DNA of 64,000 nt from Ariolimax columbianus. Its lineage: Eukaryota; Mollusca; Gastropoda; Stylommatophora; Arionidae. Positions 1-64,000 of this stretch are shown piece after piece. Position 1 is the first letter of the stretch; every line of letters begins with the position of its first letter. The DNA lies in contig JAVGWX010000012.1 in NCBI GenBank assembly GCA_036924085.1, positions 3,031,099-3,095,098 on the forward strand, written 5' to 3'. Under the pieces are notes generated by a model that did not search any database, was not told the origin of the DNA, and saw only the letters and a program-made list of their open reading frames with translations. A program made the position numbers and the translations under genes.

Positions 1-600
1 TCAGATGATCTTGGTCCTGAACTGCGCCGAATTCACATATGTCGACATCTGAGTATCCCCATCTCTTCAAGTTCACTCTGCATCTTGAGACACCAGTTCG
101 AAGTCTGTTCATTACCTTCCACACAGCGTAGGGCAGGTGGTGTCCAGGCGCAGCCTCTTCCTTGAACTCTATCCATGGATCCTGCATTGTCTCGCGCCAC
201 CTCTCGATGCGTCGACCTTCCGGGCTTGTCTGGATGGTCTATGTCGATTTTAAGAAACTGTGTCTTGATTTAAGTCTTGTGACTTGTTCCTGATGGCTAA
301 ACATCGGGTGTCTAGGGTCGTTTTCCTGTTTCCCTCGTTCGATTTCCGCAGCTACACCTCTTCTTATATCAGGTGGTGCAATGCCAATTAAGGGATATAT
401 TTTGTTTGTGGGGGTATATTTAGGGCACCCCGATACTATCCTGCCCATCTCGTTCACTGCTTTACCAACTTGTTTTGCATGGGTGGAGATTCTTTTTCCA
501 GACTGGGGCTGCATATTCCGCTGCGGAAAGGCACAGGGCAATCGGTGACGTGCGTAAGACTGGTGGCTGAGCACCCCATGTTGTGCCAGTCAATTTTCAG

Positions 601-1013
601 ATAATGTTGTTTCTCACATGTACCTTACGCTTTGTCTCCTGACAGTGTGTCATATAGGATAATGTTGTTTCTCACATGTACCTTACGCTTTGTCTCCTGA
701 CAGTGTGTCATATAGGATAATGTTGTTTCTCACATGTACCTTACGCTTTGTCTCCTGACTGTGTGTCATATAGGATAATGTTGTTTCTCGCATGTACCTT
801 ACGCTTTGTCTCCTGACAGTGTGTCATATAGGATAATGTTGTTTCTCGCATGTACCTTACGCTTTGTCTCCTGACGGTGTGTCATATAGGATAATGTTGT
901 TTCTCGCATGTACCTTACGCTTTGTCTCCTGGCAGTGTGTCATATAGGATAATGTTGTTTCTCGCATGTACCTTACGCTTTGTCTCCTGGCAGTGTGTCA
1001 TATAGGATAATGT
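601..1013. repeat. 58-bp minisatellite, about 7.1 copies, inside LINE RT thumb
   Basis: The marker ataatgttg recurs at 601, 659, 717, 775, 833, 891, 949 and 1007, giving an exact 58-bp period. Copies differ by single bases (cacatg/cgcatg, gacagt/ggcagt). On the minus strand a unit encodes the LINE segment HCQETKRKVHARN, which also occurs once, unexpanded, in the related LINE at 28390-29745. The unit was therefore copied from the LINE itself. A 58-bp period breaks the reading frame. Confidence 0.95.
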
Positions 1014-1637
1014 GCGATCCAACTTTACACCCAGGTATTTGGGAGCCGGGCAATGTTCAAGATCCTGTCCTTGCCATCTGATCCGAAGTTCTATGTTTGC
1101 CTCTCTGTTCTTGAGATGATAGGCGCATACCTGAGTTTTGCTAGGGTTGGGTTTTAGGTGGTTTTCCCTATAATACTCTGCGAGGTCATTCAGAGAGCGT
1201 GTTAGTTTAACTTCTACCTCCTCGAAGCCATTAGCCTGAGCAGCGACTGCTGGGTCATCGGCGTATATAAATTTCCTTGTGTCTGTATCCATAGGCTGGT
1301 CATTGGTATAGATGTTGTATAGCAGGGGAGCAAGAACACTTCTTTGAGCCAGGCCGTTGGTTTGATTTCGCCATCTGCTCTCTTTATTCCCCAAGGTTAC
1401 ATAGAATCTCCTGTTTTGAAGTAAGCATTTGATTATGTTAGACAGACGTCAGTCTTTCGTCATGTTGTATACCTTTTCCTGCAACCTACAATGATTTACT
1501 GTGTCGTAGGCAGCGCTTAGGTCTATATATGCCACTCCAGTCACCTGGTTGGGCTCGAAACCATCCTCTATTAGTTGTGTCAAGTTGAGGATTGGACTAC
1601 TGCAAGATCTCCCAGGTCTGAATCCAACTTGTTCCTT

Positions 1638-1800
1638 GATCAGCCTCGAGTTTATCCAGGAAGAGATGCGGTTCAGGATCAGCCTCGAGTCTATCCAGGG
1701 AGAGATGCCGTTCAGGATCATCCTCGAGTCTATCCAGGGAGAGATGCGGTTCAGGATCAACCTCGAGTCTATCCAGGGAGAGATGCGGTTCAGGATCATC
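1638..1800. repeat. 39-bp minisatellite, about 4 copies, in frame inside LINE RT
   Basis: Units start at 1638, 1677, 1716 and 1755, with a partial at 1794. On the minus strand each encodes 13 residues of the type RLILNRISPWIDS, lying between the conserved ERMILNRIS and QVGFRPGRSC stretches of the reverse transcriptase. In related LINEs this stretch occurs once, so it is an in-frame internal expansion. Confidence 0.93.
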
Positions 1801-2654
1801 CTTTCAAATACCTTGTATAGGTGGCATAAGAGCGACACTGGTCGAACATTCTTTGGGTCTGTTGGAGTTTTCCCAGGCTTTAACAGGACAACCACGTGGA
1901 CTTTCCTCCAGATTTTGGGAATATTCAAGGATTCCACGCAAATGTTCATGAGATTTAGTAGCCAATTGATTGTTATTGGTCCAAACTGTTTTATTTGCTC
2001 TGTTCTCAAATCGTCGGGGCCGGCTGCTTTATTGGATTTTGTTTGCTTTATTGCTGCACCTAATTCTTCAGTTGTTAAAGGTACACCCAGTATATCACTC
2101 TCTACCTCGCGTTCGGTCCTTGTTTGTCCCGTTTTATAGTTGGTTTCACCATTCATCAGTAATTGGTGGACCACTTGGTTAGGAGTAACTTACGTTATCC
2201 CAGGGAAGGGGGGGGGGGCATGTTGGGTCATTGTTTAGGTTCTCAATGAGTTTCCAAGCTTGCCTGCTGTTTTGGTTCATGTCCAAGTCTTCCACCAGGC
2301 TACGTCACTTTTGCGTTTTGAATTCTGAGATGGCATGAAGGAGATCTTTTCCAGCCTGGATGGTTTCCTCGCCGAATGGGTCTATTTCGAACAGCAGTTT
2401 ATATTGCTCGTACAGTGTCTTATATGTAGTGTTAAAGCAATGGTCGAACCAGAGAACGTGGTCTTCAAATGACGGTTTAATTTCAAACGCGCCAAGTGGG
2501 ACCCATTTGCATGTGATCTAGACACAGAGGTGGCCAAGTTAGAACCTAAACCTGCAAACTATGGCGCTTTTATAGAATTAACCAAGTCAATCTCCAGAAG
2601 ACATATCCCACGAGGATCCCGATAACAGTACATACCTGGATCAAGCGATGACTA

Positions 2655-3760
2655 TTACTAATAATATCGTTCCACTGTGGCATGACAGGAACAGTCCCAT
2701 GTGATGGTATCATATCACAACCATTTGGTATTCCAAGTTGTATAAAGCAAAACTGTGTTCTGGCCCTGACACTGTTCGGAAATTTCTTTGATCTGTTTCC
2801 GAAACACGCAGTTAGTAACGCAAGGGAAGGAATCTGCCTTCACACTAAGTCGGATGGTCAGCTGTTTAACCTTGCATGGCTCAAGGCAAAAACTTAGATC
2901 AGGGAGATCACCATCAGGGATTTGCTTTTACGCTAATGACGCTTCAATTTTCACCGACAGTTAGTAGGAACTTCAGAAGTTGTTAGGTCGCTTCTCGTAG
3001 GCTAGGAACGATTTTGGTCTCAGAATAAGCCTCAACGAAACAAATTTGCTGGAACAGGAAGTAGATGCCACGCTAAGTTTTAGCAACGATACTTATCAAC
3101 TGGTAACTGTAAACCAATTCACATACCTGGGATCACTCAACAACAACAAGCTCTATGTAGGCCCAGAGAAAGCTCATCGAATTAGCAACGCTGCTACCAT
3201 ATTTTCTCATATCATAACACGTGTTTGGTGTTTGGAAATACTAGAAACTGACAATTACAACCAAGACCACAGTATACAGTTGTAAGCACACTCCTATATG
3301 GCAGAAAGACTTGGGCAACTATTACCAAACAAGAGAACAGGATTACCAGTTTCCATCTACGGCGCCTGCAATCCATTCTGGGAATTACACGGAGGAACAG
3401 AGTCTCAAGTATGTACACTTTCTCACCCGTCTCCCAATCATGTACACTCTCGCACCGGTCTCTCAAAACATGTACATTCTCGCACCGGTCTCTCAAACAT
3501 GTACACTCTCACACCCGTCTCCCAAGTATGTACACTCTCCCACCGGTCTCCCAAATATGTACACTTTCCTTTGGCAGCGAAAACTACTATGGCTTGGTCA
3601 TGTTTGTTGCATGGAAGATGGTCGCATTTCCAAATGTATTCTTTATGGACAGTTGGCGGATGGCCAAGTTAGAGTCGGCTGACCACAGTTGAGGTTCAAA
3701 GATTTGTGTAAGCGTGATATGAAGGCTCTGGACATAAGCCTGACATTCAGCGGTATAATG
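2655..3760 (+). mobile_element. RTE-like LINE remnant, RT palm to C-terminus
   Basis: Plus-strand fragments match the endonuclease-reverse transcriptase family common in metazoans. They are CVLALTLFGNFF (QGCVLAPTLF in intact relatives), EGICLHTKSDGQLFNLA, IREITIRDLL, NQFTYLGS, STLLYGRKTWAT, ITSFHLRRLQSILGI and RKLLWLGHVCCMEDGRISK, ending with KRDMKALDI near 3730. Many stops and frameshifts, including loss of the YADD box, show it is dead. Two short arrays (3411-3567 and 3757-3908) lie in its 3' half. The upstream boundary is uncertain. Confidence 0.8.
3411..3567. repeat. 29-bp minisatellite, about 5.4 copies, inside RTE-like LINE
   Basis: Units begin with atgtacact at 3411, 3440, 3470, 3499, 3528 and 3557. 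In intact relatives the peptide just before RLRWLGHV is of the type LPSMYTLLRQR. Here that MYTL segment is repeated before the conserved LLWLGHV continues at about 3580. The period of 29 is not a multiple of three. Confidence 0.92.
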
Positions 3761-3908
3761 TTGGTGGCTCTCTCGTGGATTTGATCAGCGTGTTAATGTT
3801 GGTGGCTCTGTCATGGATTTGATCAGCGTGTTAATGTTGGTGGCTCTCTCATGGATTTGATCAGCGTGTTAATGTTGGTGGCTCTCTCACGGATTTGATC
3901 ATCATATT
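3757..3908. repeat. 38-bp tandem repeat, 4 copies
   Basis: Starts at 3757, 3795, 3833 and 3871 with core ttggtggctctctcatgg. It lies directly after the KRDMKALDI motif of the RTE-like fragment. I could not identify the parent sequence of this unit with certainty. Confidence 0.93.
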
Positions 3909-4119
3909 CTTAACAGGTTTATAAATATTACATGTGGTTCTTCGTCTTCAGTACATTTGTTTGGATGTTAACCTGGTCTCTTGTCTCTCGGTATTCTACT
4001 GTTATATCTGACTCGTACATCTTGCTTTTCGAATGTCATCCGGATGTGACGTCTCTGCTAAATGAACCGTGATGGAAGGTTACATTTATAATACAGCTTT
4101 AGCTACGTTTTGTACGAAG

Positions 4120-4515
4120 GGGTGGGCCAATCACATCTCGCAAGGATGAAACCATTAATTCAGGCGAAACGAGGTCTTCATCACTTATAACAAAATGCCA
4201 GGACGATTGCTGTCCCAGCGAGGAACCAATCAACGAACCACTGCGCGAACGAGTACTGGCAGAAAATGTTTGAAGAAATTCAACTAAATGCAGAGACGGG
4301 AAATAACCAGGGCATGTATAGAGGCATACAGGTGGCACTGGGCATAAAAAGTGCGAGGTGCTGCCCCCTGAAATCTCTGACAAGTACGAGAATTATAGAC
4401 CGTGACCAGCAGATCGCCATATGGGTGGATCACTACTCTGGGCACTACTCTCTGGAAACGGTGGTCACTTACAAGACGATGTGTGGACTACAGGTCCTCC
4501 CCATCTCGACACAAT
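4120..4515 (+). mobile_element. RTE-like LINE fragment, EN-RT linker region
   Basis: The plus strand reads LIQAKRGL, then EYWQKMFEEIQLNAETGN, GMYRGIQVALGIKSARC and DRDQQIAIWVDHYSGHYS. Intact RTE-like elements have the pattern YW..L...IQ.AAETGN..GMY.GI..ALGP followed by WVEHYSELYS. It lies downstream of the RT fragment at 2655-3760 although the linker precedes RT in an intact element, so this is a separate, truncated insertion. It ends where the LTR-like copy begins. Confidence 0.75.
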
Positions 4516-4516
4516 G

Positions 4517-4846
4517 CAAGGTCACTCACCGCCTCGATACTAAGTCAACAAAGGAAAGCGGGGGGGGGGGGGGGGGGGGATAATGTGTCTAGTACAGGTA
4601 GGGGCTAGGAGCTGATCACTCTTATGTTCCGATTTGAGTAGTGGGGGTTAGTGACAGACTGAGGCCAGCAGATCTTGCTGCGACATTTTGACATGAATTC
4701 TTAGTGATTCGTGCCAATAACAACTAAATGGAGGTAGATCCTAACTAGAGGATGGTTGGCGCAGACATTCCACAAAGGCCAATAGACAGCTCTGATACTG
4801 CTTGAGACTATCTAATACTAGAGAAAGTTTAACTCAAGGAGACTGG

Positions 4847-4889
<43 letters not shown>

Positions 4890-5629
4890 GAGCGAGAGAA
4901 TTTAGCTAGGAGTCTGTTTAGCTCGTTGACTTTATAGAAGAGCGATTGATAGGCTTTTTGACGAATGTTAGTGAGATAGAATGGAATACAGGGTGGCTCA
5001 ACCAGCATACGCCTTTGAGTCTTTGCCAGTTACTCTATAATGTGTGTGTTGGGCGCCCTGGGTCTATAAGAGATCTGAATGTGTGTTGTAGGTGCAGGAC
5101 ACCTTGTGAACAATGTATGTTGTAAATGGGTACATGAGTGTACAGATCGCCTAAGAGAGACCTGGATGTGTGTGAAGGACACCAAGGGAACGATGTATGT
5201 TCCAGAATGTGTGTATACGCCGATCGATTGAGTGTGTGATCACATGTGAATATACGTTGAATAGATTGAACATATTACCGGTATGTCAAGATCACCCGCC
5301 TCAGGGGATCTGAGTGTGAGTGAATGCATATAAAACGAACGTGGGGACGAGTTTGTTATGTGTGCTGAGGGTGCAGATAAGGGAAGGAGTCTGTGCGGCT
5401 AGAATTGGGTTGGGGTAGTTCGGAGCAATATTAAATAGCTTATACTGAGAGCCTTCCCATATTTATTAATAATATAGATACACTAGAGAGAGAGAGAGTA
5501 TTATTTAGTTAAGATGTATTTCTTGTGGTGTTTGTAATCTCATTGCACTCACGTTATTAGTTGTTGTATGAGTATGATGTAATACATCTACTAAATGCTG
5601 CGTGCTATTTTATTTGCTGTGTGTGGTCG
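4517..5629 (+). mobile_element. LTR-like element copy 1, truncated at both ends
   Basis: Shares the ordered blocks of the other three copies: ggtcactcaccg, a gttccgattt-type block, a GA-rich tract, a caccaaggga block, cccgcctcaggggatctg, and the terminal block ttatttgctg. The TGTAACAG start and CTACA end seen in copies 2-4 are missing. Copy 2 starts at its right end in the same orientation. It contains a (GA)n run at about 4853-4897 and a G run near 4561-4579. Confidence 0.6.
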
Positions 5630-6803
5630 TGTAACAGTTTTTACGAGAGTATGAACGTTTAGGGCAGGGGTAATGTGGTCGGCGACTCTGAGAAAAAAGG
5701 TACCTGAATGTGTGACAAGGTCACTCTTTGTCTGCACACTACGCCAAGGTCACTCACCGTCTCAACAAAGGAATACGGAGTGGGGTAAAGAATGTTTAGT
5801 CCAGGTAGACGCTGACCTCTGGAGTTCCGATTTGGGTAGTGGGGGTTGCGTGACAGAAAAGAGGGCAGCATAGCTTGCTGAGATATTTGAGTGACAGGTG
5901 TTCAGAGTAATTCGTACCAATAACGACTGAATAGAGCCATCCCCCAGAGATCCATTGGATAGCTCTGATACTGCTTGAGACTATAATATACTAGACACAG
6001 TTTAGCTCAAGCAGAATTGCCAGAGAATGTGAGCGAGAGACTGAGAATTTAGATAGGAGTCTGTTTAGCCCACCGATTTGATAGAGGAGTGATTGATAGG
6101 CTGTTGTTACGAATGTGTGAGATAGAACAGGAACGCTGAACCAGCATACGCCTTGAGTCTTGGCCAGTCGCTCTAATAAGATGTGTGTGTGGTGTGTGTA
6201 GACACCAATGGAACGAGGTATTGGCCAGCCGCTCTAATGAAATGTGTGTGTGGTGTGTGTAGACACCAAGGGAACGAGGTATGTTCTAGAGTTGTGCGAG
6301 TGTACAGCGGTGTCTAGGAGAGATCTAGATGTGTGTGTGATGTGTGTAGACACCAAGGGAACGATGTATATTTCAGATCGTGTGTATACACAGATCGACT
6401 GAGTTGAGATATCATATGTTAGTATACGTAGAATATATTGAATGTATTATGTCCAGATCGCCCGCCTGAGGGGATTTGAGTGAGGAAGAGTTTTTGAGAG
6501 TGTTGAGGATGCAGATAAGGGGAGGGGTGTGTGCTGTGTGTGCGGCAAGAACTGGGTTTGAATAGTGGGGGTAACATCAATAGTTTATACTTATATCTCC
6601 CGAGTATATAATTAGTTAAGAAGTGTTCTTGTATTATTTGTATCATATTGCACTCACTTTGACAGTGTTGTATGAGTATTATATTATAAATATGCCACCT
6701 GATGTGTGCTATATTATTTGCTGTTTGTGGTCATGAATGATGTGGATGAGTGTGGTAATATTTTAGATAAAAGAACCCCAGTGAAATCCTGAACTCTGCT
6801 ACA
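5630..6803 (+). mobile_element. LTR-like element copy 2 (TGTAACAG...CTACA)
   Basis: Starts TGTAACAGTTTTTACG and ends GCTACA, with internal blocks in the same order as copies 1, 3 and 4, including tcgcccgcctgaggggattt near 6460. It has TG...CA ends, about 1.17 kb length and no coding capacity, as expected of a long terminal repeat. The sequence after it (atatagtga) resembles that following copy 3 (atagtgagc), so it could be a 5' LTR with a lost internal region. Superfamily is not determined. Confidence 0.6.
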
Positions 6804-6929
6804 ATATAGTGATAACATTTTCATTAAGATTGTAATTGACCAGTTCCATAATAATATTCAGACATTCAGTCGGTTAATTGTATGAAGCTAACCAGAAAAG
6901 GTATCTGGGAGGTTATTTTCTTCTGAAAG
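6804..6929. other. Short unassigned spacer
   Basis: AT-rich sequence between the LTR-like copy and the next LINE. It may be leftover internal sequence of the LTR element; nothing coding is recognisable. Confidence 0.4.
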
Positions 6930-8240
6930 ATAGTAAGCCCACTGACCCAGATGGTGTCTCAATAGTAAAATCAAAACATATATTAAAATTTCAACATAGT
7001 TACACAATTGTATGTAGAGAAAACACCAGCGGACTGGAAGAAGGAATAAGTATGTGAATTACTGGAAAAAGAGGGATCTGCAATAGAGCCGAAGTTATAG
7101 GGGTAGGAAATTTAACTAGATTATTTTAGAATGCCTCAGAGGTCATAGATAAACAGTTGGGGAACGAGCAGTCAATTTTTGACAAAATAGATTCAATATT
7201 GACCAGATACCTGTACCGCGATGAATTGTTCAACATGGTGTAGACTGGATAACTTTATATCGGATTCGTCAATGATGAGAAGACATTAGATAGTTTAAAT
7301 AGGGAATCACTTTGGAAATTGTCCAGGCACTATTGAACGCCTCTGATGTTCCCAAACATAAGAAAACTGTAGAGTTTTACAAGATGAAGAGTTTTCGGAG
7401 ACCAATGAGATAAGAGCTGGGGTGAGACATAGCTGCTTCTTATCACCATTCCTCTTTCCCCTGGCTGTTGACTGGATTATGGAAACATGGTTTTTTTTTC
7501 ACGAAATAATGATGACCTTGACGTGGCTAATGAATTGGCTCATAACTACAACCAAATTCACAATAAAATAAATCTGCTGACTGAATGGTTGCTCTAATTA
7601 AGTCGAGTGTTCACAAAGAACAGATGTAGTATTTGTGAATAAAAGCACCAAATGATAGTGATAATTTTTTTGGCGGGACAGGATACTGCTAGAGGTAGAT
7701 TCATTCATAGATTCTGGTAGCTATATAGACAAGTTCGGAGGTACTGATATATTTCAAATTAAGAATACTACAAAAGACAAAGAAACTTTTATTACGTTTT
7801 GTATATTCTAGAAAATCGAAAAAAATAAGTCAACCACAAAAATACAGATCTTCAAAAACAATGTCATATTCTCTCTATCGTATGGCTCTGTGACGTAGGG
7901 GACAAAGAAGAGCACAACTAAAAAGATTCAGGCTTTCATCAATGAACGATTGCACCAAACGGAAGGTATAAAATGGTATGATAAAGTCACTAATATAAAA
8001 CTGTGAGACAGAACAGGACAAATGCCAGTGAGACTAGACGTGAAAATAAGAGATTGGCGATGGAACGGACAACATTATGGAAGCCCCTGACAGCCTCACA
8101 AAACAGTCTCTGATCTGGAATCGTCAGGACAAGAGAAGTAGGGGCAGACCTAACCACTCACAGTCGAGGCAATCATACAAAGGGCATGAATGATGTCAGT
8201 TATAAGTGACATGTTCTGCACAGGCCATCTAGCTACATTG
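6930..8240 (+). mobile_element. Heavily decayed LINE reverse transcriptase
   Basis: Plus-strand pieces in shifting frames read KPTDPDGVS (near 6940), then a block near 7440-7510 resembling PFLFPLAVDWIMET, and a block near 7930-8130 with EGIKWYDKVTNIKL, DRTGQMPV and KIRDWRWNGQ. Intact relatives have IRWPDTISN, then RTGQLPVE and RRRWRWIGHT in the same order, so this is one element from RT fingers to C-terminus. Stops and indels are numerous. The 29-bp array at 8271 starts immediately after it. Confidence 0.65.
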
Positions 8241-8270
8241 TACGCTTTGATTTGGGGATATCGTCAGGCC

Positions 8271-9015
8271 GAGCTTTGACATGGTGACACCATTAGAATA
8301 AGGTTTGACATGGTGACACTGTCAGACCAAGGTTTGACATGGTGACACCGTCAGACCAAGCTTTGGCATGGTGACACCGTTAGAACAAGGTTTGACATGT
8401 TGACACCGTCAGACCAAGCTTTGACAGGGTGACACCGTCAGACCAAGGTTTGACATGGTGACACCGTCAGACCAAGGTTTGACATGGTAACACGGTCAGA
8501 CCAAGGTTTGACATGGTGACACCGTCAGACAAAGCTTTGACATGGTGACACCGTCAGACCAAGGTTTGACATGGTGACACCGTTAGAACAAGGTTTGACA
8601 TGGTGACACCGTCAGACCAAGCTTTGACATGGTGATACCGTTAGAACAAGGTTTGACATGGTGACACCGTCATACCAAGCTTTGACATGGTGACACCGTT
8701 AGAACAAGGTTTGACATGGTGACACCGTTAGAACAAGGTTTGACATGGTGACACCGTTAGAACAAGGTTTGACATGGTGACACTGTCATAAGAAGGTTTG
8801 ACATGGTGACATCGTTAGAACAAGGTTTGACATGGTGACATCGTTAGAACAAGGTTTAACATAGTGACATGTTGACACCATTTGAACAAGGTTTGACATG
8901 GTGACATGGTGACACCATTAGAACAAGGTTTGACATGGTGACACCGTCAGAACAAGGTTTGACATGGTGACACCGTCAGACCAAGGTTTGACATGATGAC
9001 ACCATCAGACAAAGC
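8271..9015. repeat. 29-bp minisatellite, about 25 copies
   Basis: Unit core gtttgacatggtgacaccgt followed by cagaccaag or tagaacaag. Two interspersed variants (cagacc and tagaac) form a mosaic, and a few units near 8870-8940 carry an extra 10-bp atggtgacat insertion. It abuts the 3' end of the LINE remnant. Confidence 0.95.
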
Positions 9016-9261
9016 GATGAAGCAGTGGAATCCAGATCTGTAGTAAATATGAATTAGCAACGTCTTAGAAAGCAACAAGGCAAATCAATTTATTTTTCGA
9101 TGACAATTACGTCATACATAACTTTTCATTGTTCGTCTTGTATTGTGGGCCGTTCTGAGTTTTGAATTGTAGGCCCGCAACGAGTCTTGTTTTGTAGGCC
9201 TGTAATAATTTTTAAATTGTGGATTGGAAACTAGTGTTAATTGTGGACATGTACCAGCACA
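9016..9261. other. Unique spacer with a degenerate repeat
   Basis: Contains three loosely related segments around ttgtaggcc / ttgtgggcc at 9140-9220. No gene is seen. Confidence 0.4.
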
Positions 9262-9775
9262 TAGTCGGTGAAGCAGATATTATAGAACGGAGAGATAGTT
9301 GTTGGAGCAGATATAATAGAACGGAGAGATAGTTGTTGGAGCAGATATAATAGAACGAGAACGGAGAGGTAGTTGTTGGAGTAGATATAATAGAACAGAG
9401 AGGTAGTTGTTGGAGCAGATATAATAGAACGGAGAGATAGTTGTTGGAGCAGATATAATAGAACGGAGAGATAGTTGTTGGAGCAGATATAATAGAACGA
9501 GAACGGAGAGGTAGTTGTTGGAGTAGATATAATAGAACAGAGAGGTAGTTGTTGGAGCAGATATAATAGAACGGAGAGATAGTTGTTGGAGCAGATATAA
9601 TAGAACGAGAACAGAGAGGTAGGTGTTGGAGCAGATATAATAGAACTGAGAGGTAGTTGTTGGAGCAGATATAATAGAACGGAGAGATAGTTGTTGGAGC
9701 AGGTATAATAGAAGGGAGAGATAGTTGTTGGAGCAGATATAATAGAACGGAGAGATAGTGGTTGGAGCAGGTATA
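9262..9775. repeat. 34/40-bp minisatellite, about 14 copies
   Basis: Core gttggagcagatataataga, followed either by acggagagatagtt or by a longer acgagaacggagaggtagtt form. Long and short forms alternate in a repeated block (about 9340-9470 and 9480-9600), a higher-order pattern. Long minus-strand open frames across it are by-products of the repeat. Confidence 0.94.
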
Positions 9776-10002
9776 ATAAGACTGACCTAGTGGTTGATAA
9801 ACAGTACATAAGAGCTGACTAAGCTGTGGATAGACAATAAATGACCCGTACATCTGCTCCCTCTCGAGCCGTTGTCAGCTCTTTGGTTAGGTTAACATTA
9901 GCTAGCCTTACGCACTGTCAGCAAGACCAGTCACAGTGGAACATAATTCAGCATTCGAAAAGCTGTGTCGCTATCTTGGCGTCCGGAAACGAGCTCCTTT
10001 GC
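9776..10002. other. Unassigned spacer
   Basis: No recognisable gene or repeat. Open frames here run into the adjacent TG repeat and are not supported as genes. Confidence 0.4.
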
Positions 10003-10378
10003 GTGTGTGTGTGTGTGGTGTGTGTGTGTTGTGTATTGTGTGTGTGTGTGTGTGTTGTGTGTGGTGTGTGTGTGTGTGTTGTGTATTGTGTGTGTGTGTG
10101 TGTGTGTGTGTCTGTGTGTTTTGTGTGTGTTGTGTGTGTGTTGTGTGTGTTATGTATTGTGTGTGTGTGTTGTGTGTGTGTTGTCTATTGTGTGTGTGTT
10201 GTGTGTGTTGTGTATTGTGTGTGTGTGTTGTGTATTGTGTGTGTGTTGTGTGTGTGTGTTGTGTATTGTGTGTGTGTGTTGTGTATTGTGTGTGTGTGTT
10301 GTGTATTGTGTGTGTGTGTTGTGTGTGTTGTGTATTGTGTGTGTGTGTTGTGTATTGTGTGTGTGTGTGTGTGTGCGC
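10003..10378. repeat. TG-rich compound microsatellite
   Basis: Runs of TG interrupted at semi-regular spacing by TTGTGTATTG and TTGTGTG, giving a larger imperfect unit of about 20-30 bp. Cys/Val-rich open frames across it are artefacts. Confidence 0.95.
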
Positions 10379-10493
10379 GCTCGTAGTGGAAACGCCAGAT
10401 TCGTCAAAAAGTAATGCTTCGCAGATACAATGGAAATAAAGCCAAGTGTCGACCACGCCTAATGTGGATAGCCGAACCAGTGAAGCTCACTAT

Positions 10494-11422
10494 TGTAGTA
10501 GACCCTCTGCTTGCCCTGGCCGTGATCTAACTTAGAACATTCTCAAACTCATCCACATCATCATGAACAAATCCAGTAAATGACATATCACACAGCATGT
10601 GGCATATTTATTATATCATTCTCATATCATAGAATGAGTAGAGAAATTACAAACACAATATAATACATATCTTAACTAAACATTCAACTAAAACGGGAAT
10701 TGTAAGCATTAGCTATTGATGGAATTTCCAACTATCTAAAACCCAGTTCTATTGCCTTGCAATTACATCACACACACATCGCCTTAACTGCGTCTTCAAC
10801 ACACCTTATCAAATACTCTTCCTCACTGAAATCCCCTCAGGCGGGCGATCTCGACATTACAAGTTCACAATGTGTCCTTGCTTACAAACACACTTTCAGA
10901 TTATCTATTAATGCAAAACTCACACACCTATTTGAGCGATCCTGTTCTATCACTAAACATTCGTCCAACCGTCTATCAATCGCTCCTCTATCTAAGTCGG
11001 TGAGTTAAACATACTATCTACATTCAGTCACTCTCTCTCTCTCTCTCCAGCCTCTCTCCCTCCCTCTATCCAGCCTCCCGAGCTAAACTTTGTCTCGAGT
11101 TATATATCCTCAAGCAAGGCCAGAGCTTGACCAATCGATCTCAGGTGATGGTCATCTTCAATCCAATTGGACCGAAACACTTTGCACACCTGTCACTCCA
11201 TTTCTCTCACAGCAAGCCCCGCTGCCAATTTCGTCTGTCAATCAATCTCCCCCTATCAAAATCGGAAGGCCAGTGGTCAGTTTCTATCTGTCCACATTCC
11301 TTAACCCAACTCTGTTCTCCTTTGCTGAGACGGTGATTGACCTTGACATGCATTCAGGTAGCTTTAAGCTTTAGCATGTTCATGCATCCTAAACTCCCCT
11401 TGCTCCGGCGGTAACTGTTACA
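10494..11422 (-). mobile_element. LTR-like element copy 3 (minus strand)
   Basis: Read on the minus strand it starts TGTAACAGTTACCGCC at 11422 and ends CTACTACA at 10494, about 929 bp. Its start is preceded by GTTTAGGGAGGTAA, a purine-rich stretch like the polypurine tract before a 3' LTR. Its flanks (GTAA and ATAG) do not match, so it is not a clean solo LTR. It is most similar to copy 4, in the same orientation. Confidence 0.65.
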
Positions 11423-12380
11423 TTACCTCCCTAAACTACAGACCGAAACTTGTATGGTCATTTTTTGTCCTCTGGCAAATGACAACAATTTTCGTCTCCA
11501 CTATCCAAAATGTAAACACTACTCCTGTTTACAACTCCACTCAAATTGTACCTGCCTTTAAAAGAAAACACTGTCACACCATTTTCGTCTCCCCTATCCA
11601 TAATGTAAACACCACTCCTGTTTACAACTTCACTCACATCGTACATGCATAAAAGATGTCATTTGATACAAATAAACTTTTTGTAATACATACACAATCA
11701 ATACAAGCAGAAGAAAAACACTGTGGCTGGTCGTTTTTACAACACAAGCCACCACTTTTACATCGTTTGACAGTCAAATTCACCCCAATCTGTCCCTGTG
11801 GGACCTTTAACTCATCAAAACAGAAATACCTTAAGGAATTCTCCTTACTCATTGAGGTCAACATACCTCGCCCTGTTCCCGTGCCTTCCTCTAAGGACAC
11901 GAACCTTCATTGTTACACTCGACCAGTTCAGGTCAATTTTCTCAGGCGGTCTCACTACACGCCTGGCCGATGATTCACTTCATACTAACTCATGTGAGGC
12001 TACGAATTTACGTGGGTTATCCTCGGCTAGTTATCATTGTCTCTCTTGACAGCTATCCCCTCTCAAAGAAAACAGCAAAATTATTTATGTTTCCCACAAA
12101 AATGATATTTGACAACATATGTCATGGTCAATATTACAACTTCTGATCAATATAGTCTTCTCTGCAAAGACTCCACATACATGTGATAAAATAACAATAT
12201 GTCTTGTTATGATGTATCTCCGATTAAGTCGTCCAGCTGAGTGTCCCACATGCTAGTTCTTATTCTGGAACCTGTGGTGACCTGTGCTTGCGGAGGCCTA
12301 CAGTCTGGATGAGATATACTGCTCTGTAGATCACCTATATAACCTGTATCAAATACCTGTAAACATAATGATTCAACAAC
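11423..12380 (-). other. Possible LTR-retroelement internal remnant with weak exon-like ORFs
   Basis: The sequence joins copy 3 through a polypurine-like tract, so it may be the 3' end of the internal region. Minus-strand frames at 11900-11634 (cysteine-rich: KRCKSGGLCCKNDQPQC) and 11646-11458 are open but unrecognised. The latter contains an in-frame 93-bp duplication (VVNRSGVYIMDRGDEN and VVNRSSVYILDSGDEN). A further frame at 12356-12207 follows a good acceptor (TTTACAG after a T-rich tract). It reads 49 residues starting VFDTGYIGDLQ and ending TQLDDLIGDTS before a stop. It could be a terminal exon of a host gene or retroelement tail. I recognise none of these. Confidence 0.35.
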
Positions 12381-12384
12381 AACA

Positions 12385-12747
12385 ACAACAACAAAAAACA
12401 ACAAATTAAAGACAAATGTATGCATGCAATGTCGAAACCAAAACACTAAATACAAATTTCAAAATATTTGCACACATACTCAGATATCAGTATTTCAACC
12501 GTAAGTATCACACGTTGATACTGTCAGGATATGTAATCATGTTTAAACAACAAAACAACAACAAAATAAAGAAAAATTCAATGCATACTATATCGACCAT
12601 ACAACCCACTAAAAATGCAAGTAATACCATTAGTCAAAACCCAAACACCAAATACAAATGTCAAAATATTTGCACGCATACTCATGATATCAGTATTTCA
12701 GTCCGTAAGTATCACACCTTGATACTTATGTCAGGACACATAATCAT
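12385..12747. repeat. About 200-bp direct repeats, continuing at 13706-13800
   Basis: Blocks tgtcaaaatatttgcac, gatatcagtatttca, gtaagtatcacac and catgtttaaacaac recur at about 12455-12555 and 12655-12745, and partly at 13706-13790. LTR copy 4 splits the last unit: joining 12747 to 13710 restores the order seen at 12535-12550. Confidence 0.75.
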
Positions 12748-13705
12748 TGTAGCAAACCCCCTAATCTTTGCCCTGGCCGTGATCTAACTTAGAAAATTCT
12801 CACACTCATCCACATCATCATGACCATACTCAGTAAATGACATTTCACACAGCAGGTGGCATATTTATTAAATCATACTCATATCATAGAATGAGTAGAG
12901 AAATTACAAACACAATATAATACATATCTTAACTAAACATTCTACTAAAACGGGAATTGTAAGCATTAGCTATTGATGGAATTCCCAACTATCTAAAAAC
13001 CCAGTTCTATTGCCTTGCAATTACATCACAGACACATCGCCTTAACAGCGTCTTCAACACACATTATCAAATACTCTTCCTCACTGAAATCCCCTCAGGC
13101 GGGCGATCTCGACATAACTCGTTCACAATGTGTGCTTGCTTACAAACACACTTTCAGATTATCCATTAATGCAAAACTCATTCACCTAATTGAGCGATTC
13201 TGTTCTATCACTAAACATTCGTCCAACAGTCTATCAATCGCTCCTCTACCTAAGTCGGTGAGTTAAACATACTATCTACATTCAGTCTCTCTATCTCTCT
13301 CTCTCTCTCTCACTCTCCTCCATACAGCCTCTCTCTATCCAGCCTCCCTCTCTCCAGCCTCCCGAGCTAAACTTTGTCTCGAGGTATATATCCTCAAGCA
13401 AGGCCAGAGCTTGACCAATCGATCTCAGGTGATGGTCATCTTCAATCTCAATTGGAACGAAATACTTTGCCCACCTGTCACTCATTCTCTCGCAGCAAGC
13501 CCTGCTGCCAATTTCGTCTGTCAATCAATCCCCCCCTACCAAAATCGGAATGCCAGTGGTCAGTTTCTACCTGTCCACATTCCTTAACCCAACTCTGTTC
13601 TTCTTTGCTGAGACGGTGAGTGACCTTGACATGCATTCAGGTAGCTTTAAGCTTTAACATGTTCAGGCATCCTAAACTCCCCTTGCTCCGGCGGGAACTG
13701 TTACA
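12748..13705 (-). mobile_element. LTR-like element copy 4, apparent solo LTR
   Basis: On the minus strand it runs from TGTAACAGTTCC at 13705 to GGTTTGCTACA at 12748 (958 bp). It is flanked by a 4-bp direct repeat, tcat on the plus strand at 12744-12747 and 13706-13709. Removing it rejoins the interrupted 200-bp repeat, which supports these exact ends. It is about as long as, and very similar to, copy 3. There is no internal coding region, as expected of a solo LTR. Confidence 0.75.
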
Positions 13706-13959
13706 TCATGTTTAAACAACCCAACAACAATTAATTAAAGTGCAAGTAATACGATTGTCAAAAATCCAAATGTCAAAATATTTGTACACATAAACATGAT
13801 CAAGTGCCATCAACCTTCACTCCTGCTCGTGCCCCACAGATAAGCACCTGTTAATGCCCCCTTCAAAAGATACAAAATGATAAAACGAGAGATAGAGATA
13901 CAAACTGTATATGATATTTCAAAAAGACACAGTAATCATATGATTATTCGTATATGGAT

Positions 13960-14180
13960 GATGCTGGTGATGATGGTGCTAGTGGTGCAGATGGTGGTGA
14001 TGGTAGTGCTGGAGATAATGGTGAGAATAGTGCTGGTGGTGGTGATGGTAGTGGGGGAGATGGTGGTGAGGATAGTGCTGGTGGTGGTGATGGTGGGGGT
14101 GGTAGTGGTGGAGATGGTGGCTGTGGTAGTGGTAGTGGTGGAGATGGTGGTGGTGGTAGTGGTTGTAATGGTGGCGGTCA
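13960..14180. repeat. GGT/GAT trinucleotide-rich repeat
   Basis: Imperfect ggtggtgatggtagt motifs. All frames are open or nearly so on both strands (poly-Gly/Asp, Val/Met, Thr/Ile), so ORFs here are uninformative. Confidence 0.95.
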
Positions 14181-14299
14181 ATTATTTATAAAAAAGATCA
14201 CGCATGCATTGGGGAGCACAGACTAGTACAGGCTGGCTTTGAGCACAAGTGATTGAAACAAGGCTGGAGTTACATGTAACTGTTTGAGGTTGTACTGGG

Positions 14300-14570
14300 A
14301 AATGTGTTTAGTGTTTTTTAATGTTGGAGATAGGTTCATGGGTAGGTGGGTGGGGGTGGTTGGTGTTAATGTAGAGGGCTGAAGGTTGAAGTTTGCGGGG
14401 AGGGAATGTATTTAGTGAGGACGGCTTGGAGATTGGAGTTGGTGTGGAGGGATGGTTGGGGATGAGGTTGAAGTTGGGGATGAGAGGTGGAGGTGATGGT
14501 TTGAGTTGGTGATGAGAGGTGAAGGTGATGGTTTGGAGTTGGTGGTGAGAGATTGGGGCGGGGGATGTGG
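14300..14570. repeat. Degenerate GGTTGG-rich repeat
   Basis: Repeated ggtgatggtttgagttggtg and gatgaggttgaagttgggga segments of about 20-30 bp. No gene. Confidence 0.7.
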
Positions 14571-14684
14571 TCATGACACCTGCCTAAGTCTAGCCTATCA
14601 ATAAATGAAGCAGATCCTGCACAGTTTGGATTGTACTCACGGGTTGTCCCTTGCCGGTTATCCTTGGAATAAAATAAAACGCAG

Positions 14685-15222
14685 TGTGTGTGGTGCGGGT
14701 GTGGTGCAGATGGGTGTGTGTGTTGTGTGTATGTGTTGTGTGTATGTGTTGTGTGGGTTGTGGGTGGGTGTTGTGTGTGTGTTTTGGGTATGTGTATGTG
14801 TGTGTTTTGGGTATGAGTATGTGTGTGTGTGTGTGTTGTGGGTGTGTGCTGGGTGTGTGTTGTGGGTGTATGCTGTGTGTGGTGTGGGTGTGTGTTGAGG
14901 GTGTGTTATGTATGTGTGTGTGTGGTGTGTGTGTATGTGTGTTCTGTGTGTTGTTTGTATGCATGCGTGTTGTGTGCTTGTGTGTTGTGTGTGTTATGTG
15001 TGTATGTATGGTGTGTGTGTGTTGTGTATGTGTTGTGGGTGTGTGTTGTGGGCGTGTGTGTGTGTATGTGTATGTATTGTGCGGGGTGTATGTGTTGTGG
15101 GTGTGTGTGTTGTGGGTGTGTGTTATGGGTATGTGTATGTGTGTGTGTGTGTGTGTGTGTGTATTGTGGGTGTGTGTGTGTGTGTTGGATATGTGTGTTG
15201 GATTTGTGTTATGTGTGTGTAG
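14685..15222. repeat. TG-rich compound microsatellite
   Basis: Runs of TG with interspersed TGTTGTGGG, TATGTG and TTTTGGGTATG. Similar in style to 10003-10378. Long Cys/Val frames are artefacts. Confidence 0.95.
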
Positions 15223-15294
15223 TGGGTTTAACTATCATAGTCATTGCTAGAGTCAATGATCAAATAAAACATTGTAATGCATCTAGACATGTTT

Positions 15295-15571
15295 AATCTA
15301 AACATAAATAGTCAGCATTGGTTTATTAGAAGGAGATCGTGCTTAACAAATCTATTATAATTCATGGAAGAGGTTACTAAAACGATAGATAAGAGGGAAC
15401 CCGTGGATGTTACTTATCTAGATTTTGTAAAGACTTTTGATAGAGTACTTCATCGAAGATTTTTTAAAAAGCTAGTCACATGGAATAGGTGGGGAGGTTG
15501 CTGAATGGATTGAAAGTTGATTAACGGAAAGAAGGCAGAGGGTGGGCATAAATATGGAGTACTCTGAGTGT
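15295..15571 (+). mobile_element. CR1-like LINE, 5' part of split RT
   Basis: The plus strand reads QHWFIRRRSCLTNLL, EEVTKTIDKREPVDVTYLDF and FDRVLHRR, matching the pattern QHGFRKGRSCLTNLLEF..VT...D...PVDVIYLDFSKAFD of CR1-like reverse transcriptases. It stops at GVL/EYSE and resumes at 17849 with the next residues VKHGVPQG, so a single element was interrupted by the LINE between them. Confidence 0.8.
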
Positions 15572-17848
15572 ACCTCACCTGATGGTAACATCAGAAATCA
15601 AATAGCTTACATCCTGGTACAACAAAGATGGAGGTAAAACGTGTTGGCAACAAAGACGCTGCCAGGGGTGGACTGCGATACGGACCATGAATTACTGTTT
15701 GCCGTTTTCAAAATAAGACTACGTAGGGTTAACAAAGGTTTCCAGGCAATACGCATCGAAGTAACAGCAATACCGACTGAATACAACATCAACGTAGAAA
15801 ACAAATTTGAGGCGTTGCGTGCGGTACATGAAGAGATGACATCTGAGGAGTTGACATCGCACACACAAGATATTTTAATATTCACAGCGAACAAAATGAT
15901 TCTCAAGATGTCGCACAAGAAGCAGAGCTAAACATAAGAGGAAGCACTGAAACTCATTGAAGAAAGGAAACAATTAAAACAAATGGGAAGTCAGGAGACC
16001 AACAGCATATAATTACTGCGCAAGAAAAGTTAGACGAAAAATACGAAAAGAGAAAAGAAGATACATAGTGGCAACTTGTAGGTACATAGAAAACCTACAG
16101 CAACAAGGCAGGAAGAGAGATGCCTTTAAGACGATTAGAAAACTAACAAAGGAATCCCGTCCGGTTCCGTATGTCATCAAGGGCAAAGAGGATAACACAT
16201 TAACAAAAACCAAAGACATACTGAATAGATGGAGAGAGTACTGCAGAACCATGCATGGAGACAGCATAAAGCGCTCAGTTACAATCCTACCAAAAGATGA
16301 GAAAGAACCTGAACCAACATTGGAGGAAGTACGCTCAGCAATCAAAAGCCTGAAAAAGAAAAAGTCCCCAGAATGTGATGATATCCAAGCAGAGCTAATA
16401 CAAGCAGTAGGGGAGGCAAGTGTTCAAGTCTATCAAAAGCTGTGTAAACAGATATGGTACAGCGCAGAGTAGCCAGAATTATGGAAGAATTAAATGTATA
16501 TTCCCTACCCAAAAAAGGCAACCTGAAGCTATCCACGAACTACCGAACTATCGCGCTGATCAGCCACGCTAGCAAGATACTCTTGCGGATCCTTTTAAGA
16601 AGGATAGAGAAAAGGATTGAATTTGAAATTCACGTAGTCCAGGCAGGTTTTATGGTAGACAGAGGGACCAGGGACCACATATTCAATATGATGAATATTT
16701 ACGAAAAATGTAAAGAGTTTAATGTGGACATGTACACATGTTTCATTGATTACACCGAGGCCTTCGATAGGGTAAAACATCAACATATGTGGAAAATCAT
16801 GAAGGAAATGAAGTTTCCTCTGCATATAGTCCATCTCATTGAAAAATTATACCAAGATCAACAAGCCGCTGTCCCAGTTTCTGGGCAAACATCAGATTGG
16901 TCTGCAGTACAAAAGGGAGTGCGACAGGGATGTATCCTCTCACATTATCTGTACAGCATATATATCTTGTATGTATACTGAGAAATATTCAAGAAGATGA
17001 GAACATTGAAAGTTTCGACCCATGATTTACGATTGTCGGGTACGATATTCTATAGTTAGGATACACAGATGACACAGTGATACAATCAAGAAGTGCAGAA
17101 GAGCTAGAGCAGCTAATTTCAGCCGTAAATGGACACAGTAAAAATCAAAATCTGTTTATAAACATAAATAAAACAAAGATAATGACCGCCGACAAAACAC
17201 AATGTCAGCATAAATTTACAGTGGGTAGTGAGGAAATAGATCAGGTCACACATTTTGAATATCTGGGCTCCAGAATTGACAAAAATGACGACTATTTTAA
17301 AGAAATCAAAAGAAGACTAGCCACGGTAATACAGAGACTGAACAGCCTGAAGAAATTATAGCAGAGCAACAATAAAATGATAAAAGTAAACGTCTTGAGA
17401 GGCTGTATTTTTCGTGTGGCAGCGTATGGCTGCAAATCATGGACGATTACCAAAACTTCCAGTCAAAGAATCGAATCCTTTGAGTCAAAATGTACAGAAA
17501 GATCCTAAGAATACCATGGACAGAGAAAATGACAAATGTAGACATTCAGCAAGAGTTGAGCATAGAAGAGAACTGGTTTATCATTCCATGTTGGCTAGAA
17601 AATGCAAATACTTTGGTCACATCAAGAGACACAACGGTCTTGAGAGAACGGTGATGGAAGGTATGGTGCCAGGCAAAAGAGGAAGGGGTAGACCAAGAAG
17701 ACGATGGCACCAAGATATCCAGGAGTGCCTGAGTATGACAGTGGCGGAAGCTGGTGTTTTGGCAAGAGAACGAGTTACTTTCAGACAGACTGTGATGCGA
17801 GCGACGTTCTACAAAGGATATGCTACATGATGATGACTGTGAATGATG
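15572..17848 (+). mobile_element. RTE-like LINE nested in a CR1-like LINE
   Basis: It begins within the endonuclease C-terminus (SPDGNIRNQIAYILVQQRWR; then LPGVDCDTDHELLFA). Next come the linker (16068-16472, RKLTKESRPVPYVI, WREYCRTMHGD) and RT (NYRTIALISHASKILLRI, VQAGFMVDRGTRDHIFNM, CFIDYTEAFDRVKHQHMW, KGVRQGCILS). The YADD region near 17060 is broken, and the remainder (NINKTKIMTADKTQ, FEYLGSRIDKN, CKYFGHIKRHN, GKRGRGRPRRRW) ends near 17826. The 3' end atgatgatga is typical of RTE elements. The 5' end is truncated, and several stops and frame changes show it is inactive. No clear target-site duplication longer than 3-4 bp was found. Confidence 0.82.
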
Positions 17849-18835
17849 TGAAGTAAAACATGGAGTGCCACAGGGCTTGGTTCTGGAACCAATATTGTTC
17901 TTGATATATATATAAAACGATCTGAACATTGATCTATGATCCATGATTGAAAAATTTGCGGATGACACAAAACTATTTAGGAGTGTCTCTTCTATAGCAG
18001 AAGTGGATATTTTGAGGTCGGATTTAGATAAAATTCGAGACTGGTCTTGGAAATGGCAAATGGAGTTTAATATAGATAAATGTACAGTCATCCACATGTG
18101 TAGATCAAATTTTGAACATAATTACAGAATGGGAGGGAACAATATTAGAATGTTAGGAATGGAAAGGGACCTAGGGGTTATAATAGATCATACAGGCAAA
18201 ATGAATGAGCAAGTCCAGGTAGCAGTGAATAAGGCAAATACAATGTTAGGTAAGAGTTAGGATAAGAGTAAGGAAGTGATAGTTAGACTGTATAAAGCAT
18301 TAGTTAGACCTAGATTAGAGTACTGTGTACAGGTGTGAGCCTTTATCATAGACGGAATATAAATATGCTGGAAAGGAGACAAACAAGAGCGACACAGCTG
18401 ATAGTGGGATTCCAGAATTACAATAACGAAGAAAGACTCAGAAAAACAGGCCTACAGTGTAGAAAAGAGAAGAATTCGAGGATATAATACAGGTTTATAA
18501 GATAATAACAGGAAAGATAAACTATAACAAGTTTTTTTTCTTCTTAACAATGTAACCACAAAGGAGAAAAATAAGGCATATCTACAAATTAACTAAAGAA
18601 AGGTCTAGATTGGGTAGTAGGAAATATTTGTTTAGTCAGAGCGTGGTGAATGCTTGGAATGCATTTCCCCAGGAGGTGGTTGAAGCAGAGACCGTTAATT
18701 CATTTAAGAATAGATTGGATGTGCATAGCTTTTAAAGCAGGATATTGCTAATGTGACTGGTTGTCTACAAACTATGATGCGTTTTCTAAACATATATAAC
18801 AACTTTAAGTTAAGGTCAGATACGGATCCAGTAGA
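17849..18835 (+). mobile_element. CR1-like LINE, 3' part of split RT and 3' end
   Basis: Continues the element broken at 15571: VKHGVPQGLVLEPILFLIYI, then KFADDTKLFRSVSSIAEVDI with the intact FADD box, WQMEFNIDKCTVIHM, ERDLGVIIDHTGKMNEQVQ, KSKEVIVRLYKALVRPRLEY and a degraded tail. The 3' end carries taactttaagttaag, the short tandem termination also seen at 33100, 39410 and 52995. Several stops are present. Confidence 0.85.
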
Positions 18836-19075
18836 GGTAGCCTTGAACACTCGTTCGCTTTAAGATTGATCAAGTGTAAGACGGGTGTCCAAAATGCTAG
18901 GAACAAGTCATTCAGAAGGAGGGAGGACTAGTTAGCATATCGACAATATTGGTGTGTCAAGTTATCACTGAACGATTTGATAACAGTCTTACGTTCGCCC
19001 AGGCTGTAGTGCCCAGAACAACACATACACATTGGTGGTTATGTCTGAGCTTCATATAAAATGGAAATAAATGTC
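18836..19075. other. Unassigned spacer
   Basis: No recognisable gene or repeat between the CR1-like 3' end and the next array. Confidence 0.4.
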
Positions 19076-19079
19076 ACAG

Positions 19080-20600
19080 TGAGAATGGTAGAGTGAAAAG
19101 CTGTCACAGTGAGATTGGTAAGGTGACAAGGTACAACAGGGTGTTGGTAGAGTGACAAGCTGTCACAGTGAGATTGGTAAGGTGACAAGGTACAACAGGG
19201 TGTTGGTAGAGTGACAAGCTGTCACAGTGAGATTGGTAAGGTGACAAGGTACAACAGGGTGTTGGTAGAGTGACAAGCTGTCACAGTGAGATTGGTAAGG
19301 TGACAAGGTACAACAGGGTGTTGGTAGAGTGACAAGCTGTCACAGTGAGATTGGTAAGGTGACAAGGTACAACAGGGTGTTGGTAGAGTGACAAGCTGTC
19401 ACAGTGAGATTGGTAAGGTGACAAGGTACAACAGGGTGTTGGTAGAGTGACAAGCTGTCACAGTGAGATTGGTAAGGTGACAAGGTACAACAGGGTGTTG
19501 GTAGAGTGACAAGCTGTCACAGTGAGATTGGTAAGGTGACAAGGTACAACAGGGTGTTGGTAGAGTGACAAGCTGTCACAGTGAGATTGGTAAGGTGACA
19601 AGGTACAACAGGGTGTTGGTAGAGTGACAAGCTGTCACAGTGAGATTGGTAGAGGTGACAAGCTGTCACAGTGAGATTGGTAGAGTGACAAGCTGTCACA
19701 GTGAGATTGGTAGAGTGACAAGCTGTCACAGTGAGATTGGTAAGGTGACAAGGTACAACAGGGTGTTGGTAGAGTGACAAGCTGTCACAGTGAGATTGGT
19801 AAGGTGACAAGGTACAACAGGGTGTTGGTAGAGTGACAAGCTGTCACAGTGAGATTGGTAGAGGTGACAAGCTGTCACAGTGAGATTGGTAGAGTGACAA
19901 GCTGTCACAGTGAGATTGGTAGAGTGACAAGCTGTCACAGTGAGATTGGTAGAGGTGACAAGCTGTCACAGTGAGATTGGTAGAGTGACAAGCTGTCACA
20001 GTGAGATTGGTAGAGGTGACAAGCTGTCACAGTGAGATTGGTAGAGGTGACAAGCTGTCACAGTGAGATTGGTAGAGTGACAAGCTGTCACAGTGAGATT
20101 GGTAGAGGTGACAAGCTGTCACAGTGAGATTGGTAGAGTGACAAGCTGTCACAGTGAGATTGGTAGAGGTAACAAGCTGTCACAGTGAGATTGGTAGAGT
20201 GACAAGCTGTCACAGTGAGATTGGTAGAGTGACAAGCTGTCACAGTGAGATTGGTAGAGTGACAAGCTATCACAGTGAGATTGGTAGAGTGACAAGCTGT
20301 CACAGTGAGATTGGTAGAGGTGACAAGCTGTCACAGTGAGATTGGTAGAGGTGACAAGCTGTCACAGTGAGATTGGTAGAGTGACAAGCTGTCACAGTGA
20401 GATTGGTAGAGGTGACAAGCTGTCACAGTGAGATTGGTAGAGGTGACAAGCTGTCACAGTGAGATTGGTAGAGGTGACAAGCTGTCACAGTGAGATTGGT
20501 AGGGTGACTAGGTACAACAGGTTCTTGGTAGAGTGACAAGCTGTCACAGTGAGATTGGTAGGGTGACAAGGTACAACAGGGTGTTGGTAGAGGTCCCAGA
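19080..20600. repeat. 30-bp and 59-bp two-form minisatellite
   Basis: Left half: nine or so nearly identical 59-bp units made of two related halves (gtcacagtgagattggtaag, then gtgacaaggtacaacagggt and gttggtagagtgacaagct). Right half (from about 19640): mostly 30/31-bp monomers gtcacagtgagattggtaga with an occasional return of the 59-bp form at 19740-19830 and 20500-20600. This is a switch between monomeric and dimeric higher-order organisation. Confidence 0.95.
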
Positions 20601-20886
20601 GACATTGCCGTACTGACTGGACATGTCCAACGAGGATACGAGCTGGGCAACTGAGGAACGTCAGAAGTATGTTGTTACCGAGGGCCATGTTGGAATGGGT
20701 GGAGTTATGGCATGATGAAGGGAGAATTAACAGGGATACAATCCAGAGAACACGGTAAAATCGTGAGTTGAATATGTTTTGTACACTACTGCATGGTAGA
20801 AGGAACAGTGGACTGACACCAGCCATTGTGAGACATTCCTGTGAGAAGTGGTAGATGCGCAGTTGTGTTTCCACATGTCCTGTTTT
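20601..20886. other. Unassigned spacer between two arrays
   Basis: Single-copy sequence. Its right end (tgtttttgggcatgctgtaa) resembles a diverged first copy of the 84-bp unit. I see no gene. Confidence 0.4.
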
Positions 20887-23171
20887 TGGGCATGCTGTAA
20901 AGGACAACAAATTGATCGATTGAGCGGAGATGTGGTTGAAACGTAGTTAGGATTCCACAGGCCATGTGTATGGGCATGCTGGAAAGGACAACAAATTGAT
21001 CGATTGAGCGGAGATGTGGTTGAAACGTAGTTAGGATTCCACAGGCCATGTGTATGGGCATGCTGGAAAGGACAACAAATTGATCGATTGAGCGGAGATG
21101 TGGTTGAAACGTAGTTAGGATTCCACAGGCCATGTGTATGTGCATGCTGGAAAGGACAACAAATTGATCGATTGAGCGGAGATGTGGTTGAAACGTAGTT
21201 AGGATTCCACAGGCCATGTGTATGTGCATGCTGGAAAGGACAACAAATTGATCGATTGAGCGGAGATGTGGTTGAAACGTAGTTAGGATTCCACAGGCCA
21301 TGTGTATGTGCATGCTGGAAAGGACAACAAATTGATCGATTGAGCGGAGATGTGGTTGAAACGTAGTTAGGATTCCACAGGCCATGTGTATGGGCATGCT
21401 GGAAAGGACAACAAATTGATCGATTGAGCGGAGATGTGGTTGAAACGTAGTTAGGATTCCACAGGCCATGTGTATGTGCATGCTGGAAAGGACAACAAAT
21501 TGATCGATTGAGCGGAGATGTGGTTGAAACGTAGTTAGGATTCCACAGGCCATGTGTATGGGCATGCTGAAAAGGACAACAAATTGATCGATTGAGCGGA
21601 GATGTGGTTGAAACGTAGTTAGGATTCCACAGGCCATGTGTATGGGCATGCTGGAAAGGACAACAAATTGATCGATTGAGCGGAGATGTGGTTGAAACGT
21701 AGTTAGGATTCCACAGGCCATGTGTATGGGCATGCTGGAAAGGACAACAAATTGATCGATTGAGCGGAGATGTGGTTGAAACGTAGTTAGGATTCCACAG
21801 GCCATGTGTATGGGCATGCTGGAAAGGACAACAAATTGATCGATTGAGCGGAGATGTGGTTGAAACGTAGTTAGGATTCCACAGGCCATGTGTATGGGCA
21901 TGCTGGAAAGGACAACAAATTGATCGATTGAGCGGAGATGTGGTTGAAACGTAGTTAGGATTCCACAGGCCATGTGTATGTGCATGCTGGAAAGGACAAC
22001 AAATTGATCGATTGAGCGGAGATGTGGTTGAAACATAGTTAGGATTCCACAGGCCATGTGTATGGGCATGCTGGAAAGGACAACAAATTGATCGATTGAG
22101 CGGAGATGTGGTTGAAACGTAGTTAGGATTCCACAGGCCATGTGTATGTGCATGCTGGAAAGGACAACAAATTGATCGATTGAGCGGAGATGTGGTTGAA
22201 ACGTAGTTAGGATTCCACAGGCCATGTGTATGGGCATGCTGGAAAGGACAACAAATTGATCGATTGAGCGGAGATGTGGTTGAAACGTAGTTAGGATTCC
22301 ACAGGCCATGTGTATGGGCATGCTGGAAAGGACAACAAATTAATCGATTGAGCGGAGATGTGGTTGAAACGTAGTTAGGATTCCACAGGCCATGTGTATG
22401 TGCATGCTGGAAAGGACAACAAATTGATCGATTGAGCGGAGATGTGGTTGAAACGTAGTTAGGATTCCACAGGCCATGTGTATGTGCATGCTGGAAAGGA
22501 CAACAAATTGATCGATTGAGCGGAGATGTGGTTGAAACGTAGTTAGGATTCCACAGGCCATGTGTATGGGCATGCTGGAAAGGACAACAAATTGATCGAT
22601 TGAGCGGAGATGTGGTTGAAACGTAGTTAGGATTCCACAGGCCATGTGTATGGGCATGCTGGAAAGGACAACAAATTGATCGATTGAGCGGAGATGTGGT
22701 TGAAACGTAGTTAGGATTCCACAGGCCATGTGTATGGGCATGCTGGAAAGGACAACAAATTGATCGATTGAGCGGAGATGTGGTTGAAACGTAGTTAGGA
22801 TTCCACAGGCCATGTGTATGGGCATGCTGGAAAGGACAACAAATTGATCGATTGAGCGGAGATGTGGTTGAAACGTAGTTAGGATTCCACAGGCCATGTG
22901 TATGGGCATGCTGGAAAGGACAACAAATTGATCGATTGAGCGGAGATGTGGTTGAAACGTAGTTAGGATTCCACAGGCCATGTGTATGGGCATGCTGGAA
23001 AGGACAACAAATTGATCGATTGAGCGGAGATGTGGTTGAAACGTAGTTAGGATTCCACAGGCCATGTGTATGGGCATGCTGGAAAGGACAACAAATTGAT
23101 CGATTGAGCGGAGATGTGGTTGAAACGTAGTTAGGATTCCACAGGCCATGTGTATGGGCATGCTGGAAAGA
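20887..23171. repeat. 84-bp satellite-like array, 27 copies
   Basis: The catgctg marker at 20891 and 23159 is 2268 bp apart, exactly 27 periods of 84. Units contain ggacaacaaattgatcgatt, gcggagatgtggttgaaacg and ggattccacaggccatgtgt. Copies are almost identical; the main variable site is tgtat[g/t]ggcatg or tgtgcatg, with one tgatcg-to-taatcg change near 22343. Because 84 is a multiple of three and no stop falls in two minus frames, open frames of 822 and 511 codons appear. They lack any non-repeat domain and are not supported as genes. Confidence 0.97.
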
Positions 23172-23222
23172 ACAGCTGAAGTGTAAGAGACTCATAAGGA
23201 AAGGCCTCGTATACTGTCTCGG

Positions 23223-23515
23223 AAATGGTCCGGTGGGTCGGAAATAGTCCGGTGGGTCGGAAATAGTCCGGTCGGTCGGAAATAGTCAGGTGGGTCGAAA
23301 ATAGTCCGGCGGGTCGGAAATAGTCAGGTGGGTCGGAAATAGTCAGATGGGTCGGAAATAAACAGGTGGGTCGGAAATAGTTCGGTGGGTCTGAAATAAT
23401 CAGGTGGGTCGGAAATAGTCAGGTGGGTCGGAAATAGTCAGGTGGGTCGTAAATAGTCAGATGGGTCGGAAATAGTCTGGTGGGTCGGAAATAGTCAGGT
23501 GGGTCGGAAATAGCG
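23223..23515. repeat. 19/20-bp minisatellite, about 15 copies
   Basis: Core ggtcggaaatagtcaggtgg with tccggtg variants. Confidence 0.95.
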
Positions 23516-24211
23516 CCGTGACAGAAATGAGGGAAGTGGCTTGACACGTCAAGAAGCAATTCATTTCATAATGGTGTACCACAGGCACCAGAAAGATCAT
23601 CACAACTCTGGGAGCCAATTTTAATTCTACAGTGGAGACCAGACAGACGGGAGCTGTAGACTGCCAAAGTCATTATAACGTCAACAGAGAGGACCACACG
23701 ATATCAAGATATTTAATTAAGTACTAGTTGCAAAATGTTAGAAATGACAGACGACACGAATTGGGTAATAATTCAGAGACCAACACCATGGTTACTTACT
23801 GACAACCTCTGCTTAGAGAATTAGAAAATATTGTGGAAGAACTCATTAACTAAATTTCTATGACGAAGGAATCAGTTTCCAGTGTGTGCTATACTTACTT
23901 GGGAAAAAGGAAAATCGATTGTATAGGAGATAAGGCACTCAAGACACAACAAATAAGGGTACTGTTGAATGCACAAATATATTTCGATAAGTCTAAAAAT
24001 GTACGCTAATGAATCCAATTGACAGGACCCATGTAATCATTATTCTGATATCATGATGGAAGAACTTAGAAGCTATCAGGTAATAGAACAGTTTTTGATG
24101 GAGAAAGAATATGTACGGTATGACCATCACATTTGCAGATGATCAAGCCATCATAAAAGGAACATAATTAACTACAAAAAATATTTACCAGCATTAATGA
24201 CGCAGGGTATG
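23516..24211 (+). other. Low-complexity-free stretch with a probable RT fragment near 24080-24170
   Basis: Near 24100 the plus strand reads MYGMTITFADDQAIIKGT, resembling the palm motif C (ITFADDQ) of a LINE reverse transcriptase. Upstream sequence (23820-24000) is too decayed to align by eye. No host gene is recognised. Confidence 0.35.
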
Positions 24212-24336
24212 TATCTGTGTGTGTGTGTGTATGTGAGAGAGAGACAGAGTGTGCTCGTTTGCGTGAGCGTATGTGTTTGAGTATGAGTGTGTGTGGGTGA
24301 GTGTGTGAGTATGTGTGTGTGAGTGTGTGTGTGTGT

Positions 24337-24369
<33 letters not shown>

Positions 24370-24380
24370 TCGAGTCATGT
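24212..24380. repeat. GT/GA compound microsatellite
   Basis: Runs of gt with gagtgt and gagaga interruptions. Confidence 0.95.
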
Positions 24381-24578
24381 TTGTGAGTGTACAGTAATAT
24401 GTGTGTAGGGAATTATCATTTGGCAATGTTTCCTAGTCATTGTACAAGGAGGTTAGTCCACACACTTCATGGAATTCAATTTGCAATTAGGACTGGCAAT
24501 CCCACGTGTAAGAGTAACCACAGAAGTAAGAAAGCCCTCCTCAACTGTGAGAGTTGTTGTATAGTTAAGACAGTCCAC

Positions 24579-24920
24579 CTCACATCTCATGATATCGATG
24601 GGACAGTCTAATCCACATCTCATGATATCGATGGCACAGTCTAATCCACATCTCATGATATCGATGGGACAGTCTAATCCACATCTCATGATATCGATGG
24701 GACAGTCTAATCCACATCTCATGATATCGATGGGACACTATAATCCACATCTCATGATATCGATGGGACAGTCTAATCCACATCTCTTGATATCGATGAG
24801 GCAGTCTAATCCACATCTCATGATATCGATGGGACAGTCTAATCCACATCTCATGATATCGACGGGACACTGTAATCCACATCTCAAGATATCGCTGGGA
24901 CAGTCCACCGCAAATCTCAT
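24579..24920. repeat. 33-bp minisatellite, about 10 copies
   Basis: Core atctcatgatatcgatggga followed by cagtctaatccac. The period is a multiple of three, so several frames are open on both strands (SNPHLMISMGQ and similar). Confidence 0.95.
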
Positions 24921-25557
24921 GATGTCAACGGTTCAGTTCATTCCGCATGTGCGAGTCATGATTCAGTGGCATAGACCATTCCAATTTTGAGAAACAACAT
25001 ATAAGCTGTCCAATCCCCACTGACCCTTCTTGTCTAGAAGCTAAATACAATTACTCGACGCAGGGGCCACATATGATGTAACAGAGTTTCATAGGTCCCA
25101 ATAACTATTACCAGGGAAGCCCTGTAAACATTGTTCGAGGTACCCACACATAAGTTAAGATTCATGCAGTTTATTTAACGGGCAATGGTTGGACCCGTCG
25201 ACAATGATCGTTTAAAGAATGTATCCAGTCAAATTGGAATGCTTACAGTCTTCCGATAAAATGCCACGAACTTTTAGTTCACATAGAAAGTTCAAGACAC
25301 CGTCCTTTTTCTTAAGCGGTTCCGTAGGTCAGAGACAGTTGTGAATGATAGAAGACATTGACCGAATAGGGGAGAATGTGAAATATATATTTGGAGGATT
25401 AGGGTATTCTAGATCAGACCAGAGAACAGAAGACCACTTAGCAGATAGTACAGCACCTAGAACGTCAGCTAGAGCCAATAGTTGGAACATATAGATAGAA
25501 CATCACTTGGACAACTGAGAAGTCACAGAGGTAGATTTTAGTCAGTCAGAGAAAAAT
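24921..25557. other. Unassigned single-copy sequence
   Basis: No coding or repeat signal recognised. Confidence 0.4.
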
Positions 25558-26057
25558 CTTGACCAAACACTTGGTTGAGTGGTAAAGACTGCCAACCAAA
25601 ACCATCACTTGACCAAACACTTCGTTGAGTGGTAAAGACTGCCAACCAAAACCATCACTTGACCAAACACTTGGTTTAGGGGTAAAGACTGCCAACCAAA
25701 ACCATCACTTGACCAAACACTTGGTTGAGTGGTAAAGAGTGCCAACCAAAACCATCACTTGACCAAACACTTGGTTGAGTAGTAAAGACTGCCAACCAAA
25801 ACCATCACTTGACCAAGCACTTGGTTGAGTGGTAAAGACTGCCAACCAAAACCATCACTTGACCAAACACTTGGTTGAGTGGTAAAGAGTGCCAACCAAA
25901 ACCATCACTTGACCAAACACTTGGTTGAGTGGTAAAGACTGCCAACCAAAACCATCACTTGACTAAACACTTGGTTGAGTGGTAAAGACTGCCAACCAAA
26001 ACCATCACTTGACCAAACACTTGGTTGAGTGGTAAAGACTGCCAACCAAGACCAACA
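25558..26057. repeat. 50-bp minisatellite, 10 copies
   Basis: Unit contains cttgaccaaacacttggttg, agtggtaaagactgccaacc and aaaaccatca. Ten near-identical units. Confidence 0.96.
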
Positions 26058-27434
26058 CTTGCAAACTTTTGACTGCGTGTTTTGTACGTGTGCATTGTTG
26101 TTGAAACCTTGTCATAAGTGACGTTTACTCTAACGGCCTGGAGTAGCTGTTGACTTCATATGTCAGAAAGAGAAAAGACATGTTTCCTTAAATCCGAAAT
26201 TGTTGTCCTGGAAACCGTCTTAACAAAGGTGTTGCTCTTGGTTTGACACATACAGTATTAGAACCGTTGTCTTCGACACGAGAACCCATGATAGCAAATG
26301 CCTTGTTCCAGTCTTGTATGTTAGACAGTAGAATCAGAAGACTCAGACGCTACAGGAGCAAAAGAGTAAGACATAATGCCACCAGACGAAAGAGGAACAG
26401 AAGATTACCCGCGGACAAGAACCAGTTAGATAGCTAGTTTGTTTTGTGAACGTTAGATAGATAAGACTGTTTTAACGTAGTTAGAACATTAGCTAAGACT
26501 TACCAACGAGATAGGACCAGGGGTTATTTAGTTCAAGAGAAAAGCCTGTGCTACTAGCACAAACCTCTTGATAAACACCATTTACATTTTTTTTTTTTTT
26601 CCTCTGATGTTATGTTATGATACGAATTAAGTAGAAAAGAAAAGTATTAATTTATCATTGATGCGGTTCAATAATCGTTAGAGTATTCTAATTAGAAGTT
26701 GTGAGTATAAGAGTGTAAGTTGTAAGACAGAAAGTAACTAAGAGAGTAACCTGTTATATTGACTCTCAGACTTATTCCATATACAACTCTCTGTATCCAC
26801 TTACCAGTCACTTCACATTCTACTCACACACATATGTGCTATTTATATCCATTCTTCTACAGACTGAATCAAATAGTCACAGTCTGAAAGAGGAACAGAC
26901 AGACACATGCACACTTCATTCCCATATCAGCTGGATATAAAAATACTCTGAACATCAATAACACGATCATGTTTTTATTTTCGATGCCATGACCCAGACA
27001 TCACAAGACGTAGTTTGTTCAAGTTTTAAAATAAGAATTCTCAAAATGAGGAAATTCAAATAAACTTTTAGAAGAAATAAGTTCATGATTCTCTTTAAAT
27101 TAAAGGTTTACCATCCTGGGTTATAATGGAGAAAACAGGTTACTTTCCATCCCCGACTGTAGTCCTTAGTGCGATATCAGGAACAATAACTGACATGCCC
27201 AGTCAAACATCCGGTGTATTGGTATTATAAACCAAACTTGGGCTGGATTTATACCCCTATTCCACGCACCTTGTCGTCCAAATTCACATTAAATAGGTGG
27301 TCAGGGTTGGTCTGAGAATGGTTTAAAATATGTGTAGAAGACAAGCATAACTATGTTCAACATCCTACCTGGCAAGTGATAACAAAGACCGGAAGCCAGA
27401 TGTCTGAATGTATAATTAGCAGCCATTGTAAGCG
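26058..27434. other. Unassigned intergenic sequence 3' of the lectin gene
   Basis: Includes a T run at about 26588-26600 and an Arg-rich plus-strand frame at 26243-26437 (YRSKRVRHNATRRKRNRR) that I cannot assign. No convincing exon. It lies downstream of the lectin polyadenylation signal. Confidence 0.4.
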
Positions 27435-27440
27435 TTTATT
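27435..27440 (-). terminator. Polyadenylation signal AATAAA of the lectin gene
   Basis: TTTATT on the plus strand is AATAAA on the minus strand, about 213 bases after the lectin stop codon. It is the first such hexamer I see downstream. The cleavage site itself cannot be placed. Confidence 0.55.
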
Positions 27441-27652
27441 TTCTGTGAGGATTTAATTTGCGTAGGCTACATGTATTGTTGTCTAGGTGATGTGATTCTA
27501 CGTGAGGGTACAGTCTAAGTTTTTCTGTGGCGATATTCTACCTAAATGTATTGTTTTAGTTTTCTGGAGTGATCATATCATTCTACATACAACTAAAGAT
27601 GTACGTTTGTGGGTCCTGTCTCAGAGAGGTCTGGTCTTGTTCTATCTGGCAA

Positions 27653-30600
27653 CTAGTTATCGAAACTAGTCCAGGTGAGCCTCAGTCCATAAATTACAGT
27701 GTTATGCCACGTGATACAGTTGAGTTGGAATCCAGTCGGGCTGTCATTAAATACTCGGATATTATATCTCAGGTTCTCGGACTGCAGGCTGTCGAGCAAG
27801 TACACAGTGACAACAATCTTTGGGGTCTTTTTGTAAGCTTTTGGAAAGGTGACATAGTTAGCTGATTGGCGCTCGTTCAATCTTACGTTATCATCGCGGC
27901 CTGGAATAAGGATGTAGTTGGAGGATGGTCCACAGTCAACTTTGCCTTGCTGTATCAGTGCTGTGCAAAAAGATAATAAAATAGTGAGAGAGAGAATGAG
28001 AAGAAGAGACAGATGGAGAGAGAAAAATGTAATAATGTTATGAGTAATATCCTTGAGGATGATGATGTTCATGAAGATGGTAGTGAGGTTGTTGGTAATG
28101 ATGCTGATAATAGTGGGAGTGGATGGTTGGTGTACGTGAAGAAGAGGTTTATGTCTGTTGTAAGTGAAGAATTTGCATGTTCTGCATGTAATAGAGTAAA
28201 TCGAAGGTATTTGGTGTAATCATTAGCTACTCCCCCCCCCCCCCCCCCCCCCCAAATGTTGGGGACATGTTGGTGCTGAACGTACAAACTATGATACACT
28301 TACTTCCCCTGTCATAGACCCCCACGTCAGACATCTTGTTTCCAATGTTCAGTCACGTTACGTTCTCTCTTCAACATGTCATCCATATTGCTTGTTTCCA
28401 GGAGGTTTGGGCAGATTATCAGGTGGGCTGGGTCAAGTGTTCCTCCACAGTCACATGTCCCATCATTAGATGGCCTGGATCCACAGTCACATGTCCCATC
28501 ATTAGGTGGCCTGGATCCACAGTCACATGTCTCATGATTAGGTGGACTGGATCCACAGTCACATGTCCCATCATTAGGTGGCCTGGATCCACAGTCACAT
28601 GTCCCATCATTAGGTGGCCTGGATCCACAGTCACATGTCTCATCATTAGGTGGACTGGGTCAAGTGTCCCTCCACAGTCACATGTCCCATCATTAGATGG
28701 CCTGGATCCACAGTCACATGTCCCATCATTATGTGGCCTGGATCCAGTCACATGTCCCATCATTAGGTGGCCTGGATCCACAGTCACATGTCTCTTCGTC
28801 CCTGTATCTGGCTAAGCTCTTCCTGCATTGTGATACACCAGTTGAAAGTCTATATAGTGACTTTCATGTTGTGACAACCAAGAGGTCTCCATGCACAGAT
28901 CCCCAAACCCCCCATTTCGGTCAAGGTGATGTGCGTCAGTTCTTTCCATTGTTCCTAGTGATTGTGTTGATTGTAAGAAACCACGTCTAGATTTGAGTCA
29001 CGTCCACTGCACACAGAATGCACTGTGTCGTCTGCCTGTTTCAATGTTCTGATACGGCATATTCCCGTGTCTCAGGTAAGCTACGCCGACTGTGACGTAT
29101 CTTGTTTGACACTCTGTAGCGATCTGATCAATCTAATGTATTGCTGTATCAATCAGTTTGGCATGTGAAGAGTTTGTACAAACTGGCGCGGAGTATCAAG
29201 CTATGAAGAAACATTGAGCGTATGCTGGTGTTCGGTGCCTATGCTCCCCATGCTGTGTCAGTCAATTTGTGAATGATACGTTTCTTGCGTGTATCTTCTG
29301 TTTTGTTTCCTGGCAGTGTATCGTGTAGTACAGTGTATTATCCAACTTTGTAGCCATATATTTTGGGGTCACGCATTGTTCCAGCTCCTGTCCATGCCAT
29401 CTGTTCTGTAGTTTTCTGTATCCCTCTCTATTTCTGAGGTACAAAGGCACAAATATGGGTTTTGCTGGACTTTGGTTTGAGATAATTTATGTGGTTACTA
29501 AACAGCAAGGGCATACATGACGTGTTTCAGATTGTGTTCCACCTCTTTAAAACCGTTACCTTGTATATCGATTTGTCCTTGGTATACTTGATTGTCTTTC
29601 TCTATGTGGTCCTTTTGGTCATTGGTGTTTATGTTATACAATACAGGAACTAGGTCGCGTTCTTGTATCAGACCGGTCATTTTCCGGAGGGATTTCGCGA
29701 TCTACTTTCACTTCCTCCAAATACGACATGATTCCGCCAGTCCTGCAATAGTCATTCGGTGAGGCTGGTGAGATACCAGTGATTTGGTGAGGTTGGTGAG
29801 ACACCAGTGATTTGGTTAGGTTGGTGAGACACCAGTGATTTGGTGAGGTTGGTGAGACACCAGTGATTTGGTGAGGTTGGTGAGATACCAGTGATTTGGT
29901 GAGGTTGGTGAGATACCAGTGATTTGGTGAGGTTGGTGAGACACCAGTGATTTGGTGAGGTTGGTGAGATACCAGTGATTTGGTGAGGTTTGTGAGACAC
30001 CAGTGATTTGGTGAGGTTGGTGAGATACCAGTGATTTGGTGAGACGTCAGTCATTTGGTGAGGTTGGTGAGACAAAAGTCATTTGGTGAGGTTTGTGAGA
30101 CACCAGTGATTTGGTGAGGTTGGTGAGATACCAGTGATTTGGTGAGGTTGGTGAGACACCAGTGATTTGGTGAGGTTGGTGAGATACCAGTGATTTGGTG
30201 AGGTTTGTGAGACACCAGTGATTTGGTGAGGTTGGTGAGATACCAGTGATTTGGTGAGACGTCAGTCATTTGGTGAGGTTGGTGAGACAAAAGTCATTTG
30301 GTGAGGTTGGTGAGATACCAGTGATTTGGTGAGGTTGGTGAGATACCAGTGATTTGGTGAGGTTGGTGAGACACCAGTGATTTGGTGAGGTTGGTGAGAT
30401 ACCAGTGATTTGGTGAGGTTGGTGAGGCGCCAGTCATTTGGTGAGGCGCCAGTCATTTGGTGAGGCTGGTGAGACAAAAGTTATTTGGTGAGGTTGGTGA
30501 GGCGCCAGTCATTTGGTGAGGCGCCAGTCATTTGGTGAGGCTGGTGAGACAAAAGTCATTTGGTGAGGTTGGCGAGACAAAAGTCATTTGGTGAGGTTGG

Positions 30601-32061
30601 TGAGACAAAAGTCATTTGGTGAGGTTGGTGAGACAAAAGTCATTTGGTGAGGCTGGTGAGACAAAAGTCATTTGGTGAGGTTTGTGAGACAAAAGTCATT
30701 TGGTGAGGTTGGTGAGACAAAAGTCATTTGGTGAGGTTGGTGAGGCGCCAGTCATTTGGTGAGGTTGGTGAGGCGCCATTTATGTGATCCATTTGCGTTC
30801 AGACCAGTAATCGATTAAATTAATATATATGGCTGCGTCATGTTCTATGGTGCAATGACGTCACTACAGAAAACTGTGACGCGACTTTGCCCCTCTGACG
30901 TATGACACTATTACGTCACAACGCAGATCTTCGTTGCTGTGACGTCGTGATTAATCACCGTACATGAGGACGTCATAAGATCACATTGTGCTAAGGTGAC
31001 GTCATGAGGCTAAAGTTCATGACAGTGACATGATAGACCAACCATTCCCAAGATTAAGTCACCAGACCAAACTTTGGTATAATGAATCCATGACGCATAA
31101 TAAATAAGTCCAAGTAACATGATTGACAGAGAAAGATCAGAAAGAAATACCTACACAAATTGTGTTGTAACCAAAATGCAATAATTCAGTACAAAGAATA
31201 ACAAAGGATATAATATTGACACATTGACTACATGAGTCATATCTTGACCTTTAGTACAAGCATTGACACGTTGACTACATGAGTCACATATTGAACGTTA
31301 AAACAATCATTGACCATGATTCCAAACACAGATCATGATTTTTACTAAAATGACCAACAGACCAAACATTGACTGAGAATCAAAACATTGACTGTGAGTC
31401 CAAACATTGACACTCTCGAAAAACGGAATCAACCTTCGACACAATGACGTCATGTGACCAAACAGCAACACCTTATGTGACCAGGGTTTCGCCTGAAGAC
31501 ATTATGTCAACAAACATTTACATGGTATCGTCTTGCGACCAAACTTTCAAGTCGTGACGGCCTCCGATAAAACATTAATCGGATGATGTTATGGGACGAA
31601 CCATTGATACAACGACATCATTAAACTACATTTGCTATCGGTTTAATCCGGCTAAAATGATCATGTGATTGACCGAACTGACCTGAACACACAGACACTA
31701 GTTCCTTCATATCCTTACCTGAACACACAGACACTAGACTCTTCATATCCTTTTCTGTACACACAGACACTAGACTATTCACATCCTTACCTGAACACAC
31801 AGACACTAGTTCCTTCATATCCTTTCCTGAACACACATACACTAGACTCTTCATATCCTTACCTGAACACACATACACTAGACTCTTCATATCCTTACCT
31901 GAACACACAGACACTAGACTCTTCATATCCTTTCCTGTACACACAGACACTAGACTCTTCACATCCTTACCTAAACAGACAGACACTAGACTCTTCATAT
32001 CCTTACCTGAACAGACAGACAGCAGACAGACAACCACCAATGCCTTGATGAGGAAACCCAT
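27653..32061 (-). CDS. Secreted H-type lectin, two coding exons: 32061-32007 and 27960-27653
   Basis: The product is a predicted secreted 120-residue carbohydrate-binding protein. Exon A (32061-32007) starts ACAAAATGG, a good initiation context, and encodes the hydrophobic signal peptide MGFLIKALVVVCLLSVCS. It ends TCAG before GTAAGG. Exon B follows TTTTTGCACAG at 27961, and the phase-1 junction makes G|CA = Ala. The mature part starts LIQQGKVDCG and then carries the H-type lectin hallmarks VTFPKAY, PKIVVTVYLLD, NLRYNIRVFNDSPTGF and NCITWHNTVIYGLRLTW, with a TAG stop at 27653-27655. This matches the Helix pomatia agglutinin family, which binds GalNAc as trimers or hexamers; the two cysteines (DCG and NCITW) match its conserved pair. 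Length is that of a one-domain family member. The 4-kb intron holds a LINE fragment and several arrays, one overlapping the donor. Binding specificity is inference. Confidence 0.88.
28232..28253. repeat. Homopolymer run of 22 C
   Basis: Uninterrupted C run on the plus strand, G run in the lectin transcript, within the lectin intron. Its exact length is liable to assembly error. Confidence 0.9.
28390..29745 (-). mobile_element. Jockey-type LINE 3' remnant in the lectin intron
   Basis: Related to the element at 1-2520. Minus-strand pieces include a degraded NINTNDQ (cf. NIYTNDQ) near 29620, RNREGYRKLQNRWHGQELEQC and KYMATKLDNTLYYTIHCQETKQ (29450-29262). Then come RLSTGVSQCRKSLARYRDEE and a CDCGGTLDPAHLIICPNLL zinc-knuckle tail at about 28390-28440. 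It is truncated 5' at about 29745, where a 28-bp array starts. It lies in the sense direction of the lectin transcript. A 36-bp array has expanded in its zinc-knuckle codons. Confidence 0.78.
28440..28790. repeat. 36-bp minisatellite, about 9 copies, made of LINE zinc-knuckle codons
   Basis: The plus-strand core is ggatccacagtcacatgtcc followed by catcattaggtggcct. On the minus strand one frame encodes CDCGSRPPNDGT repeatedly, and the LINE continues at its end with CDCGGTLDPAHLIICPNLL. The CxC half of the LINE's cysteine knuckle is thus multiplied. A 33-bp variant without the ccaca step occurs near 28741, and two units carry the ggtcaagtgtccctcc variant. Confidence 0.93.
29755..30778. repeat. 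28-bp minisatellite with higher-order pattern
   Basis: Core tttggtgaggttggtgagac, then accagtga, aaaagtca or gcgccagtca. The three variants are grouped: the left part is mostly cacc/tacc alternation, with a block repeated at about 29990-30090 and 30190-30300 that ends gagacgtcagtcatttgg. The right part is aaaagtca. It abuts the 5' truncation point of the LINE remnant. Confidence 0.95.
30779..31675. other. Lectin intron sequence with CRE-like motifs and degenerate TTGAC repeats
   Basis: The segment 31040-31430 contains loosely repeated cattgacac / accaaacattgac motifs, probably an eroded array. CRE-like motifs are listed separately. No exon is evident. Confidence 0.5.
30856..31004. promoter_or_regulatory. 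Cluster of CRE/ATF-like TGACGTCA motifs in the lectin intron
   Basis: Exact TGACGTCA palindromes at 30856-30863 and 30997-31004, plus another at 31445-31452. One-mismatch forms: TTACGTCA 30911-30918, TGACGTCG 30940-30947, GGACGTCA 30968-30975. They sit about 25-55 bp apart. They could be an intronic enhancer bound by CREB/ATF-type factors, or simply the remnant of an eroded tandem repeat. Function is inference. Confidence 0.35.
31676..32010 (-). repeat. 36-bp array repeating the lectin exon-intron boundary and 5' splice site
   Basis: Ten positions spaced exactly 36 bp carry the exon end. Their last exonic bases would be 32007, 31971, 31935, 31899, 31863, 31827, 31791, 31755, 31719 and 31683. 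Six have CAG or TAG followed by GTAAGG (32007, 31971, 31899, 31863, 31791, 31719), and 31683 has GTCAGT. Three are mutated to GA or AA (31935, 31827, 31755). The unit contains the last coding bases of the signal-peptide exon (SVCS) and the first 20 or so intronic bases. The frame is open across the whole array as repeats of GKDMKSLVSVCS. Confidence 0.95.
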
Positions 32062-32118
32062 TTTGTTGGATTGTTTCTGACAATGAAATCTGAAAGAAAC
32101 TGTCAGGACTTTATTTTA
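32062..32118 (-). promoter_or_regulatory. Lectin 5' leader with either a 3' splice site or a TATA/Inr start
   Basis: Upstream of the ATG the minus strand reads TTTCTTTCAG then ATTTCATTGTCAG, with the AG at 32091-32090. This is a good acceptor for a 5'-UTR intron, giving an exon of 32089-32007. Alternatively TAAAATAAAG at about 32118-32109 could serve as a TATA-like element and TCAGATT as an initiator, with transcription starting near 32090. The sequence alone does not decide. Confidence 0.45.
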
Positions 32119-32614
32119 GTGTTCTACACAATTTATGAATAATGGCAAATTGTGTTATCAGATGTTAAATGTTGTATGCAATACGATATTGTTGGGCGGG
32201 ATGCGGAACCAGTATCTCACAGTAACTCAGACAGACTCATGGACTCTGAGTCACTTTTATCAGTTTTGATAAGCCTGTATATCCTGATTGTTCTCGTAAC
32301 GTGTTTGGTTCACTGACTGTTTATCTACCGCCATTGTTCTCGTAACTTGTTTATTTCACTCACTGTTTATCTACCGCCACAAACGCCAATCCCTTGCTAA
32401 CCAACACCCCATTGCAAATGTCTACCATCTATCGAGGGCTAATTCTGTGATATCAGTGACCATGCCGTACAAGGGGTCATTGATTCAGTTCAGTAATTCC
32501 TTCTTGTCTACATCCCCAATGTGGATGTTTCCATAGCCAACATATAAGATATTTCATTAGCTCAACATATTCTGTTATCAGGGACTTGTAATCAAATACA
32601 AAACCTTACGTTCT
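32119..32614. other. Unassigned sequence upstream of the lectin signal-peptide exon
   Basis: Contains a short direct repeat (gttctcgtaacgtgtttggttcactgactg and its near copy, 32289-32380). No gene seen. Confidence 0.4.
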
Positions 32615-33115
32615 AGTGTTAACTGACTGGAGTCCTTATCCTAGAGGGGATATAAACAAGCTGGAAAGAATACAAAAAAGAGCGACAAAGATGATAGTGG
32701 GATTCCAGAATTACAGTTATGAGGAACGACTCAGAAAAACCAGCCTACAGTGTCTCGAAGAGAGAAGTATTCGTGGTGACAATACAAGTTTATAAGATGA
32801 TCAGAGGAATCGATAAATTAGACTATAACAAGTTTTTTTTTAAATACAGCCTCGTACAATAATACGAGGGCATAGCTACAAGCTGACTAAAGAGAGGTCC
32901 AGATTATATATTAGAAAATATTTGTTTAGTCAGAGAGTGGTGTCTACTTGGAATGCATTGCCAGGGGAGGTAGTGGAGGCAGGGGCAGTTAATGCATTTA
33001 AGAATAAACTGGATGCGCATAGCTTTTAGAGCAAGGTGATGTAAATGTAACTGGTTGTATACAGACTCTGCAGTGTCTTCTAAACCAGTATAAAGACGTT
33101 AAGTTAAGTTAAGCA
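32615..33115 (+). mobile_element. CR1-like LINE 3' end
   Basis: Matches the 3' part at 18320-18835: gatataaacaagctggaaag, agcgacaaagatgatagtgg, cagagagtggtgtctacttg and the terminal gttaagttaagttaag. It encodes the degraded C-terminal tail (KTSLQCLEERSI, RVVSTWNALPGEVVEAGAVN). The 5' end is truncated. It is antisense to the lectin gene. Confidence 0.85.
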
Positions 33116-33592
33116 GGCAAGAATATGTCTCCGTCCTGACATTTATTGTATCCTCACACATTAAAACAACACACTCAGTGTTTGGAGATGTTGATAGTTC
33201 TGTCAAGCAATGACTACCACCTGATAGAGGTATTAACCGTCCCTGATGGTAGCAAACTGTCTTATTAGCTTCTTTTATTGAACACAGAATTTGATTTCCA
33301 AGTCATTGTTTACCTGTTCGTCGTGTGTACTCGCATGGTCATCGATGTCTGTGGTACCACTGCTCCAGACGGAGACGCCGCGAGAATTGTTCAGAGGTTC
33401 ATTTACAGAACTCAAGAATGAACAAAGTATGTTGGTTATTACCTTACCAATCGACAGGTACAACACTGAAGACGAAGTTAGGTAAAGGCCAATGTTCTCT
33501 GAGATACATATTGGGGTTCACAAATATGGTGTCATTTAACATGATTTTTTTCTGAATGAAATGACGTTATGGCAAAAATAGATGTGGGTTAG

Positions 33593-33888
33593 ATAACTTT
33601 GTGGCACAGGACACACCTGGATGAGAAAACTTTATGACACACGACACACCTGGATGAGATAACTTTATGACACAGGACACACCTGGATGAGATAACTTTA
33701 TGACACACGACATACCTGGATGAAGTAACTTTATGACACAGAACACACTCGAATGAAATAATGTTATGACACAGAACACACCTGGATGAGATAACTTTAT
33801 GACATACGACACTCCTGAATGAGATACCTGTGTGACACAGGGCACACCTGGATGAGATAACTGTATGACACAGGACACACCTGGACTG
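33593..33888. repeat. 33-bp minisatellite, about 9 copies
   Basis: Plus-strand core gataactttatgacacagga followed by cacacctggatga. On the minus strand units contain CATCCAG followed by GTGTGT, a weak donor-like junction. At the array's upstream edge on that strand lies TTATTTATCTTCACAG, an acceptor-like sequence. The period is a multiple of three, giving an open minus frame of CVIKLSHPGVS repeats that is not supported as a gene. Confidence 0.94.
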
Positions 33889-34448
33889 TGAAGATAAATA
33901 ACGATGTCAATGTTTGAGACACCAGATCAAGTCAGAGAATGGCACAGACAGATCTGTTGTCGGTTGATAGGATTACACAGTCACCAACAAAGACCATACT
34001 CACATGGAGACGGGACGAGTCCTTACCTCTATCAGAGCTGATGTTCGGACATACAGACCTGGCCCCGTATTTAAACATTCACCTATGTGGAGCATTACGT
34101 TGCATTTATTTAAATTATGCATACATTAAGGAAAATATTGCGAGAGTAGCCTTTGATCATATACAAATCTATCATTTACACCTGTAATATCATAAGCTGA
34201 TCAAGATATCGTGCCCGTATTTCTGTCTGTTGACATGGGCGTCGATTTTTAATAAGAATTGTCCAAATTGCAAATATTCACGTTATATCAGTGTATTAAC
34301 GGGGAATCACAACTATCATGTGGCGTCATGTGTAGTTTTTTGAAGGCACTCATAGGCAGGTGCCACCTCAGTCTTGACTCACTATACGATTACATGACAA
34401 GGTGATGAACAATACAACATATACTTAGATTTTGTTGTTTTCTTCCTA
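33889..34448. other. Unassigned sequence between array and mariner remnant
   Basis: Contains a candidate promoter on the minus strand (separate entry). The plus-strand open frame at 33939-34187 is unrecognised. Confidence 0.4.
34027..34076 (-). promoter_or_regulatory. Candidate TATA promoter and short non-coding first exon
   Basis: On the minus strand TTTAAATA lies at 34075-34068. About 30 bases on is CATCAGCTCTGATAGAG, ending in GAG before GTAAGGACTC, a good donor at 34027/34026. The acceptor just upstream of the lectin ATG would complete a 5'-UTR intron of about 1.9 kb. This is inference; the exon would be only some 15-20 nt. Confidence 0.25.
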
Positions 34449-34708
34449 CAAGGCGTGTTCAAATGAAACGGGACCTAAATGCAACAATTGAACATACGTA
34501 CGATACGCATGATGACCCCACTTCTAGTGTAAACTGTTTCTGTTTCTGTTTTTAAGAATCGACGCCACTGCACTCCGGGCATAGCCATAGGTGCTCAGTC
34601 TCTCTCATCGAATGGCGTAAGGTATGGATGCTAATAGTCCCTGTAGCTCGCTGACTGTACACGCTCCTGCGCCGTCCTCTCATGCGCCCCACTCCTCTTG
34701 AACCTCGT

Positions 34709-34925
34709 TTACTGTCGAAACTTTGCAGGCTGTGCTATTTCGGTATCCTCATCCAGCAGACGGTCATTGGTTGATTTGAAAATGTCACTTCTTTCTATCA
34801 CCAATGTGCCCATGATGGGAGCCCGTGAAGCCAAGATGTCAGCTCTTTCATTGCCCTGAACCCTGACATGAGCAGGACAGTAGATTAGTGTAAACAGCAT
34901 GTACCAACCGTCCGATTTGCAACAA
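34709..34925 (-). mobile_element. LINE RNase H fragment inside the mariner remnant
   Basis: The minus strand reads WYMLFTLIYCPAHVRVQGNE, RADILASRAPIMGTL and ERSDIFKSTNDRLLDEDTE. This is the last catalytic block of the RNase H domain found in I/Jockey-type LINEs (CPGHAGV.GNERAD pattern). Short and 5' truncated. Confidence 0.75.
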
Positions 34926-34971
34926 TGCTTTGTCCTCCGACTCACAGTTTCCTCTGCAAACCGTTGAAAAC

Positions 34972-35124
34972 ATGGCGGGTGTGATACAGATTCTGTCCAT
35001 AGTTGAGCAGGGAGCGGTGATTCCATCTCTAACAGCTGAAGGATATCGACCAGTTGACATTCAACGTAAAATGCAGACAGCGTATGGTGACAGAAGTGTG
35101 TCGAAGACAACATTGCAGAACTGA
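34972..35124 (+). pseudogene. Mariner-type transposase N-terminal fragment
   Basis: Fifty codons from the ATG of MAGVIQILSIVEQGAVIP to a stop. They correspond to the paired-like helix-turn-helix start of mariner-family transposases (EQ..VI.FL..EG..P.DI..RM...YG pattern). The rest of the gene is deleted, so no transposase activity is possible. Confidence 0.65.
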
Positions 35125-35288
35125 ACAACGACGTTTAAAGACTGAGGAAACTATGAGTCGGAGGATGATGACATTTTGCAAACTTAACAGTTGGTATGTG
35201 CTGTTTACATCTGAAATGACTTCATCATGTGCATCGTACATATGTTCACTTAGTGCAGTTAGGTCCGGTTTCATTTGAACACGCCCCG

Positions 35289-35559
35289 TACTCGAGGTGT
35301 CGCCGATTTACTTCTGATTCACAATTCTAGAATCATCAACGAATAGCAGGACCATGATGGTGAGCTCCCTGCTCTTACTCTCTGGCCTTGAGCCTTGCAA
35401 GGTTAAACAGCCGACCATCCGACCTAGTGTGAAGGCAGATTCAATCATTACCAAAAACATGCTTCGGTAACAGCTCAAGGACGGTTTAGAACAGTGTTGG
35501 AACCAGAACACTTGCAACTTGTAATCCTGGCATTCAATCAGACAAGACAGTTAGCCAAA
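35289..35559. other. Unassigned spacer
   Basis: May include the tail of the LINE to its right. The frame at 35308-35517 on the minus strand is unrecognised. Confidence 0.35.
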
Positions 35560-38500
35560 TGACGTCTCAATTCTTATATGTCCTTTGCCTTGGAGAACCA
35601 CGTCGTACTAAGCACCTCTCGCAGGCCATCTCTCCATCTCATTGGTGGACGTGCTGGAGGCCGTCGAAAGCTGTAGGGCCCCCAGTACATAACTCCATGT
35701 GTCCATCGGTTGTCAGACAAGCGTATAACATGAGCCGCCCATCTGTATTGTTTTGATAACGTTGTATCCACGACATCATAGAAAGAGGTCTAGCGCCTAA
35801 TGTCAGTGATGTGCGTGGGGTCTCGTAGTGAGACTCGATGTCTGTCAGCGTCTGTTTTTCAGATGCTCCAGACTTCATAACCATATATCATGGCAGGAAT
35901 GACCTCGCTGTCGAATATGTGAGATTTCGTCGTGTCCTTTTTCATCTGCTGAAAGATGGGTTTGATTTGGTGAAAGCTGAGCCAACGTGTTGCTATCCTC
36001 CTTGAAATCTCACGATTCGGTTAGTGTGAGTTCATAATTTCCTGGCCCAGGTAGATGTAAAAAAGTATATATACAAAATATATTCAGCATGTACTGAGTT
36101 TGTGTCTGTTTAGTCTTAGACCAACAGCTATGCTAGCTTCGTTTAGCTCATTTAGGCAATTCTCAGCTTCTTTGGCGCTGATGCTGATGATGTCAGCTAT
36201 ACATCGTAGCTGATTAAGCATTTCACCGTCTATGCTGACACACATGTCTTCCCGGTGGAGTTCTTTAAAGACTTCGTCAAAGACCACCGTTAAAAGTTTG
36301 GGAGATATTGTGTCACCCTGCCGAACGCACGATGAATCTGCACTTTTATCGGATGGTAGAACAGCGTGATGTTGGTTGAGCAAATCGAATTAACCTCCCC
36401 TATCAAGTGAAGATTTTTGGATATGGACACCTTGACTTTTAAGGGCATTTGTAACTGCAGTAATATCGATGCTATAAAACGCTTTTTTTCCAAATCCACT
36501 AAAACTGGACAGAAGGGCATGTGTACTTCTTTAGACCGCTCTATTATTTGATTGATGGTGAATAAGTGGTCATTAGTCGAGTAGCCTTTTCTGAAACCAG
36601 CTTGCTCTTGTGGTTGATTTTCATCTAGTTTACTTTTCTAATCTGTTCATGATCACCCTTGTAGAAAGCTTGTATATGGAGGGCAAATAGGACAATAGTT
36701 GGCAATGTCCTTCGTATCACCGTTTTTATGGATCAAAATTGTTTTGGACGTTTTCCATTGCTCAGGCATTTGTCTTTCGGCTAGGCAGTTGTTACAGATT
36801 TTAGTTAGCTCGACTCCTAGTGTATCTCCTCCAGCTTGAATTATCTCTGCAGTGACTCCATCTTATCTCTGCAGTGACTGCATCCAGACCTTGAGCTGTT
36901 CCTGTCTCCAGGCGTTTAATCGCATGACGCGTCGCATCTGTTGATAAATGTGTACAGGCTCCTTCATGTCTGTGAGTGGCTGTCCTGAGAATGTAATCTT
37001 CGATTCGAATATGTTTTTGTAGTAAATCGTGCATTATTCTTCTATCTCCGCTCTGTCCTCTAAGATGGTACCATCCGACATTTTAAAAGCATTTCAGAGC
37101 TTTCAGGACTGGTGGAGATCATGTCTACATTTGATTGTACTGCGGCCGTTTTTGGCTGCGGTGGTGAATTTGTTCAGACTGTGCTGGTCGTAATCCTCTT
37201 CCAGTTTACGCCTAATTAGCAGGTTGATCTCGAATAGTTGTTTCATTGGTTTGACCATCGGGTTTTTGGCCTTCTTCTAGTTGTTACAAGTTTTACGGTG
37301 GATCACTGAATCTCCCACATTTCTTGGCTTTAGGCATGTTTGCTGCAGTGACGCAGTTGTTCAGATGTCATAACACAGTGACGCAGTTGTTCAGATGTCA
37401 GAACAAAGTGACGCAGCTGTTCAGATGTCATAACACAGTGACGCAGTTGTTCAGATGTCATAACACAGTGACGCAGTTGTTCAGATGTCATAACACAGTG
37501 ACGCAGTTGTTCAGATGTCATAACACAGTGACGCAGCTGTTCAGATGTCATAACACAGTGACGCAGTTGTTCAGATGTCATAACACAATGACGCAGTTGT
37601 TCAGATGTCATAACACAGTGACGCAGCTGTTCATATGTCATAACACAGTGACGCAGTTGTTCAGATGTCATAACACAGCGACGCAGTTGTTCAGATGTCA
37701 TAACACAATGACGCAATTGTTCAGATGTCATAACACAGTGACGCAGCTGTTCAGATGTCATAACAAAGTGACGCAGTTGTTCAGATGTCATAACACAGCG
37801 ACGCAGTTGTTCAGATGTCATAACACAGTGACTCAGTTGTTCAGATGTCATAACACAGTTGTTCAGATGTCATAACACAGTGACGCAGTTGTTTAGATGT
37901 CATAACACAGTGACGCAGTTGTTCAGATGTCATAAAAAAGTGACGCAGTTGTTCAGATGTCATAACAAAGTGACGCAGTTGTTCAGATGTCATAACACAG
38001 TGACTCAGTTGTTCAGATGTCATAACAAAGTGACGCAGTTGTTCAGATGTCATAACACAGTGACGCAGCTGTTCAGATGTCATAACACAGTGACGCAGCT
38101 GTCCAGGTGTCCTAACACAGTGACGCAGTTGTTCAGATGTCCTAACACATTGAATCAGTTGGTCAGATGTCCTAACACATTGACAACGCTGTTCAGATGT
38201 CCTATCACAGTGACGCAGCTGTTCAGATGTCCTATCACAGTGACGCAGCTGTTCAGATGTCCTATCACAGTGACGCAGCTGTTCAGATGTCCTATCACAG
38301 CGAAGCAGCTGTTCAGATATCCTATCACAGTGATGCAGCTGTTCAGATGTCCTATCACAGCGAAGCAGCTGTTCAGATATCCTATCACAGTGACGCAGCT
38401 GTTCAGATATCCTATCACAGTGATGCAGCTGTTCAGATGTCCAAGCAAATGTTTCGGGCGACAGGTCGGTGATCCTGTACATAGCCAGATCTGTTGTTGA

Positions 38501-39290
38501 ATTTATTCAGTAAGCTTATCGACATCCAGGACGGGTGGGGTCAGGTATCTCCTTTTGTGAGAGAGGGTATTCATGTGCAAGGTTGCCTGTACTGGTCTGA
38601 GGTAACTGTCGATACTCAGCTGATGAAATACCTTAAAGTTAGTGGCAAATGTGACGTCTTTGCTCTTCACATGATCGGTCGTTGATTTGGTTTCCTAGTT
38701 AGGGGAGTTCCAGTACCACCAATTGTCAGCCAATTTTTTGAAGTAGCTTTTCATGATGTACATCTTGTACATCTCAGCAAAGACAGCCAGTCGTTCATCT
38801 TTTGTATTTCTGTTATCATCAGAGAAGGTACCAAGGCAATGTTCTCCTGACTTTTGCCAGCCAGCTCTGGCGTTAAAGGCCGCAGTGGCGACTGTATGTT
38901 GATAGTTGTAGTTGTTCTTTCAGCAGTTCATAACATTTTTCAACAACATCATAGCCGCTGTGAGGCGCATATCCCTGAATGATCAGGAGTGACTTCGTCT
39001 GACCATGTACTTTCAACCAAAGTGTCGCAATTATGTGACTGACGATCTCAATAGATTGAATATTAGATGTGTGGCGTTTGGCAACCATAAAGCCAACCCC
39101 ACCAACCTGATATTGGCCGTCTCCAGCACCAGTGTGAATCTCAGCGCCCAAGTCGCGGCAAGCATGGTGCGATTCGGAATGTGCGCGAGTCTCAGATAGC
39201 CTGATGACGTCATAATTTGCAATTTTGAAATTGACAAAGAAATGGTTCTGTTTATGTATTCCAAAACCAGTTTAAAGATTACAAAGAATG
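35560..39290 (-). mobile_element. RTE-like LINE remnant, EN to C-terminus, split by a 30-bp array
   Basis: Minus-strand order follows an intact element. Endonuclease (39264-38480): GDGQYQVGGVGFMVAKRH, LLIIQGYAPHSGYD, ERLAVFAEMYKMYIMKSYFK. The array is at 38445-37335. Linker (37280-37080): IRRKLEEDYDQHSLNKFTTA. RT: MPEQWKTSKTILIHKNGDT (36750-36700), GYSTNDHLFTINQIIE (36590-36540), RQGDTISPKLLTVVFDEVFK (36320-36260), NELNEASIAVGLRLNRHK. C-terminus (35884-35574): SKQYRWAAHVIRLSDNRW and RPPARPPMRWRDGL. The palm box is changed to IADII. Multiple frameshifts; inactive. Confidence 0.82.
37335..38445. repeat. 30-bp minisatellite, about 37 copies, between EN and RT of a LINE
   Basis: Core gacgcagttgttcagatgtc then ataacacagt. 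Toward the right end the tail changes to ctatcacag, so there is a left-to-right gradient of variants. The period is a multiple of three; open frames on both strands (TVTQLFRCHN and CVMTSEQLRH repeats) are by-products. Confidence 0.96.
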
Positions 39291-39407
39291 ATCTAAGATG
39301 TAGGCCTGGAAACCATGATCGAAGGTGTCGAGATGAACAATGATATCAGCCACAGCTAGCTTGTTAGTTGTTGTTATTTGGATCGTGTAGCGTGGATTCT
39401 ACTTACC
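39291..39407. other. Short spacer between LINE remnants
   Basis: No recognisable feature. Confidence 0.35.
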
Positions 39408-40078
39408 TTAACTTAAAGGTTTTATACTGGTTTAGAAGACTCATCAGAGCATGTATACAACCAGTTACATCTGTATTACCCTGCTCTAAAAGCTCTGCGC
39501 ATCTAATCTATTCTTAACGCATTAACTGTCTCTGCCTGCACTAACTCCAGGGGCAATGCATTCCAAGCATTTAACTCTCTGATTAAAATGTGTATTAATA
39601 TTAATCTGTTTTTGTGCCTTCTTGTTCACGTTGGTGGTTGTATTTTGAAAAGATTGTCATAGTTTAATTTAACCTTTCCTGTGATTATCTTATAAACCTG
39701 TATTCACTTCGAATTCTTCTCTTTTCTAGACACTGTAGGCCTGTTTTTCTGAGTCTTTCCTCATCTGTAATTCTGGAATCCCACTATCAGCTTTGTCGCT
39801 CTTCTGTGTATTTTATCCAGCATGTTTATATCCCCTCTATGATAAGGACTCCACACCTGTACACAGTACTCCAATCTAGGTCTAACCAATGCTTAATACA
39901 GTTTGACTATCACTTCCTTATTCCTATATTCAATATTTATTTTTATCATACCTAACATTTAATTTGTCTTATTCACTGCTGCCTGGACTTATTCACTCAC
40001 CTTACCTGTATGTTCTATTTTAACCCCTAGTTCCTTTTCCTTATCTTACTGAACTGTGACACTTTGAATGCGGCTAGA
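39408..40078 (-). mobile_element. CR1-like LINE 3' end
   Basis: Reverse complement of the same 3' region as 17849-18835 and 32615-33115. It begins at the left with ccttaacttaaaggttttatactgg (the terminal CTTAAC-type repeat) and continues through gcaatgcattccaagca, ctcttctgtgtattttatcc and ggactccacacctgtacaca. 5' truncated. Confidence 0.82.
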
Positions 40079-40914
40079 AGCAGGGATAACTTCGATTTAC
40101 TCCGTCATGCTCGCCAGTCGCGGGGATGGGGGGAGATGCTACGTAAACACACTTAAACCACCTCACCTTGAACGTCACCTTCCTACCCACGCTTATGTGG
40201 CGGGTGAATCGTTGTTGTAAGCAGAAGAAGCACCCATCTTGCTTGGCACCGGAAGTGTTTAACACGACATAGAATTCCAACTGGTTGGGATATGCCACCA
40301 TCAGATTGGACTGTTCCTGTCATGCATCATGGAACGATATTTGTAGTCGTAGAACGTTGTTTAGGCAGGCTATTTTAAAAAGGATTTTGAAGAGACCATC
40401 CTTAATAACCAAATCAATTGAATTCCTCAGATCAATGAAGGCGACATTAAACGATATGAACTGCTCGCGCGACTGTTCCTTAGTTGTCGAAGAGAGACAG
40501 TCATTTCGATGGTTGATCTCCAATTCCGGCATGCACACTGTGACTCCAGGTACACTATCTCAGCCAATGTCTTTAGTCCTATCAGGATTACTCTGTCGAA
40601 AACATTGAGAACAGCACTGAAAGGAGATACACCACGATAGTTGTTACAGTTACTTCTATCACCTTTCAATTGGTATTCTATTACAACCTGTGCATCTCTC
40701 ATATCTTGAGGTATAGTGGCTTATTTCTAGCACTGGCATAAAATCATATACAGCGGTTTCAAAAGTGTATTCTTACAGCGTTTGGTCGAATCAGGTGGCT
40801 TCCCATCGGTGCCTAGTGCTTTTCCTGGGGCCAAGCAAACAATACCTTTATTCAGATCGTCTATAAATGGTTTTAATTCCAGCTCGTGCACCGTAATTGT
40901 TAGATTGACTATAT

Positions 40915-41120
40915 TGTCACATGAGCTATTGTCACATTAGCAATTGTCACATGAGCTATTGTCACATGATCTATTGTCACATGAGCTATTGTCACATGAG
41001 CTATTGTCACATGAGCTATTGTCACATGATCTATTTGCAGATGAGCTATTGTCATATGAGCTATTGTCACATGAGCTATTGTCACATGATCTATTAGCAC
41101 ATGAGCTATTGTCACATGAG
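40915..41120. repeat. 15-bp minisatellite, about 14 copies, inside RTE-like LINE
   Basis: Core gagctattgtcacat with gatctatt and cagatgagc variants. It follows directly the conserved HHSELYS codons on the minus strand, adding in-frame CDNSS or SCANR type pentapeptides. Confidence 0.95.
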
Positions 41121-41365
41121 TAGAGCTCAGAATGATGCTCAAGCCATAGATCCATCTGCTTTCCTTCATCTGTTATTTTCTCATCAGTTATAGATTTGAG
41201 CGGGGGAAGTTTTCTTATTTGCAGGAACAATAACTTTCTTTATACCGTCGTACATTTGTCTGATGTTCCCTGTTCGTGCTGCGGCCTGGCTATGTTCACT
41301 GAGCTGTAATCCAATACACGTTTCCACAACGACGAGCTGGTTTCTGACAGACTTTAAAGTTGTGC

Positions 41366-41565
41366 AGAATACCTGCATTTAAAAGCCAGAATACCTGCAT
41401 TTAAATGCCAGAATACCTGCATTTAAATGCCAGAATACCTGCATTTAAAAGCCAGAATACCTGCATTTAAAAGCCAGAATACCTGCATTTAAATACCAGA
41501 ATACCTGCATTTAAAAGCCAGAATACCTGCATTTAAAAGCCAGAATACCTGCATTTAAAAGCCAT
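41366..41565. repeat. 22/23-bp minisatellite, about 9 copies, inside RTE-like LINE
   Basis: Core cagaatacctgcatttaaaa followed by gc. The first unit overlaps the LINE sequence gtgcagaatacctgc, so the unit is taken from the LINE linker. Confidence 0.94.
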
Positions 41566-41954
41566 TGTATTCAGTCCGAGCAGCGCACCTGGCCTAAACG
41601 ACTGGTATCGTATCCTTCACTGTCGCTTCAAACCAATCATCTGATTCTAAATTCAGCAGAGTTTAGTGCTATTGATGGCGTTTCCAAGATGTTGCTGGAT
41701 TATGTATTGAGAGTTTCCTCAAAAAAATTTGAACATATTTTGATTACCGCAGAGTCCGACATTCCAACTAATTTGGTTCGTGGCTTACCTTTGCTTATTG
41801 TGTTATAGAACTTCTTTGACTGACATTTTTTTTACAGCAAACAAATGAATGATTTGTGTCGCAGCCTGCACTGTGATAACAGCGCTAACAGAGAGCACCC
41901 TTGACAACCGTAAGAGCCATGTTAATGTCAGTTCTGTCATCTTGGGTGCATTCC

Positions 41955-42565
41955 GATATCTTAGGGTTTGGTCTGAAAGTAAGAGTTGGTCACACAAATA
42001 CTCGGTAGACACAGCATTCTTAGAACAGTTCATTTGGTCTGAAAGCGGGAGTTGGTCACACAAATACTTGGTAGACACAGAACTCTTAGAAAGGTTGGTT
42101 TGGTCTGAAAGTAAGAGTTGGTCACACAAATACTTGGTAGACACATAATTCTTAGAACAGTTGGTTTGGTCTGAAAGCGGGAGTTGGTCACACAAATACT
42201 TAGTTGACACAGAACTCTTAGAACAGTTAGTTTGGTCTGAAAGCGGGAGTTGGTCACACAAATACTTAGTTGACACAGAACTCTTAGAACAGTTAGTTTG
42301 GTCTGAAAGCCGGAGTTGGTCACACAAATACTTAGTTGACACAGAACTCTTAGAACAGTTAGTTTGGTCTGAAAGCGGGAGTTGGTCACACAAATACTTA
42401 GTTGACACAGAACTCTTAGAACAGTTAGTTTGGTCTGAAAGCCGGAGTTGGTCACACAAATACTTAGTTGACACAGAACTCTTAGAATAGTTAGTTTGGT
42501 CTGAAAGCGGGAGTTGGTCACACAAATACTTAGTTGACACAGAATTCTTAGAACAGTTGGCAATC
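41955..42565. repeat. 66-bp minisatellite, about 9 copies
   Basis: Units contain tttggtctgaaagcgggagt, tggtcacacaaatacttagt and tgacacagaactcttagaac. The minus frame is open as 22-residue repeats (YLCDQLPLSDQTNCSKSSVS). The right-hand units are nearly identical and alternate gcggga/gccgga; the left-hand ones are more diverged. It lies at the upstream (EN) side of the RTE-like remnant. Confidence 0.95.
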
Positions 42566-42864
42566 CTCACAAATGTTGCCAACTTTAAATTTGCTAAAAC
42601 AAGAAGTCCTCTAGTCTTGATCAGCGCTCACTCTAGAATTGATGTTACCTAGTAGAACAAGTTATTTTCAACTATGCATACTCTGATGTCTGCAGATGGT
42701 GATCTCATAACTGATCTTTGACTTCAGAAGAACAGCACAAGGTTTCTGCACATGCACTGACAAGGCTGACGGGAGCTACTGTAGGATAAAGATGAAGTGC
42801 AAGAAGGCGCTCTGAACCATCTTCGCCTGCTTCAAATGTGTAGTAGATGTTTGTTTACCGTCAA
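42566..42864. other. Unassigned spacer
   Basis: The plus strand near 42730-42830 encodes a short cysteine-containing stretch (GFCTCTDKADGSYC) without clear identity. Confidence 0.35.
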
Positions 42865-43945
42865 GCATATACCACGATCTCGCTATTGGTCGTTAACCAC
42901 GATCTCTCTATTGGTGGGGGACCATAATCTCTCTATTGGTGGGGGACCATGATCTCTCTATTGGTGGGGGACCACGATCTCTCTATTGGTCGTGGACCAC
43001 GATCTCTCTATTGGTCGTGGACCATGATCTCTCTATTGCTGGAGGACCATGATCTTTCTATTTGTGGTGGACCATGATCTCTCTATTGGTCGTGGACCAT
43101 GATCTCTCTATTGGTGGTGGGCCATGATCTCTCTATTGGTGGTGGACCATGATTTCTCTATTGCTGGAGGACCATGATCTTTCTATTGGTGGTGGACCAT
43201 GATCTATCTATTGGTGGTGAACCATGATGTATATATTGGTGGTGGGCCATGATCTCTCTATTGGTGGTGGACCAAGATCTCTCAATTGGTCGTGGACCAT
43301 GACCTCTCTATTGGTGGTGGACCATGATCACTCTATTGGTGGTGGGCCATGATCTCGCTATTGGTGGTGGACCATGATCTCTTTATTGATGGTGGGCCAT
43401 GACTTCTCTATTGGTTGTGGGCCATGATCTCTCTATTGGTTTGTGGACCATGACCTCTCTATTGGTGGTGGACCATGATCTCTCTATTGGTGGTGGGCCA
43501 TGATCTCTCTATTGGTGGTGGGCTATGATCTATCTATTGGTGGTGGACCATGCTCTCTCTATTGGTGGTGGACCATGATCTCTCTATTTTTGGTGGGAAA
43601 TGATCTCTCTATTGGTTGTGGACCATGATATATCTATTAGTGGTGGACCATGATCTCTCTATTGGTGGTGGGCTATGATCTCTCTATTGATTATGAACCA
43701 TGATCTCTCTATTGGTGGTGGCCATGATCTCTCTATTGGTTGGGGACCATGATATATCTATTAGTGGTGGACCATGATCTCTCTATTGGTTGGGGACCAT
43801 GATATATCTATTAGTGGTGGACCATGATCTCTCTATTGGTGGTGGGCTATGATCTCTCTATTGATTATGAACCATGATCTCTCTATTGGTGGTGGCCATG
43901 ATCTCTCTATTGGTTGGGGACCATGATATATCTATTGAAATCACG
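42865..43945. repeat. 25-bp minisatellite, about 43 copies
   Basis: Core accatgatctctctattggt followed by ggtgg. It is diverse (gatata, gatttc and tcgtgg variants). The block from about 43613 to 43745 (tatatctattag, ggctatgat, attatgaaccatg) recurs at about 43795-43930, a higher-order duplication. Confidence 0.95.
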
Positions 43946-44155
43946 TATAGACGATCGACTTTATGAGAGACATTTCTGTGTATGATTAGGACAAGCATCA
44001 GTTAGTTAATCGATAGAGAGGGCCGCTATTCTCTTCACCTTTAGGCGAGTGACTAAGAGTGAAAATTGTATCGACTCCCTCTGAATAATTTTATTCTAGT
44101 GAAATGTTGTTTTGGTTCTTGCTACTTCAGAGTGCATGTGAAGAGGGTAGGTTTT
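43946..44155. other. Spacer up to the recent LINE insertion
   Basis: Ends with the 12-bp target-site copy AGGGTAGGTTTT at 44144-44155. No gene recognised. Confidence 0.4.
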
Positions 44156-45998
44156 CTTCTTCTTCTTCTGCGTACACAGTCAGACAGCAACCATTATTTT
44201 TTCGAAAAAAGCGGCGGTCGTCCTGAGACTCTCGCCACTACCATAGAGCTTGTCTTGCAGTTCCACTGGCAATGGCCACATCTGCTCTCTCTGATCCCCG
44301 TATGTCGGGCAGTTCTGCAGCAGATGTTCAGTTGTCATTTTACCAGTACCGCACGGGCATTCGTCGGTACACCCTATCTTCAATTTGTTGAATAGGTGGT
44401 ACCTCAGTCTATTGTGGCCAGTGCGAAGTCTGAAGACAACGACCTGCTCTCTTCGGTTCAACTGGTAATAGGCATCGTTTTTGGTGTAACCAGTATGTTC
44501 GGTTTCCCATTTGGTCATGTACCTGGCTTTGATAAGCCGTTTTGACTCTTCGTACGTCATACTGGTATCTGTTTGTGGTAGCCTTGCACCTTCTTTTGCC
44601 AGTCTGTCTGCCTCCTCGTTGCCTTGGATGTTGCAGTGTGACGGAACCCACTGTACCACTACCCTTTTTGGTGCGGACAGCTGGCACAGTTTGCAGAGTG
44701 CTGCTCTTAAGTCATTAAGCTCAGTGTTTTTCTGGCTTTTTAGCGCTGTGACTACGGCGAGAGCATCTGTCAGCAAGACTATGTGGCTCTCATTGTGTGT
44801 TGCCATTTCTTCCACTGCCGCCCTCAGTGCCTCTGCCTCCGCTCTGAAATTGCTTGTGTACTTACCAGTAGCGAATGACAGTGTTATTTTTCTGCCATTT
44901 GGTAGGTTCAGGAATGCTCCTGCCCCTCCGTTCTGTGTAGTGTTTGTTACAGAACCGTCGGTGTATGCATGGGTCCAGTCCATGCTTGGGTAGCTTTTCG
45001 TTATGAAGCTTAGGGTAGTGTCTCTCCTTTCTTTTTCGGTCTGGCAGTTTTTGTTTGCAATACCTGGTATATTTTCTACCACCTCTGGAAATATATCCTG
45101 CCTCCAAGTAGGTTTTCGTACAGTAGTGATGGGTTTTGGTGTTGTTAGTGCGTTTATGGGATCTTCGTGCATCTTTGCTTTGGCTATTTCTGCAAAGTTT
45201 CTCCGCTTTAGTTTCCCAGTTCCCAAATTGTTTAGCCTCTGGTACATTGGATGGTGCGTCAGTCTTCGGAGTTTCTCTGACTGCAGCTGGGCTCTGCAGT
45301 CTCTTCTGTCGGTCATGGATTGCAGTTTTGTAATCTTTTCAAGTTCTACAATTGGCGTTGACTTCATGCCACCTGTTATGATTCTCATGGCTTGGTTTTG
45401 AAGTTTGTTAACTTTATCGAAGTTCGCCTTCGCTGCTGTTGTCCATGCCGCGATGCCATACTCGAGAACTGGTCTCACTCTTCCAGTGTACAGTTTCTTT
45501 AGTATGCCTTCGTCTGCTCCCCAGCTTGTGCCAGCAAGTTTCCTCATGATCGCCATTCTTTCTCTGGCTTTCATTCGGTTTCTCTCAATCTGTCTTTTCC
45601 ATGTCATGCGCCGATCAAATGTGACTCCCAGATAGGTTGGGTTGTCGTTTGGCTGCAGGATTTTGCCATTTAGGCTTAATTTGGTACTTTGGGGTTTTAA
45701 TGAGAGCGAGAATATTGTGCACGTGGTTTTCTCCTCGTTTATTTTGACCAGCCATGAGTTCGCCCACTCTTCCAGCGATGTTAGGGCCGTTTGCATCCGA
45801 TTTCTTGCTATGGTGAGATTCTTTTCAGAGGTCCACATAGCCAGATCGTCTGCAAACATTGAGCTATGGACTCTTCTTGGTATATTCTCTGTAATATCGT
45901 TTATATATACCAGGAAGAGTGTGGGTGACAGTACTCCCCCTTGGGGTACTCCCTGCTCGAGTGTCACCTTTTTGCTCATCTGCCCCTGTACTTGGACT
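44156..45998 (-). mobile_element. Recent 5'-truncated I/Jockey-type LINE (copy A) with RT tail and RNase H
   Basis: Flanked by a perfect 12-bp direct repeat, AGGGTAGGTTTT, at 44144-44155 and 45999-46010. On the minus strand it starts inside RT (VQVQGQMSKKVTLEQG) and keeps an uninterrupted frame to a TGA ending at 44180. It includes PQGGVLSPTLFLVYINDI, SSMFADDLAMW (catalytic FADD), thumb, RNase H (HAYTDGSV, FRAEAEAL, LLTDALAV, WVPSHCNIQGNEEADRLA) and a CPCGTGKMTTEHLLQNC zinc knuckle. The 3' end is a short UTR and an AAG-rich tail. By eye it differs from copy B (61441-64000) at about 40 sites over 1.84 kb, roughly 98% identity. Truncation removes the endonuclease and RT fingers, so it cannot act alone. 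Confidence 0.95.
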
Positions 45999-46071
45999 AG
46001 GGTAGGTTTTAAATACAAGTATTTGCACTGACTAAACCATAAGACAGAATAGCGGTGACGGGCTCCATACA

Positions 46072-46290
46072 AGGATCTTTAGGCTCAGAACGGGACATTG
46101 TAGACTCAAGGCCCACCTCCACAGAATGGGTCTCAGAGACAATGCCACGTGTGATTGTGGAGCACCCAAGCAAACACCAGAACATATTCTGCAAGAATGC
46201 CCTACCTATGCAGACCAAAGAGAGGACGTCTGACCTGGGGGAGCGACCATGCTCAAAAATCTGTGGAGGCACAGTCTCCTTCGTGAACCT
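46072..46290 (+). mobile_element. C-terminal fragment of another I/Jockey-type LINE
   Basis: The plus strand reads RIFRLRTGHCRLKAHLHRMG, then LRDNATCDCGAPKQTPEHIL, QECPTYADQREDVWPGG and LKNLWRHSLLREPQRTKS. The CxC(x)nHxxxxC knuckle and following tail are intact and run in frame into the 39-bp array. The 5' part is missing. Confidence 0.85.
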
Positions 46291-47635
46291 CAACGGACTA
46301 AAAGTCTAGCATCAGTTGATCGTGAACCTCCTCGGACTAGAAGCCTAGCATCAGTTGGTCGTGAACCTCACTATACTAGAAGGTTAGCATCAGTTGATCG
46401 TGAACCTCACCGGACTAGAAGCCTAGCATCAATTGATCGTGAACCTCCCCGGACTAAAAGCCTAGCATCAGTTGATCGTGAACCCCCCGGACTGAAAGCC
46501 TAGCATCAGTTGATCGTGAACCTCCCCGGACTAAAAGCCTTGCATCAGTTGATCGTAAACCTCCCCGGACTAGAAGCCTAGCATCAGTTGATCGTGAACC
46601 TCACTATACTAGAATGATAGCATCAGTTGATCGTGAACCTCACCGGACTAGAAGCCTAGCATCAGTTGATCGTGAACCTCACCAGACTAGAAGCCTAGCA
46701 TCAGTTGATCGTGAACCTCACCAGACTAGAAGCCTAGCATCAGTTGATCGTGAACCTCACCGGACTAGAAGCCTAGCATCAGTTGATCGTGAACCTCACT
46801 ATACTAGATTGATAGCATCAGTTGATAGTGAACATCACCGGACTAGAAGCCTAGTATCAGTTGATCGTGAACCTCCCCGGACTAAATGCTTAGCATCAGT
46901 TGATGGTGAACCTCCCCGGACTAGAAGCCTAGCATCAGTTGATCGTGAACCTCACCGGACTAGAAGCCTAGCATCAGTTGATCGTGAACCTCACCGGACT
47001 AGAAGCCTAGCATCAGTTGATTGTGAACCTCCCCGGACTAGAAGCCTAGCATCAGTTGATCGTGAACCTCACCGGACTAGAAGCCTAGCATCAGTTGATC
47101 GTGAACCTCACCGGACTAGAAGCCTAGCATCAGTTGATCGTGAACCTCACCGGACTAGAAGCCTAGCATCAGTTGATCGTGAACATCACTAGACTAGAAG
47201 GATAGCATCAGTTGGTCGTGAACCTCACCGGACTAGAAGCCTAGCATCAGTTGATCGTGAACCTCACCGGACTAGAAACCTAGCATCAGTTGATCGTGAA
47301 CCTCACCGGACTAGAAGCCTAGCATCAGTTGATCGTGAACCTCACCGGACTAGAAGCCTAGCATCAGTTGATCGTGAACCTCACCGGACTAGAAGCCTAG
47401 CATCAGTTGATCGTGAACCTCACCGGACTAAAAGCATCAGTTGGTCGTGAACCTCACCGGACTAAAAGCCTAGCATCAGTTGGTCGTGAACCTCACCGGA
47501 CTAAAAGCATCAGTTGGTCGTGAACCTCACCGGACTAAAAGCCTAGCATCAGTTGATTGTGAACCTCACCGGACTAAAAGCCTAGCATCAGTTGGTCGTG
47601 AACCTCACCGTTCTAGGCGCACAGCATCAGTTGAT
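46287..47635. repeat. 39-bp minisatellite, about 34 copies, in frame with a LINE C-terminus
   Basis: Core cagttgatcgtgaacctcac followed by cggactagaagcctagcat. One frame encodes REPHRTRSLASVD per unit, continuing the LINE tail LLREPQRTKS. Short 27/28-bp units (gcatcagttggtcgtgaacc without gcctag) occur near 47430-47540. Confidence 0.96.
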
Positions 47636-48319
47636 CGATGAAAAAGAAGAAGGTGACGAACTCTAGATTGTTAACTAATCTAGCCTGATTGTCGAATGAC
47701 TGTTAGGAGGGAGAATCTATAATTTTTTACGCTCGGCTGATCGATGAATCTGTACAATACAACTATCTCTGATGGTTCCAGACGGAAGTCTATATATTCT
47801 ATCTGAATGCGTTCTTTCCTTCAAAAGATCTTCTGTTGCGATTTCTACATCTGCAACGTATTTCAGGTTTGGGACAGATGTTAGATACAAATATATTTTC
47901 CAAGGTTTTTCTAATGCTGACATTTGGACTTTCTGCTTTGTCGAATCAGACATTGTTTGTCGAATCATTCAGTCTTTGTCGAATCAGTCAGTCTTTGTCG
48001 AATCAGTAAACTTTGTCGAATCAGTCAGTCTTTGTCGAATCAGTCAGTCTTTGTCAACACTGTATAACTTGCTAGTCGTTCTACGACTAATTTCTGCCCC
48101 CTTTGCTGCCTGTGTATTCAAATAGAACTACTTCACAACTTCCAGTATTTTAACCAGTGGTCAATCCACACTAATTCAGTCCTGATCACTTATTACCAAG
48201 AGTGGACGAGTGGCGTTAAAGACTGTACATTTCTTGTGAAGGGCTGAGAATGGTCAAAGTGTTTTGAACCTAGCAGAATAAATGATTCATTGATGACATG
48301 GAAAATATGGAGAATAACC
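47636..48319. other. Unassigned sequence with a short 19-bp repeat at 47955-48055
   Basis: About five copies of tcgaatcagtcagtctttg lie at 47955-48055. No gene recognised in the remainder. Confidence 0.6.
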
Positions 48320-48622
48320 TGGAATCTGAACTGACAAGACCTCGTCGTGAACTGAAAAGTCCTCGTCGTGACCCGACAAGACCTCGCCGTGACCCGACAA
48401 GACCTCGCAGGTGAACTGACAAGACCTCGCCGTGAACTGACAAGACCTCACCGTGAACTGACAAGACCTCGCCATGAACTGACAAGGCCTCGCCGTGAAC
48501 TGACAAGACCTCGCCGTGAACTGACAAGACCTCGTCGTGAACTGACTAGACCTCGCCGTGAACTGACAAGACCTCGCCGTGAACTGACAAGACCTCGCCG
48601 TGAACTGACAAGACCTCGACGC
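48320..48622. repeat. 21-bp minisatellite, about 14 copies
   Basis: Core gtgaactgacaagacctcgc plus c. Seven-residue ELTRPRR repeats are open in the plus frame. One unit near 48405 has a cgcagg insertion. Confidence 0.96.
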
Positions 48623-48639
48623 GCGGGTTTGGGACGCCG

Positions 48640-49230
48640 ATTCGTCTAATTAACAAGGGCCTGGACGGTTGCCATGACCAAGACCTACGAGCCTCACTCT
48701 TCGATTACATTGTACTCCATGCGATGTGTTACGGTGTAGAGACTTGGACACAAATACAATCACTTGAGGCCAAATTGAGAGTGGCCCAGGCCTCCCTTGA
48801 AAGACGTATGCAAGATCTCCATAACTCTGATATAAGACGACTGTCCCTGGTGTAAAATACGATAATCCATGCAGACAAGTCAAAACATAGATGGACAGGT
48901 CACATGTTACAGATGGACAGGTCACATGTTACAGATGGACAGGTCACACATTATAGATGGACAGGTCACACGTTACGAAGGAACGATGGTCGATAGAGCG
49001 CATTGACAGCAGTCTGGTACCCCCGAGGTCAGAAGAGACCGTTAGGTAAACCTGCAAAGGTCAGTCTCCCTTAATGTTCGCTACAACATCCGAGATGCCT
49101 CTAGGAGAGTACTTAGCACGCAGTGGACGTCGGTGGGCCAACACAAGGTCCGCTGGAGACGACGCTAGGACCCAAATCAACGATGAGGAACGGGTCACCA
49201 AGTTCAAGATGATAACAGTAACAGATAGGT
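48640..49230 (+). mobile_element. RTE-like LINE C-terminal remnant
   Basis: The plus strand reads YIVLHAMCYGVETWTQIQSL (48700-48760; LYGCETWT in relatives), EAKLRVAQASLERRMQDL and KSKHRWTGHM. After a small array come TLRRNDGR and LVPPRSEETVR, followed by RWTSVGQHKVRWRRR. It is the thumb and C-terminal tail of an RTE-like polyprotein; several frame changes. Confidence 0.75.
48890..48975. repeat. 22-bp tandem repeat, about 4 copies, inside LINE C-terminus
   Basis: Core agatggacaggtcacatgtt plus ac. The unit is the LINE segment encoding HRWTGHM, which continues after the array as TLRRNDGR. A single such segment is normal. Confidence 0.93.
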
Positions 49231-49262
49231 CAAGTAATAAAATAAATAGTGCTCAGACTAAC

Positions 49263-51985
49263 AAATGGTCTCCGTGACTGGGATACAAGTATACACTGGT
49301 CTCTGTGACAGGGATACAAGTAAACACTGGTCTCCGTGACAGGGATACAAGTACACACTGGTCTCCGTGACAGGGATACACGTACACACTGATCTCTGTG
49401 ACTGGGATAAAAGTACACACTGGTCTCTGTGACAGGGATACAAGTACACACTGGTCTCCGTGACAGGGATACAAGAACACACTGGTCTCCGTGACTGGGA
49501 TACAATTAAACACTGGTCTCAGAGACAGGGATACAAGTACACACTCGTCTCCGTGACAGGGATACAAGTACACATTGGTCTCCGTGACAGGGATACAAGT
49601 ACACACTGGTCTCTGTGACAGGGATACAAGTACACATTGGTCTCCGTGATTGGGATACAAGTACACACTGCTCTCCGTGAAAGGGATACAAGTAAAGACT
49701 TATCTCTGTGACTGGGATACAAGTACACACTGGTCTCTGTAACAGGGATACAAGTACACACTTGTCTCCGTGACAGGGATACAAGTACGCACTGGTCTCT
49801 GTGACAGGGGTACAAGTACACACTGGTCTCCGTGACTGGGATATAAGTAAACACTGGTCTCCGTGACTGGAATACAAGTACACACTGGTCTCCGTGACAG
49901 GGATACAAGTACACACTGGTCTGTGACAGGGATACAAGTACACACTGGTCTCCGTGACTGGGATATAAGTAAACACTGGTCTCCGTGACTGGGATACAAG
50001 TACATACTGGTCTCCGTGACAGGGATACAAGTACACACTGGTCTCTGTGACAGGGATACAAGTACACACTGGTCTCCGTGACATGGATACAAGTACACAT
50101 TGGTCTCCGTGACGGGGATACAAGTACACACTGGTCTCTGTGACAGGGATACAAGTACACACTGGTCTCCGTGACTGGGATATAAGTGCACACTGGTTTC
50201 TGTGACTGGGATACAAGTACACACTGGTCTCTGTGACTGGTATATAAGTACACACTGGTCTCTGTGACAGGGATACAAGTACAAACTGGTCTCCGTGACA
50301 GGGATACAAGTACACATTGGTCTCCGTGACTGGGATACAAGTACACACTGGTTTCTGTGACTGGGATAAAAGTACACACTGGTCTCTGTGACAGGGATAC
50401 AAGTACACACTGGTCTCCGTGACAGGGATACAAGAACACACTGGTCTCCGTGACTGGGATACAATTAAACACTGGTCTCAGAGACAGGGATACAAGTACA
50501 CACTCGTCTCCGTGACAGGGATACAAGTACACATTGGTCTCCGTGACAGGGATACAAGTACACACTGGTCTCTGTGACAGGGATACAAGTACACATTGGT
50601 CTCCGTGATTGGGATACAAGTACACACTGCTCTCCGTGAAAGGGATACAAGTAAACACTTATCTCTGTGACTGGGATACAAGTACACACTGGTCTCTGTA
50701 ACAGGGATACAAGTACACACTTGTCTCCGTGACAGGGATACAAGTACGCACTGGTCTCTGTGACAGGGATACAAGTACACACTGGTCTCCGTGACTGGGA
50801 TATAAGTAAACACTGGTCTCCGTGACTGGGATACAAGTACACACTGGTCTCCGTGACAGGGATACAAGTACACACTGGTATCTGTGACAGGGATACAAGT
50901 ACACACTGGTCTCCGTGACTGGGATATAAGTAAACACTGGTCTCCGTGACTGGGATACAAGTACACACTGGTCTCCGTGACAGGGATACAAGTACACACT
51001 GGTCTCTGTGACAGGGATACAAGTACACACTGGTCTCTGTGACATGGATACACGTACACATTGGTCTCCGTGACGGGGATACAAGTACACACTGGTCTCT
51101 GTGACAGGGATACAAGTACACACTGGTCTCCGTTTCTGGGATATAAGTGCACACTGGTCTCTGTGACTGGGATACAAGTACACACTGGTCTCTGTGACTG
51201 GTATATAAGTACACACTGGTCTCTGTGACAGGGATGCAAGTACACATTGGTCTCCGTGACTGGGATACAAGTACACACTGGTTTCTGTGACAGGGATACA
51301 AGTACACACTGGTCTCCGTGACATGGATACAAGCACACACTGGTCTCCGTGACAGGGATACAATAACACATTGGCCTCCGTGACTGGGATACAAGTACAC
51401 ACTGGTCTCTGTGACAGGGATACAAGTACACACTGGTCTCTGTGACTGGGATACAAGTACACACTGGTTTCCGTGACTGCCATACAAGTACACACTGGTC
51501 TCTGTGACAGGGATACATGTACACACTGGTCTCTGTGACTGGGATACAAGTACACACTGGTTTCCGTGACTGCCATACAAGTACACACTGGTCTCTGTGA
51601 CAGGGATACAAGTACACACTGGTCTCCGTGACATGGATACAAGCACACACTGGTCTCCGTGACAGGGATACAATAACACATTGGCCTCCGTGACTGGGAT
51701 ACAAGTACACACTGGTCTCTGTGACAGGGATACAAGTACACACTGGTCTCTGTGACTGGGATACAAGTACACACTGGTTTCCGTGACTGCCATACAAGTA
51801 CACACTGGTCTCTGTGACAGGGATACATGTACACACTGGTCTCTGTGACTGGAAGACAAGTACACACTGGTTTCCGTGACTGGCATACAAGTACACAATG
51901 GTCTCCGTGACTGGGATACAAGTACATAATGATCTCCGTGACTGGCATATACGTATACACTTGTCTCTGTGACTGGCATACACGT
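49263..51985. repeat. 31-bp minisatellite, about 88 copies, with nested higher-order repeats
   Basis: Core gtctctgtgacagggataca followed by agtacacactg. Long-range copies exist. The rare string tacaattaaacactggtctc occurs at 49501 and 50460 (offset 959 bp), and the marker aagcacacactggtctccgt occurs near 51330 and 51640 (offset about 310 bp, ten units). Because the period is not a multiple of three, three frames cycle through the unit (SLSQRPVCTC, IPVTETSVYLYP); long minus frames of up to 534 codons are by-products. Confidence 0.97.
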
Positions 51986-52794
51986 ACCCATTAAGATGTA
52001 GCTGTGTGACAAATACAGTACGTCCGAGTACAATGAGTACAACATAGATAATGAACGCACTATTAGCACGGTTTATGGTTCAGAATGGGTACTACATTTA
52101 TTATAATTTTGCAAGTACAGCGTGTATTGGGGACAATTGTACTGTCAATACAGTTTTCGCTGTAAGTACATTATGTAATATACGTTCAGAATGAGAGTAA
52201 GATGTAGTATAAGTACAATACAATCATGATATGAGTACAGTATGAGAAATGTAGGAACACAAAATTTGATACGGTTCAACGATACGCATATATTTTTAAA
52301 AAACCTGAACAAAAGTTTAGTTTTGTCACCAATAAATATTTAAATACCAGAACTGCCATTACGGTATTAATTCCACCTGCATTACATCTATCCATTACAG
52401 CTTGAATCAGCAAAGATGAATCTACAGATATCAGCAATAATCCGATAGTCAAGGTTGCTGTTTATGCACCCTTCAAACGGCGTCAGATTGTTTCGTCACG
52501 CTACAGTTAGTGACAATCAAAGAGCCGCCATTTTTGCTCGACATCAAGCATTTAGGGCCCATTAAGTACGGATATCGATGTGTGGGGAGGGTTAAGGGAA
52601 GGTTTACTGAATTCAGGGAATGACAACCTGTTGGATTCAAACACGTGATGAGTCTGTGATTTTCAAACAGTAGGATGACAGGCTCGGGCAAGAAGGATCA
52701 GATGTGTGTCCATTAGGATCATAAGGTTCTGAGATCATCCGTGTGTACACTTCTGAGTGAGATGGAGATGATAATAATGTGTATGTCTATTGCC
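51986..52794. other. Unassigned single-copy sequence
   Basis: AT-rich; the minus frame at 52691-52473 is unrecognised. Confidence 0.4.
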
Positions 52795-52960
52795 CAGAGA
52801 ACATAAGGTATCATACAGTATTAGACCATACCATAACATTACATAGCATAACATACCTTAACATAATAAAAGATAACATAACATAAGAAAACAGAACATT
52901 CCATAAGATATCACAATATAATATGTCATAACACAACATACCATAACATTTGATAAAAAA
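52795..52960. repeat. Degenerate ATAACATACC-type short repeat
   Basis: Irregular repeats of cataacata and ataccataac; the same type recurs at 55735-56130. Confidence 0.85.
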
Positions 52961-52991
52961 ATAGCAAAACAACTGACATTACAGACAATAG

Positions 52992-53052
52992 CTCAACTTA
53001 ACGTCTTTATACTGGTTTAGAAGACCCTACAGAGTATGTATACAACTAGTTT
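52992..53052 (-). mobile_element. Short CR1-like LINE 3' tip
   Basis: caacttaacgtctttatact then ggtttagaagaccctacaga is the reverse complement of the CR1-like 3' terminus seen at 33060-33110. Only about 60 bp remain. Confidence 0.75.
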
Positions 53053-53284
53053 CTTGCAGGGTGGTTTCTCCCGATGTGGTAGTACATCTTAATAGACTCG
53101 AACACTCGAGCTAAATAGACTCGCAGACAGCTAAGCACCATCTATAGCTGCTCTTATCAAACCACCTGTGAAAAGGTAACAAATAACTTGGGTAAAGTTT
53201 TCATTTGAATTTTGTCCGGGCAGCGGCCGTTTATCCTACTATTTTCGTTTTCCAATTGCCAAGGAGTTTTAAACGTGCTCGACG

Positions 53285-53515
53285 TTGAACACGGGAGTCC
53301 AATCTCATTACCCAGAGATCAGGGGTCCGATCTCGTTACCCAGAGATCATGTGTTCGATCTCATTACCCAGAGATCAGAGGTTCGATCTCATTACATGAG
53401 ATCAGAGGTCCGATCTCATTACATGCGATCAGGGGTTCGATCTCATTACCAAGCGATCGGGGGTACGATCTCATTACCCAGAGATGAGAGGGCCGATCTC
53501 ACTTCCCAGTGATCA
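53285..53515. repeat. 28-bp minisatellite, about 8 copies, with T-arm-like core
   Basis: Core ggttcgatctcattacccag followed by agatcagg. The ggTTCGATC segment resembles a tRNA T-arm / Pol III B box on the plus strand. Some units are shortened to 24/25 bp (cattacatgagatc). Confidence 0.92.
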
Positions 53516-53552
53516 GAGGAATATTTACCAAACGATCCACGTGAAAAAAAAT

Positions 53553-53628
53553 TCCCGTCTCCACCTTGATTTGTACCCGCGACCTTTGGCACCCTAGGCG
53601 GACACCTTACCTACAGACCACTAAGTCC
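53553..53628 (-). ncRNA. tRNA-like / SINE-head remnant
   Basis: Minus strand: GGGACTTAGTGGTCTGTAGG, TAAGGTGTCCGCCTAGGGTG, CCAAAGGTCGCGGGTACAAA, TC. It has an A-box-like TAGTGGTCTGTAGG, an anticodon-arm-like middle and a degenerate B box (GGTACAAATC against GGTTCGANTC). Spacing fits a tRNA-derived sequence. The B box is mutated, so a functional tRNA gene is unlikely. I cannot name the isotype. Confidence 0.45.
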
Positions 53629-54115
53629 CTCACCCGAGACGGACACCTTACTTCCAGACCACTAAGTCCCTCACCCGAGACGGACACTTTACCTCGAGAC
53701 CACTGAGTCCCCAATCCAAGGTGGACACCGTATCTCGAGACCACTGATTCCCCCACCCGAGGCGGACACCTTACCTCGAGACCACTGAGTCCACCACCCG
53801 AGGCGGACACCTTACCTCGAGACCACTGAGTCCACCACCCGAGACGGACACCTTATCTCGAGACCACTGAGTCCACCACCCGAGACGGACACCTTACCTC
53901 GAGACCACTGAGTCCACTACCCGAGACTGACACCTTACCTCGAGACCACTGAGTCCACCACCCGAGACGGACACCTTACCTCGAGACCATTGAGTCCACC
54001 ACCCGAGACGGACACCTTACCTGGAGACCACTGAGTCCACCACCCGAGACGGACACCTTACCTCGAGACCACTGAGTCCACCACCCGAGACGGACACCTT
54101 ACCTCGAGACCACAT
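53600..54115. repeat. 41-bp minisatellite, about 12.5 copies, derived from the tRNA-like A-box half
   Basis: Plus core cggacaccttacctcgagac followed by cactgagtccaccacccgaga. On the minus strand each unit carries CTCAGTGGTCTCGAGGTAAG, matching the A-box half of the tRNA-like sequence that forms the array's left end. Left units are closest to it (actaagtccctcacccgag), and homogeneity increases to the right. Confidence 0.93.
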
Positions 54116-54704
54116 AACATACCATACCACATCATAACATGGCATAGCACATGTGGCATAATGCCTTCGCATACTTGTCTTAGAGACTAAAATATCACTA
54201 TCATGTGAAAGATCTCAGTTACTTTTTTCTGCCCTCTTAATACTTTGTGACGAATAGTAGATTGTTTTCCCATGTTACCTTCTGTTTTTCGTGAAACACA
54301 AAACGACATACAAACGTTAAAAACTTATTTTATATCAGGGAATCTTTCCGCCTTGTCAGACGAACTATCTTTCACATAAAACACAAGAGCATACGTTTAT
54401 TACAAGACTAGTCAATTACAATAGTTACAATACTAAATTAAATTAAATGTAACTAAATCTTTCTAACACATAGTTTAAAGGCAAGCGCTTGAATCTAATA
54501 ACACATTTCTAATAGTATCAATACATTTAACTTGGAGTTAATCTATACAGAGCTTGTTCTACCCTGATTAACTAGCTATCTACTTTCCGGCCATGTGATG
54601 CAGTTGGCGATGAAGTTAATCTCGGGATGTCGTCTGCGCTGCGTAACAAGTGCTTCTTACCAAGCTTGTTGGTGTACTCCGGAAGGAGTCTTATGGTGCA
54701 CCTC
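54116..54704. other. Unassigned sequence
   Basis: AT-rich, no recognised gene. Confidence 0.4.
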
Positions 54705-54985
54705 CCTTTTCGACACTTACATTGGGTTCCACAGACCCTTTTCGACACTTACATTGGGTTACACAGACCCTTTTCGACACTTACATTGGGTTCCACATAC
54801 ACTTTTCCACTGAGACAATCAGATTAAAACCCAGGGTTTACCAGACCCTTTTCGACCGTTACATTGGGTTCAACAGACCCTTTTCGACCGTTACATTGGG
54901 TTCCACATACCCTTTTTAACGCAGACATTGGGTTCACTGAACAATTTTTCGACGGAGACATTGGGTTCACCGAACGATTTTTCGA
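54705..54985. repeat. 32-bp minisatellite, about 8 copies
   Basis: Core ttttcgacacttacattggg followed by ttccacagaccc; right-hand units diverge (gacggagacattgggttcac). Confidence 0.93.
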
Positions 54986-55734
54986 TAAGTTTAATGGGTT
55001 TGTATCCCAGGATGCACCAGACCTTTCATCGTACAGACTAAACTTCTCACTCGAAATGATTTATTTCTCGTCTTGCTGATCAACGGGACATCGTTCACTT
55101 CAGGAGGTACAAAAGTCATGGACTATAAAGCAAATAAGGATATCCTATTAAACCAGGTTTCTCTGAAATATCCCAAGCACCTGGTTTTATTGGCCCCTCT
55201 AGACGTCTATCCAAACAACATGGCTGATTGTCACAATGTACCTCTTTCCCTACCTCGTTACCCAATGAGCCACCCGACTCACTTTTGCACCCGTAACACT
55301 TATCAAGCTGACAAAATATATCCCAATGAGACCTATTTCCTTAGCTATCTTTCATGTCACCCCTGTCAATCTTCCAGTGCCAGTTTTGTCGTTAAATATG
55401 TGTCGCCTCTTACCTCTACCAACTTTTTTGCGACACTAGTTGATACAGGAAATGAGTTCGCCTAGAACCCCCATATCTCTGCCAAGTCTCCAAGACACAG
55501 TAAACAGTTCTCTCTCTCTGTCATGCTATTAGTCAAAATCCAGCCTTGTCAATGAATGCACGCCGTGTGTGATATTATTTTGAACGTTTCCTATATGTGC
55601 TGAAAAAGTTTGGGCTGTCCGAGAATAAGTTGCTAGCCTCAAAACCAGTGCTCCACAGGAGCCTGTTACACATAAAGCAGACAATAAAAAAAATACGAGG
55701 ACGTAAAATAACATAACATATGCTAGAGTTACAT
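54986..55734. other. Unassigned sequence with a 130-codon open frame (55073-55465, plus)
   Basis: The frame begins MLINGTSFTSGGTKVMDYKA and ends FFATLVDTGNEFA. It is non-repetitive and contains two asparagine sequons, but there is no recognisable domain, no signal peptide and no clear splice context. Possibly chance or a fragment of an unrecognised element. Confidence 0.3.
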
Positions 55735-56130
55735 GCAGAATTCATCAAGACATAACATAACATGGCATGATATAACATATAACATGACATGATATGAGAT
55801 AACATACAATAACATTCCATGATACAATATCAAAATATATGGCACTAACATAACGTACCACTACATATCATGACATAACACAACGCACTCTATCACTACA
55901 TACACAGACATACCATAATGTAACATAACACTAAATCATTAACAAAACATAACATTACATATCACTATAACATGACATAACTTAACATAACATAACGTAA
56001 TGTTTTACTACATATCATGGGATAGCATAACGTGACACAACATAACAGAAAAATGCATAACATAACAGAACATGCCGCGACATAATTTACCTTACATGCA
56101 TTTACACAACATAACAGAACATAACATAAT
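55735..56130. repeat. Degenerate ACATAACATA short repeat
   Basis: Irregular arrays of acataacat, tgacataac and accataac. Confidence 0.88.
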
Positions 56131-56396
56131 AGCGATAAAGGTAATGAGTCACATCGAACAGTCCATCTATTTTCTTCAGGCCTAGAAGGGTACCGTTCAG
56201 ACAGAGAGGCCTGGTGTAATGCGGGTGTCTTCGATTATGACGTTGTTGAAGGTTTCCAATCACGTAAAGAAATATGTGCTGAGGCCATTGATTTGGAGGA
56301 TGCGTACTTCTGGACGGATCGGATTGTAGAACACTGGCCTCGTCCCTTCCTGATTACCTGGAGTTCTTGTGGTCTTCCTCAAAGAAAAGTCGTTCT

Positions 56397-56625
56397 TAGG
56401 TGTGGTCGCTGGGTATAAGAACTGGGGTTTGGTCGCTGGGTGTCAGAACTGGGGTGTGGTCGCTGGGTATCAGAACCGGGAAGGGGTCGCTGGGTGTCAG
56501 AACCGAGGTGTGGTCGCTGGGTATCAGAACCGGAAAGGGGTCGTTGGGTGTCAGAACCGGGGTGTGGTCGCTGGGCATCAGAACCGGGGTGGGATCGCTG
56601 GGTGTCAGAACCAACAGCGATAATC
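56397..56625. repeat. 27-bp minisatellite, about 8 copies, inside LINE RT
   Basis: Core gtcgctgggtatcagaaccg then gggtgtg. The unit continues the LINE codons for VVLRCGRW, and on exit the frame returns to the LINE motif ITGFSQGSSLS. Two alternating forms occur, tat-cag and tgt-cag. Confidence 0.95.
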
Positions 56626-56817
56626 ACTGGCTTCTCGCAGGGATCGTCTTTATCTCAAATGCTGTTCAATGTGTACTAGACTGGCATTTTCGGTGAGCAG
56701 ATAACTACGGACAATGGTAGGAATTTTCTGTACGCGGACGATGTCCTGGTATACCGTCGAGGGAGTCAGCGGGAGCAGATCTCAGAAGAGCTACAAGAAA
56801 AGGTCAACCACATTGGT

Positions 56818-57842
56818 AAATGGGGTAGAGAATCTGGGGCATTGCTATAACCGACAAAGTCTGTGACGACATGGGGTAGAGAATCTGGGGCATTGCTATA
56901 ACCGACAAAGTCTGTGACGACATGGGGTAGAGAATCTGGGGCATTCCTATAACCGATAAAGTCTGTGACGACATGGGGTAGAGAATCTGGGGCATTGCTA
57001 TAACCGACAAAGTCTGTGACGACATGGGGTAGAGAATCTGGGGCATTGCTATAACCGACAAAGTCTGTGACGACATGGGGTAGAGAATCTGGGGCATTGC
57101 TATAACCGACAAAGTCTGTGACGACATGGGGTAGAGAATCTGGGGCATTGCTATAACCGACAAAGTCTGTGACGATATGGGGTACAGAATCTGGGGCATT
57201 GCTATAACCGACAAAGTCTGTGACGACATGGGGTAGAGAGTCTGGGGCATTGCTATAACCGATAAAGTCTGTGACGACATGGGGTAGAGAATCTGGGGCA
57301 TTGCTATAACCGACAAAGTCTGTGACGACATGGTGTAGAGAATATGGGGCATTGCTATAACCGACAAAGTCTGTGACGACATGGGGTAGAGAATATGGGG
57401 CATTGCTATAACCGACAAAGTCTGTGACGACATGGGGTAGAGAATCTGGGGCATTGCTATAACCGACAAAGTCTGTGACGACATGGGGTAGAGAATCTGG
57501 GGCATTGCTATAACCGACAAAGTCTGTGACGACATGGGGTAGAGAATCTGGGGCATTGCTATAACCGACAAAGTCTGTGACGACATGAGGTACAGAATCT
57601 GGGGCATTGCTATAACCGACAAAGTCTGTGACGACATGGGGTAGAGAATCTGGGGCATTGCTATAACCGGCAAAGTCTGTGACGACATGGGGTAGAGAAT
57701 ATGGGGCATTGCTATAACCGACAAAGTCTGTGACGACATGGGGTAGAGAATCTGGGGCATTGATTAATCCGACAAAGTCTGTGACGACATGGGGTAGAGA
57801 ATCTGGGGCATTGCTATAACCGACAAAGTCTGTGACGACAGG
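56818..57842. repeat. 51-bp minisatellite, about 20 copies, inside LINE RT
   Basis: Units contain tggggtagagaatctggggc, attgctataaccgacaaagt and ctgtgacgaca. The first unit is the LINE sequence for KWGRESGALL.PTKSVT, just after YADD. The period is 17 codons, so a minus frame of 408 codons (VVTDFVGYSNAPDSLPH repeats) is open; it is not a gene. Confidence 0.96.
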
Positions 57843-58195
57843 GTTCTCTTTGAACAATAATATCGTCCACACATCGTTACCACCGTTAAACTCACCCTGG
57901 TCACAAGTAGAGGGATCCCACACATTGACATTTTTGGGAGTACTCTTTAACAGAGGTCTAGGGTTCAAGGAACATGCCGAACCCATCATCATCTGAGTCC
58001 GTAAAGGTATGGCGGCAACGAGCCTGATGGCTGCGGTTGACTGTGCACAGAGGCTCTTATTGATGTTATTTCAGGGGTTCGTCCTTTTCGTAATAAAATA
58101 TGTTCTCACAATTCTGACGGCTAGCATGATGCTGCTGGAAAGACTGGACAAGATTCAGAATGACGCAATGAGAACCATTTCCGGTTGTTAAAAAG

Positions 58196-58340
58196 GCACG
58201 GCCATACCTGCCATAAGGCTTCTGTCGGAAATGCCAACTGTGGGGTTTAGGGGGCAGATGTGGCAGGTTGCAGAAGAGACACGGCAATAACTGACATGAG
58301 GTTTCTGTTGGACCTGCCAACTGTGGGGTTTAGGCTCCAG
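58196..58340. repeat. About 75-bp tandem duplication inside the LINE
   Basis: The segment gccaactgtggggtttaggg..cagatgtg (58225-58265) recurs at 58315-58345, each preceded by an acggc-type and ttctgt block. Two copies of the codons for LLDLPTVGF. Confidence 0.8.
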
Positions 58341-58790
58341 ATGTGTCAGACTCGAGCTTACCTCCACATCAGCACCAACGAAAAGCATCTGTTCCATCCG
58401 GAGAAATGCACAAGACTTGTAAAGAGCAATCGTGGATGGGTCAGGCTGAGGCAGCTGTGCAAAGGGCGTATGCGTTGGGTGATATAACGCATGGCGAAGA
58501 ATGGATGAGATTACCTGAGAATTTCCTGAAGACTTTTCATGTGATTGAGATTTCACCTGACAGAGTGGGTGTTCAGCTCAATCCCGTTAATGTGGTGTCG
58601 GAGGTTAATGTTTTGATCAGTAAACACGCCACAGATGATCATGGCATTATCTACACTGATGGATCCGTCATCCGTTGGTTGGGAAGCGCATGTGCCTTCA
58701 CGGCTCAGAGGTGTGGGAAAACGATCAAGAAGAAGTCTGTGGCTTTTGCGGTGACCAAAAGCAGTCCGACAATGTAGATCATAGTGGCAC

Positions 58791-59486
58791 ACATGTGGGC
58801 ATCTTCAGTGGTTCAAAGACGATGCATAGGAAGGTGGAATCAGGTTGTGCGCGGCGCCAGGTGTTAGAGTCGGTAGGGCGGTCAAGGTTGTGCGCGGGGC
58901 CAGGTGTTAGAGTCGGTAGGGCGGTCAAGGTTGTGTGCTCATTGGTCATTGCATTCTGTTTTTTGTTTCGTGCAGTCTATCTCTATTTTGGGATGATTCT
59001 CTGTTCTGCGATGCGGGCCCTGTGCGTTATGACAGTGCGGCAGGTTGAGCGGATAGGAGCAGCTATTGCTTTAGCGACATCTTCAATGAGGAAACTGTTT
59101 AGCGATATTTTCAGGGAGTCTTTATATCTCTCACCCCCCACCCCTCCCCCCCCCCCTTTTCTCCGTTTTTCCCGTCGAGTGTTTACCTTTGCTAAGCTAA
59201 GTGTCCAGCAGCTGCTTAAAGACGCGTTTATCGAGCATGTAAACAATATCTCGGTCCATTTTGCTTGGGCTCTCCGCAGAAGCGTTAGGATATCTGAGAG
59301 CATGCCCGGGTGGAGCACATCAAAGTTGTGTCGTGTCTTATCAGGTGATCGCGAACAGAGCGTCGACAACAGCACATGCGAAAATAGTTGATATTCTTAA
59401 GACATCTTTAATAGACTATTGATGTGACCCTGACCCATGGAAGGGTCTCCCTATAGCAGCAATTGATTTGGCAGCCATATTGGGGA
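58791..59486. other. LINE tail and unassigned sequence
   Basis: Contains a 45-bp tandem duplication at about 58845-58935 (gttgtgcgcggggccaggtg) and a C-rich run near 59132-59155. Open frames on both strands are unrecognised. Confidence 0.45.
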
Positions 59487-59780
59487 TCTGAAAGTCTATA
59501 TTAATTGGCTGGGTTACTGTCAAGCCCTGTTGGGGATCTGAAAGTCTATATTTATTGGCTGGGGTACTGTCAAGCCCTGTTGGGGATCTGAAAGTCTATA
59601 TTAATTGGCTGGGGTACTGTCAAGCCCTGTTGGGGATCTGAAAGTCTATATTAATTGGCTGGGGTACTGTCAAGCCCTGTTGGGGATCTGAAAGTCTATA
59701 TTTATTGGCTGGGGTACTGTCAAGCCCTGTTGGGGATCTGAAAGTCTATATTTATTGGCTGGGGTACTGTCAAGCCCTGT
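59487..59780. repeat. 50-bp minisatellite, about 6 copies
   Basis: Units contain tgttggggatctgaaagtct, atattaattggctggggtac and tgtcaagccc. Nearly identical; one a/t site (attaatt/atttatt). Confidence 0.96.
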
Positions 59781-59828
59781 AACAGGCATATGTAAATGGT
59801 GGTCCTGTACAGTGATGCTTGGTTTATG

Positions 59829-60345
59829 ATATGGTTTCTTGGAAGGCAGTTAGAAACATTTGATTTGGTTTCTTGGAAGGCAGTTAGAAACATTTGATTT
59901 GGTTTCTTGGAATGCAGTTAGAAACATTTGATTTGGTTTCTTGGAAGGCAGTTAGAAACATTTGATTTGGTTTCTTGGAAGGCAGTTAGAAACATTTGAT
60001 TTGGTTTCTTGGAAGGCAGTTAGAAACATTTGATTTATTTTCTTGGAATGCAGTTAGAAACATTTGATTTGGTTTCTTGGAAGTCAGTTAGAAACATTTG
60101 ATTTGGTTTCTTGAAAGGCAGTTAGAAAAATTTGATTTGGTTTCTTGGAAGGCAGTTAGAAACATTTGATTTGGTTTCTTGGAAGGCAGTTAGAAACATT
60201 TGATTTGGTTTCTTGGAAGGCAGTTAGAAACATTTGATTTGGTTTCTTGGAAGGCAGTTAGAAACATTTGATTTGGTTTCTTGGAAGGCAGTTAGAAACA
60301 TTTGATTTGGTTTCTTGGAAGGCAGTTAGAAACATTGGATTTGTT
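59829..60345. repeat. 34-bp minisatellite, about 15 copies
   Basis: Core ggtttcttggaaggcagtta followed by gaaacatttgattt. Confidence 0.96.
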
Positions 60346-60409
60346 TAGCTAAACCCTTTTAATGTTCTTCTTTTGCACTCAGTTAGTTTAGTTACACCAC
60401 GTGTTCAAA

Positions 60410-60640
60410 CTTAGCAATACGTTGATTTAGCTAAGGCATATCCGCTCTCTCTCTTGCAGTAAATGTATTTAGCTAAGTCATCTCCGCTCTCTTTGACAAA
60501 AAGTTGAATTAGCTAAGTCATCACAGCTATCTCTTTGACTGTAAGGTGAATTAGCTAAGTCATCTTCACTCTCTCTTTGGCAGTAAGTTGATTTAGCTAA
60601 GTCATCTCCACTCTCTCTTTGGCAGTAAGTTGGTCTACCT
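60410..60640. repeat. 42-bp degenerate tandem repeat, about 5 copies
   Basis: Core gatttagctaagtcatctcc then ctctctctttggcagtaagtt. Confidence 0.88.
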
Positions 60641-60649
60641 GACGAGAAA

Positions 60650-61440
60650 AGTATATGATAGTAGATTTCTGTGTCGAGACACGTATGTAACGATATAAGT
60701 TTAGGACGAGAGAAGTCTGTGTCGAGATAAGAATGTGACAAGAAAAAGCTAATATGGAGAGACGTTAGAGACGAGAGAAGTCTATGCCGCGAGATAAGAT
60801 ACATATGTGTCGAGATAAGTCTATATCGAGATAATTTAATAACGATAGAAGAATGTGACGAGAGAAGTATCTGACGAGAGAGGTCTGTGATTAGAGTAAC
60901 GTGTGACGAGTGAGGTCTGTAATGAGAGTAGCATGTGAATGGTCACATGAAGTCTTTGATGAGAGAAGTATGTGATGAGATAATTGTCATGAGAGTACTA
61001 GATGAGGAAAGAAGTCTTTGATGAGAAAAGTCTTTGGTGAGAGAAATATGTGATGAGATAATTATATGAAGATAGAAGGATGGGACGAGAGAAGTATGTG
61101 ACCTAATAAGTATGTGACGAAACACGTCTTTCAAAGATAATTATGTGACGAGATACTGATGTGACGAGATACGTGTGTCGAGATAGGACTGTGCCAGATA
61201 AGAATGTCACGAAAGAAGTATGTGTCGCGATAAGTATATGGCGAGAGAGATATGTGTCGTTATAAGTATGTGACGAGATACGTATGTGACGAGATAATTC
61301 TCTGGCGATATAAGTATGTGACAAAAGAAGTATGGGATGAGAGACGTATGTGATGAGAGAATTATGTTATGAGTGAAGTTTGTGACGAAAAAAGTGTGTG
61401 ACGAGAGGTCTATGTCGAGATAAGTATGTCACGAGATATC
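60650..61440. repeat. Degenerate 14-16-bp repeat
   Basis: Loose repeats of gtatgtgacgagataa and gagagaagtatgtg with many variants. No gene. Confidence 0.85.
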
Positions 61441-64000
61441 TTCTTCTTCTGCGTACGCAGTCAGACAGTAACCATTATTTTTTCGAAAAAAGCGGCGGTC
61501 ATCCTGAGGCTCTGGCCACTGCCATAGAGCTTGTCTTGCAGTTCCACTGGTAATTGCCACATCTGCTCTCTCTGATCCTCGTATGTCGGGCAGTTCTGCA
61601 GCAGATGTTCAGTGCTCATTTTACCAGTACCGCACGGGCATTCGTCGGTACACCCTATCTTCAATTTGTTGAATAGGTGGTACCTCAGTCTGTTGTGGCC
61701 AGTGCGAAGTCTGAAGACAACGACCTGCTCTCTTCGGTTCAACTGGTAATAGGCATCGTTTTTGGTGTAACCAGTATGTTCGGTTTCCCATTTGGTCATG
61801 TATCTGGCTTTGATAAGCCGTTTTGACTCTTCGTACGTCATAATGGTATCTGTTTGTGGTAGTCTTGCACCTTCTTTTGCCAGTCTGTCTGCCTCCTCGT
61901 TGCCTTGGATGTTGCAGTGTGACGGAACCCACTGTACCACTACCCTTTTTGGTGCGGACTGCTGGCACAGTTTGCAGAGTGCTGCTCTTAAGTCATTAAG
62001 CTCAGTGTTTTTCTGGCTTTTTAGCGCTGTGACTACGGCGAGAGCATCTGTCAGCAGGACTATATGGCTCTCATTTTCACTGTGTGTCACCATTTCTTCC
62101 ACTGCCGCCCTCAGTGCCTCTGCCTCCGCTCTGAAATTGCTTGTGTACTTACCAGTAGCGAATGACAGTGTTATTTTTCTGCCATTTGGTAGGTTCAGGA
62201 ATGCTCCTGCCCCTCCGTTCTGTGTAGTGTTTGTTACAGAACCGTCGGTGTATGCATGGGTCCAGTCCATGCTTGGGTAGCTTTTCGTTATGAAGCTTAG
62301 GGTAGTGTCTCTCCTTTCTTTTTCAGTCTGGCAGTTTTTGTTTGCAATACCTGGTATATTTTCTACCACCTCTGGAAATATATCCTGCCTCCAGGTAGGT
62401 TTTCGTACAGTAGTGATAGGTTTTGGTGTTGTTAGTGCGTTTATGGGATCTTCGTGCATCTTTGCTTTGGCTATTTCTGCAAAGTTTCTCCGCTTTAGTT
62501 TCCCATTTCCCAAATTGTTTAGTCTCTGGTACATTGGATGGTCCGTCAGTCTTCGGAGTTTCTCTGACTGCAGCTGGGCTCTGCAGTCTCTTCTATCGGT
62601 CATGGATTGCAGTTTTGTAATCTTTTCAAGTTCTACAATTGGCGTTGACTTCATGCCACCTGTTATAATTCCCATGGCTTGGTTTTGAAGTTTGTTAACT
62701 TTATCGAAGTTCGCCTTCGCTGCTGTTGTCCATGCCGCAATGCCATACTCGAGAACTGGTCTCACTCTTCCAGTGTACAGTTTCTTTAGTATGCCTTCGT
62801 CTGCTCCCCAGCTTGTGCCAGCAAGTTTCCTCATGATTGCCATTCTTTCTCTGGCTTTCATTCGGTTTCTCTCAATCTGACTTTTCCATGTCATGCGCCG
62901 ATCAAATGTGACTCCCAGATAGGTTGGGTTGTCGTTTGGCTGCAGGATTTTGCCATTTAGACTTAATTTGGTACTTTGGGGTTTTAATGAAAGCGAGAAT
63001 ATTGTGCATGTGGTTTTCTCCTCGTTTATTTTGACCAGCCATGAGTTCGCCCACTCTTCCAGCGATGTTAGGGCCGTCTGCATCCGATTTCTTGCTATGG
63101 TGAGATTCTTTTCAGAGGTCCACATAGCCAGATCGTCTGCAAACATTGAGCTATGGACTCTTCTTGGTATATTCTCTGTAATGTCGTTTATATATACCAG
63201 GAAGAGTGTGGGTGACAATACTCCCCCTTGGGGTACTCCCTGCTCGAGTGTCACCTTTTTGCTCATCTGCCCTTGTACTTGGACTCTGGCCGTTCTTTGT
63301 TTGAGGTAGTGGTTGATCCACTTGTACATCTTCCCACAGACATCACTTCTTCTTAGCTTGACTCTAAGTCCGTCCTTCCAGACTTTGTCAAATGCCTTTT
63401 CCAGATCCACCCAAACAGCTACTGTGTGTTTCTGTGCCTGGTACGCATCTTCTATCTCCTGGGCTATGAGGATGACCTGGTCCTCAGTGGATCTGTGCTG
63501 TCTAAAGCCGGCTTGCTGTGGAATTAGTATTCGTTTTTCTTCCAGATGCCACATCAGTCTGGTGTTTATCATCCGTTCCATCAGCTTGCCGACACAGCTC
63601 AGTAGGCTGATGGGCCTGTATCCATTTGGATCTGTTTTATCCTTTCCTGTTTTTGGTACTGGTACCAGTATTGCGTCTTTCCATGCCTGGGGTACAATAC
63701 CCCTTTTCCAGCTTTGGTTCAGGACTGATAGTAGTTTCCTATTCGCTGTTTGGCCCAGCCCCATCAGCATTTCGTTTGTTATCCCGTCTTTTCCGGGAGA
63801 TTTCCTTTTCTTTAGTGTTCTCATAGCCTCTTCCATTTCGCGCATTGTTAGTTTGGCCATCATGTGCTCTTCGGGAGCCGTATTTATGTTTTCGTGTCCC
63901 TTTAGCTCTTCGCTAATGTCTGTATGCTTATCTGCAGGGACCTCGATGTGGTTTGCTCTGGCATAGTGATCGACAAAGGCGTTTGCGGCTTTCTTACCTG
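61441..64000 (-). mobile_element. I/Jockey-type LINE (copy B), intact 3' part, continues past the window
   Basis: Same family as copy A. It has an uninterrupted coding frame (next entry) and a 3' end with a short UTR and AGAAGAAGAAG tail at 61442-61455. The 5' end, where an endonuclease and ORF1 would be expected, lies beyond 64000. It is the best candidate in the window for an autonomous or recently active element. Confidence 0.92.
61461..64000 (-). CDS. Retrotransposon ORF2 polyprotein: RT, RNase H, zinc knuckle (5' partial)
   Basis: The frame is open from the window edge (KKAANAFVDHYARANHIEVP) to a stop at 61461, about 846 codons. From the Met at 63863: pre-RT KRKSPGKDGITNEML; RT with GYRPISLLSCVGKLMERMIN, QAGFRQHRSTEDQVI, VWVDLEKAFDKVW, GVPQGGVLSPTLFLVYINDI and catalytic SSMFADDLAMW (residue about 245). 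Thumb with NPTYLGVTFDRRMTWK and RPVLEYGIAAWTTAAKANFD. RNase H (about 515-650) with HAYTDGSV, FRAEAEAL, LLTDALAV and PSHCNIQGNEEADRLAKEGA, so all acidic catalytic positions and the His are present. Zinc knuckle CTDECPCGTGKMSTEHLLQNC near the end. Reverse transcription occurs by target-primed integration in this group. No stop or frameshift in the part visible. Confidence 0.93.
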   Translation of the reverse strand, partial: GKKAANAFVDHYARANHIEVPADKHTDISEELKGHENINTAPEEHMMAKLTMREMEEAMRTLKKRKSPGKDGITNEMLMGLGQTANRKLLSVLNQSWKRGIVPQAWKDAILVPVPKTGKDKTDPNGYRPISLLSCVGKLMERMINTRLMWHLEEKRILIPQQAGFRQHRSTEDQVILIAQEIEDAYQAQKHTVAVWVDLEKAFDKVWKDGLRVKLRRSDVCGKMYKWINHYLKQRTARVQVQGQMSKKVTLEQGVPQGGVLSPTLFLVYINDITENIPRRVHSSMFADDLAMWTSEKNLTIARNRMQTALTSLEEWANSWLVKINEEKTTCTIFSLSLKPQSTKLSLNGKILQPNDNPTYLGVTFDRRMTWKSQIERNRMKARERMAIMRKLAGTSWGADEGILKKLYTGRVRPVLEYGIAAWTTAAKANFDKVNKLQNQAMGIITGGMKSTPIVELEKITKLQSMTDRRDCRAQLQSEKLRRLTDHPMYQRLNNLGNGKLKRRNFAEIAKAKMHEDPINALTTPKPITTVRKPTWRQDIFPEVVENIPGIANKNCQTEKERRDTTLSFITKSYPSMDWTHAYTDGSVTNTTQNGGAGAFLNLPNGRKITLSFATGKYTSNFRAEAEALRAAVEEMVTHSENESHIVLLTDALAVVTALKSQKNTELNDLRAALCKLCQQSAPKRVVVQWVPSHCNIQGNEEADRLAKEGARLPQTDTIMTYEESKRLIKARYMTKWETEHTGYTKNDAYYQLNRREQVVVFRLRTGHNRLRYHLFNKLKIGCTDECPCGTGKMSTEHLLQNCPTYEDQREQMWQLPVELQDKLYGSGQSLRMTAAFFEKIMVTV

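What the first reader, a model, noticed from the sequence alone, without database searches (positions are those of the whole stretch)
31676..32010. The 5' splice site of a lectin gene is tandemly repeated ten times, in phase
A 36-bp unit spanning the end of the signal-peptide exon (coding SVCS, ending TCAG) and the start of the intron (GTAAGGATATGAAG) occurs ten times. Six copies keep GTAAGG, one has GTCAGT and three are mutated to GA or AA. Since 36 is twelve codons, and every copy ends its exon part with the same phase-1 G, splicing from any intact donor to the lectin exon at 27960 keeps the frame. It would insert 0, 1, 3, 4, 6, 8 or 9 copies of a 12-residue lysine/cysteine segment (GKDMKSLVSVCS) between signal peptide and lectin domain. 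This could be a splice-choice dial for N-terminal length and cysteine content, or redundancy protecting a donor within unstable DNA. I know of no described example, but I cannot search.
Basis: partly seen in the sequence, partly recalled or inferred. Interest (0 to 1): 0.88.

Follow-up and report, generated by a model that had tools for sequence, protein, structure and literature searches.

The report
Repeated splice donors in lectin genes
A short DNA repeat in a secreted lectin gene carries the intron-start signal ten times; sister genes carry it too but do not keep it readable as protein, so it looks like a drifting repeat that the gene tolerates rather than a built-in length switch.

Summary
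In detail: nine 36-bp units give ten exon/intron-type junctions (32007 to 31683, minus strand). Six read GTAAGG, one GTCAGT, three have lost GT; each remaining donor is in frame with the lectin exon at 27960 (PF09458; Helix-agglutinin-like).

New evidence comes from the same genome. The gene belongs to a lectin cluster. Fourteen copies have a recognisable signal-peptide exon, and all 14 show 2-12 junction-like sites. Among 12 genes with an intact first donor, only that donor is always in frame: five have no further usable in-frame donor, four share a stop in copy 2, and 10 of 59 spacings are not multiples of three. Later donors are not significantly more conserved than their flanks (p = 0.08), a pseudogene keeps its GTs as well, and the window's units show no coding constraint (2 silent, 9 replacement variants). 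Genome-wide, triple-CAGGTAAG arrays (7,917 matches) match two control words (7,149; 6,719) but exceed the reversed word (2,625).

Most likely: a minisatellite that took in a donor and drifts in copy number, while donor 1, or a route with the same product, makes the lectin. A ladder of isoforms from the window gene remains possible. Closest known: the dual-specific splice-site array of human UBC.

The parts
32062..32180 (-). block upstream of the ATG conserved among paralogs, including TTTCTTTCAGATTTCATTG; promoter and 5' UTR, or the acceptor of an untranslated exon (not resolved)
   Evidence: alignment of 14 paralog 5' regions
32007..32061 (-). signal-peptide exon, coding part (MGFLIKALVVVCLLSVCS + first base of next codon), 55 nt, phase 1
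   Evidence: 93-99% identity of a probe over this exon and its flanks in 13 of 14 genes, 89% in pseudogene L054
31683..32006 (-). nine 36-bp units; ten junctions TTCAG|GTAAGG or variants (after 32007, 31971, 31935, 31899, 31863, 31827, 31791, 31755, 31719, 31683)
32001..32006 (-). donor 1 (GTAAGG), the donor whose use gives signal peptide joined directly to the mature lectin
   Evidence: only donor in frame in 12 of 12 paralogs with an intact first donor
31677..31682 (-). last junction of the array (GTCAGT), weaker than the others
   Evidence: 68 versus 90.5 on a recalled scale
27653..27960 (-). H-type lectin exon with stop codon; acceptor CACAG before 27960
   Evidence: PF09458 E 4e-15; Helix agglutinins in the PDB E 1e-22 to 4e-22, query 21-120 of 120

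Best explanation
An H-type lectin gene, one of a cluster in an animal genome (probably a gastropod), has a minisatellite lying across its first coding donor. A segment spanning the end of the signal-peptide exon and the start of the intron was duplicated in tandem before the cluster spread, and the copies have since been lost, gained and mutated separately in each paralog (shown by comparison). The product kept by the family is the signal peptide joined straight to the mature lectin, that is, donor 1 to the lectin exon (inferred from frame conservation). The other donors are by-products of copying: in most paralogs their use would give a shifted or stopped message, in the window gene it would give lectins with N-terminal GKDMKSLVSVCS-type insertions (inferred, use not shown). 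Because each intact junction reads TTCAG|GTAAGG, it could serve as acceptor as well as donor; splicing from donor 1 to a later junction rebuilds a donor at the same exon end and leads to the same final message, which may help explain why the array is tolerated (inferred).
For: All 14 genes with a recognised exon 1 show at least two junction-like sites, so the duplication is old; the nine window units form one group in a tree of 53 units (support 88/72, weakly resolved), so this array grew within the gene. Of 12 genes with intact first donor, donor 1 is in frame in 12; further stop-free in-frame donors: window 6, L051 3, L043-L046 and L050 1 each, L048, L055, L056, L057 and L058_9 none; four share a TAG in copy 2. 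Spacings between junctions: 10 of 59 not multiples of three, in 6 of 12 genes. GT lost at 8 of 59 later junctions and 0 of 12 first ones; changes per column on a tree of the 59 later junctions: donor columns -3..+6 mean 2.1, other columns 3.5, one-sided p = 0.076; the least changed 9 columns are -5..+4. Pseudogene L054 keeps GT at 7 of 8 junctions (one (GT)n false site set aside). Window units: 2 silent and 9 replacement variants, 22% silent expected. Lectin exons: 15 of 15 open (broken L054 set aside), median dN/dS 0.38 over 55 pairs of 11, so the lectin is constrained while the array is not. Tandem repeats fill 36.4% of the window and 17.1% of a 50-kb random sample. Genome-wide triple-word arrays: CAGGTAAG 7,917 against CAGTGAAG 7,149 and GAAGTGAC 6,719.
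Against: The reversed word GAATGGAC gives only 2,625 triple matches, so with that control the donor word looks threefold enriched; single-word counts to normalise could not be had. The p of 0.076 leans towards some conservation of the junction, and its AG side is the better kept. The window gene itself keeps all seven donors in frame with no stop. By established splicing biology (recalled) equal competing donors often favour the one nearest the acceptor, which would not be donor 1. No transcripts were seen.
Confidence: 0.7

Rival explanations
1. Splice-choice dial: the cell chooses among the donors to set the length and cysteine content of the N-terminal segment of the lectin, and this is selected.
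For: Seven usable donors, all in phase 1 with the lectin exon, no stop in 324 bp; L051 has three further in-frame donors.
Against: Frame and stops are not kept in the family; no coding constraint on the window's units; three of ten donors lost in the window array; 36 bp is divisible by three whatever its use.
Confidence: 0.07
2. Stochastic dual-specific array, as in human UBC: junctions act as donor and acceptor, the window gene makes a ladder of in-frame messages without regulation, and the paralogs make unproductive ones.
For: Intact junctions have the AG|GT core with TTCAG before and GTAAGG after it; 7 of 10 window junctions keep AGGT. UBC shows such a ladder (PMC10809524, sections 7-8). 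The AG side of the junction is the best conserved part of the unit (looked for after the fact).
Against: A single 36-nt unit is shorter than usual animal introns (recalled); the tract before AG is GT-rich rather than pyrimidine-rich; no transcripts seen.
Confidence: 0.15
3. Redundant U1 landing platform: extra donors raise splicing efficiency or protect the long intron, and any donor can stand in for donor 1.
For: Most junctions keep a strong donor (51 of 59 later ones keep GT).
Against: Keeping of GT is no better than in pseudogene L054 (7 of 8) and not significantly above flanks (p = 0.076); 5 of 12 genes have no in-frame backup; L052, which lost donor 1, has only out-of-frame donors.
Confidence: 0.06
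4. The array is mainly exon: the usual donor is the last one and the window lectin carries all nine repeats.
For: Open frame through all nine units; preference for acceptor-near donors (recalled).
Against: Impossible as a family rule (shared stop, shifted frames); the lectin exon alone already matches nearly the whole mature Helix agglutinin from residue 2-3 on; last donor is the weakest.
Confidence: 0.02

Closest known systems
Tandem array of dual-specific splice sites in human polyubiquitin UBC (Duan et al. 2024, PMC10809524; abstract, sections 7 and 8 and search passages read)
   Same: An AG|GT site at each boundary of a tandem repeat whose unit is a multiple of three, so that copies can be kept or spliced out in frame; weak conservation of the sites themselves; rapid repeat turnover.
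   Different: UBC units are 228 nt and encode a functional protein; splicing at UBC sites is shown by RT-PCR. Here the unit is 36 nt, lies across the end of a signal-peptide exon, has no sign of coding constraint, is frameshifted or stopped in most paralogs, and no splicing has been seen.
Tandem alternative donors (GYNGYN and similar; PMC1779574, PMC2279118, PMC2878309, seen in the search listing only)
   Same: Neighbouring donors of similar strength giving in-frame insertions.
   Different: Those sites lie 2-12 nt apart according to the listing of PMC2878309; here they are 36 bp apart and part of a minisatellite.
Intron gain by tandem genomic duplication of an AGGT-bearing segment (review PMC3443670, passages read)
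   Same: Tandem duplication of a segment with AG|GT creates a donor-acceptor pair precisely; each unit here has that form.
   Different: Here the duplicated segment spans an existing intron's donor, and no new intron is shown.
Recursive splice sites, YAG|GT (PMC10156609, passages read)
   Same: The junction motif CAG|GTAAG fits the combined acceptor-donor form.
   Different: No lariat or intermediate evidence; sites 36 nt apart; GT-rich upstream tract.
Helix agglutinin family of H-type lectins (PF09458; PDB 4q56, 2ccv)
   Same: The lectin exon matches nearly the whole mature chain.
   Different: Sequence relatives only; sugar binding and tissue not known.

Membership tests
Tandem dual-specific splice-site array (UBC type) | AG|GT at repeat boundaries | tested here: met
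   7 of 10 junctions in the window keep AGGT; three do not
Tandem dual-specific splice-site array (UBC type) | units keep reading frame whether retained or removed | tested here: inconclusive
   Met in the window array; not met in 6 of 12 family arrays by spacing, and stops in copy 2 of four more
Tandem dual-specific splice-site array (UBC type) | the same site used as donor and as acceptor in RNA | not testable with these tools
   No transcripts held
Closely spaced tandem donors (GYNGYN and similar) | donors 2-12 nt apart | tested here: not met
   36 bp in the window, 34-55 bp in paralogs; the 2-12 nt range comes from a search listing
Recursive splice sites | YAG|GT motif | tested here: met
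   CAG|GT or TAG|GT at 7 of 10 window junctions
Recursive splice sites | lariat or intermediate showing stepwise removal | not testable with these tools
   No RNA data
Intron gain by tandem duplication | tandem duplication carrying AGGT | tested here: met
Intron gain by tandem duplication | the duplicated stretch is spliced out as a new intron | not testable with these tools
   No RNA data
H-type lectin (PF09458) | profile match above the curated cut-off | tested here: met
   56.1 bits against 24; Helix agglutinins in the PDB
H-type lectin (PF09458) | sugar binding by the oligomer | not tested
   no structure prediction or assay made
Ordinary minisatellite of this genome | arrays with this word no commoner than arrays with other words | tested here: inconclusive
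   7,917 against 7,149 and 6,719 for two control words but 2,625 for the reversed word; not normalised by single-word counts

The most novel reading that the evidence does not exclude
The window gene makes a ladder of secreted lectins whose N-terminus carries 0 to 9 copies of a cysteine- and lysine-bearing 12-residue segment, set by which of seven near-equal, dual-specific donors is used, and the number of choices changes between individuals as the minisatellite changes length: a splice-site VNTR. Its sister genes show the same array in non-coding states, so the cluster would be a natural series from neutral repeat to protein-length variation.
Probability: 0.22. Interest if true: 0.65.

Novelty: new variant of a known kind. 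Interest (0 to 1): 0.4.

Why it matters
The cluster offers 12 natural arrays of 2-12 near-identical donors before lectin exons that are still under constraint, a ready test of how the spliceosome picks among equal donors and whether a repeat that swallows a splice site is harmful. If the window gene makes a ladder of proteins, repeat length would become a heritable source of protein N-terminus variation. If not, it shows how well a cell can hold to one donor among many equal ones.

Tried and rejected
Protein relatives: the search for homologous proteins with the joined 120-residue lectin gave 2 candidates and none with E <= 0.001, so no outside species could be compared and the array's age outside this genome is unknown.

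Exact 14-mer GTAAGGATATGAAG in the genome: 31 places; five of the eight loci cut (L001, L002, L004, L005, L008; L003 too) were looked at and showed other repeats or unrelated sequence, no lectin gene.

Exon 1 for the lectin exons L049 and L053 and for the distant C2 copies L060 and L061: no convincing match within the stretches fetched, so these four were left out of the array counts. L052 (first donor lost) and L054 (start lost, lectin exon broken) were left out of the count of 12.

Idea that tandem arrays are seeded at splice donors genome-wide: one search showed three times as many CAGGTAAG arrays as the reversed word, which looked exciting; the further control words removed most of the excess. 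By eye the listed places form about 21 arrays in 66.8 Mb for the donor word and 12 in 44.9 Mb for CAGTGAAG. Flanks of 20 of the donor-word arrays were read; no clear host coding exon was seen by eye, one (L079) ends a 151-residue open frame that reads like a reverse transcriptase (recalled, no family search made). A third control (CAGGATAG) and single-word counts did not complete.

Papers: searches for splice-site repeats gave UBC and closely spaced tandem donors, nothing on a minisatellite donor array; one search found no paper with all five terms. on H-type lectins gave nothing on such splicing in the listings.

Full report
What is there. On the minus strand a 55-nt coding exon part (32061-32007, MGFLIKALVVVCLLSVCS plus one base) ends in TCAG and runs into GTAAGG. 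The 36 bp starting there are repeated nine times, giving ten junctions to 31683, of which seven keep GT. The lectin exon begins at 27960, in the matching phase. Joined at donor 1, exon 1 and the lectin exon give a 120-residue product with an H-type lectin profile match (PF09458, E 4e-15), and residues 21-120 match the mature chains of Helix agglutinins (E 1e-22 to 4e-22). The ordinary product, with no repeat, is therefore a complete secreted lectin. The genome is 2.29 Gb in 401 contigs; that it is a gastropod is inferred from the lectin match and was not tested.

The family. DNA around exon 1 finds 14 genes (15 matches, two in one gene), 13 of them within C12:2.96-3.27 Mb and one at 7.28 Mb. 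The lectin exon finds 19 matches: 15 intact and one broken gene (two matches) on C12, and two distant ones on C2. Of 15 lectin exons read, all 15 are open, and 11 of equal length give a median dN/dS of 0.38 over 55 pairs. All 14 exon 1 regions show at least two junction-like sites by a consensus search with a threshold; the largest, L044, has twelve. The lowest are L050, L052, L057 and L058_9 with two.

Frame. In the 12 genes with GT at the first donor, I listed every donor-like site above a set score, its distance from donor 1 and any stop (frequencies recalled from memory). Donor 1 is in frame in 12 of 12. Stop-free, in-frame further donors: 6 in the window gene, 3 in L051, 1 each in L043, L044, L045, L046 and L050, none in L048, L055, L056, L057 and L058_9. 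L043-L046 share a stop in copy 2, so of L044's eleven strong donors only two would give lectin. Units of 34, 35, 37, 47 and 55 nt make 10 of 59 spacings indivisible by three. In L052 the first donor is lost and the two other sites listed would bring the lectin exon in at the wrong phase. A selected coding dial, or a selected backup donor, would not look like this across a family whose lectin exons are constrained.

Sequence constraint. I placed 59 later junctions on a tree and counted changes per column. The donor columns (-3 to +6) changed 2.1 times on average and the other 17 columns 3.5 times; one-sided p = 0.076, so some conservation cannot be excluded. The GT itself changed 4 and 2 times, no less than neighbours. 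The least changed nine columns are -5 to +4 (14 changes against 19 for the donor columns), and the AG side changed less than the GT side (seen after the fact). GT was lost at 8 of 59 later junctions and none of 12 first ones. In pseudogene L054 7 of 8 junctions keep GT. Within the window array the distinct variants are 2 silent and 9 replacement, with 22% silent expected by chance.

Origin. In a tree of 53 units the nine window units form one group, with weak support (88/72) and many unresolved forks, as expected if each array grew on its own from an older shared pair. The window gene is a mosaic: its 5' and array region is closest to L010/L044 (84%), its lectin exon to L057 (92%). Tandem repeats cover 36.4% of the window, 30.6% of the lectin gene stretches and 17.1% of ten random 5-kb pieces. 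Of 54 minisatellite rows in the window, one other carries a donor score of 80 or more (53590-54113).

Genome census. A triple CAGGTAAG within 12-42 nt gaps occurs 7,917 times on both strands, overlapping matches counted; its reversed word occurs 2,625 times. Control CAGTGAAG, same letters with no GTAAG, occurs 7,149 times and its reverse GAAGTGAC 6,719 times. By eye the listed places form about 21 arrays in the first 66.8 Mb for the donor word and 12 in the first 44.9 Mb for CAGTGAAG. So donor-bearing arrays are at an ordinary level against two of three control words. Single-word counts for normalising did not complete.

Mechanism. The best-supported account is a minisatellite that took in a donor before the cluster spread and has drifted since, while the family keeps the donor 1 product. 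That the cell really uses donor 1 is inferred. Two known tendencies pull apart here: closeness to the cap or to a short first exon favours donor 1, while equal competing donors often favour the one nearest the acceptor (both recalled). A route that satisfies both is splicing from donor 1 to a later TTCAG|GTAAGG junction, which rebuilds a donor at the same exon end and gives the same message. This is inference.

Known parallels. Human UBC contains a tandem array of AG|GT sites used as donors and acceptors, with a ladder of in-frame isoforms by RT-PCR and no regulation found (PMC10809524; abstract, sections 7 and 8). Intron gain by tandem duplication of AGGT segments is reviewed in PMC3443670 (passages). 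Recursive splicing at AG|GT in short introns and at exon ends is in PMC10156609 (passages). Searches showed no minisatellite made of donors at a signal-peptide exon.

Noticed in passing
window 53590-54113: A 41-bp array of 12.8 copies whose minus strand carries a strong donor-like word (GAG|GTAAGG) in each unit; no gene structure was looked for.
   Followed up: no
L052 (C12:3167200-3169500): Lectin paralog whose first donor is lost (TTCACTTAAGG in place of TTCAGGTAAGG) while its lectin exon is open and 84% identical to the window's; the sites left are out of frame.
   Followed up: partly
L054 (C12:3182800-3185700): Pseudogene copy (start codon lost, lectin exon with stops and a frame break) that still keeps the donor array with GT-rich expansions.
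   Followed up: partly
window gene against L044 and L057: Mosaic history: array region nearest to L044, lectin exon nearest to L057, suggesting exchange between cluster members.
   Followed up: partly
array units of 12 genes: The AG (acceptor-like) side of the junction, columns -9 to -1, changed less (1.8 per column) than the GT side (2.7) in later junctions; seen after the fact.
   Followed up: partly
window 32062-32180: Strongly conserved block before the ATG with an unchanged TTCAGATTTCATTG in 14 of 14 genes; could be an initiator or an acceptor of an untranslated exon.
   Followed up: partly
window, whole: 36.4% of the window is tandem repeat against 17.1% in a 50-kb random sample of the genome.
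   Followed up: partly
L079 (C1:6908550-6909300): A donor-word array that starts at the end of a 151-residue open frame reading like a reverse transcriptase fragment (recalled, not searched).
   Followed up: no
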